A stretch of DNA of 34,224 nucleotides from a virus, in IMG/VR virus record IMGVR_UViG_3300021433_000013, positions 1 through 34,224 of that record; one strand, 5' to 3'. Under the pieces are notes generated by a model that made no database searches, was not told the origin of the DNA, and saw nothing but the letters and a program-made list of their open reading frames with translations. Each line of letters starts with the position of its first letter. Position 1 is the first letter of the stretch. Shown one piece after another: positions 1-34,224 of this stretch. The translations under genes were made by a program, and so were the position numbers.

Positions 1-634
1 CTACACCAGAGATATCGTTAATCCCAGATGCCCATAATGCGCCATTTTCTGCAAATGTTTGCTGAATACCAACCGTGTCCCATCCAGAACTCATAATCTG
101 TAATGCAAAAGAGGGATTGGTCGAATCTCCTGAGACACCTTCTACTTGCAGTTGCGTCACAGAAATAGAACCAGGGCCGCTACCTGTGGTCACAATATCC
201 CAGCCTGGGGCGACATTTAGTAAGCTAGAAGCAGTTGATGTTAGTGTTCCTGTGAAATTAACAACAGCAAATTGGGGATTGGTTATTTGGTTTGTTGTGT
301 CGTTTGTTCCGTTGGTTACAGGACCGCTTCCACCACCTTCACCTGGCATGTAGTTCTCGACCAAGTAAATCAACGTGTCATTCTGGGTAGGACCTGCGCG
401 CCATTCTAAGCGATATACTGTATTGTCATCCCAATATACATCAATGGGAACTGTACCGTTAGCCAACATTTGAATGGGATCAGTCCAAGGGATAGTACCA
501 CCAGCGTCATGGTAAACCACTATAGGAAGGTAAGGAATTGTGTTTGATAACGTAAATAAATAATACGTATCATCCATAGGCTGACCAACAAGGTTCGGAA
601 TCCACCAAATTGGGTTAACGCCTCTAGTTAGCAT
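1..634 (-). CDS. Tail fibre-like structural protein, N-terminal part (cut by left window edge)
   Basis: An open frame begins at ATG 634 behind a good Shine-Dalgarno (GGAGG, about 10 bases upstream) and runs off the left edge after 211 codons, so the C-terminus is missing. The first 95 residues (MLTRGVNPIWWIPNLVGQP, later an aromatic-rich segment) look like a virion-attachment domain. A Gly/Ser/Asn/Thr-rich linker follows, then a beta-rich stretch that resembles a carbohydrate-binding or fibre domain (residues about 115-211). It is the last late gene seen and follows the ejection proteins and a homing endonuclease. I recognise the style of a phage fibre but not a named family. Receptor binding is inferred from position and composition. 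Confidence 0.7.
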   Translation of the reverse strand, partial: MLTRGVNPIWWIPNLVGQPMDDTYYLFTLSNTIPYLPIVVYHDAGGTIPWTDPIQMLANGTVPIDVYWDDNTVYRLEWRAGPTQNDTLIYLVENYMPGEGGGSGPVTNGTNDTTNQITNPQFAVVNFTGTLTSTASSLLNVAPGWDIVTTGSGPGSISVTQLQVEGVSGDSTNPSFALQIMSSGWDTVGIQQTFAENGALWASGINDISGV

Positions 635-651
635 TTATATCATCCTCCAAA

Positions 652-1344
652 TTATGTGACATCCGACCATGTGCGTCCCGATTTAATACAGTATACTCGT
701 TTAACAGGGATATTAAATATAGCTGCTATTTCAGAACATTTTACACGCTTTTTTAATAGACCTTTAATCTTCTTCACCTGAGATATATTTAAAACTCCCG
801 CTCTATTCCGAGACTGCTCAACCAAGGAAGACCATCTACAGTTATCAGGACCATATGACTTGGAAGAATCTAACCTATCAATTGTTAAGCTGTCTTCATA
901 CCCATTCATAATTGCCCATTCATAAAATACGTTAAAGTCTTGTAACCATTCTTGGCATATCCCAATACCTTTCTTGCCATACTTCTCATAACAGGTGGAA
1001 TTTGTTTTATAACATCTCGTCTTCATCCCATGCCAAATAGATAAAAGCCGAGGCCACCTTTGGTCTTTAATTTTTATAACATAACGCCTATCCGAGCACT
1101 TACAAACCTTAGACCCATCTTTAAAATGCTTATATTGACCTCTTAATCCATTCCCACATCGCAAACATTGCGCTTCAACATAAAGAACCTTGCGTAATGA
1201 ATTTACTTTAGGCAATAACATGCCTACTTCTCTTGTAATAATTACATATCCTACTACTTCATTGACTCGATTAATTCTCTGTCTCATACTTCCCTCGTTA
1301 GTTCTTAAGCCGACATATGGACTGCAATCCTGTCGGCTTACCAT
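652..1344 (-). CDS. Free-standing homing-type endonuclease (HNH-like with C-terminal HTH)
   Basis: This 230-residue protein has a Cys-rich N-terminal part (CLRC, then CKC), a nuclease-like core (RWPRLLSIWHGMKTRCY, later GICQEWLQDF, IDRLD, PDNCRW) and a C-terminal helix-turn-helix (SEIAAIFNIPVKRVYCIKSG) that looks like the DNA-reading segment of homing endonucleases. The core matches the phage family in which IDR-D and DNCRW motifs recur. I chose ATG 1344 because AAGGA lies 7 bases upstream; an upstream TTG at 1365 has no such signal. It sits between the ejection protein and fibre genes and is paralogous to the gene at 6807-7562. It is probably a selfish element cutting genomes that lack it. 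Confidence 0.75.
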   Translation of the reverse strand: MVSRQDCSPYVGLRTNEGSMRQRINRVNEVVGYVIITREVGMLLPKVNSLRKVLYVEAQCLRCGNGLRGQYKHFKDGSKVCKCSDRRYVIKIKDQRWPRLLSIWHGMKTRCYKTNSTCYEKYGKKGIGICQEWLQDFNVFYEWAIMNGYEDSLTIDRLDSSKSYGPDNCRWSSLVEQSRNRAGVLNISQVKKIKGLLKKRVKCSEIAAIFNIPVKRVYCIKSGRTWSDVT

Positions 1345-1369
1345 TAATGCTTCCTTTTTAATCAAACTA

Positions 1370-1378
1370 TGTTATACT
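1370..1378 (+). promoter_or_regulatory. Extended -10 promoter candidate for an antisense mini-gene
   Basis: The plus strand reads TGTTATACT, which fits an extended -10 element (TG, one base, then TATACT with 5 of 6 matches to TATAAT). The -35 region is poor (TTCCTT), as is usual for extended -10 promoters. The predicted start, near 1385, lies just upstream of a Shine-Dalgarno and a short ORF on the same strand. It faces against the surrounding leftward late genes. Confidence 0.4.
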
Positions 1379-1405
1379 GGTCACTTAATTAACCGGAGAC
1401 TAAGC

Positions 1406-1483
1406 ATGACATATTCATTCCTTGTTTTTCTAGTGATATCGTTCCTCTTGCGCGATATATTTGTTACATTTGTAGATGACTAA
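1406..1483 (+). CDS. Possible 25-residue hydrophobic peptide (antisense moron candidate)
   Basis: The ORF encodes MTYSFLVFLVISFLLRDIF followed by six more residues. One hydrophobic stretch spans residues 4-15, and the end is acidic. CGGAG lies at 1394-1398, 7 bases before the ATG, and an extended -10 promoter candidate lies at 1370-1378. The stop overlaps the stop of the convergent ejection gene by three bases. The 114-base gap between the two flanking leftward genes holds no convincing minus-strand ORF, so this mini-gene is what the gap contains. It could be a membrane-active peptide or an independently transcribed moron. At this length chance is a real alternative. Confidence 0.35.
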   Translation: MTYSFLVFLVISFLLRDIFVTFVDD

Positions 1484-2796
1484 TCATGAGAGGCTCGATA
1501 TAACAATTCCATTATTGACGCTAAAGTTACAGGCGCTCCAGCAGCTTTAGCTACTTTTAATGCGGGTTTATATACTTTGTCTTTAAGCTTATTATATTGA
1601 CGATACCTATTCTGACCATGAGCCATTAAATCAGCTATATCTTGATGCCCACTTTCCGCCAATTTAGCCCTCATGGCTTCGATCAATCGTTGACGTGTTT
1701 TCGATGCTTCAATGCCGTGGAGTCTTTCTGCGCCTGAAGAAGATTTTGTTAATTGATGCGCATGTTTCCCTAAGTCGGATTGCAAAGTAAATAATGATTT
1801 GTAGTCTCCTTTTTTAGCAGCTTGCATTAGTTTTCTGTACGGCTCTGTATTAGGTAGAAATTGAGGAATGTCTTCTAATACATTTGCCATCGCGGAAAGG
1901 GTTTCTTCTGCGAGATTACTGGCTTTACTAATATATTTAGCAGGTATTTCTTTTTTAATTCCAAATAATTTAGAGTTTTCTGTGCCACGCGGAAGATTAG
2001 CTTTTGTAGCCCAGTTGGTAATTTCAGGATGAATAAAATTTTGTGCTTCTGCTTCTGGAATTCTGATTCTTAATAAATCACCAACTTCATCACCGCCCAT
2101 TTTCCTTGCGGAATAACCTAGTGCGGCTTCTGGGTTATCTGTCAACGTTGCAAAATTTGGATGATATTTTTCAGCCAACAAGCTTGATTGCAAAATTTTA
2201 TTTGCATTTTCTGGGGTTGTTGCATGATACAAATCAATATACTTATCATTTATATTTACTTTTCGTGTTTCCGCTAGTTTTTCAGCTTGTTTTAATGCTT
2301 TTGCGGCCATACCACGTGTTAAAGGAAGGTCAGCAGCAGCCTTAGCAGCTGTTTTTAATCTGCCCCCAGTCACTTTAGCCGCTGTCTTCAATCCAGTCCC
2401 TGCCGCTTTTCCTGCGGCTCCCACTGGCAATGCAAGTGAGCTAGCAAATTGAATAGCCTTATCCGCTGTTGTAGGCTCTCCAGTTATTCCAAACATTTTT
2501 CCGTAATCATGTTCACCAAAATGCGGCACATATTCAGCGCCTGGATTGCCAATAAGCTTGGCACCTTCATATGGTAAATTAGCCAATCCCGCAGCTCCAC
2601 CCACTAATCCAGCAGCAATATTTCGTGGTAATTTATTAAAAAATCCTTGTTCTGGTTGTGTCTTCAATCCAATTGTTGAATAAAATTGTTCTTTTGGTAC
2701 GTGAGCATAATATTTTGAATGCAAAGCATCAGCTAGTTTCTGATCGTCCACATGATTATATTGTGGGTATTTCTGTCTTATCTCTGCAAGATTCAT
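1480..2796 (-). CDS. DNA ejection / internal virion protein with possible ADP-ribosyltransferase-like domain
   Basis: This 438-residue protein is the third in a row of probable ejection proteins upstream of the fibre gene. Its N-terminus (MNLAEIRQKYPQYNHVDDQK, then LADALHSKYY and PKEQF) is a pattern I know from the starts of phage internal virion proteins. Residues 60-170 are Ala/Gly-rich, with weakly hydrophobic segments suited to membrane passage. Residues about 186-292 look different: DLYHATTPENANKIL, TDNPEAALGYSARKMGG, LLRIRIPEAE and KEIPAKYI resemble an ART fold (a YH pair at 190-191, A-x-x-Y near 228, Glu near 283). Residues 300-420 are helical. Delivery into the host with DNA is known for this gene position; ART activity is inference. 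Confidence 0.6.
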   Translation of the reverse strand: MNLAEIRQKYPQYNHVDDQKLADALHSKYYAHVPKEQFYSTIGLKTQPEQGFFNKLPRNIAAGLVGGAAGLANLPYEGAKLIGNPGAEYVPHFGEHDYGKMFGITGEPTTADKAIQFASSLALPVGAAGKAAGTGLKTAAKVTGGRLKTAAKAAADLPLTRGMAAKALKQAEKLAETRKVNINDKYIDLYHATTPENANKILQSSLLAEKYHPNFATLTDNPEAALGYSARKMGGDEVGDLLRIRIPEAEAQNFIHPEITNWATKANLPRGTENSKLFGIKKEIPAKYISKASNLAEETLSAMANVLEDIPQFLPNTEPYRKLMQAAKKGDYKSLFTLQSDLGKHAHQLTKSSSGAERLHGIEASKTRQRLIEAMRAKLAESGHQDIADLMAHGQNRYRQYNKLKDKVYKPALKVAKAAGAPVTLASIMELLYRASHD

Positions 2797-2797
2797 A

Positions 2798-3859
2798 TTA
2801 TAACCCCAATCCTAGAGGATCATTGTTTTCACTTTGTTGTCCAGAGGCTGCTGGCACCGGATGTAAAGTTTCATTTGCGTCTTTATAGTCCCTACTTAAA
2901 GAGTTTTTTAGACTTCTTAAGCGTCTTCTATAAGCATCATCTGTTTCAAAAGTATGTCTATCCAATATTTCTCGTGCTGCTTTAATGCTTTCATTAGTAT
3001 TAGGCCATCCTTTTGCCTTAGCATAAGATTCTGCTGCTTCTAATACTAATGATGCGTGTTGCGCTCGTTGATTTGGTTTATATCCAATAATAGTAGTAGG
3101 AGAGGGCGCAGAAATTAAATCATCAATTTTCTTCGTGACTTTAGGAACACCAGTTACAATATTTTGTAATTGTGTTTTCATCGCATTAGTTAAAGGCAGT
3201 TGATTATTAATTTTTCTTAGCTCTTTAGCCTTATCAAATTCTTCTCGCTGCTGTAGTTTCATCTGATTAAATTCAAGCGCTCTTTTTTCCTTTTCATCTG
3301 GAGATTGCGCATCTAGGTCTATCCCATATTTATGCTTAATAAATCCTTTAATTAATGGATTATTCCGCAACGCTTGCATATCAAATTTTCCTTCCTGATT
3401 AGAAGGAGGATTTGCCATTTCCTTGGGAGTATTTTGAGGTTGTTGTTCCGCAGGAAACATACCTTGTCCTTGACCGAATGGCATTTGAGTTTCTTGTGGT
3501 ATTGTTTGTTCTTCATTCATGCCTTCTTCGTTTCCAGCTGGCATGCCATTACCACCGCCAAGCATTTGAGCCAAAGCTTGAAATTGTTTCATTTCATAAC
3601 TTGGATCATTCTTATTTTTTAATCCTTGCAATTGTTGCTCGAAAATCATTTTCTTCAAGGCATCAAACTGGTGAGCAGCATTCATGGAACGTTCACGCAT
3701 TGCTAAATCTGCGCCATGAAATTTCGCCATTTCTTCCATCTGTTGACGTTGCAAAGCAGCCGTTCTTGCTTTTTGCAGAATATCATTAATTGCGCCCGTA
3801 CCTTGTGTAAGGTAATCCACGGGCAGCCTTCCAATTGGAATTGCGCCAGTTACTGCCAT
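2798..3859 (-). CDS. Internal virion / DNA ejection protein, Gln-rich
   Basis: This 353-residue protein lies between two other probable ejection proteins, 1 base before one and 2 bases after the other, so it belongs to the same late transcript. The N-terminal 100 residues are helical and rich in Ala, Gln and Met. Residues 100-165 are a low-complexity Gly/Met/Gln/Pro linker. The C-terminal half is charged and helical (for example AESYAKAKGW and DDAYRRRLRSLKNS). No enzyme motif is visible. In P22-like phages this slot holds proteins ejected with the DNA (gp7, gp20, gp16 class). The assignment rests on position and composition. Confidence 0.55.
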   Translation of the reverse strand: MAVTGAIPIGRLPVDYLTQGTGAINDILQKARTAALQRQQMEEMAKFHGADLAMRERSMNAAHQFDALKKMIFEQQLQGLKNKNDPSYEMKQFQALAQMLGGGNGMPAGNEEGMNEEQTIPQETQMPFGQGQGMFPAEQQPQNTPKEMANPPSNQEGKFDMQALRNNPLIKGFIKHKYGIDLDAQSPDEKEKRALEFNQMKLQQREEFDKAKELRKINNQLPLTNAMKTQLQNIVTGVPKVTKKIDDLISAPSPTTIIGYKPNQRAQHASLVLEAAESYAKAKGWPNTNESIKAAREILDRHTFETDDAYRRRLRSLKNSLSRDYKDANETLHPVPAASGQQSENNDPLGLGL

Positions 3860-3861
3860 GA

Positions 3862-4536
3862 TTATCGACCTCCATTCGGTGGCATAAACATGCCTTTGCC
3901 ATAGTAATCAGGCATTGGAGACGAAGGCGTCCACATTCCACGACCGAAACTACCTTGGCCCATACCACCCGTTAAATAATTTGTACCTAATTGTGCGCCA
4001 CCACTTAATAATTGCATAAGCATGTTAGGACCAGCATTGTACTTGCCAAAATCCAAACCTGCTTCTGTATTGCCTTGGTTCATCGCATTTTGAGATTGTT
4101 GGCCCGCAGCCCCCGCACCCGTATTAAACTGATTGGTTGCAATGCCAAGTCCTGCTAAGTATTTTTGCATCAAATCATTCATGTATTGCTGGCGGTCTTT
4201 GTTCATAATATCCGAGCCTTCTTCTTGGATATTATTCAAAGCAGCGCTTGAACCCATCAAACCCATGCTTCCCGCCGCATTTAACCCTTTATCGATGGAG
4301 TTTTGTTGCAATTGCTTAGCATAAGGACTTTCGGAATAGCCTTTAGACCACTCATCTTGTAGCTTTCCAGGATTAGTAAGCGCTTCAAAGAGCTGATTGA
4401 GTTTGTCGTTCGCAGCAATACCACCTTGAGAGTATGGATTAAGCGCGCCTTGCGCCTGATCATAATACTTTTTGGAGGCTTCCTTCGCTTTGTCGTAACC
4501 CCCACCTGGGTGTAATAAATTTGATAACCAGCTCAT
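3862..4536 (-). CDS. Small internal virion / DNA ejection protein, Gly-Asn-Gln-rich
   Basis: The 224-residue product begins MSWLSNLLHPGGGYDKAKEA and continues with Asn/Gln/Gly-rich helices. Its tail is full of Gly, Met and Pro (MGQGSFGRGMWTPSSP). This start and tail style is common in small phage ejection or internal core proteins of P22- and T7-like podoviruses. It sits 2 bases before the next ejection gene. No catalytic motif or signal peptide is present. The role of helping to form the DNA-translocating conduit is inferred from gene order. Confidence 0.55.
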   Translation of the reverse strand: MSWLSNLLHPGGGYDKAKEASKKYYDQAQGALNPYSQGGIAANDKLNQLFEALTNPGKLQDEWSKGYSESPYAKQLQQNSIDKGLNAAGSMGLMGSSAALNNIQEEGSDIMNKDRQQYMNDLMQKYLAGLGIATNQFNTGAGAAGQQSQNAMNQGNTEAGLDFGKYNAGPNMLMQLLSGGAQLGTNYLTGGMGQGSFGRGMWTPSSPMPDYYGKGMFMPPNGGR

Positions 4537-4544
4537 AATTCACC

Positions 4545-4994
4545 TCACGTTATAATTAAACCGGTCGACTCATGAGAAGTCACGACCCATGTTGTATTTT
4601 GAACGACGCAAGTAACCGAAATCGCGTCATAACGCTCGGCTGATGCGATACTCACAGTAGCAGTTGTCGCTTGATATTGAATAGTTTGCCCCGTATTAGG
4701 TAACAATTTCCATCCACCAGCGCCTTGACCTACGATATCGACTACATCACCTACCAAACAAAGAGGTGGTAAGGTAAAAGATGTCAAAGCAGCGTTCGTT
4801 GGTATATATTTTGTATTAGAGTCGACGGCTTGGGTAGTCCCAGTCACTACAACAGGGTTAGCTAATAATGGCTCAATTGTTTCTAGTACTGTATTTAGCG
4901 TATCAACAAGAGTTACCATCCAACGCTGAATCTCAAACGTTAGTCCCTCATTCCCCTGTAATGGTACTCCGTCAATACGCTCAAGAAATAACAT
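4545..4994 (-). CDS. Tail accessory protein, possible tail needle or spike-head protein
   Basis: The 149-residue protein has a short N-terminal segment, a likely helix (residues about 22-47, RWMVTLVDTLNTVLETIEPL) and a beta-rich C-terminal domain (about 60-149). The domain contains LPPLCLVGDVVDIVGQGAGG, a pattern found at the ends of many phage tail proteins. Its ATG overlaps the stop of the gp10-like gene by one base, which suggests translational coupling. In P22 the next gene after gp10 is the gp26 needle; a helix followed by a beta tip would suit that role. The protein is shorter than P22 gp26, so the call is tentative. Confidence 0.45.
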   Translation of the reverse strand: MLFLERIDGVPLQGNEGLTFEIQRWMVTLVDTLNTVLETIEPLLANPVVVTGTTQAVDSNTKYIPTNAALTSFTLPPLCLVGDVVDIVGQGAGGWKLLPNTGQTIQYQATTATVSIASAERYDAISVTCVVQNTTWVVTSHESTGLIIT

Positions 4995-6805
4995 TAATAT
5001 GCTCCTCCGCTGACAATTTCTGTTTCATGGATAGCGCCGAGTATCACAATCGGCGAAGGACTCACGCACACTAAATTATAGACTCTATTCCGAGAAAGAC
5101 CGCATTGATACCATCTCATGCGCCATGAATAAACACCTAACTGGCTAAATTCAAGGTTATCGACAGAATAGAACGTAATACCGCCGTCATCGGAGACAAA
5201 TAACTCAATATGAGGTTTAAATAAGGCGTTATAAGTACTCTCGTCAAGTTCAGGTGTATTGCCGTTCTCAGCAATAATATACGTAACGCCATCTTCTGCG
5301 ACCAAATAGATAGGATTGGCGTCAGTTGATGCTTCTGAAACAATGAAAACCGTATTATTAAACGGCGCATCACTGTTAATAAACGTTTGTTCGCCCCATA
5401 CAAAATCAATTTGCACCCAATTTGTTTTAAATTCTTCGTAGTGTTCTTCTGAAATGATTGATGTAACTAGCTCATAGCGCATTGGATAAGCAATAAATGC
5501 GTTTGGTGCGGTTGGATCGATTTGATCAGGGTTCCTAATTTCGTTGATATAGATATTCCCCGCCATTTCATAGAGACTGTTTTGCCCAATAGCGGTCACA
5601 ATATGCTTCTGGCTGAAGAAAACATGATCTTGAATGATATTTCTATCGCCATCGACCTCAATACAACGTTCCCACGTACCCGTATCGAAGTTATATTCAA
5701 TAGAACCCGCAGAATCATACAATAATTCGCCATTCGTAGCCGGTGTTCCAGAAGTTACGCGATAAAAAATGGAATCTTCATATTGATACAGAAAACCAAA
5801 CGCATTTTGAAGAAATTGAGCAGCCAATCCAGCGTTTGCGGTCTGTTGTAACAACACGTTGATGGCTTGGGTAGATATGGATTGTGGCATCTGGCCATCA
5901 GAAGCCATGAATTGAACCAACCCATTTCTGTTTTGAGCAAGCCACACCATGCGGCCAAAGTCGACATCGATTGAATCGGGATCGGCAATACCATAATCCC
6001 AGTTTAAGGATGTATTTTTCTTCCATGGAAAGATGCTTGCCGAGGAGGCACTCGTATTTGAGGCTGTAGTGCTTGGAATATTAGACCAAATGCCACATTC
6101 ATAATCCGAGAAAATATAAAGTGTGTTATGAAGCACAACCATTTGCTTAATAATACCCGTTTCCTGAGCAAATACAGCTTTGCCGCCCGTGCCTGGGACC
6201 GTAAATAATGTAGCCGCATTAAATCCTGCCGTTACTGTGTCATAACAGTTAATTTGGGTTAAACGAAACTCTGTGCTATTAGCGCTAGAGACTGCAAATC
6301 GGTTACCAAATGCTTTCACAACACGTGGATTAGAAGGAGTATTTGGATCAGTAATCGTCGTAAAGCTATTGTCGTTTTCATTGATAATATAAAAATGAAC
6401 GCCGTCTGATATCCCGCAGAACACAGCTTGTGTTTGCGACGTACTACCAGCGGCTTGTACTAATGGTAAATAATCAAATGACAAGAAGCCAGCATCTTGT
6501 GTGAAGTCAGCATTTACAAGGGCTGTCGCTGTAAAACTAGAATTAACTTTAAAGACAGTGCTACTCACTACGACATACATGAAATCAATTGATCGATATA
6601 TGCGCCTAGGCTGAGCTGAAAAGTTCAACACATTCATGCCATCGACATTCTGGATGTGCTTTCTACCCATACAAGGGTACATGGCCATCTTTCGTTTACC
6701 TGTAGGAGCCGTCACCAAGTACCAGTTAGCACAGTCTTGTGGGCTGAACTGCTTGAACCGCTGGACGTCATAATAGGTAAATATCGGAAGCTCTTTGACT
6801 GGCAT
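4994..6805 (-). CDS. Packaged-DNA stabilisation protein, P22 gp10-like tail hub
   Basis: This 603-residue protein starts MPVKELPIFTYYDVQRFKQF and contains many short beta repeats that look like propeller blades (for example RRIYRSIDFMYVVVSSTVF and LYIFSDYECGIWSN). P22 gp10 (about 470 residues) plugs the portal after packaging and connects to the needle. The present protein is longer, with extra sequence in the C-terminal third (about 440-603). Gene order supports the call: it follows the gp4-like gene and precedes the small tail proteins. A homing-type endonuclease gene separates it from the gp4-like gene. Confidence 0.7.
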   Translation of the reverse strand: MPVKELPIFTYYDVQRFKQFSPQDCANWYLVTAPTGKRKMAMYPCMGRKHIQNVDGMNVLNFSAQPRRIYRSIDFMYVVVSSTVFKVNSSFTATALVNADFTQDAGFLSFDYLPLVQAAGSTSQTQAVFCGISDGVHFYIINENDNSFTTITDPNTPSNPRVVKAFGNRFAVSSANSTEFRLTQINCYDTVTAGFNAATLFTVPGTGGKAVFAQETGIIKQMVVLHNTLYIFSDYECGIWSNIPSTTASNTSASSASIFPWKKNTSLNWDYGIADPDSIDVDFGRMVWLAQNRNGLVQFMASDGQMPQSISTQAINVLLQQTANAGLAAQFLQNAFGFLYQYEDSIFYRVTSGTPATNGELLYDSAGSIEYNFDTGTWERCIEVDGDRNIIQDHVFFSQKHIVTAIGQNSLYEMAGNIYINEIRNPDQIDPTAPNAFIAYPMRYELVTSIISEEHYEEFKTNWVQIDFVWGEQTFINSDAPFNNTVFIVSEASTDANPIYLVAEDGVTYIIAENGNTPELDESTYNALFKPHIELFVSDDGGITFYSVDNLEFSQLGVYSWRMRWYQCGLSRNRVYNLVCVSPSPIVILGAIHETEIVSGGAY

Positions 6806-6806
6806 A

Positions 6807-7562
6807 TTATTCCTTCCACGATATGTGATGAGCTATATTCCACGCTGTGCCATAACTAATACCATATTCAGCAGCAATCTTAGTTAGCTTTGTATGCTTT
6901 ACCTTTTCTCTTATTTGTCTAGCAATTTCTATATTCATAACATTCCTACGTGTATTTCTAGACTGCATTATGGAATTTGCCCATCTACAATTATCTGGTG
7001 AATATCCTTTATCATTATCTATTCTATCGATAGATAAATTATTATTTTCTTTAAATCCATTCTTTAACGCCCATTCACAAAATAAATTACGATCTTTTAA
7101 CCATTCATCACAAACTATTATCCCTCTTGCTCCATAATTGTAATAGTCCTGATTATTCTTGTTGTAGCATCTTGCCATCATATGTTTATATGTCTGCGCT
7201 AATTGAGGATGGCTTTTTGTATATCTACAAGCAATCACTCCTTTTTTCATACAACCGCAATGTTTTCTATATTTAAGTTTATTCGGATCGCATTCATAAA
7301 TTCTATGACACTTTTTACATTCAACGGTTGCCCATCTAACGCCCCGTTTTGTATCATATCCATGACATTTTATTGTCTTAAACCCATTTATAAACTCAGG
7401 CAATTCTTTCAGCTGACTGGGCCTACCACATCCACAGCTTTTTAATCTTTTGATACTATAATATGCCGTAACAAATTCATTTTTACATATTTTACATATC
7501 ACTTTAGCAAAATTACTTTCTAATCTTTCTACCACCAAAAATCCGTTAATATCTTCTATCAT
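6807..7562 (-). CDS. Free-standing homing-type endonuclease (zinc-binding, HNH-like, HTH)
   Basis: This 251-residue protein shares its architecture with the gene at 652-1344. Several Cys pairs occupy the N-terminal 105 residues (CKIC, CGCG, CKKC, CGC). The nuclease-like core holds YKHMMARCYNKNN, GIIVCDEWLKD, IDRIDNDKGY and PDNCRW. The C-terminal HTH is KIAAEYGISYGTAWNIAHH. It stops 1 base before the gp10-like ATG and starts 57 bases after the gp4-like stop. Placement between two essential virion genes is typical of an intergenic homing endonuclease. The precise nuclease fold is inferred from conserved blocks. Confidence 0.75.
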   Translation of the reverse strand: MIEDINGFLVVERLESNFAKVICKICKNEFVTAYYSIKRLKSCGCGRPSQLKELPEFINGFKTIKCHGYDTKRGVRWATVECKKCHRIYECDPNKLKYRKHCGCMKKGVIACRYTKSHPQLAQTYKHMMARCYNKNNQDYYNYGARGIIVCDEWLKDRNLFCEWALKNGFKENNNLSIDRIDNDKGYSPDNCRWANSIMQSRNTRRNVMNIEIARQIREKVKHTKLTKIAAEYGISYGTAWNIAHHISWKE

Positions 7563-7619
7563 TATATCGCCCTATTAAAAAGGACGATTGTATTATCATT
7601 AGCAAATTAAGTCTACAGG

Positions 7620-8351
7620 CTAAATTCCAGCCCTAACGCGCCATGCGCCGTTGAGCCAGCTTTCTTGGTTAATGTTGATGTCTAAGTTAATCGGAGATAC
7701 GGCAACCATATCAGTTTCTAGTTTCTGATACGTCATTTCCAATTTTTCTGTCCATGCTTCAGCGCGACCCGTATAGAGCGCCAAGTACTTAGCTACAGCA
7801 TATTGCAGATATAATTGATAGTATGTTGGCAATTCCGATAAGTCCGTGTTAATCGTCAAATCAAATAATTGAAACTTACCAAAGAATGAAATCGTATAAA
7901 CCTGGCTGGGTGATGGGAATATCTGGCAAGTCGTTAAGTTTGTGCCTGGAACCACGATAATGTAGCGTGGCAAACCCATCAAAGGTTCGTATTTATAACT
8001 TGAGTAAAATTCGGTCCGCTTCTCATCAATCAGCGGATAGGTTACGCCATCAAGCGTAAGCCATGCGTTTTCTAACACAACTAATCGACCTTGCGTTGTA
8101 ATATCAGGAGTCGGTGTGTAATCTGGCTCGCCGAATGTTACAAACTGCTGACCGATTTGAATGTCATAATCCACCTGTTGTTCAACAGTAATCATCAAAC
8201 CATTCGCACTATATTGATGCAAAAGTGTGTTGAGGACTTTTAAGCCATAGGATTGAGTTCGACCAGGTATCGTTGTATTAGGGGAGTTAGCACTAATAAG
8301 TTGATACGCATCTGAAATAAATTCTCTTACTGTTGTTGTAGGCTCTGACAT
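7620..8351 (-). CDS. Head-completion / tail accessory protein, gp4-like
   Basis: The 243-residue product follows the coat gene and precedes the gp10-like gene, the slot of P22 gp4. It opens with a helical segment (TVREFISDAYQLI, then LKVLNTLLHQYSANGLM) that matches the layout of gp4-type adaptors. The middle is beta-rich, and helices follow at residues 170-215 (PTYYQLYLQYAVAKYLALYT). P22 gp4 is shorter (166 residues) and has muramidase activity; I see no clear muramidase motif. It starts inside the end of the 95-residue gene (25-base overlap), so the two are probably coupled. Confidence 0.65.
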   Translation of the reverse strand: MSEPTTTVREFISDAYQLISANSPNTTIPGRTQSYGLKVLNTLLHQYSANGLMITVEQQVDYDIQIGQQFVTFGEPDYTPTPDITTQGRLVVLENAWLTLDGVTYPLIDEKRTEFYSSYKYEPLMGLPRYIIVVPGTNLTTCQIFPSPSQVYTISFFGKFQLFDLTINTDLSELPTYYQLYLQYAVAKYLALYTGRAEAWTEKLEMTYQKLETDMVAVSPINLDININQESWLNGAWRVRAGI

Positions 8352-8614
8352 TTGTTCCCTCGCTTAGACTTTAGCTGAACCACTTTGTCAACATCGTCAG
8401 ACTCTTTGTCAAGTTTGTCAGACTCTTTGTCAACCTTAGCTGCCGGAACGTCTTTCTGCTCTGCGAACCATACGCCACTCGATATTAATGAGCTAAATTC
8501 GTCATAACTTTTGACAAGCCTTTGACCTGTGCTGTTATAAACAAACGCGCAAAAGTGTTCACGTGAAACAAATCGACCTAGATATAAAACTTGTGTATCA
8601 GTTTGCATAATCAC
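8327..8614 (-). CDS. Small hypothetical late protein with acidic/basic tandem repeat
   Basis: This 95-residue protein lies between the coat gene and the gp4-like gene. Residues 1-58 look folded (LYLGRFVSREHFCAFVYNST). Residues about 60-80 are a charged repeat built on DKES (KVDKESDKLDKESDDVDKVV), and the tail is basic and Gln-rich. The start follows a GAGG signal. A short gene in this place is common in P22-like phages, but I do not recognise the family. It could be a decoration or assembly factor. The repeat may vary in copy number. Confidence 0.55.
   Translation of the reverse strand: MIMQTDTQVLYLGRFVSREHFCAFVYNSTGQRLVKSYDEFSSLISSGVWFAEQKDVPAAKVDKESDKLDKESDDVDKVVQLKSKRGNKCQSLQQQ
8396..8433. 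repeat. Two-copy tandem repeat, 17 bases with 21-base period
   Basis: GTCAGACTCTTTGTCAA occurs at 8396-8412 and again, identically, at 8417-8433. On the minus strand it encodes two DKES heptads of the 95-residue protein. The period is a multiple of three, so gain or loss of a copy would keep the frame. Confidence 0.85.
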
Positions 8615-8620
8615 CTCGTT

Positions 8621-8650
8621 AAAATTGGTACCGCCACTAATGACGGTACC
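8621..8650 (-). terminator. Intrinsic terminator downstream of the coat gene
   Basis: On the minus strand GGTACCGTCA, a TTAG loop and TGGCGGTACC form a 10-base-pair stem (one G-T pair), followed by AATTTT at 8626-8621. A second small hairpin (8659-8673; TTCGCG and CGCGAA around a 3-base loop) directly follows the coat stop. Together they may trim coat-gene readthrough so that coat protein is made in excess. The T run is short, so termination may be partial, which is needed if downstream late genes share the transcript. Confidence 0.6.
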
Positions 8651-8673
8651 ATTCGAGATTCGCGAATCGCGAA

Positions 8674-9915
8674 TTAGCTCATAACAATAACCGCAAACTC
8701 TGGGTTAATTGCCACGCCGCAGATTATGTCCAGACGATCTAACTGAACGTAGTTACGGATGTCAGCACCAAGGGTGTAAGTCAATGCCATTTTGTACAAG
8801 TCAGAGTAAGTCGTAACTGCCTCTACACCACCTTTTAATTCAGTGATAGGAGGAGCTGCGAAAACAATTGACTGGTTTTGGAACGCGATTGACTCATTAT
8901 GGTCATTAGCTAACAATAATTGCGCGCCGTTAGGAATCGCGCCGCTGATGTTCTGACGAGCACCGCTGATAACGATTGTTGGGCTAACAGTAATTGTTGC
9001 TGTACCACCGCCTGAAGCCGTTACAGTTTGAGTAACAACGAACTGAGCTGTTTGTGACAGACTTTCGTAGTTCAATGGGTTAACCATGAACACGCCAGCA
9101 GACACATCGAACTGAACTTTGTCACCAGCATTGAACGCTACTACTGAGGGCACCAATCCAGTCAATGCGATTTGGTTTCCACCAGTGATAGGACCGTTGG
9201 TTACAGTTCCGCCGAGTTTGAACCCAGTTGGAGGTGTACCGCCTGCTTGACCAGCACCAGAGATTTGACGAACCAAGAAGTTAGTCTTGAAGAAGTCAAA
9301 GCCTGCTAAGTGACCGATGAAACCATCCATCAACGCACCGCGGTTAACAGTCATGTTAAATACAGTGTACAAGTCATTCGACAAAGCAGCAGACACTTGA
9401 GGGCTGTTCGCGAAGTAACGGTTGCCGTCTTCAGGAATGCCTAACTCAGTCATGTAAGCGTCAGTGTTCAACACAGTTTGGAAGTCGATAGGAACACCAG
9501 GTGTACCGGTTGTTTGGTAAACAGCTGGTTGGAAATTGGTAGAACAAATGAACTGCTCAACCAAGTTAGCAAGACGTTTAGCGCGTGGCTTCAACATCAT
9601 GTCTAAATAGGGTTGGTCACGAGCGCGATCAAATGTTAATTCCATGCCGTTGAACGATACCATTGAGTGGAACTGAGTATCGATTGTCAAAGGACGAACC
9701 ACTTGGACTACAGCTTCATCAGTCGCAGTAGCACCTTCGCCACCAAGGAATCTTTCTTCCAAACGGTAGTTAATGGTTTGACCAGTTGCGTATTTTAGGT
9801 TACGGAAGTCTGCTTCTAAGTTACGGTTAGCAACTTTAGCAAAGTTTAAATAGTTGATGTAACGGATGAACACTTCATCCAAAATATATTGGGTGGTTTG
9901 AAATATATTGGCCAT
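8674..9915 (-). CDS. Major capsid (coat) protein, P22-like
   Basis: This 413-residue protein has the layout of P22 coat (430 residues). It has an N-terminal helix (MANIFQTTQYILDEVF), an E-loop-like stretch (YRLEERFLGGEGATATDEAV), a long helical spine (PRAKRLANLVEQFICST), an inserted beta domain at about 230-340 in place of the P22 I-domain, and a C-terminal beta segment (YVQLDRLDIICGVAINPEFA). GGAGTG precedes the ATG. It follows the scaffold gene after a 160-base gap (9916-10075), the longest spacing in the head-gene run, so an extra promoter there is possible, though I see no convincing one. Strong local bias towards GC-rich codons fits high expression. Confidence 0.85.
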   Translation of the reverse strand: MANIFQTTQYILDEVFIRYINYLNFAKVANRNLEADFRNLKYATGQTINYRLEERFLGGEGATATDEAVVQVVRPLTIDTQFHSMVSFNGMELTFDRARDQPYLDMMLKPRAKRLANLVEQFICSTNFQPAVYQTTGTPGVPIDFQTVLNTDAYMTELGIPEDGNRYFANSPQVSAALSNDLYTVFNMTVNRGALMDGFIGHLAGFDFFKTNFLVRQISGAGQAGGTPPTGFKLGGTVTNGPITGGNQIALTGLVPSVVAFNAGDKVQFDVSAGVFMVNPLNYESLSQTAQFVVTQTVTASGGGTATITVSPTIVISGARQNISGAIPNGAQLLLANDHNESIAFQNQSIVFAAPPITELKGGVEAVTTYSDLYKMALTYTLGADIRNYVQLDRLDIICGVAINPEFAVIVMS

Positions 9916-10075
9916 GGTGGCACTCCAAAATTAATTGAAGTCTTTGCGGAAGACGGAATACACGCTATAAAAACTAACAACGTGGATCGGCGGCTATCCT
10001 GTTACACACCATGTTTTGATATCAATAGACATCATGTTTGAGCCGAGGGTCGCTCTATACCACTCAGCTCATAGT

Positions 10076-10933
10076 TTAACGCCTAGCACGCTCTTTACGC
10101 AAGCGTTGCTCTTCTTGGCGAATTTGATCGTCAATATTTCTTGTGCGCTCCACCTTCTCAACGACATCTCCTTTCGGAGCTTCGATAGGTCTTGGTGCTT
10201 GGCTCACATTACTACGTGCTTTTCTCATGCGCTCAGCCAATTGTCCCATTTCAACAGCCTGGGTCATTGGATCATTAATCTGCGCAATTCTTTCCAGCTC
10301 TTTGCCTTGTGTCTTGGCGGCAGCATAAATGAAAGCGGCGGGATCATTCATCCCACGAGTTGCCAAAACCATTTGAGGGGTCAGTGCTTTACCATAAACC
10401 ACTTGTTCAAAGTCAGCATATTTAGCAACGCCATCGTTGAACTTAATTTCAAACTGCGCTTGAGCTTCTTGCGCTTGTTGTTGCCAGCGTTGTTGCTGAA
10501 TCTTTTGTTCACGTTTGCTGAGTGTATGGTCAATAAACGATTCAAGTTGTGCTTCCCAATCACCCTCTGGCGCTTGATATTCTGACTCAGGTTGCGCAGG
10601 TTGTTGTGGTTGAAAATCAGACTGCTTCATGCGCGCAACGCGTTCACGAATCATCGCCTCAACTTCAGCCTTTGTGTACACTTTCTCAGGCTTTGGTATT
10701 TCCGTACCATACTCATCAACTTCTGGCGCATCTGTTACTTCTTCTTTAGCATCATTGTTAATTGTTGCGTCACTCGATGAGGTGCTTGCGTCCTGTGCTA
10801 ACGAGGCTTCTGGCTCATCATGTGTTAATTCTTGTGGATCGGCCGCTAGAAATGATGGCGTTTCTTCATTGAATGTCTCAACCAGAAGACTATCAATGTT
10901 ATTCATGTTTCCATTCTTTATTTCTTCACTCAT
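10076..10933 (-). CDS. Scaffolding protein
   Basis: The 285-residue product is highly charged, predicted helical, and free of Cys. The N-terminal 85 residues are acidic and probably disordered. The middle (about 100-180) is Gln-rich coiled coil. The C-terminal end is a basic helix (IDDQIRQEEQRLRKERARR), the part that binds coat protein in P22 scaffold gp8. P22 gp8 has 303 residues. It lies between portal and coat, and its ATG overlaps the portal stop by 4 bases, so the two are translated together. Confidence 0.8.
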   Translation of the reverse strand: MSEEIKNGNMNNIDSLLVETFNEETPSFLAADPQELTHDEPEASLAQDASTSSSDATINNDAKEEVTDAPEVDEYGTEIPKPEKVYTKAEVEAMIRERVARMKQSDFQPQQPAQPESEYQAPEGDWEAQLESFIDHTLSKREQKIQQQRWQQQAQEAQAQFEIKFNDGVAKYADFEQVVYGKALTPQMVLATRGMNDPAAFIYAAAKTQGKELERIAQINDPMTQAVEMGQLAERMRKARSNVSQAPRPIEAPKGDVVEKVERTRNIDDQIRQEEQRLRKERARR

Positions 10934-12990
10934 TGTCTCGCCTCGGGTCGTGGTTTATGTGCGTGGGTAAGCAATCTAACTAAATTATCTGCGTGGGCAA
11001 TTTGTTCATTCGACATGTTGCGTTGAGACTCAGCAATATAACGTAACTCCATTTCCTGAAGCTCTGCTGCTGCTTCTTCACGCTGCGCTTGAATTTCCTG
11101 CCAACGCATAGCAATTTCTTGCTGCGTTTTGTGTCCGTCCATCTGCAATCGTTCTTGGTCTTGTTGTAACTTCTGCTCTTTTAGCTTGAGTTCTTGCATT
11201 TTGAGCATAACCATTGGATCGGGTTCTGGTTTTTTAGGTGGGACAGGCTCGCCAGTCTTACCAGCCTCAATAATTTCAGGCGGAACAATCGTTTTTAGGC
11301 GGTTTCTAAGCTCAATATTGTTCGAAAGAGGCAAGTTTTCCACATAAAGGTCAGCCATTAGGTTAAAAAGCTGTGGATTGTTCTGTAAAACCAATTGCAT
11401 TGAGTTCAATGCTTCTTGTTTCTGTCCTTCCCAACTAGGGCCTGGCACTAAACGAATCGCAAACTTGGCTTTTGACATGTCATGTTGTACACGTCCACCA
11501 AACTCATCCATTGGTTTGTTAATTTCAACAGCAGTACGGCCTTTGTCTTTCAGATTCACGCTAATTGTACGTTGTGTGTCATAGACAACAGGGATTGCTT
11601 CGTTGACTAATTCACCACCAATCGCAATTGCTTTGTTCAAGTTATCAAAAGGGGTATTGGTATTAAATGCGCCACGTTTACCGCGTGCTTCAATAGCTAG
11701 TTTGGATGTCTCATTTCCTTGGTCACCCATCATACTGGCGTACATACCTGTACAGGTTTGAATATCACGTTCAGCTCGTTCGAATTGTTGAACAAGTGAT
11801 TGAGATAATTCTGGTGGGCGTAATTGCATTGGCACAAACCCGCTCTGAGCAGGGTCAAATATCAAACCGCCTTGAACGTTAGACGGATCACGCCAGATTT
11901 GTTGTGTGTCATTACTACGCACGTTCTCTTTGCTCACCAAGAACTGATCGTAACGCCCAATCTTAACAAGGTAAGCGGATTGTGTACCAAGGTAGTTAAT
12001 ATAACGTTGAGCATCTTTGGTATCTTTGAAGAATGGACGGCAAACTTGCGTGCCTTCTTTATTATAGAATGAGCATTGGTCAACAAATGGCATTGGCAAT
12101 TGTTTAAATGGCGTCTTCTCAGAGTCTAATTCCCAGTCGCCAGCAAATAAGAATTTCTTAACAGTGTATCGTGGTGCTTGGCGTTTGATTTCAATCGTCA
12201 CAGGCAAGCCATCATCCAATAACATTTCTTTGTCATCGACCATGATACGCTCAATTAACTTGAACTCATCTTCATCAATCGTGCGGCCATTGCTAAGCTG
12301 ATATAAATTAACAGGGTTATATTTGCGTTCCCAATACGTTACAAGTGTAATTGATTCATCATCATTAAATACGCTTCCTTCTTCTATATTTGAAGGAGGG
12401 ATGGACTGTTCAATCTTCTTACCGTAGATGGCTCTAAACTTGGTACGCGACATACGTGTTCTAAAACCACAAAACATACCATCCGTTTTACATTTGGACA
12501 TCGCCGAATGGTCCCAGAAGCAGCGCGTAGGAATGACTATTTCTTTGAATCTTAACACCTGGTTGAAGCTATACTCATCTTCATATTCTGTGTCGACATA
12601 ATACGCACCATATCCACCGGTGATGGCACAGTTAAATGCGCATTGGAACACTTCTTTTGTACGGCTATCAAAGGTAATTTCATCAACCAACGCTTCATAG
12701 ATATCAATCAATTCAGTTGGCATTTCTTCGCTCTTTGGGACGCACTCAAGGCTCGGTGTATTTTGTTGCTGTTCGCCCAGAAGATAGTTAGCCATGGGAG
12801 CGAGCTTATTAAACGTCAATGGAATCTTTTTATAGGTCTCAAAGACTCGTGCTTCTTCATCGAGCCATTGGTTTCCCCAGATGAATTGCGTATATTCGTT
12901 ATAAGTATTTTTATTATCGTGCCAATAATTCTCGAAAGTTTCTATTTTCGAGTTAATTTCTTGTGCTTTCTCTGGGTTCTTACGCGGCAT
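10930..12990 (-). CDS. Portal protein, P22 gp1-like
   Basis: The 686-residue length compares with 725 for P22 gp1. The N-terminal part (FENYWHDNKNTYNEYTQFIW) and the core are typical of this portal class. The core includes LLGEQQQNTPSLE, the WDHSA segment and ERDIQTCTGMY. Residues about 590-660 form a long Gln/Glu/Lys coiled coil (KMQELKLKEQKLQQDQERLQ), equivalent to the barrel helix that reaches into the P22 capsid. The dodecameric portal forms the DNA channel and docks the terminase encoded next upstream. Confidence 0.8.
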   Translation of the reverse strand: MPRKNPEKAQEINSKIETFENYWHDNKNTYNEYTQFIWGNQWLDEEARVFETYKKIPLTFNKLAPMANYLLGEQQQNTPSLECVPKSEEMPTELIDIYEALVDEITFDSRTKEVFQCAFNCAITGGYGAYYVDTEYEDEYSFNQVLRFKEIVIPTRCFWDHSAMSKCKTDGMFCGFRTRMSRTKFRAIYGKKIEQSIPPSNIEEGSVFNDDESITLVTYWERKYNPVNLYQLSNGRTIDEDEFKLIERIMVDDKEMLLDDGLPVTIEIKRQAPRYTVKKFLFAGDWELDSEKTPFKQLPMPFVDQCSFYNKEGTQVCRPFFKDTKDAQRYINYLGTQSAYLVKIGRYDQFLVSKENVRSNDTQQIWRDPSNVQGGLIFDPAQSGFVPMQLRPPELSQSLVQQFERAERDIQTCTGMYASMMGDQGNETSKLAIEARGKRGAFNTNTPFDNLNKAIAIGGELVNEAIPVVYDTQRTISVNLKDKGRTAVEINKPMDEFGGRVQHDMSKAKFAIRLVPGPSWEGQKQEALNSMQLVLQNNPQLFNLMADLYVENLPLSNNIELRNRLKTIVPPEIIEAGKTGEPVPPKKPEPDPMVMLKMQELKLKEQKLQQDQERLQMDGHKTQQEIAMRWQEIQAQREEAAAELQEMELRYIAESQRNMSNEQIAHADNLVRLLTHAHKPRPEARQ

Positions 12991-13045
12991 AACATTAATC
13001 CCATCAGTTATATTGCAATTAGTGTATCAGATTCTAGTTTATCAC

Positions 13046-15379
13046 TCACGTAAACATCTTTTGATGCTGTTCAGCTATCATATTTGGTTTAAAACTTGTT
13101 TCCCCAGTGTATTGCCCATAAGCAAACGTTAACATCAGAGCGTCGGCACAGTCACAAGATGGCATTCCGCGCTTCTTGAGGTCGTCTTTACTTTCGATGA
13201 GCATTTGTCCATTACTTCGATGCTTGTAGCCAAGGCCACAAAGGTCAGTGTGGAGTTCGTCGCTATCGGGAATTTGTACAGGAATCTCTCCCATGAACCA
13301 GTCTCGCATTTCTGACCATAGCTCAGCTCTAAGATTACCGAACCGCTCCTTGTCGTTGGCACTTCTCGCCACATTAATTCCTTCGACACATTGATACCCC
13401 ATTTCTTGCAGTCTATCCACAACGCCTGCGCCAATACCGATACAGTCGATGAACACTTTAAGTGGGCGTAATTCATCGATCATACGTTTCAATCTTCCCG
13501 CCAGTTCCATTGTATTGTAATTGCGTAATATTTCTAAATCATACGCAACCCGAGATTTACGCTTAATAATAACGCAACGGTCATTATCGCCGATAGCAGG
13601 GTCCACTCCAATAATAAGCGGGGTGGTGATTTGCGTTTCGATTTTAGAACGCCGAGCAGCGAGTACATAACTGCTAGATATAAAAGTATCATCAACAGGA
13701 TTGAGGAACGCATCGTTAGCACAGCAAGGGTACTCCTGGTTGAAGAGCTTCACGCCTAAGTCATGGTCGGCTGAGAACTGACCAATCTTGAACCGTCGCC
13801 AATAGATGTGCTCACGCGTCATGCCATTGTGACTGTAGATATCCATTAGCTTTTCTTCGTCTTCTGTGAGGTCAATTTCATCTGGCTTTTGGCTGAAGAA
13901 TGTTCGGTACTCAGGTTGCCAGTACCAAGGAACGAAGATAGCTTGAAAGTCTGAGCGTCCTTGTTCGGCTGAAACCCAACCCGAGTGGTAGAAGTTTCCG
14001 ATGCCATTGGCTGTTGATTCGAGAATAATCTCAGTGTCGTTTTGGTCGCCGACTGCTTGCATTAATCCTTGGGCGTGTTCGGCGGCGTTTGGCCAGAAGG
14101 CGACTTCTGAACCATGTAGTAGTTGAACAGTTTGAGATCGACCAGTCCCTTTAGAACCAGCTGTTCCAATCGCATATCCGCTATCGATGGAATCAAAACG
14201 CAACTCTTTAACTGAGTCTCGTCCAGCACGTGGACATAGCCCACTGGGTAGATGTTCATAATACCTCTTCGTCATTTCAAATAGATTCTTAGTCGCTGCT
14301 GATTCATGCGTCAATATGAATGTCTTAATACCACGGTTAGTAATCGTCTTGTGGAAGTAGCGGGCCTGAACGTATGTTGAGTTGTGTGAAACTAGGCCTT
14401 GGCAAATATAAGTTTTAGTACTGGTCTGTAAGTCCACAACAACAATTTCACCCAAAGATTTAATGGAAACCACCTTGGCCCATGGCTTAATCCCAGAAGT
14501 CGCTGCTTTCCCAGGCAATTCATGACCGACATGCCATTCATCATTAGTAAATCTTGTTGGTCTACATCTAGCGAATAATTCCATTAAATAAGGCAACCTA
14601 TGAATATCTAATCTATGTACAGGTTTATCGCCTAATTTATTTTTTTGACCGCATTTAGTACGCCTATCAATCACTTCACAATATGGGATATCTCTTTTAT
14701 TAAAATACTCTTTTATACGTGCAAGAATTATACCATCAGTTTGATGTATACTTAATCGTTTGGCTCCTTTAGACCCTCTCTGACTGCCTTCGCCATCAAT
14801 AATACCTGCAATCCATCCATCTTCATGAGTTAAACAATCATAATTAGGTGGACGAGCAGCTATTCTAATAACATCACCGACAATCAAGTCACCAATCTGT
14901 CTCCATTGCTGATCGTCGCCACCGCGTTTTCTCGATAGCATTCGATGATCGCCCGTGACTTCTAGTCTTGCACCATTGTCTAAGACCACTTCGAAAGCCT
15001 CTTTTATAAACTCGCGTTTCTCTTCAACAATACAAGTTCTAAACTTACGAGATTGTTTTCTCCCTACTTGAGTTAATCCTGGAGACTCTTCATCACAAGC
15101 AACAAGCTTATCACCAATCTGAATATCCCCTATTTTTAACCACCTATAATCAGACGTTAACACTTGCATATTTTTTGACCAGCAGCACCCTTGTTGCCGA
15201 CCTTTCAGGATATAGGCGCGTATCTTCCCGCGCTCTTCGAGCTGCGCTTCGAGGCGTTCGTGAATATAAGTTTGGGCGCGATTAAGTTCGAAGGGTATAA
15301 TTTCACCTGACTTTGTACGTATCTTGAAGAAGTTCTCAGAGAAGAACTTGAAGTCTTTAAGTTTGTTGAGGTCTGTCAT
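13046..15379 (-). CDS. terL: Terminase large subunit interrupted by an intein
   Basis: The 777-residue precursor is a packaging ATPase-nuclease split by a 268-residue intein (residues 66-333). After splicing the host protein has 509 residues. The Walker A motif is formed only by splicing: GRQQGC (60-65) joins ST (334-335). Further motifs are SEVAFW (424-429), the coupling motif ESTANG (454-459), and nuclease acidic residues in GVDPA (D593), FIDCIG (D645) and CDCADALML (D743/D746). The start overlaps the preceding gene by 23 bases. It lies immediately upstream of the portal gene. Without splicing the ATPase would be dead, so packaging depends on intein activity. Confidence 0.88.
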   Translation of the reverse strand: MTDLNKLKDFKFFSENFFKIRTKSGEIIPFELNRAQTYIHERLEAQLEERGKIRAYILKGRQQGCCWSKNMQVLTSDYRWLKIGDIQIGDKLVACDEESPGLTQVGRKQSRKFRTCIVEEKREFIKEAFEVVLDNGARLEVTGDHRMLSRKRGGDDQQWRQIGDLIVGDVIRIAARPPNYDCLTHEDGWIAGIIDGEGSQRGSKGAKRLSIHQTDGIILARIKEYFNKRDIPYCEVIDRRTKCGQKNKLGDKPVHRLDIHRLPYLMELFARCRPTRFTNDEWHVGHELPGKAATSGIKPWAKVVSIKSLGEIVVVDLQTSTKTYICQGLVSHNSTYVQARYFHKTITNRGIKTFILTHESAATKNLFEMTKRYYEHLPSGLCPRAGRDSVKELRFDSIDSGYAIGTAGSKGTGRSQTVQLLHGSEVAFWPNAAEHAQGLMQAVGDQNDTEIILESTANGIGNFYHSGWVSAEQGRSDFQAIFVPWYWQPEYRTFFSQKPDEIDLTEDEEKLMDIYSHNGMTREHIYWRRFKIGQFSADHDLGVKLFNQEYPCCANDAFLNPVDDTFISSSYVLAARRSKIETQITTPLIIGVDPAIGDNDRCVIIKRKSRVAYDLEILRNYNTMELAGRLKRMIDELRPLKVFIDCIGIGAGVVDRLQEMGYQCVEGINVARSANDKERFGNLRAELWSEMRDWFMGEIPVQIPDSDELHTDLCGLGYKHRSNGQMLIESKDDLKKRGMPSCDCADALMLTFAYGQYTGETSFKPNMIAEQHQKMFT
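14381..15184 (-). mobile_element. Intein (LAGLIDADG type) inserted in the TerL Walker A motif
   Basis: The element encodes C66 to N333 of the terL product. Block A starts CWSKNMQVLT and continues DIQIGDKLVA. Block B holds LEVTGDHRM (Thr142 and His145). A single LAGLIDADG-like motif is GWIAGIIDGEG (189-199). The C-terminal blocks are VVDLQTSTKTYICQG and GLVSHN, with extein +1 Ser334. All class 1 splicing residues (Cys1, TxxH, His-Asn, Ser+1) are present, so splicing should work. Only one clear LAGLIDADG motif is visible, so the endonuclease may be reduced or may dimerise. The flanking residues rejoin as GRQQGC-STYVQ. Confidence 0.88.
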
Positions 15380-15578
15380 TCTGCGCCTGTAGTTTACGTA
15401 GAAAGACTAGTTTCTGCTCTTCAACCAATTCACGCAAGCACTCATTCCCCATGTGTTTGATTGAGCCTTTATATTGCATTGCTTCAAGCATCATCAATAA
15501 GTGCGCCCGCATATTCTGATGTTCTTCGACTTTAGTTATGGGGTCGACGTTCTCTTTGGGCTTAATGATTTCTGGCAT
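15357..15578 (-). CDS. Small hypothetical protein upstream of terL
   Basis: This 73-residue charged, mostly helical protein (for example HLLMMLEAMQYK and LRELVEEQKLVFLRKLQ) overlaps terL by 23 bases and the preceding gene by one base (TAATG). That is tight translational coupling. It has no recognisable domain. Co-translation with TerL suggests a helper role in packaging, which is inference from position only. Confidence 0.6.
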   Translation of the reverse strand: MPEIIKPKENVDPITKVEEHQNMRAHLLMMLEAMQYKGSIKHMGNECLRELVEEQKLVFLRKLQAQNDRPQQT

Positions 15579-15778
15579 TATGACAAGACCTTATTCTGAA
15601 CAATCTTGTTTAACGCTTCGATACGCTTGAATGCCTCCTCGATGTAATGAGTCAGCTGACCGAATTGATGTTGAAGGGTAACGAATTGTTTGAGGAGATC
15701 TACCATTTCCATCTGCGATACAGATGCGTCCTTAACTTCTTTTAACTCTAATATTGGTTGCGTCATGCGTTCACTCAC
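15578..15778 (-). CDS. Small hypothetical coiled-coil protein
   Basis: The 66-residue product is largely one amphipathic helix (QMEMVDLLKQFVTLQHQFGQ, then YIEEAFKRIEALNKIVQNK) that could form a coiled coil. Its TAA shares a base with the ATG of the next gene. I do not recognise the family. It is the first gene after the 311-base gap that separates it from the small terminase block. Confidence 0.6.
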   Translation of the reverse strand: MSERMTQPILELKEVKDASVSQMEMVDLLKQFVTLQHQFGQLTHYIEEAFKRIEALNKIVQNKVLS

Positions 15779-16089
15779 AATTTAGAGCGGGCGATTTGTG
15801 CTTGTCGCAGACAGAGGCCTACCCGCTTATACTCTAAGTCATCACGTCATCCAGGTGTCCTGGTCATTTGGATGATCTCTTGTCGCTTCTACGACTTCCC
15901 CGTGACGGCTATCCCGCCTGAGATGACTAACTTAATTGGCGAATGGTGGAGAGTTTCACTCCAGAAGGTAATACGCACATGCGCGATAATACGTATTACA
16001 TCGACAGCTTATTATGGCTCCAATCTCATAACTATCAGGATAACTAGCTGACACCTGAATCGTAGTTATGCCGTTTCCGGTCATATTCT
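15779..16089. other. 311-base gap between packaging genes with several inverted repeats
   Basis: I find no convincing gene here. A 42-codon minus frame (15956-16084) lacks a ribosome-binding site. The stretch holds CCAGG-TGT-CCTGG at 15851-15863, enclosed by TCATCC and GGATGA, and the hairpin at 15968-15999. Possible roles are a packaging recognition site near the small terminase gene or a structured leader for the terL operon. No tRNA cloverleaf can be drawn on either strand. Confidence 0.45.
15968..15999. repeat. Inverted repeat containing a perfect 12-base palindrome
   Basis: GTAATACG (15968-15975) and CGTATTAC (15992-15999) are perfect inverted copies separated by 16 bases. The right arm is nested in the perfect palindrome TAATACGTATTA (15987-15998). 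No T run follows on either strand, so a terminator is unlikely. Protein binding (terminase or regulator) is a reasonable guess. Confidence 0.6.
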
Positions 16090-16329
16090 TTAAACCTGTT
16101 CATAAGTTTCTTCAAATATATCACGCTTACATGGATATAATTCGCCTTTAACACCTTTGATTATATAATCACCAAGGCTGGCGGCCATATCACCTTCTAG
16201 TGTTTTGATTACAAGCCAATGATGCTCAGTATTAACGTAGTAATCAGATCCGATGAACCATTCCGGGAAATCATCATAGCCATATTTGAACGCTTCAATA
16301 ACAATCGGTTTCTTTCTGTATTGCATCAA
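16090..16329 (-). CDS. Conserved phage protein with [11 protein letters not shown] motif
   Basis: The 79-residue product begins [14 protein letters not shown] and contains [20 protein letters not shown] near its end. This layout is a very common small phage protein found in many Gram-negative and Gram-positive phages. Its function is unknown to me. It starts within the stop of the small terminase gene (4-base overlap). Confidence 0.75.
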
Positions 16330-16679
16330 ACCTTATCCAACAACTTCTCAATCAATGTATCACGCGAGTCTTTGGGAGCAGCCTCACTGTAGTCATCACG
16401 AAAGCGATTCTTCATCGTAAATTGCCATGTAGAACCAGCAAACTTTTCTAGATTACCTACAACGCCATCTTTACCGACGTTCTCCCACCACTTCTGAGAG
16501 AGCTTCTCGCCTTTCTTGGCGATACGACTGAAAGGATGCTCTTTGTCATCCTTCCATCGATAGTAAGTCTCGCGTGAAATATCTAGGTCGCAACAAACAG
16601 ATGTAATGCTATCGCCATTCTTAAAGCCATTCAGCGCGACTTCATCCATCCAAGGTTCATATTTGTCTTCAAAGAGCAT
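16326..16679 (-). CDS. terS: Terminase small subunit
   Basis: The 117-residue protein begins with a helix-turn-helix ([31 protein letters not shown], residues about 13-46), which would recognise the packaging site. The C-terminal part, [20 protein letters not shown], is typical of small terminase subunits. Small terminases bind viral DNA as rings and hand it to TerL. It lies in the head of the late operon, separated from terL by three small genes and a 311-base gap. The HTH is clear; the TerS name rests on the C-terminal pattern and position. Confidence 0.75.
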
Positions 16680-16708
16680 GATAAAAACCTTTTATTGTCA
16701 TACGACAG

Positions 16709-16921
16709 TTATTCGCCTTTGCCCATTGGCTGAACATTGCGTTTAGCACCTTGCATTTTAGCATCAGGGTACTTCGCTTGCTTGTCAGCTTTCTCATTCC
16801 AAGCAGGATATTCGCTCATGCGATTCATTTCATCTACGTTACGCTTGTAAGCAGACGGCATGCAATACGCTTCATTCTCAACAGTGCCTTGGGCGCTGTA
16901 ACTTGGGCCGTAATCGCTCAT
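16709..16921 (-). CDS. Small hypothetical protein, basic and hydrophilic
   Basis: The 70-residue product (starting [20 protein letters not shown]) is rich in Lys, Asn, Tyr and Met with no hydrophobic core, so it may be disordered. GGAG lies 8 bases upstream of the ATG. It follows the 36-residue gene by 3 bases and precedes terS, so it is in the late leftward unit. No family is recognised. Confidence 0.6.
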
Positions 16922-16924
16922 GGT

Positions 16925-17035
16925 TTAAACTCCATATGTTTGTTTAAGAGCATTAATCAAAATTGTAACCGAGTCTAGGTAATCCTGCAACGCTTTGAGG
17001 TCAGCTACATCGCCACCAAATGGATGATACTCCAT
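16925..17035 (-). CDS. Small hypothetical protein, 36 residues
   Basis: The start is taken at ATG 17035, preceded by GGGG 7 bases upstream. A longer frame back to TTG 17140 would begin inside a promoter -35 box and is rejected. The product starts MEYHPFGGDVADLKALQDYL and ends in a helix. It is the first gene of the leftward late module in this region. No function is known to me. Confidence 0.5.
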   Translation of the reverse strand: MEYHPFGGDVADLKALQDYLDSVTILINALKQTYGV

Positions 17036-17126
17036 ATTTATCCCCAAAATCTGTGAGTAACTCTGTGGATATTGTACCACATCCCCCACCCATATTACAT
17101 TTTCTTCTGTGTACAAATAATATCTA

Positions 17127-17155
17127 TTGACACCGGTCAATTAGTTGTCCATACT
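17127..17155 (+). promoter_or_regulatory. Rightward promoter with embedded operator-like half-sites
   Basis: TTGACA (17127-17132), a 17-base spacer and CATACT (17150-17155) form a good sigma70-type promoter for the operon at 17201. The -35 box is perfect and the -10 matches 4 of 6. The -35 region is embedded in TTGACACCGGTCAA, which has inverted TTGAC/GTCAA ends like the operators at 24066-24087. This suggests shared repression by the Cro-like protein. A leftward TTGACC is also present at 17140-17135, but its -10 is poor. Confidence 0.7.
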
Positions 17156-17163
17156 ATGAAAGT

Positions 17164-17180
17164 CAACCAATGGTTGGTTG
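17164..17180. repeat. Hairpin in the leader of the csrA operon
   Basis: CAACCAA, a TGG loop and TTGGTTG form a perfect 7-base-pair stem just downstream of the promoter and about 8 bases before the AGGAG of the first gene. It could be an additional operator or an RNA hairpin that affects message stability. Confidence 0.55.
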
Positions 17181-17200
17181 TCTAAACAGGAGTTTACCAC

Positions 17201-17419
17201 ATGAGAGTACAAGATCTAATTGATACCCAAATTAAGACCTCATTGCTGTTAGGTTACATCTATGGCGGTCTTCAATCCCTCGAAGAAGATTTATGCCGTG
17301 ACAATGTAAGCATGGCCACCCAACACAAATTCTATGAGCTGCGCCAAGAACTGTATGTCTTCATCCGTGACAATTACTATGATATCGAGGACCGAGGCGA
17401 TGCCCATATACTGCCATAA
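17201..17419 (+). CDS. Small hypothetical early protein
   Basis: The 72-residue acidic, helical protein (LIDTQIKTSLLLGYIYGGLQ) has AGGAG 8 bases before the ATG. It is the first gene of the rightward operon that ends in csrA. The end overlaps the next start by 20 bases. No domain is recognised. Early timing is inferred from its strong promoter. Confidence 0.65.
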   Translation: MRVQDLIDTQIKTSLLLGYIYGGLQSLEEDLCRDNVSMATQHKFYELRQELYVFIRDNYYDIEDRGDAHILP

Positions 17420-17591
17420 ACTAGATACAACTCGTTCCAAGGTCGTCATTGACTTGGACGAGTGCTTCCAAATCAAAATGATATTAACAGCCGATGAAAT
17501 GGAAGCACTAGAGAGTCATCTGTTGGATATGCAAATTACATTGAGCAATCACAGAAGAAAGTTTCACCCAGAAAAGGAAACCATAGAATGA
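17400..17591 (+). CDS. Small hypothetical early protein
   Basis: I start this 63-residue protein at ATG 17400, not at the in-frame ATG 17334, because GAGG signals lie just before 17400 and the short overlap matches the style of the operon. The product (DLDECFQIKMILTADEMEAL and a helical end) has no recognised domain. Its TGA shares bases with the ATG of the mini-lipoprotein gene. Confidence 0.55.
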   Translation: MPIYCHKLDTTRSKVVIDLDECFQIKMILTADEMEALESHLLDMQITLSNHRRKFHPEKETIE

Positions 17592-17668
17592 ACAAACTAT
17601 TTTTAGTCGCCATCACATTAAGTTTACTGGTGGCGTGTACCCAAACCTATTGTGGAGCGCATTACTGA
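17588..17668 (+). CDS. Tiny lipoprotein, 26 residues
   Basis: The product is MNKLFLVAITLSLLVACTQ plus seven residues. It has a basic N-terminus, a hydrophobic core and a lipobox (LVAC) before Cys17, so signal peptidase II would release a 10-residue lipopeptide anchored in the envelope. AAGGA lies 9 bases upstream, and ATGA/TGATG overlaps link it to both neighbours, so translation is likely. Possible roles are superinfection exclusion or lysis timing, as known for some other phage and colicin lipoproteins. That is inference. It may instead be a relic. Confidence 0.55.
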   Translation: MNKLFLVAITLSLLVACTQTYCGAHY

Positions 17669-17994
17669 TGAATGACTTCACGAAAGAAGAGCTATCAACT
17701 ATAGATTATTTAATTGATTCTTACTGCGTACATAGTTGGCCACCAGAAGGAGCGTACGGAGCATTAAAATCAAAAATCCAATCCATGATTAATGACTATG
17801 CCGGCATTAAATATACTGATTATCCATTTACAGCATTAGGCGACAAGGTTGGCGAGCTAGCCCCCATTAGGGCATGTTATTTACTCCATTACGATGAAGA
17901 TAAATATTGCGATATTAAATTAATTGAATCAGGAATAATGGCCAATATTAAACGATGTTATGTATATGATACCAATAGGAGGTTGCATGAGTGA
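17668..17994 (+). CDS. Hypothetical early protein of the DFTKEEL family
   Basis: The start is taken at ATG 17668, overlapping the lipoprotein stop, because the protein then begins MNDFTKEELSTIDYLI, parallel to the next gene's MSDFTKEELKRIRQ. Both continue with KIQSMINDY or KLQSMIDNY. Such short DFTKEEL proteins recur in phage accessory regions with unknown function. It has 108 residues. The upstream frame to 17635 would use a GTG inside the lipoprotein gene and is not preferred. Confidence 0.65.
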   Translation: MNDFTKEELSTIDYLIDSYCVHSWPPEGAYGALKSKIQSMINDYAGIKYTDYPFTALGDKVGELAPIRACYLLHYDEDKYCDIKLIESGIMANIKRCYVYDTNRRLHE

Positions 17995-18196
17995 TTTTAC
18001 GAAAGAAGAATTAAAAAGAATCCGTCAGCAGCTATTAGAAGATAGGCAATGGGTTGATGATTTAGTTAATCCAGACCCATTAATAGATAAACTCCAATCC
18101 ATGATTGATAACTATTGCGAGCACTCTCAACACATATATTACGGTGATATTCCTGTGGGAGAGTGTACAGAATGTCATATGGTGATGATTCCATGA
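17987..18196 (+). CDS. Hypothetical early protein, paralogue of the preceding gene
   Basis: The 69-residue product starts at ATG 17987 behind a strong AGGAGG. It shares DFTKEEL and LQSMIDNY with the preceding gene, so a local duplication is likely. The C-terminal end carries CTECHMVMIP; together with C39 and H42 it could bind a metal, though this is weak. No function is known. Confidence 0.65.
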   Translation: MSDFTKEELKRIRQQLLEDRQWVDDLVNPDPLIDKLQSMIDNYCEHSQHIYYGDIPVGECTECHMVMIP

Positions 18197-18209
18197 ATAG
18201 GGGTACTGA

Positions 18210-18377
18210 ATGAGCAGATACGACAACCTACACGGTGACGAAGATGAAATAGCGTTTGAGTACTACAAGAACAAGCGTATGTACGATGACGAACACGCGG
18301 ATGACTGGAAAGATAGCGAGGAAAGAATAAATGTTAATACTGACACGGAAGCCACACGAACGGATAATAATCGGTGA
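18210..18377 (+). CDS. Small acidic hypothetical protein overlapping csrA
   Basis: The 55-residue protein (MSRYDNLHGDEDEIAFEYYK and an Asp/Glu/Asn-rich end) has AGGGG upstream. Its last 47 bases overlap the start of csrA in a different frame. Overlap couples the two translations, so ribosomes finishing here would pass over the csrA start. No domain is recognised. Confidence 0.5.
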   Translation: MSRYDNLHGDEDEIAFEYYKNKRMYDDEHADDWKDSEERINVNTDTEATRTDNNR

Positions 18378-18552
18378 CAACATCACAGTAGAAATACTAG
18401 GTTACTACGGCGATAAGGTGCGACTAGGGATAGTTGCTCCAGAAGAAGTAACCATTGACCATCCTAAAAAGATTGTGCGTGCGATAGAAGAACCAAAGAA
18501 AATAAGCATCATCTACAAAGCAGCAAAGTTATTCCGGAAGCCCTTCGAGTAA
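18331..18552 (+). CDS. csrA: CsrA-family RNA-binding translational regulator
   Basis: Residues 1-52 match CsrA along the whole core: MLILTRKPHERIIIGD, ITVEILGYYGDKVRLGI, APEEVTIDH. CsrA dimers bind GGA motifs in mRNA leaders and block or stabilise translation. Conserved L4, R6, G15, D16, G24, R31, G33, A36-P37 and V40 are present. The key RNA-contacting Arg44 of the bacterial protein is His here, which may change affinity. The protein has 73 residues, 12 more than E. coli CsrA, with a basic tail (YKAAKLFRKPFE). GAGG lies upstream of the ATG, itself a GGA site, so autoregulation is possible. It is the last gene of the rightward mini-operon and overlaps the convergent gene by 24 bases. Confidence 0.9.
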   Translation: MLILTRKPHERIIIGDNITVEILGYYGDKVRLGIVAPEEVTIDHPKKIVRAIEEPKKISIIYKAAKLFRKPFE

Positions 18553-18795
18553 CATTTCAGCACAGCGCGCATAGCCACAGATATCGGTAAGGTTATCGCG
18601 CTTAAAATTCTTAGCGTTACGTGACACCTTCATCAATATCATCATATGGGCTACGTCTGAAACGGTGATTTGGTGTCCAAGATAGCCCGACCACATATCC
18701 GCAATCCGTAAAAAGCTAACTCGAACATCACCGTAGTCTTTACGCCTGTCGCCTCCAACAATGCGCTCAGCTTCTTCAAGTATAGTTTCAGTCAT
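18529..18795 (-). CDS. DUF6378-like phage protein
   Basis: The 88-residue product contains ILEEAERIVGGDRRKDYGD, ADMWSGYLGHQITVSDVAHM and LKVSRNAKNFKRDNLTDICG. I know this pattern as a widespread small phage protein domain (DUF6378), found next to nucleotide and replication genes. Its biochemical role is unknown. It is the last gene of the leftward early operon and ends inside the 3' end of csrA. Confidence 0.8.
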   Translation of the reverse strand: MTETILEEAERIVGGDRRKDYGDVRVSFLRIADMWSGYLGHQITVSDVAHMMILMKVSRNAKNFKRDNLTDICGYARCAEMLLEGLPE

Positions 18796-18798
18796 TGT

Positions 18799-19002
18799 TT
18801 AGTCAACCAAAACTTGCACGTTCTTAGCTGTCTTGCCTTTAGCGTTCGTCTGCGCTTCAAACTCGACATTTTGCCCGGGTAACAGCGAACCGTTAGGAGC
18901 CATCCCTTTAATGTCACGTATATGTACGAAGTAGTCAATGTTGTTAGCCTTAACGAAGCCATACCCTTTTTCCGTGTTATAAAACTTAACGATACCTTTC
19001 AT
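18799..19002 (-). CDS. Cold-shock domain protein (CspA family)
   Basis: The 67-residue product is a single cold-shock domain with RNP1 (KGYGFV, residues 12-17) and RNP2 (YFVHI, 24-28) and the usual MKGIVKFYNTEKGYGF opening. CspA has 70 residues. Such proteins bind single-stranded RNA or DNA and melt structures. I start at ATG 19002 rather than the preceding TTG. It lies 3 bases before the DUF6378-like gene and overlaps the end of the upstream gene. A Csp and a CsrA in one small phage suggest control at the RNA level, or a single-strand DNA role near the origin. Confidence 0.9.
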   Translation of the reverse strand: MKGIVKFYNTEKGYGFVKANNIDYFVHIRDIKGMAPNGSLLPGQNVEFEAQTNAKGKTAKNVQVLVD

Positions 19003-19237
19003 CAATTAACTCTCGCAAATAAATATTAGCAGCTCTACGACCCACATTCATCGCCTGAATAGGCTTGTCACATTCTGCCATTGCTGTTGACCACACGTCA
19101 ATGTATGTAATGAGGATCTCATCACGCAAGTCATATGGAATTCTGGGCAGCAATCTGCCCAACCATTCAATATCAAAACTAAGCAGATAAATGTTGCGAA
19201 ATTCTGCCACTTCCTTTATGAATTCCATCCATTTCAT
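18986..19237 (-). CDS. Conserved hypothetical protein
   Basis: The start could be ATG 19237 (MKWMEFIKEVAEFRN) or ATG 19258; an upstream TTG at 19279 is less likely. From 19237 the product has 83 residues, with YDLRDEILITYIDVWSTAM and NVGRRAANIYLREL, a pattern I associate with small phage proteins of unknown function. It overlaps the preceding gene by 59 bases and the cold-shock gene by 17. Confidence 0.6.
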   Translation of the reverse strand: MKWMEFIKEVAEFRNIYLLSFDIEWLGRLLPRIPYDLRDEILITYIDVWSTAMAECDKPIQAMNVGRRAANIYLRELIDERYR

Positions 19238-19586
19238 TGGCTTTCTTTCGGTCGTCATGAAGTTTATACAATATATCAAAGAACATCTTTTTATTCTTTT
19301 GATGTTCTGAAAAACGAGGCTCGCAAGAACACCACGCGATTTGTTCCGGCATATGAAATATGCGAGTACCTTTTAAACCGCGATCATTTAACATTGTTCT
19401 CAGTCTCGAATGAACTTCAGACCTAGATCCATTCATCCATCCTAATGAAATTAACAAAAAATCACTAATTTTAATGGGATATTTAGTTTTGCAACCGTTC
19501 CAACACCAACCATGTTCGACAAACTTATCTAACCAGTCGTCTTTTAACAATAAATCCCAGAAATCTTTTGTATAAAATATATTCAA
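19179..19586 (-). CDS. Hypothetical protein directly beside the candidate origin
   Basis: A start at TTG 19586 is favoured because AAGGAG lies 9 bases upstream. The frame extends further upstream into the iteron repeats, which are unlikely to be coding. The resulting 135-residue protein is basic and rich in aromatic residues (LNIFYTKDFWDLLL, WCWNGCKTKYPIKISDFLLI, HMPEQIAWCSCEPRF). I recognise no domain. Its place between origin and downstream genes suggests a replication accessory role, which is a guess. Confidence 0.55.
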   Translation of the reverse strand: MNIFYTKDFWDLLLKDDWLDKFVEHGWCWNGCKTKYPIKISDFLLISLGWMNGSRSEVHSRLRTMLNDRGLKGTRIFHMPEQIAWCSCEPRFSEHQKNKKMFFDILYKLHDDRKKANEMDGIHKGSGRISQHLSA

Positions 19587-19620
19587 TTTAATCAACTCCT
19601 TCAATAAAACAATAAAAAAA

Positions 19621-19904
19621 TGTGAGCGATACCCCAAATGTGAGCGATCACTCACACTATCGCTCACCGCTACAACCCGCGCCAGTGCTGGGTTGTGACG
19701 AAAAATGTGAGCGATATGCGCGTGAGCGATACCTTGAAACACTCTACGCGCATAAGTGCTATATAGTAGCTATATATATATTATTTATCATACTATAGAG
19801 AGATCACTCACATCACTCACATCGCTCACCAACCCAGTACTGGCGCGGTCTGTAGGCGTGAGTGATCAAATTTTATCCCTCACGCATCGCTCACATCGCT
19901 CACA
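19621..19904. other. Candidate replication origin with 13 iterons in two inverted arms
   Basis: The decamer TGTGAGCGAT and close variants (core GTGAGYGAT) occur 13 times. Forward copies start at 19621, 19639, 19706, 19721 and 19857. Reverse copies (ATCRCTCAC type) start at 19647, 19659, 19803, 19812, 19821, 19875, 19886 and 19895. Spacing is 9 bases in the tight groups (19803-19830 and 19886-19904). The centre (about 19755-19798) is AT-rich, with CTATATAGTAGCTATATATA, suited to unwinding. The block lies against the stop of the primase-helicase gene. Iterons, AT-rich core and adjacent replication gene are the standard signs of an origin. Confidence 0.75.
19677..19848. repeat. 19-base inverted repeat pair framing the AT-rich core
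   Basis: CCGCGCCAGTGCTGGGTTG (19677-19695) and CAACCCAGTACTGGCGCGG (19830-19848) are inverted copies with 18 of 19 positions equal. Each arm contains a palindrome of its own (CCAGYRCTGG), and the left arm can also fold as ACAACCC...GGGTTGT (19672-19696). The pair is centred on about 19762, in the AT-rich core, giving the origin a symmetrical layout. Confidence 0.85.
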
Positions 19905-21696
19905 TTTCCCGATAGCCATACGGTTTTAGCTGTGGAACGTAGTAGCTATAACGCAATCGACCCGTACCTTTTTGTAATTTCATTTTAGTTAATATGTCGC
20001 CCATCCTTTTTAAATCACCGGAAGAGGGTTTGTCGTAGCCCATTTCAGATAGAACTTGTGAGGCATTCATCCATTGGCACGGGTCACGATCCCAATAGAA
20101 GGCGTTGTGGAATTTCTCATAGAACGGATCGAGATATTCATACGATTCATTTGAACTATTCAACTGCTGAAGTTCCTGTTTCGATAGATTGGGCGATTCA
20201 CCGTGTAAATACATTTCGTAAATTTCACGCCAGACTTGTTGCATGTCTAAACCATGATAAGTATTGATAGGCTCTGTGATGCTCACAGTCCACCATCTTC
20301 TGTTTCCTGTAGTATCAATCAGAAACTTTGATTCGTTCACTGTAGCAGCAAAGACAGTGCGTCTAACCATCTTGCTATCTTTCATGGCGTAAGGCTTGCG
20401 GATTGAATCTTCATCAAGGTTAATAAACCCTTTGAGCCTGTTTGAGTCAGCTTTCTTAAAAGTCGCGTCTAATTCTGCTAGTTCTGCTATCCAGTATTGT
20501 GAAGCCGTCAAAACGTCATCTTTTTTGGATGGATCTAAAATCAGGCCACCTTTAATGGCTCTGAACTCTTTGGGCGCTAGAGACATGATAAAGGACGACT
20601 TATGTGTGTATTGCTCCCCATGTATTACCAACACACCTTGAGGGGCAAAATTACCGGTAGAAAAGGCAGCCGTGACCGCTGAAATCATCCAACGTCTGAT
20701 TAGCACATACGATAAGTCGTCATTGGTGGTTCTGATACAGGTTAAGAACTTGGTGAAGATGCCATGGTCAACCAGTGGGCGGCTTAAAATCCAGTCGCAA
20801 ATCGGGTGATACCTGTCTTCTAAAGCAATTGCGTCCAGGTGTTTGTCGATTCTTCGAACTGGCATGTCATTCATAACAGCAAGGTTTGTGATATGGGTTA
20901 GGGCTATGTTTTCGCTTTCTTCATAATAAAATTCTTTGCCAGGTACGATCACATCACGACTACGGTTCATCATGTTCCAACGCACTTTTATGCTGAAGCT
21001 CTCAAGTAAATATTCAAGATTGCCGGTAGTGTCCAATGGGCGCGGTTTTTTGCTATCCGTCATGTGTGGGTAGCCATGATAATTAAATTCATCATTCTTT
21101 GGCTTGGAATCATTGAACATCATTTTAATTAATTCCATGTCCACTTCGCCAGACTCGCAATTAAAATCAGCTAAATCCCATCCTTTGGGCAGCATCATGA
21201 AGCTAGGATCTAAATAATGAACTTCATTACCTAAGTCGATAAGAATTTCAGACAAAGCTTTCATCGCTTTAAAGCCAGCCTCGTCATTATCGGGGAATAA
21301 ATATACTTTCTTGTTGGTTAAGTGTTTGGTATCTATTTTCTTAACAGCACTTGAGCCACCAAGCCATGTTAATACGTTATATTCTGGGAATAATTCAGCA
21401 GCTGCGTCCGCTGTTTTCTCACCTTCTACAAATAATATCGGTTTGTCGGGGAATTTCTTTAGTTCTTCGATTCGGTAAACAGGTTTATGAGGCAAACCCG
21501 AAATACCACCCTGAACTAATTTGTCATCTTTCATTGCCCACGGTCGGACTTGTTTTTTTTCTAGCTTATAATCCCAGTACCTAACCGTGTAGCAGATAAG
21601 CGCACCATCAATCGTTTTATACTCCCAAAATCCTTGATTTTCCCCGAATATCTTGTCTAAATGTTGTTTGATATTTGTCACCTGTGCTATGCTCAT
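19900..21696 (-). CDS. Primase-helicase: TOPRIM domain fused to VirE-type P-loop ATPase
   Basis: This 598-residue protein carries a TOPRIM fold at about 85-165 (ILFVEGEKTADAA, FPDNDEAG with D136 and D138). A superfamily 3-like VirE domain follows at about 300-500: Walker A GEQYTHKSS (360-368), Walker B IAELAEL (403-409), FAATVNESKFL and the arginine motif GNRRWW. VirE-domain proteins with TOPRIM serve as phage or plasmid replicative primase-helicases. The Walker A is unusual: His replaces the Gly before Lys. A C-terminal domain at 510-598 is winged-helix-like. The last codons overlap the final iteron, so the gene and origin form one unit. Confidence 0.85.
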   Translation of the reverse strand: MSIAQVTNIKQHLDKIFGENQGFWEYKTIDGALICYTVRYWDYKLEKKQVRPWAMKDDKLVQGGISGLPHKPVYRIEELKKFPDKPILFVEGEKTADAAAELFPEYNVLTWLGGSSAVKKIDTKHLTNKKVYLFPDNDEAGFKAMKALSEILIDLGNEVHYLDPSFMMLPKGWDLADFNCESGEVDMELIKMMFNDSKPKNDEFNYHGYPHMTDSKKPRPLDTTGNLEYLLESFSIKVRWNMMNRSRDVIVPGKEFYYEESENIALTHITNLAVMNDMPVRRIDKHLDAIALEDRYHPICDWILSRPLVDHGIFTKFLTCIRTTNDDLSYVLIRRWMISAVTAAFSTGNFAPQGVLVIHGEQYTHKSSFIMSLAPKEFRAIKGGLILDPSKKDDVLTASQYWIAELAELDATFKKADSNRLKGFINLDEDSIRKPYAMKDSKMVRRTVFAATVNESKFLIDTTGNRRWWTVSITEPINTYHGLDMQQVWREIYEMYLHGESPNLSKQELQQLNSSNESYEYLDPFYEKFHNAFYWDRDPCQWMNASQVLSEMGYDKPSSGDLKRMGDILTKMKLQKGTGRLRYSYYVPQLKPYGYREM

Positions 21697-21730
21697 ATAG
21701 CAAAATCCTTCTTCACTTTTTAGTTAAATT

Positions 21731-21748
21731 GGGGGCTTAAAAACCCCC
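21731..21748 (-). terminator. GC hairpin before the primase-helicase gene (attenuator candidate)
   Basis: GGGGG and CCCCC pair around an 8-base AT-rich loop. On the minus strand the stem is followed by AATTTAACT, a poor T run, so termination would be weak. It lies between the 44-residue gene and the primase-helicase gene in the same transcript. It may lower expression of the replication gene or set a processing point. Confidence 0.4.
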
Positions 21749-21759
21749 TTCCGTTTACA

Positions 21760-21894
21760 TCAAATCTTGTTTACTCTAACATGAGCGCAAAACGTCTCCC
21801 ACATTTCCTCCATAAATTTGACTCGACCAATATGCCACCGCAAGCTATAGCCTGGGGCGTGACATAACGACATATGTATGAACAATTTGCGCAT
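21760..21894 (-). CDS. Small hypothetical protein, 44 residues
   Basis: The ORF begins at ATG 21894 with AGAGG about 11 bases upstream and encodes MRKLFIHMSLCHAPGYSLRW followed by a helical segment and a VRVNKI end. It is basic and His-rich. No family is recognised. It fills part of the gap between the zinc-finger gene and the primase-helicase. Confidence 0.45.
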   Translation of the reverse strand: MRKLFIHMSLCHAPGYSLRWHIGRVKFMEEMWETFCAHVRVNKI

Positions 21895-22076
21895 GATAAA
21901 AATCCCTCTTCAAAAAGACGTGAAATAAGTTTGCATTGCAGTACTGCTTTGGATAAAATACCAGCATATTTAGCCTAGTGATAATAGGTTTAAATAGCCA
22001 AAGGGCTACGCCCACAGCCTAGCTAGTATTGACGTACTGGCTAAGCTGATCATTCTGAACCGGATTAGTTTTTAAA
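21895..22076 (-). other. Gene-free 182-base stretch with several inverted repeats
   Basis: No ORF of note is present on either strand. On the minus strand TAGCCAGTA and TACTAGCTA pair around a 6-base loop (22043-22020; one G-T pair). GGCT...AGCC and GGCTA elements follow, then CCTA...TAGG (21989-21975), and GCAGTACTGC is a perfect palindrome further down (21940-21949). It could be a structured leader or small RNA within the leftward operon. No covariation evidence is available. Confidence 0.4.
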
Positions 22077-22259
22077 TCAAGAGCTTACAATGTCCTTTTT
22101 GTTGGCATCATATCCACATCTGTAACATATACCGCTTGAAACTGCTGCGCCATAATTCTCTGTACCTCGTTCTGGTTCGCATTCGTAGCATCTTACAAGG
22201 AACCACCGACCATCATCTGATTTAAAATTCGGAGCACGATGCGACTTTTGTTTCTTCAT
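22077..22259 (-). CDS. Small zinc-ribbon-like protein
   Basis: The 60-residue product has CYEC (residues 24-27) and CYRC (about 45-48), enough for one zinc site, with a basic N-terminus. It overlaps the preceding gene by 38 bases in a run of tightly packed leftward early genes. Such zinc-ribbon mini-proteins are frequent in phage early regions; DNA or RNA polymerase binding is possible but unproven. Confidence 0.6.
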   Translation of the reverse strand: MKKQKSHRAPNFKSDDGRWFLVRCYECEPERGTENYGAAVSSGICYRCGYDANKKDIVSS

Positions 22260-22404
22260 TTCCTACCTCTCTGATTAAATCGAGCACTCGCTCGTAAATG
22301 CCATCCAATGCGTCATGGACTCCTTGATCGCTTACAACGAAAAGCAAGCTGTTAATGCTGCCTTCCATCCAAATAAGTTTGTGTAATAGTTGTGTTTTAG
22401 TCAT
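22222..22404 (-). CDS. Small hypothetical helical protein
   Basis: The 60-residue product (MTKTQLLHKLIWMEGSINSL, GIYERVLDLIREVGNEE) is predicted helical and acidic. It overlaps the upstream gene by 8 bases and the downstream gene by 38. I recognise no domain. It belongs to the leftward early operon. Confidence 0.55.
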   Translation of the reverse strand: MTKTQLLHKLIWMEGSINSLLFVVSDQGVHDALDGIYERVLDLIREVGNEETKVASCSEF

Positions 22405-22588
22405 TGTCTTCCTCGTCCATAAGTTGTTTTAATCTAGATGCTAATGCTTCCAGTGCTTCTCGTTTTGTTGGATATGTCGCCCCCATGCCGTATTTGTGGC
22501 TCATCTTCAATAAACCGATACAGTTTAATTTCATTGCGTACATACTACCGTAGTTAAACCCCCACACTTCCCCTTCACGCTCGTCCAT
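22397..22588 (-). CDS. Small hypothetical protein
   Basis: The 63-residue product begins MDEREGEVWGFNYGSMYAMK, with a likely beta start followed by a helix (TKREALEALASRLKQLMDEE). It overlaps both neighbours by 8-14 bases. The pattern of a short sheet plus one helix is common among phage early proteins. No function is recognised. Confidence 0.55.
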   Translation of the reverse strand: MDEREGEVWGFNYGSMYAMKLNCIGLLKMSHKYGMGATYPTKREALEALASRLKQLMDEEDND

Positions 22589-22769
22589 TAACTTTCTCCA
22601 ATAAATTGTAATAATCTATCTGCTTTTGTGTCATGCGATCAGGCTCTTGCATTTTCCGTAACTTCTTCATCAAGTCAGGATAATAAGTATCGCCATATTT
22701 ATCGGTGTATGAAGCAACACACAAGCAGAGGATATCTAATTCTTCCTTGCTGAAGTCAGGCTCTGCCAT
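22575..22769 (-). CDS. Small hypothetical protein with DFSKEEL start
   Basis: The 64-residue product begins MAEPDFSKEELDILCLCVAS, close to the DFTKEEL starts of the two genes at 17668-18196. The rest (LMKKLRKMQEPDRMTQKQID) is helical and basic. Sharing this motif across two operons suggests a small paralogous family in this phage. Function unknown. Confidence 0.6.
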   Translation of the reverse strand: MAEPDFSKEELDILCLCVASYTDKYGDTYYPDLMKKLRKMQEPDRMTQKQIDYYNLLEKVNGRA

Positions 22770-22995
22770 ATTGGTTCTCGCGACAAAATGCTTCCAACAT
22801 TTCAGGCGTTACATCGTTTTTTCTAACCACGTATTGCTTATCTTCACGTTCTAATTCCGCTATCAACTGCCCTAACTTTTCAGCGACAGCATACGCCAAG
22901 CATCTAATCGGTTCACTGTCTTCCGCTAATCCAAGAATAGCGTCTGCAAATTCAAAAGAACTCTTTAATTCGTCTAGCAAGTCTCGTCTTTCCAT
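22756..22995 (-). CDS. Small hypothetical helical protein
   Basis: Two ATGs stand in tandem; AAGGAG lies only 2 bases before the first (22998) and 5 before the second (22995), so I prefer 22995. The 79-residue product (RRDLLDELKSSFEFADAILG, AVAEKLGQLIAELERED) is acidic and helical. It overlaps the next gene by 14 bases. No domain is recognised. Confidence 0.55.
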   Translation of the reverse strand: MERRDLLDELKSSFEFADAILGLAEDSEPIRCLAYAVAEKLGQLIAELEREDKQYVVRKNDVTPEMLEAFCRENQYGRA

Positions 22996-23029
22996 CATTG
23001 CTCCTTAATTATTCAATTCTCACAAAAGC

Positions 23030-23167
23030 TCATAAATGCTCACAATCCTGCTCGCAATCCATTGGTTTTTTGCACCGTCTACAGCCAAGAACACTTGACC
23101 AGTACTGACTTGAATTCATTACATACTCATGCCCTAAGAACCAACATACCAATCTGCGCCACATCAT
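23030..23167 (-). CDS. Small protein with C-terminal Cys pairs, 45 residues
   Basis: The frame starts at ATG 23167 overlapping the TGA of the lipoprotein gene (ATGA). The product begins MMWRRLVCWFLGHEYVMNSS and contains CRRC (29-32) and a second Cys pair (C38, C42) that could bind zinc. WRRLVCWFLGHEY resembles the start of a known style of small phage protein with the pattern RRL-C-GH. Translational coupling supports expression. Confidence 0.5.
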   Translation of the reverse strand: MMWRRLVCWFLGHEYVMNSSQYWSSVLGCRRCKKPMDCEQDCEHL

Positions 23168-23424
23168 TGTTCAAGTCCTTCTGGCGTGGCTCGACCTGTA
23201 TGAACAATGCGTTTCTTCAAGTGGTTCAAGCATGAGGTTTTAGGGGATATTCTAAACTGCGCAGCCCATGACCCTTCTTTATCAATATGGCTACAGCGAT
23301 CCATTTCAATACGGATTAATGAATAGTCATTGTCATTGATAGGCTTATTGTCATTAAACGGATTGTCACCACATGCTGTAACCGATAAACAACCCAATAG
23401 AATTAAACTAGTCTTTACATTCAT
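23164..23424 (-). CDS. Small lipoprotein, 86 residues
   Basis: I start at ATG 23424, which follows AGGGGG by 5 bases; an upstream frame to 23547 lacks a signal. The product begins MNVKTSLILLGCLSVTACGD with a lipobox (SVTAC) before Cys18. The mature part has two further Cys residues and a basic C-terminal segment (LKKRIVHTGRATPEG). It would be exported and lipidated in a Gram-negative host. Envelope roles such as superinfection exclusion are possible; no family is recognised. Confidence 0.6.
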   Translation of the reverse strand: MNVKTSLILLGCLSVTACGDNPFNDNKPINDNDYSLIRIEMDRCSHIDKEGSWAAQFRISPKTSCLNHLKKRIVHTGRATPEGLEQ

Positions 23425-23635
23425 TGTAACCCCCTGCGTGTGTGGCACAACATGAAGCTGTTGCCTTGGTGACGTAATTAAACAAACATTCTCGATTACA
23501 AAAATGTGCGTCATCACCAGGGAAGATTTGCTTGATATCAAACCCATCTTGGTAATACGTTACTACACCTATAAAATGACGGCCATGATTGATTTCAACA
23601 CGGCAATTGTCGCATAAAATGTTATGTTCTCTCAT
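23408..23635 (-). CDS. Small zinc-binding protein
   Basis: The 75-residue product has CDNC (8-11) and CNREC (46-50), a likely zinc-ribbon or treble-clef pair, separated by a short beta segment (FIGVVTYYQDGFDIK). It overlaps the neighbours by 4 and 17 bases. The layout resembles small phage zinc proteins of unknown role. Its partner is unknown. Confidence 0.6.
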   Translation of the reverse strand: MREHNILCDNCRVEINHGRHFIGVVTYYQDGFDIKQIFPGDDAHFCNRECLFNYVTKATASCCATHAGGYNECKD

Positions 23636-23841
23636 TTTCCGAGACTCCTTTTCAATTCAATTACAGCCCTAGCCAAAATCCTAAAGGCATTATAAGGCAT
23701 AACTTCGTCAACCCTATGCCCAACTGGTCTCTCTAGAATTGTTTCCAACTCAAAGAACGCTTTATCGAGTGGATCAGTCATAAACTTAGCAGCACTCTTG
23801 CGTAGCTGGGCTAACTCTTCCTTTTCATTTGGTGTGAGCAT
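23632..23841 (-). CDS. Small hypothetical protein
   Basis: The 69-residue helical product (MLTPNEKEELAQLRKSAAKF, FRILARAVIELKRSLGK) is the second gene of the leftward early operon. It starts within the Cro-like gene (17-base overlap), so translation is coupled to repressor synthesis. No family is recognised. Confidence 0.6.
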   Translation of the reverse strand: MLTPNEKEELAQLRKSAAKFMTDPLDKAFFELETILERPVGHRVDEVMPYNAFRILARAVIELKRSLGK

Positions 23842-24031
23842 CTTCTACCTTAATACAATGCGACAAATCCGCCTTTAACATATCTTCTGTTAAACGCTGG
23901 ATTCTGACCTGGGTTTCTATTGGGATATATCCACGCTCACGCCAATTGGTCATTGAGGCATGACTAATACCTATCTGCCTTTCCATGCCCCTCGCGCTTC
24001 CGAAATACACCATCACGTCTTCAATTTTCAT
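23825..24031 (-). CDS. Cro-like transcriptional regulator
   Basis: The 68-residue protein has a helix-turn-helix at residues about 12-35 (GSARGMERQIGISHASMTNW) with the RERGYIPIETQVRIQRLT continuation typical of Cro/YdaS-type regulators. It is the first gene of the leftward operon, directly next to divergent promoters that contain TTGACC operators. It most likely represses its own promoter and the rightward one. The second operator region at 17127 would also be a target. No CI-type partner or lysogeny gene is seen. Confidence 0.75.
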   Translation of the reverse strand: MKIEDVMVYFGSARGMERQIGISHASMTNWRERGYIPIETQVRIQRLTEDMLKADLSHCIKVEDAHTK

Positions 24032-24048
24032 TTTTTCACCTCAACATT

Positions 24049-24077
24049 AATTTAACATAAACTACTTGACCGGTCAA
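24049..24077 (-). promoter_or_regulatory. Leftward early promoter
   Basis: On the minus strand TTGACC (24077-24072), a 17-base spacer and TAAATT (24054-24049) form a promoter for the Cro-like gene, whose ATG lies 18 bases downstream of the -10. The -35 box is immediately adjacent, back to back, to the rightward -35 box. Confidence 0.7.
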
Positions 24078-24094
24078 TGAATTGACCATATACT
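24066..24094 (+). promoter_or_regulatory. Rightward early promoter
   Basis: TTGACC (24066-24071), a 17-base spacer and TATACT (24089-24094) give a near-consensus sigma70 promoter (5 of 6 in each box). It drives the recombination operon from 24147. Its spacer is almost wholly operator sequence, so a bound repressor would block both boxes. Confidence 0.8.
24072..24087. promoter_or_regulatory. Perfect inverted-repeat operator between the divergent promoters
   Basis: GGTCAATGAATTGACC is a perfect 7-base inverted repeat with a 2-base centre. It overlaps a second perfect palindrome, TTGACCGGTCAA (24066-24077), which is formed by the two abutting -35 boxes. Three TTGACC half-sites thus sit in 22 bases, allowing two alternative dimer positions. 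The Cro-like product of the adjacent gene is the obvious ligand. Confidence 0.7.
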
Positions 24095-24146
24095 AACAGC
24101 ACGTCAATACCGACGAAGTTTTATTAATAAACGAAAGAGGTTAATA

Positions 24147-24593
24147 ATGAATAACGAAGACAGAATCATAGATACATTGAAGACGATAAATCTTGTAAAC
24201 TACCAAATTGCTGAATTGGTGGATATTAAGGCGAAGCTAGAGCGCCAGTTGATTGAAGACATGGGCAGAGCCACGTTCATAACCGATGATGAAGGCAAAT
24301 ATATTATGACTGACATGAGCCATGAAGGCTTAAAACAACATGTCGTGGGCAAATATAAATTTAAAATCAAAACAGATTATAATATATCTGTCAACAAAGA
24401 AGAATATGAAGTTGTTAAATGTGTTTTACGCAGCGAATTTAATCCTGTCGTAGAGAAAATTTCTCTGTCCATTAACAATAAATTATTAAAAGACGCAGAA
24501 AAATATGGTTCTGATGAAGATAAAACATTAATTCAGCAGTTTATTATTAAGACTCCTGCCAAGCCGTATGTGAGTATTGAGGCGAATGCGTAA
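24147..24593 (+). CDS. Hypothetical protein of the recombination operon
   Basis: The 148-residue product starts with a helix (MNNEDRIIDTLKTINLVNYQ), continues as a coiled coil, then a beta part (KYKFKIKTDYNISVN) and a helical end. It is the first gene of the rightward operon, followed by lipoprotein, Sak4-like and SSB-like genes. Proteins of this layout often sit beside phage recombination genes. I cannot name the family with confidence. GAGG precedes the ATG by 7 bases. Confidence 0.65.
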   Translation: MNNEDRIIDTLKTINLVNYQIAELVDIKAKLERQLIEDMGRATFITDDEGKYIMTDMSHEGLKQHVVGKYKFKIKTDYNISVNKEEYEVVKCVLRSEFNPVVEKISLSINNKLLKDAEKYGSDEDKTLIQQFIIKTPAKPYVSIEANA

Positions 24594-24714
24594 AATTATA
24601 TTGATATGTGTATTGCTGACTGGCTGTGTAACGCAGCCAGAGCTACCGGATGATAATCCATACCCTTATGTTCAAGGAGATATGGCATTGATTGAAATAC
24701 AAGGAGTTATATGA
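24586..24714 (+). CDS. Small lipoprotein, 42 residues
   Basis: The product begins MRKIILICVLLTGCVTQPEL: two basic residues, a hydrophobic run and the lipobox LTGC before Cys14. The mature part is about 29 residues, acidic and Pro-rich. It overlaps the previous gene by 8 bases, and its TGA shares bases with the ATG of the Sak4-like gene (ATGA). Both candidate CsrA sites lie inside its 3' half, so its translation and that of the next gene may be controlled together. Confidence 0.6.
   Translation: MRKIILICVLLTGCVTQPELPDDNPYPYVQGDMALIEIQGVI
24671..24706 (+). promoter_or_regulatory. Pair of candidate CsrA-binding sites over the Sak4-gene ribosome-binding site
   Basis: ATACAAGGA (24697-24705) matches the CsrA consensus core RUACARGGA at 9 of 9 positions and includes the Shine-Dalgarno AAGGAG of the gene at 24711. 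A second match, GTTCAAGGA (24670-24678), fits 8 of 9. The two GGA motifs are 27 bases apart, within the distance over which one CsrA dimer is known to bridge. The phage encodes CsrA at 18331. Binding here would block Sak4 translation; this is untested inference. Confidence 0.45.
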
Positions 24715-25490
24715 GCATTTTAGATAACATCATTACAACTAAACCTGGTGCGCCACGCATTACTGTGTACGGCAAGCCTGGTATCGGAAAGTCAACTCTT
24801 GCAAGCCAATTCCCTGATCCATTATTCCTACTGACTGAAGACAATGAACTGCCTGGCATTCAAGCGCTGCCTGTCGTTCATACATTCACAGAGATGTGGA
24901 ATAACGTTAAATCACTATTGGCACTAGAAGAATTGCCGTTTAAAACGCTAGTGGTAGACAGTATTAGTAAACTGGATGCGTTGATTGTGGAATATACCAT
25001 CGATCAAAGCCCTCCTGGCAAAGACAAACAGGCCGTTAAGACGATTGCGCAAGCATTTGGTGGTTATGGTGCTGGTTTTGAAAAGGCTGCCAGTTTACAC
25101 CGCGCGTTGAAGTCTCAGTTCGATAAGTTTAAAGAACGTGGTATCACTGTTATCTATATTTCGCATCTTGAGATCAAGAAATTTAAGTCACCGGAAGCGG
25201 AAGACTATGACATTTTGTCCATTGTAATGAACTCGGATAAATCACGCATCGTTTACATTGATGATGTTGATGCGGTACTTTATTGCAAACTCCAGTCGCA
25301 CACCGTTGAAACAGATTCTGGCAGAACGATTGTTAAAAGCACTGATAATCGCGTTATTTCCGCAGGCATGAATGATGTTCATGTGAGTAAGAATAGGTTT
25401 AATATGCCTGCTTCTATACCAATGACATTTGAAGCGTTATGTAAATACATTCCGTTTTATAAGGGATTGAAGCATGATAAAAGTGAGTGA
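24711..25490 (+). CDS. Sak4-like RecA-fold ATPase (AAA_24), single-strand annealing recombinase
   Basis: The 259-residue protein has Walker A GKPGIGKST (21-29), Walker B TLVVDS (79-84) and a RecA-like core with ISHLEIK (residues about 150). This is the AAA_24 or Sak4 layout: short RecA-like ATPases used for annealing of single strands in phage recombination. Sak4 proteins work with a cognate SSB, and the DUF669-like SSB gene lies two genes downstream. A possible CsrA site overlaps its ribosome-binding site. Confidence 0.8.
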   Translation: MSILDNIITTKPGAPRITVYGKPGIGKSTLASQFPDPLFLLTEDNELPGIQALPVVHTFTEMWNNVKSLLALEELPFKTLVVDSISKLDALIVEYTIDQSPPGKDKQAVKTIAQAFGGYGAGFEKAASLHRALKSQFDKFKERGITVIYISHLEIKKFKSPEAEDYDILSIVMNSDKSRIVYIDDVDAVLYCKLQSHTVETDSGRTIVKSTDNRVISAGMNDVHVSKNRFNMPASIPMTFEALCKYIPFYKGLKHDKSE

Positions 25491-25779
25491 AGAGCATATG
25501 AAAAACCCAGCGTTTAAAGCAGCCCATGATACATGTATCAAGTTGTTACATGTCATTCAGAAAGATTCGAAGACAGTTGATCATGATATTCTGGAATATC
25601 ACGCAGCTGAGTATTACGGTACGATTTGTTCAACGATGATGAACACCATCTTGATCAACATGGTGAAAGGTATGGATATCCCTGACAAAGAACAACGTGA
25701 CAATTACTACATGAATCTTGTCTCAGAGTTAGGGAAACATGCCATTCAGGCTTATTTGATACAACTTTATTCACATTAG
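25474..25779 (+). CDS. Hypothetical protein between Sak4-like and SSB-like genes
   Basis: The 101-residue helical product (HMKNPAFKAAHDTCIKLLHV, STMMNTILINMVKG) overlaps the Sak4-like gene by 17 bases. No catalytic motif is seen. Conserved position between a recombinase and its SSB suggests a helper, but I do not recognise the family. Confidence 0.6.
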   Translation: MIKVSEEHMKNPAFKAAHDTCIKLLHVIQKDSKTVDHDILEYHAAEYYGTICSTMMNTILINMVKGMDIPDKEQRDNYYMNLVSELGKHAIQAYLIQLYSH

Positions 25780-25789
25780 GAGTTAAATT

Positions 25790-26320
25790 ATGTCGTTTTG
25801 GCAAGGTCAAGCAGGTAAATCATTAACAGGTAGCGCTGAAGATTCTTTCAAGAGTGGTTTTAGTCCAATTCCTGATGGTACGGTTGCGGTTGCGATGATT
25901 AAATCATTTGAGTTCGTCGAAAGTGCTGAATATGCTACAAAGTATCAAGTAAGATGGAAGATTGCGGATGGTGAATTTAAGAATCGCGAAGTTTTCCAAA
26001 ATATTTACGCATTTGACAAAGACCCTGAGCGCAATGAAAAAGCTAAAAACATGATGATGCGTATTTACAAATTATGTGGCCATAAACCTTCGCATAATAA
26101 TGCGCCTACCAATCAAGACTTGGCGCCAATGCAAGGTAGTTTGTGTACGATTAAAATAGGCATGTACGTTGGGAAAGACGGTAAAAAACGTAATTCTTTA
26201 GATGAAGTTCATGAATCAAATTATGCCCCTGAGCAACCAGCAGAAGGATTGTATGACTCCGCTTTGAGTCGTAATAGGACCGGTGGTGCGCCAGTGGATG
26301 ACTCCGATATACCATTCTGA
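25790..26320 (+). CDS. DUF669-like single-stranded DNA-binding protein
   Basis: The 176-residue protein has an OB-fold-like centre (VAVAMIKSFEFVESAEYATK, YQVRWKIADGEFKNREVFQN) and a flexible tail ending DDSDIPF, the acidic tip by which SSBs recruit partner proteins. It is preceded by AGGAG. DUF669 proteins are typical SSB partners of Sak4 and Cas4-like exonuclease genes, which flank it here. It would coat single strands during replication and recombination. Confidence 0.8.
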   Translation: MSFWQGQAGKSLTGSAEDSFKSGFSPIPDGTVAVAMIKSFEFVESAEYATKYQVRWKIADGEFKNREVFQNIYAFDKDPERNEKAKNMMMRIYKLCGHKPSHNNAPTNQDLAPMQGSLCTIKIGMYVGKDGKKRNSLDEVHESNYAPEQPAEGLYDSALSRNRTGGAPVDDSDIPF

Positions 26321-26332
26321 TCGAGGTGATAA

Positions 26333-27013
26333 ATGGATTTAGCTAAAATAGTAGATGAAGCGATTTTGCAACGCACTAAATCCGAGCCACGGCATTATAT
26401 TGGTGCTAGTGGCATCGGTAAAACCTGTTCACGTGCCATTTGGTATGATTATCATGCCGTAGAAGGGATGGAGCTGACAGCGCAAGAAGAACGAACAATG
26501 GAGATTGGTCGCCGTTTAGAAGGAATGGTGATTGACTACATTATGGCAGCTGGATTTAAAGTGGAAGTCGCCACACAAGAAAACGATCACTTGTTGTGTT
26601 ATGACAAAAACCTATCTATTTTCCGTGGTCATATGGATGGTTTGCTCTATATCGGCGAGACATTGCCGGTTGTCTTGGAGATTAAAACCGCTAAAGCTGA
26701 ACGTTTTGAGAAATACGCAAAAGAAGAGGGAGGGGTCAAAGTTTGGTCGCCTGTTTATTATGCGCAAGTACAATCTTACATGGGCATGAGAGGACTGAAC
26801 GATACCTTATTTTGCGTAATTAACAAAAATAACAGTGATTGGCGCATGGAATGGGTAAAATACGACGATATTTTCTATCATGAACTAAAAATAAAAGCGT
26901 CTTTGATTGCTGAATCTGAAAATCCTCCTGACAAAATTAACAATTCGCCATGGTATTATGCGTGCCAACGTTGCAAATATAAAAAGATTTGCCATTCGGA
27001 GGTTAAGCAATGA
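26333..27013 (+). CDS. Cas4/RecB-like PD-(D/E)XK exonuclease with likely Fe-S cluster
   Basis: The 226-residue protein shows the nuclease core GHMDGLL (D102), VVLEIKTAK (E116, K118) and YYAQVQSY (Q145). Four Cys residues (C32, C211, C214, C220; CQRCKYKKIC) match the pattern that holds an iron-sulfur cluster in Cas4 and AddB. Such enzymes resect DNA ends in phage recombination. Position after Sak4 and SSB completes a recombination module. There is no CRISPR context, so Cas4 here means the fold only. Confidence 0.8.
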   Translation: MDLAKIVDEAILQRTKSEPRHYIGASGIGKTCSRAIWYDYHAVEGMELTAQEERTMEIGRRLEGMVIDYIMAAGFKVEVATQENDHLLCYDKNLSIFRGHMDGLLYIGETLPVVLEIKTAKAERFEKYAKEEGGVKVWSPVYYAQVQSYMGMRGLNDTLFCVINKNNSDWRMEWVKYDDIFYHELKIKASLIAESENPPDKINNSPWYYACQRCKYKKICHSEVKQ

Positions 27014-27318
27014 ACGAAGTCGATTGTGTTTTTGCAGGTCTGCTGGGTGGGTTCATAGGGTCGAGTATGGTTTTATTTACTGCTCGATTTTACTGGAAGC
27101 GAATGACACGTGAATATGAAGATGCTAAACGCACGTTCCAAGACCATTTAAAAATCATTGACGCAAGAGAACGGCTGAAAAAGATAGAAGAGTTTTTGTA
27201 TTTGTCATTACAGTATAGTGCTCCATACACTTACGCTACGAAAGAAGAAATCAAAGCGGCTGGTGATAAGGTCATTAACAAATATAAAGAGAGTATCAAT
27301 AATCTAAAGGATAGATGA
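27010..27318 (+). CDS. Small membrane protein with one N-terminal helix and coiled coil
   Basis: Residues about 7-27 (VFAGLLGGFIGSSMVLFTAR) form one transmembrane helix, followed by a basic stretch and a coiled coil (YEDAKRTFQDHLKIIDARER, KKIEEFLYL). It starts in the stop of the exonuclease gene (4-base overlap). Function unknown. It could be an inner-membrane accessory protein; a holin role is unlikely given the long soluble part and early operon. Confidence 0.65.
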   Translation: MNEVDCVFAGLLGGFIGSSMVLFTARFYWKRMTREYEDAKRTFQDHLKIIDARERLKKIEEFLYLSLQYSAPYTYATKEEIKAAGDKVINKYKESINNLKDR

Positions 27319-27629
27319 TGGAAGAATGTGTGCGCTGTAACGAAGTAGATGAGGATAGAAGAACCCTGTGGATGGCTTGTTTCTATCAAATGAATGAATT
27401 GGAGTTGCCGTTTGAAAAGCAGATTATTACGGATAAAGAAGATCGCAAACATAACTTTTTCACGTTACGCGTTTGTAAGAGGTGTCGAGCGGATTGGATG
27501 GAAGCTATTCGGGATTGGTTTAACACTCCTATTGGCCCTGAGTCTTCTTGCGGCAGCGGTATTTATGTCCGTCGGTTTGGTGATACCGTGGAAGTTACTG
27601 AGGAAGAATTTCGGGAAAAATACGGCTAG
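27315..27629 (+). CDS. Conserved zinc-binding phage protein
   Basis: The 104-residue product has CVRC (5-8) and CKRC (about 54-57) around RTLWMACFYQMNELELPFEK and KHNFFTLRVCKRCRADW. I know this sequence style as a recurring small phage protein. The paired Cys residues suggest one zinc site. It overlaps the membrane protein gene by 4 bases. Role unknown. Confidence 0.65.
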   Translation: MMEECVRCNEVDEDRRTLWMACFYQMNELELPFEKQIITDKEDRKHNFFTLRVCKRCRADWMEAIRDWFNTPIGPESSCGSGIYVRRFGDTVEVTEEEFREKYG

Positions 27630-27640
27630 AGAGGTGACAT

Positions 27641-27841
27641 ATGTATTGCGGAACGATTAAAACGTTTGAAGAATTACGTGATTATCTTTGGGAAGAAAAG
27701 ACGGCCACATTAGAAATGTTAGCCGATCGCTTGCCCGAACTTTCACGTTTCGAACAAGGTCGTTTTGTCGGGCAAATTCAAGGCTTTCAAGACGTCATGG
27801 ATGTTCTCCGCAATAGTTTGAAATACGGAGATGTTGAGTAG
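27641..27841 (+). CDS. Small hypothetical protein
   Basis: The 66-residue helical product (MYCGTIKTFEELRDYLWEEK, FVGQIQGFQDVMDVLRNSLK) precedes the helicase gene by 3 bases. GAGGTG lies before the ATG. No family is recognised. Confidence 0.55.
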   Translation: MYCGTIKTFEELRDYLWEEKTATLEMLADRLPELSRFEQGRFVGQIQGFQDVMDVLRNSLKYGDVE

Positions 27842-27844
27842 CCA

Positions 27845-29557
27845 ATGACAAAAACATTGAGGCCCTATCAACAGAAAGTCGTTGATGATTTAAAAAGACG
27901 CTTAAAAGAAACGATTAATCCCCTTCTACTTAACATCTCGGTCGGAGGGGGGAAGTCGCTTATCATCGCTGAGTTGCTCCTTTGGCTTGAGAAGTTCGAG
28001 TATCGCGCGCTCTGTCTCACGTTGAACAGCACCTTGATAAAGCAAAATGCAAATGCGTACAAGCTCCAAGGCGGACGTTGTGGCATTTATTGTGCTGGGC
28101 TGAAGTCCAAGAGCAGTGAAGATTTGATAATATTCGCTTCCCCACACTCCGTTTGCCAAGATATCAAGCATGAAGGCAAGATCAGCCGCCAACCATTTAA
28201 CTTGATAGTTATTGATGAAGCTCATAATGTTAATTTTCATGATGAAACCTCAATGTTCATGCGCATTTGGCAGCATTATTATATTAAAGCCAGAACAGAT
28301 GGTCATAATTATCGTATCGTAGGTCTCACAGGAACGCCATATCGCGGGAAAGGCGAATATATAGTTGGACCTGATCAATTCTTCAAAGAAGAACTTGCGA
28401 CTATCAGCGCCCCTTGGTTGATTGAACAAGGCTACCTAACGAAACCAACTTACGGCATAACATATGTCGATAGCATCGACTTTAGCGATGTTCATGTCGA
28501 AAATACTGGAAAATTTCGACATAAGGATTTAGAAGACGCGCTCTCACAGAACGAACGCCTAACTGGCGAAATCATGCGAGAAGTCGTTGACGTGCTCAAT
28601 GAAGGTAAGCATCATGGAGCTTTTATTTTCGCTGCTACCATAAAACACTGTGATGAATGCCTGAGAGCATTACCAGAAGGACAGGCCGCAATTATTACAG
28701 GAGACACACCGCATGATGTTCGCGAGAAGATTCTTATGGAAGCTCAAGCAGGTCGTATCAAATATCTTATTAGTGTTAATTGCCTTATGGTTGGTGTCGA
28801 TGTTCCTGCTTACGATATTTGCGTCTGGTGTCGCCCTACAGAGTCTCTCATCCTCTACATCCAAGGAATCGGACGAGTATTGCGTCTGTCCCCAGGTAAG
28901 GATAGAGCAGTCGTGTTGGATTACGCAGGAAACATTGAACGACATGGAGACATCGACAACCCCATTATAAATGAAGCAATCAATAATGTTTCGGAAGATG
29001 ATCCAGATTATTGCATTCCCTGTTATGTTTGCAATACCAATAACAAAGTCACTGCGAGACGTTGCCGAGGAGTCATCAACAAGAAACGATGTGAACATTT
29101 CTTCGAATGGAAAGAATGCCCTGGTTGTGAAACTGAGAATGATATTACAGCTCGTCATTGCCGTAATTGCCAATATGAACTTATCGATCCAAACGCAAAA
29201 CTAGAAAAGATTAAACCGTTGGAAATTCCATTTACCGTGGCAACCATGAATTGGAGAGTCCACGACAGGGGATATCCATTCGTTCAGGTCGAATATAAAG
29301 CCTACCACCCAATTAGCGGATTACCCCATAGCATTTATGAAAGTTATTATGTGTCAAATGACCGAGCTGCCAATGTGTTTTATGGGAACTTTATCAAAAA
29401 ACATTTCGACGACGGGCATCAACACTACAATCATCTTCAGGATTTAGATTACATACGCTCTTTGTTTCAACAAGAGGAGATGATTGTTCCACGAATTATT
29501 GAATGTGTTCATAACGATCATCATATCTTGCAAGTAAAACGCAAGATTTTTGACTAG
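27845..29557 (+). CDS. SF2 DNA/RNA helicase with C-terminal zinc motifs
   Basis: The 570-residue protein shows motif I SVGGGKS (32-38), motif II DEAH (124-127), motif III LTGTP (161-165), and motifs V-VI VGVDVPAYDICVW and QGIGRVLR. This is a DEAD/DEAH SF2 helicase in the style of UvsW/RadD-like phage enzymes. A Cys-rich segment at about 390-455 (CYVCNTNN, CPGCETEN, CRNCQYE) suggests one or two zinc sites for branched DNA or RNA. It ends the rightward operon and overlaps the VRR-NUC gene by 4 bases (convergent). Role in recombination or replication restart is inferred. Confidence 0.85.
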   Translation: MTKTLRPYQQKVVDDLKRRLKETINPLLLNISVGGGKSLIIAELLLWLEKFEYRALCLTLNSTLIKQNANAYKLQGGRCGIYCAGLKSKSSEDLIIFASPHSVCQDIKHEGKISRQPFNLIVIDEAHNVNFHDETSMFMRIWQHYYIKARTDGHNYRIVGLTGTPYRGKGEYIVGPDQFFKEELATISAPWLIEQGYLTKPTYGITYVDSIDFSDVHVENTGKFRHKDLEDALSQNERLTGEIMREVVDVLNEGKHHGAFIFAATIKHCDECLRALPEGQAAIITGDTPHDVREKILMEAQAGRIKYLISVNCLMVGVDVPAYDICVWCRPTESLILYIQGIGRVLRLSPGKDRAVVLDYAGNIERHGDIDNPIINEAINNVSEDDPDYCIPCYVCNTNNKVTARRCRGVINKKRCEHFFEWKECPGCETENDITARHCRNCQYELIDPNAKLEKIKPLEIPFTVATMNWRVHDRGYPFVQVEYKAYHPISGLPHSIYESYYVSNDRAANVFYGNFIKKHFDDGHQHYNHLQDLDYIRSLFQQEEMIVPRIIECVHNDHHILQVKRKIFD

Positions 29558-29916
29558 AGGTTGTAAAAATTCTTAATGATATAAAGACTTTCATCATAAC
29601 CATACGAAATGTTAGCCGCATATCCTTCACAAATCATTTGTGATTGGAATTTTAGTTGCGCAGGAGAAGGTCGGCCTTTGTCGGTCTTGATTTCTAACCA
29701 CAAGCCTTTGAATGTTTGATTACCGCGTGGCATGAAGAGATCGGAAACACCCGCAGTCATGCCCATTTTTTTTAATAAACTAGCGTTTTGCGGCGTGCGC
29801 TTTCCTTCATTCACAAAATGATAGAAAGGAATTTGATATTTACGCAGGTCTTCACATATTTTTATTTGAATAATTGTTTCTTCGCCGACTTTCAATACGA
29901 TCCCTTTTCCATCCAT
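29554..29916 (-). CDS. VRR-NUC domain nuclease (Holliday-junction resolvase-like)
   Basis: The 120-residue product is a compact PD-(D/E)XK nuclease: GVSDLFMP (D59), LWLEIKTDKGRPSPAQ (E75, K77, Q87). This is the VRR-NUC pattern, found in phage resolvases and FAN1. It would cut branched DNA before packaging. It begins within the end of the endolysin gene (25-base overlap) and is therefore late or coupled to lysis, separate from the rightward recombination operon. Confidence 0.85.
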   Translation of the reverse strand: MDGKGIVLKVGEETIIQIKICEDLRKYQIPFYHFVNEGKRTPQNASLLKKMGMTAGVSDLFMPRGNQTFKGLWLEIKTDKGRPSPAQLKFQSQMICEGYAANISYGYDESLYIIKNFYNL

Positions 29917-30383
29917 GCGGCCATATCATTTGCTCGTTGATGAACTTGTGTAGCCCATCGACTTGCCAGCATTTCCTTGGCAGCAGTTGCGTAGTCTTTG
30001 GCTTCCAACGCATGAATCATGCCCTGAAACTCTAATAGACCACCTAATCCAATATTGAAACAAAGCTCAATCAAAACGCCTTGACGTACATCATTCAGAT
30101 ATTTAAACCAAACATATTCACTGAGAGAACGATAACATTTGTCGATATCATTCCTCAGTAGATAAAAGGCTTCATCCACTGATATACCTTCGTTTCCATG
30201 CGCAATACATCGCCCGATAGCGATGGTAGCATTTCCTAATGAATCGAAATAAACCCACTGGCGAATGCCTTCGTGGGCATAAATCTTCTTCTCTAACTCA
30301 GGATTGCTGTACATCTGCGGCTGGGGCTGGGGCGCTGGCTTGAGTAGCGCTTTCAACCGTGCTAGCAACTGCGTCAACAGCAT
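29892..30383 (-). CDS. Endolysin, T4-type muramidase (GH24)
   Basis: The 163-residue protein carries the T4-lysozyme catalytic triad with exact spacing: E38, D47, T53 (T4: E11, D20, T26), in YAHEGIRQWVYFDSLGNATI. Length matches the family after a 23-residue N-terminal extension, MLLTQLLARLKALLKPAPQP plus QPQ. ATG 30383 is chosen because GGAGG lies 6 bases upstream; M24 has none. The extension is amphipathic and cationic, followed by a Pro-Gln linker. It is read in another frame over the end of the 87-residue gene (86-base overlap). The extension could bind membrane or aid export. Confidence 0.88.
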   Translation of the reverse strand: MLLTQLLARLKALLKPAPQPQPQMYSNPELEKKIYAHEGIRQWVYFDSLGNATIAIGRCIAHGNEGISVDEAFYLLRNDIDKCYRSLSEYVWFKYLNDVRQGVLIELCFNIGLGGLLEFQGMIHALEAKDYATAAKEMLASRWATQVHQRANDMAAWMEKGSY

Positions 30384-30561
30384 CTAATGCCTCCGTGACA
30401 GGACTGGCTGGAGCAACTTCATTAGAAATCTTGGTGGCTAAATCCAAAAGATATTTAGCTTCCTCTAAGTGACCACTTAACTTAATTGCATTTTGTTGCA
30501 ATGCGGTTTCAATTTCTTTTACTCGTGTTTCTAAATTTTGGATAAAAGTGGTAACTGACAT
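30298..30561 (-). CDS. Small coiled-coil protein upstream of the endolysin
   Basis: The 87-residue product has an N-terminal coiled coil (MSVTTFIQNLETRVKEIETA, then ALQQNAIKLSGHLEEAKYLL) and an Ala/Val/Pro-rich C-terminal tail. GGAG precedes the ATG by 8 bases. Its end overlaps the endolysin start. I recognise no holin: it has no transmembrane helix. Lysis partner or virion protein are both possible. Confidence 0.6.
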   Translation of the reverse strand: MSVTTFIQNLETRVKEIETALQQNAIKLSGHLEEAKYLLDLATKISNEVAPASPVTEALDAVDAVASTVESATQASAPAPAADVQQS

Positions 30562-30578
30562 TTAAAAATCTCCGTATC

Positions 30579-30605
30579 AAAATAAAAGGCCCACCGAAGC
30601 GGGCC
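30579..30605 (-). terminator. Strong Rho-independent terminator with UUCG loop
   Basis: On the minus strand GGCCCGC, TTCG and GTGGGCC form a 7-base-pair stem closed by a UUCG tetraloop, followed by TTTTATTTT. It ends the transcript of the structural gene that stops at 30613. The lysis genes below must then have their own promoter or depend on antitermination or readthrough. Confidence 0.88.
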
Positions 30606-30612
30606 AACTCAA

Positions 30613-31494
30613 TTAAGCAGGCGTAACGACGCGGTACTTAATATATAAGTTAACAGTAGAGTCACCTGTTGTAAATGCTGCTGAAGCATTTGACAAGTAA
30701 ACTGCTGTATTAAGAGCAGCACTTGAAGCAACGTCCAACAATCCAGCACTACCAGCGTTTGATAAGAAACTGCTAGCAGCAACTGCGTTTAATGTAGCAG
30801 CAGCCAATGTGCCAGAAGCAGCAGGACCTGCGCCATGTACAGAGTTACCATACTGAGCAGCAATCGCGCCACCAGCTGCGTATTGAGTTGTGCCATAAGC
30901 AATATCCCAAAGGATGCTGTCGATCAAAATCAACTTACCAGAACCAGGAGCAGCTAACAATTGTACTGGAGTAGCGTACATACCGTTTACTTGAGCCGCA
31001 GTTAAAGCAACAGTGGCAGTCGCAGCAACATCAAGAGCGATATTTGCATAATCAACAGTATGAGAAGCAATCTTAGTACCAGTCACAGCACCAGCAGCGA
31101 TTGTTAACGCACCAGCATTGCTAATAGTAGCATCGCCAGACATTGCAACGCCTGTTGCGATATTTGAAGCATTACCAACAAATATATCACCGCTTGGCAG
31201 TGTATTAGATAAGTTGCCGTTATCAGCTAAAGCTACGAAAGCATCAGTTGATACGTCGTAAGTAAAGAAACCAATTTGGTCGGTCGCATAGAATATTAAG
31301 CAAAGGTCAGTGATATTGCCATTTGCATCATATGCCCATTCCCAAGGACCAGCATTGATTGCTTGTAAATTTGCTGATTGAGTTCCTAAGAAATAACCAG
31401 TGGTTGTGATTACAGTTAAGTCATCACCAGTGTAAATTCGAACGATTGCTGGATTGACACCATAATCGCGAACCATATTGCTAATTCCGCTCAT
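30613..31494 (-). CDS. Structural protein, fibre- or decoration-like
   Basis: The 293-residue protein has an N-terminal domain (about 1-95) and a region typical of phage fibres (LPSGDIFVGNASNIATGVAM, SGDATISNAGALTIAAGAVT). It ends in a beta-rich Ala/Ser/Thr domain. The SGD and AGAVT type repeats form beta structures in fibres. Its ATG shares bases with the preceding stop. The ending terminator suggests high expression. It may be a tail or head-surface protein. Confidence 0.6.
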   Translation of the reverse strand: MSGISNMVRDYGVNPAIVRIYTGDDLTVITTTGYFLGTQSANLQAINAGPWEWAYDANGNITDLCLIFYATDQIGFFTYDVSTDAFVALADNGNLSNTLPSGDIFVGNASNIATGVAMSGDATISNAGALTIAAGAVTGTKIASHTVDYANIALDVAATATVALTAAQVNGMYATPVQLLAAPGSGKLILIDSILWDIAYGTTQYAAGGAIAAQYGNSVHGAGPAASGTLAAATLNAVAASSFLSNAGSAGLLDVASSAALNTAVYLSNASAAFTTGDSTVNLYIKYRVVTPA

Positions 31495-31730
31495 TTTTCA
31501 CCTCGTTGAGTATAATCCGATTTATTTTTCATAACCCGATCATTATGCTGAACGGGTGAACCCTTGAACTCACCTTTTTCTATTTCTTTTATATTATCAT
31601 ATGCTGACCGACGCATGTACAGAGGCAAGTCTTTCTTCTCAGCTAAGCTGAAAGCCTCTTTTACAGGTTTGCGTCCAAAGCTATCAGCAAATGATCCTGA
31701 ACCTGATATTGGATCACCTTTCTTAGCCAT
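31491..31730 (-). CDS. Small basic hypothetical protein
   Basis: The 79-residue product begins MAKKGDPISGSGSFADSFGR and is rich in Lys, Ser and Asp. It follows the 55-residue gene by 2 bases, with GGGG upstream. It belongs to the cluster of lysine-rich mini-genes between fibre and structural genes. No domain is recognised. Confidence 0.6.
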   Translation of the reverse strand: MAKKGDPISGSGSFADSFGRKPVKEAFSLAEKKDLPLYMRRSAYDNIKEIEKGEFKGSPVQHNDRVMKNKSDYTQRGEK

Positions 31731-31732
31731 GA

Positions 31733-31900
31733 TTATCCCCGCCCATGTTTGCCGTGTGTACGTTCGGACCTAGTTTTACGATATTCATCGTAAGCAATAG
31801 CAACCGCTTGTTTAGGCGCCTTATTACCCATATGCATTTCGGTCTCAATGTTTTGTTTAAAGCCTTTGCTGCCAGGCTTAGCATTTTTGATGAGTGGCAT
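31733..31900 (-). CDS. Small conserved Lys-rich phage protein (PLIKNAKPGSKGF type)
   Basis: The 55-residue product (MPLIKNAKPGSKGFKQNIET, KQAVAIAYDEYRKTRSERTH) matches a recurrent style of tiny phage proteins with PLIK...F..N...E......P.KQAVAIAY. I chose this frame over an overlapping 65-codon frame at 31723-31920 because of this pattern and an AGGTG signal. Its function is unknown. Confidence 0.75.
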   Translation of the reverse strand: MPLIKNAKPGSKGFKQNIETEMHMGNKAPKQAVAIAYDEYRKTRSERTHGKHGRG

Positions 31901-31907
31901 AGGTCAC

Positions 31908-32021
31908 CTATTTCATACAATCTTTTTTGACTTTCTTCTTCAACATTTTCATGTCTTCCTTCTTATCCATATGCTTTTTCTCTTTCTTAACTTCTTTCTT
32001 CATTTTCATTTCTTTAGCCAT
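31908..32021 (-). CDS. Very Lys-rich mini-protein, 37 residues
   Basis: The ORF begins at ATG 32021 after AGGGG. The product is about half Lys (MAKEMKMKKEVKKEKKHMDK) plus Met and Glu. The HNH gene ends over its ribosome-binding site and first codons. It could neutralise DNA charge or be a nucleoid-type protein; this is speculation. Low sequence complexity weakens the call, but gene packing supports it. Confidence 0.5.
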   Translation of the reverse strand: MAKEMKMKKEVKKEKKHMDKKEDMKMLKKKVKKDCMK

Positions 32022-32511
32022 TATTATCCCCTGTTTTTATTACTCGACGACTTATATTATGCTCTTTGTTATCAAAAGATTTTATCAAATTACAATTAGC
32101 ACATAATACTTGTAGCTTACTCTGGGTATCACTTAAATGAGAACTATAATATCGATAAAGTCGGCTTCCTTTCTGTTTTCTATCTTCTTTTCCATCCCCA
32201 TGAATATGATCAAGCACTAAAGCTCTAAAGTCTTTATCAAATCCACAATTAACACATTTTCCACCAAGATAATTAATAACTTTTATTCTTTTATTCATAT
32301 CCCTAGCAAGATGTTTATCAACACAGTCTCTATTATTTCGCCAATATAACTGATTTCTCGTTAAACCTTCTACAGGCTCGTACTTTCTTCTGGCCTTATT
32401 CCTTAATATCAATCCTGGAACTTTAGCCAACCCAGCACATCTATGACCACAATACTTTCTAGTCTTCTTACCTTCAAAATCATTTCCACATGTTTGACAT
32501 TTAATAATCAT
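32014..32511 (-). CDS. HNH endonuclease with N-terminal zinc finger
   Basis: The 165-residue protein has CQTC...KYCGHRC (residues 5-25; zinc) and a Cys-flanked HNH core: CVNCGFDKDF, LVLDHIHGDGKEDR, LQVLCANCNLIK. This is a classic free-standing HNH endonuclease as found in phage genomes. It lies inside a run of Lys-rich mini-genes, with its 3' end overlapping the next start by 8 bases. It is probably a selfish homing element inserted between late genes; a packaging role is less likely because it is far from terS and terL. Confidence 0.8.
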   Translation of the reverse strand: MIIKCQTCGNDFEGKKTRKYCGHRCAGLAKVPGLILRNKARRKYEPVEGLTRNQLYWRNNRDCVDKHLARDMNKRIKVINYLGGKCVNCGFDKDFRALVLDHIHGDGKEDRKQKGSRLYRYYSSHLSDTQSKLQVLCANCNLIKSFDNKEHNISRRVIKTGDNNG

Positions 32512-32545
32512 AACCCACCGTAAATTCTTGGATTATATAGTGTCA

Positions 32546-32725
32546 CTATCCTCTATGGAAAGACGCCAAAGTTTTTGCCAATCTCGCTCGCTTCCCTTCT
32601 TTTCCAGGAGCTTTTGCTGCCTTAGCTAGCTTTTTTGCCGGAATCTTTTTACCTTCTGGTACGCCCAATTCTTTATGAAGCGCCCCAGGCTTTTTTATTG
32701 CTTTCGCAATCCATTTTTCTGCCAT
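32546..32725 (-). CDS. Small basic conserved phage protein (KPGALHKELG type)
   Basis: The 59-residue product begins MAEKWIAKAIKKPGALHKEL and continues with a KKLAKAAKAPGKEGKRARLA helix. AAGGAG precedes the ATG by 7 bases. This is a tiny phage protein style I have seen repeatedly. High Lys and Arg content fits nucleic acid binding. It is separated from the next mini-gene by the HNH endonuclease. Confidence 0.7.
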   Translation of the reverse strand: MAEKWIAKAIKKPGALHKELGVPEGKKIPAKKLAKAAKAPGKEGKRARLAKTLASFHRG

Positions 32726-32745
32726 TTGAAAGTCTCCTTAACGTA

Positions 32746-34224
32746 TTAAACTAGGTACGTGAAATTAGCATGTATTTGAATCGCTTGGCCGCTAACAAAT
32801 TGTGTTGTTCCAACTTGTGGATTTGTCCCCGTAGCAGTTACTCCATACATAGACATCGTAGTGGCACTTCCTCCAGCATACAAGAATAAGACGGTTGCTG
32901 CTGCGGGATATGAAAAACCGTAAGATATAAATGTCGCGCTTAATTCATATCCTGAAGCAGAAGTCGTAGCAATTGGCAATCCTGTAATGCTTACTTCGCC
33001 TGATGCGGTGGTAAATGTAGGGGTAGCCACGATCTGAATTTGGGCATTTACCACATTACCTACTCTGGTGTAATTGCCAGCTTGAACTGAATAGCTGACA
33101 CTTAAATCGCCTGGTGTAGTAAAGGTAAATACTGGCGTAAATGTCCCAGCAGTTACGTAATTTTCTAAGGTACTTCCACCGAAGTTAATACCATTATTAG
33201 ATACAATGGCATTCGCGAATGTGGCCACTTGACTACTATCGATCGCCAGGGCTTGAGTTGTATTACCAGTTGAGGAATTGACGGTGCTAAATGTTATTTT
33301 TCCTGGAACTTGAGTGCTTGATACAGTGCCATCTGCCAAAAATTGGATAGTAGATGACAAAAGAAATGAAGACCCCCCATCACCATAAGCTGTAAATGAT
33401 CCCAAGGTATCACCAGTCTGAACTGCCGTAAAGGTACCCACAGTTGCACTTCTGCTTTTATAAAATCGAAAATCCACTTGTTTTGTAGCATTGTTGTCGT
33501 AAGAAGCGAAACCAAGAGATAGGCCAGGAGAGCCAGTTGAATATCCTTGTATGCGTAATCCGCTGGCATTAGTAAATGCGGCACCGCTTATGAGATTTAG
33601 TATGCCTGTACCATTTGGGGAGATATTAATATTCCCATTGCTATTGGTGCTTTCAAGCGTATTTCCAGTAAGCTCTAAATTTCCAGCATTCAAAGCATTC
33701 GTAGCTGTCAGATTGTAACCCTGTAGCGTATAGTTACCAGTTATGGTTTGATTACCGCTAGGAGCTAATAGTACCGCAGTGCTCGTAGTGGCAACTGAAC
33801 TGGCAGCAATACCTGAGTCAGCAATCAGTCCTAGAGTTCCACTTGCTTCAATCAGATTTCCGTTTACTAAGGCAGATGGAGCTAACGCGAAGTTAGCTGA
33901 TGACGCACCAGGGTCTTGCAGAGTTAAAGTACTGGCTTGCCCGAACGAAGCATTCGTTATAGATATACCATAATTACCTGCGTTATTTGCAGAATTAATA
34001 ATTAATGCGCCTAAATTAGCTGTTGGTGAAAAAATATATAAAGTTGCATCTCCAGACGGCGTTGCAGATGAGCCAATCCTCATGCTATTGAATGTATTAA
34101 TAGTTCCAGAAGCAGTAAAATTTCCCGCTGATAAACTTAAATTATGTGCAGTAATTGTCTGGTCACCACTGGGAGACAACAATACAGCCCCCGTTAAATA
34201 CCCAGGAGCTTGCCATGTGGCATT
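32746..34224 (-). CDS. Tail fibre protein, C-terminal part (cut by right window edge)
   Basis: The frame is open at the right edge, so the N-terminus is missing; an in-frame TTG at 34182 is not a real start. The visible 492 residues contain repeats (LLSPSGDQTITAHNL, LLAPSGNQTITGNYTL) and a GIAASSVATTSTAV linker. A C-terminal domain follows (about 350-492) with FTFTTPGDLSVSYSVQAGNY and VSITGLPIA, a pattern I know from phage fibre tips. The fibre would recognise the host surface. It is followed by Lys-rich mini-genes. Confidence 0.75.
   Translation of the reverse strand, partial: NATWQAPGYLTGAVLLSPSGDQTITAHNLSLSAGNFTASGTINTFNSMRIGSSATPSGDATLYIFSPTANLGALIINSANNAGNYGISITNASFGQASTLTLQDPGASSANFALAPSALVNGNLIEASGTLGLIADSGIAASSVATTSTAVLLAPSGNQTITGNYTLQGYNLTATNALNAGNLELTGNTLESTNSNGNINISPNGTGILNLISGAAFTNASGLRIQGYSTGSPGLSLGFASYDNNATKQVDFRFYKSRSATVGTFTAVQTGDTLGSFTAYGDGGSSFLLSSTIQFLADGTVSSTQVPGKITFSTVNSSTGNTTQALAIDSSQVATFANAIVSNNGINFGGSTLENYVTAGTFTPVFTFTTPGDLSVSYSVQAGNYTRVGNVVNAQIQIVATPTFTTASGEVSITGLPIATTSASGYELSATFISYGFSYPAAATVLFLYAGGSATTMSMYGVTATGTNPQVGTTQFVSGQAIQIHANFTYLV

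Follow-up and report, generated by a model that had tools for sequence, protein, structure and literature searches.

A mirrored iteron block at the end of a VapE-type primase-helicase gene as a probable replication origin of a tailed phage

The IMG/VR record IMGVR_UViG_3300021433_000013, analysed here over its full 34,224 nucleotides (hereafter the window), contains a two-armed block of 13 iterons (19622–19903) that is very probably the replication origin of a tailed phage, with the adjoining primase-helicase acting as an initiator whose C-terminal domain would bind the iterons. That it is an origin, as the original prediction had it, is well supported by related phages, many of which have a block at the 3′ end of the homologous primase-helicase gene. 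Mirrored iterons around an AT-rich core, 3′ of an initiator gene, are known from PICI/SaPI elements; what is new is a variant of this layout in ordinary tailed phages. In our judgement it is evenly poised whether these blocks form a class of tailed-phage origin that is widespread and, it seems, hitherto undescribed. In such a class, inner and outer mirrored tiers would surround an AT-rich core, the whole being tied to the stop codon of the gene for a VapE-type primase-helicase; the DNA-binding domain and the iterons would switch together as a cassette, and the layout would persist along with a spacer site for a third factor. Occurrence of the block across many tailed phages helps in finding the origins of phage genomes that have not been annotated. 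Moreover, the specificity of initiator for iteron is directly testable, and Bas97 (PQ850606.1), an E. coli K-12 phage of the BASEL collection, carries the same kind of block at about 38450–38770.

Anatomy of the iteron block

By pattern count, the block is made up of twelve exact copies of the 9-mer GTGAGYGAT and one mismatched copy (GTGAGGGAT, at 19875 on the minus strand). On the plus strand five of these iterons run forward and eight in reverse, which departs from the single orientation of direct-iteron plasmids. The exact copies begin at 19622, 19640, 19707, 19722 and 19858 (plus) and at 19647, 19659, 19803, 19812, 19821, 19886 and 19895 (minus). Only one other exact copy occurs in the window (13041, minus strand), and 200 first-order Markov randomisations yielded a mean of 0.5 exact copies per whole window and a maximum of 1 per 290 bp. 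The window holds a single block of this kind, its next best cluster consisting of five copies on one strand. Thirteen copies around an AT-rich core had been described in the original prediction as decamers; the number and arrangement hold, but the repeat unit is a 9-mer, found mostly in the context TGTGAGYGAT.

Read along the plus strand, the outer left group (19622–19667) comprises two forward iterons (19622–19630 and 19640–19648) and two reverse ones (19647–19655 and 19659–19667). A spacer carrying a 25-mer separates it from the inner left iterons (19707–19715 and 19722–19730, both forward), which face a core of 70 bp and 70% A+T (19732–19801), the proposed melting site. Facing the core from the other side are three reverse inner iterons in tandem at a 9-bp period (19803–19811, 19812–19820 and 19821–19829), followed by a second spacer with the inverted 25-mer and by the outer right group (19858–19903), where one forward iteron (19858–19866) precedes three in reverse (19875–19883, the mismatched copy; 19886–19894; 19895–19903). 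In each mirrored arm, accordingly, a spacer that carries a 25-mer stands between the inner iterons and the outer ones. The stop codon of the primase-helicase gene (19900–19902) falls within the last iteron, in agreement with the predicted overlap.

The two 25-mers extend a pair of inverted 19-mers noted previously at 19677–19695 and 19830–19848, whose 18 of 19 matches we confirm and neither of which was given by any shuffle. The left spacer element, CTACAACCCGCGCCAGTGCTGGGTT (19670–19694, plus strand), overlaps the first 19-mer and contains the near-palindrome CCAGTGCTGG; the right element (19831–19855, minus strand), which overlaps the second, is its inverted partner with 22 of 25 matches. 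Across the blocks compared, pairing of one spacer with the other in inverted orientation was significant only in the window and in two other loci (L107 and L119), and was rejected as a feature of the whole class. Dyads within the spacers were likewise rejected, p falling below 0.05 in 4 of 33 cases, which is not significant. An exact search of IMG/VR for the spacer core returned 24 single matches besides one record (L002) that is identical to the window and, being the same phage, was discounted as independent evidence. Six further IMG/VR loci (L004–L009), retrieved with an 18-mer iteron pattern, held single pairs without a block that we took to be chance occurrences, the one in L008 being a gene start (GTGAGCGATGTGAGTGAT). 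A Tatlockia MAG locus (L165 3407) carries GCCAGTACTGAGTT, which resembles the spacer element of the window, in a spacer of its own iteron block. IHF-like sites, with one mismatch allowed, are present in some spacers; in several enteric-phage blocks (L012, L013, L017, L050, L054 and L061) such sequences face each other where the window has its 25-mers. Rfam and tRNA searches gave no match.

Recurrence of the block in related phages

A DNA similarity search for the block in phages found no match, and the iteron word itself varies from phage to phage. A blind scan for 9-mers clustered on both strands was applied to 18 phages that encode a homologous primase (20 kb of the record in one case). Most have a single outstanding block of about 260–300 bp with an AT-rich middle: clear in KA2-1, Alux-21, PT1, Arya, Bas97, ECO1230-10, Alexa, MW202473 and SFCi1, and weaker in ep3, Mica, Persinger and Vibrio 1.009. 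The layout was drawn for, among others, the first seven phages of this list. The scan found no block in FoX3, Murka, PPpW-3, Mano and the 20 kb of phiWae15. Several enteric phages have a distance of 2–4 kb between the block and the primase gene. As a positive control, the same scan of P4 ranked the annotated crr, just 3′ of the alpha gene, first and ori second.

Further loci extend this picture. Clusters of six or more copies were present in 37 of 81 loci (L003 and 80 IMG/VR loci), as against 5 of 81 Markov controls. Among the 76 usable IMG/VR loci, 51 had any cluster and 25 had none; the best both-strand cluster began between −110 and +350 of the primase stop in 34 (2.5 expected; simulated maximum 10), and 19 of these 34 blocks begin within 7 bp of that stop. 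On bacterial genome contigs a block occupied the same interval in 22 of 59 loci. Of 34 blocks, 22 had inner groups that were uniform and opposed, compared with 4.5 expected and a maximum of 14 in 20,000 permutations, a count that includes close relatives and so has a smaller effective n.

The most instructive relative is a sister phage (L266) whose portal is 90% identical to that of the window at the amino acid level and whose DNA is about 80% identical on both flanks of the replication module. Between the two, the primase is 53% and the block 39–40% identical. The block of the sister phage nevertheless begins at the stop codon and has the same layout, although its iteron is another one, GGCGTAAC, present in 13 copies (one mismatch allowed; ten exact). 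A spacer element identical to that of the window at 25 of 31 positions over the aligned stretch, flipped in orientation, is present in one of its spacers. From this comparison it follows that the iteron was replaced completely while the layout and the spacer element were retained, and that the initiator changed with the iteron. The original prediction was staked on close relatives with the primase-helicase also having the repeat layout, and the sister phage keeps both. The two phages thus constitute a natural experiment, with the same architecture, a different iteron and an initiator that diverged in step. Divergence affects the primase, the origin block and the gene after it as one unit (window 19227–21617; about 988–3381 in the sister phage) while the rest remains about 80% identical, a pattern that looks, from the sequences, as if it arose by cassette exchange or under diversifying pressure. 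No primase of this kind is encoded in the 36-kb record of a more distant phage (L271, portal 45%).

The initiator and competing explanations

The primase-helicase gene (19900–21696, minus strand) encodes 598 amino acids with matches to PF05272 (E 2.9e-43) and Toprim_3. According to an AlphaFold2 model (41 sequences; mean pLDDT 89.7), the protein is a combination of the fold of SaPI PriRep1 with a TOPRIM primase: PriRep1 (7pds) aligns with residues 202–589 at Z 27.1, the next row reaching 15.0, and a T7 primase fragment aligns with residues 5–195 at Z 14.3. Homology to PriRep1 is also evident from the 7pds profile match (E 1.3e-42). At the C-terminus, the last ~60 residues fold into a strand-helix-helix-strand domain, which the PriRep1 alignment covers (about residues 532–588; 19933–20103, minus strand; pLDDT about 87–95). 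Folded alone, this winged-helix-like domain gave weak winged-helix matches (Z up to 5.5), and Foldseek found no significant match for it in isolation. The closest relative of the primase on a genome contig (L160, 48%) belongs to a Legionellales MAG, which hints at the host group.

This C-terminal domain is apparently the best candidate for the iteron reader. In SaPI Rep and SCCmec Cch2 it is the C-terminal domain that binds iterons 3′ of the protein's own gene (PMC7581432). Among the enteric relatives the iteron tracks the C-terminal domain more closely than the helicase, as judged by sequence identity: Arya and KA2-1 share an iteron, with 84% identity in the helicase and 91% in the C-terminus, whereas ECO1230-10 and Arya have different iterons, with 82% and 61%, respectively. 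Mica stands at 56–57% in the helicase and 63–65% in the C-terminus relative to those enteric phages with which it has the iteron in common. Across 30 blocks, a partial Mantel test of the C-terminus given the helicase gave r 0.17 and p 0.004, a small effect in which close relatives are not down-weighted; the converse test, of the helicase given the C-terminus, was near significance (r 0.10, p 0.07).

Under the proposed mechanism, the C-terminal domain would bind the 9-bp iterons, such that, by way of the inner iterons, two oppositely oriented sets of initiators would confront one another from the two sides of the AT-rich core. The core would then melt and two helicase rings could load and depart in opposite directions, with priming by the TOPRIM domain of the same protein. 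Bidirectional firing is consistent with the facing inner arms. The outer iterons may provide additional cooperative or regulatory binding, and the paired spacer elements may bind a further factor, such as a DNA bender or another host or phage protein. GC skew, put forward earlier as a check, was uninformative with respect to the origin: it follows gene direction, and its cumulative minimum lies at about 24 kb, the point at which the genes switch direction.

Other phages and plasmids can use a separate protein as the initiator that binds their iterons, and the block might be an origin at which another phage protein binds the iterons and then loads the primase-helicase. One candidate is the product of the next gene (19179–19586, minus strand; 135 aa, TTG start, AAGGAG upstream), which starts beyond the block and diverges between the window and the sister phage along with it. 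We consider this improbable. The product belongs to no known family in our search and an unrelated gene takes its place in the sister phage, whereas the blocks accompany the primase-helicase gene across otherwise different phages, and in SaPI Rep and Cch2 it is the helicase that binds, through its own C-terminus (PMC7581432). Between the two binders suggested originally, we favour the primase-helicase.

That the block serves instead as an operator array, with the downstream gene or the primase operon under its transcriptional control, is quite unlikely. It is intergenic, between two co-directional genes, and in the enteric relatives a promoter-like TACAAT follows the last iteron; yet thirteen sites in 282 bp, a long AT-rich core and mirrored inner arms are more than ordinary operators possess, sequences resembling promoters are no more frequent around it than chance would give (6 found, 10.3 expected), and in many phages the block has a fixed place at the 3′ end of the gene for the initiator. 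Least credible, and only barely so, is a role for the inverted halves as a single-strand hairpin, whether as a signal for single-strand initiation or conversion or as a cruciform. Folded as DNA, the block strand does reach −76.9 kcal/mol (z −13.4), with a contribution from the 25-mer pair, but facing iterons automatically yield some folding. Other blocks of the class fold far less (z −0.4 to −6.5, several near random) and few have paired spacers, so the hairpin is not a shared feature. An origin read by the C-terminal domain of the primase-helicase remains the preferred interpretation.

Relation to known origins and other features of the window

The mirror-image arms had been thought unusual, a view that does not stand for initiators of this kind: PICI/SaPI origins have been described as an AT-rich region between two sets of iterons, directly 3′ of rep (PMC6092414; Ubeda 2007 cited therein), and the arrangement recurs in many phages with VapE-type primase-helicases. 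According to the authors of PMC6092414, this two-set layout is always found in PICI origins and in no other known bacterial replicon. The window shares with these elements the two iteron sets flanking an AT-rich region, the position immediately 3′ of the initiator gene (with the stop codon inside the last iteron) and an initiator of the VapE/PriRep1 helicase family (PF05272, 7pds). Unlike the PICI/SaPI satellites, the phage of the window encodes its own portal and terminase; a PICI satellite was rejected as its identity in view of its P22-like portal, terminase and head closure genes. Its initiator also differs in carrying a TOPRIM primase domain. A further possible difference is the division of each arm by a spacer that bears an inverted 25-mer.

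As in the window, crr of P4 lies just 3′ of the alpha gene, and P4 iterons occur in both orientations, some in tandem at a 9-bp period. However, P4 has two separate cis sites (ori and crr) where the window has one block, which places the window outside the P4 type, and the P4 iteron (TGTTCACC) differs from GTGAGYGAT. In the SCCmec Cch2 origin the C-terminal domain of the helicase binds repeats downstream of its own gene, as predicted for the window, but that origin consists of three direct AAGTG iterons and deletion of the inverted repeats there left binding unaffected (PMC7581432). Our searches, which covered open-access papers, found no description of such origins for these tailed phages, a result that falls short of proving novelty.

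Two other features of the window deserve mention. The large terminase gene (ORF 13046–15379) is interrupted by an in-frame insertion of about 267 codons (14382–15183, minus strand), an intein that begins with Cys, ends with His-Asn before Ser and has intein-domain matches; the terminase of the sister phage is uninterrupted at that site (GRQQGCSTYVQ). Finally, a divergent operon (24711–27013, plus strand) encodes a Sak4-like annealing protein, a single-strand binding protein and a Cas4/YqaJ-like exonuclease, constituting a phage recombination module.
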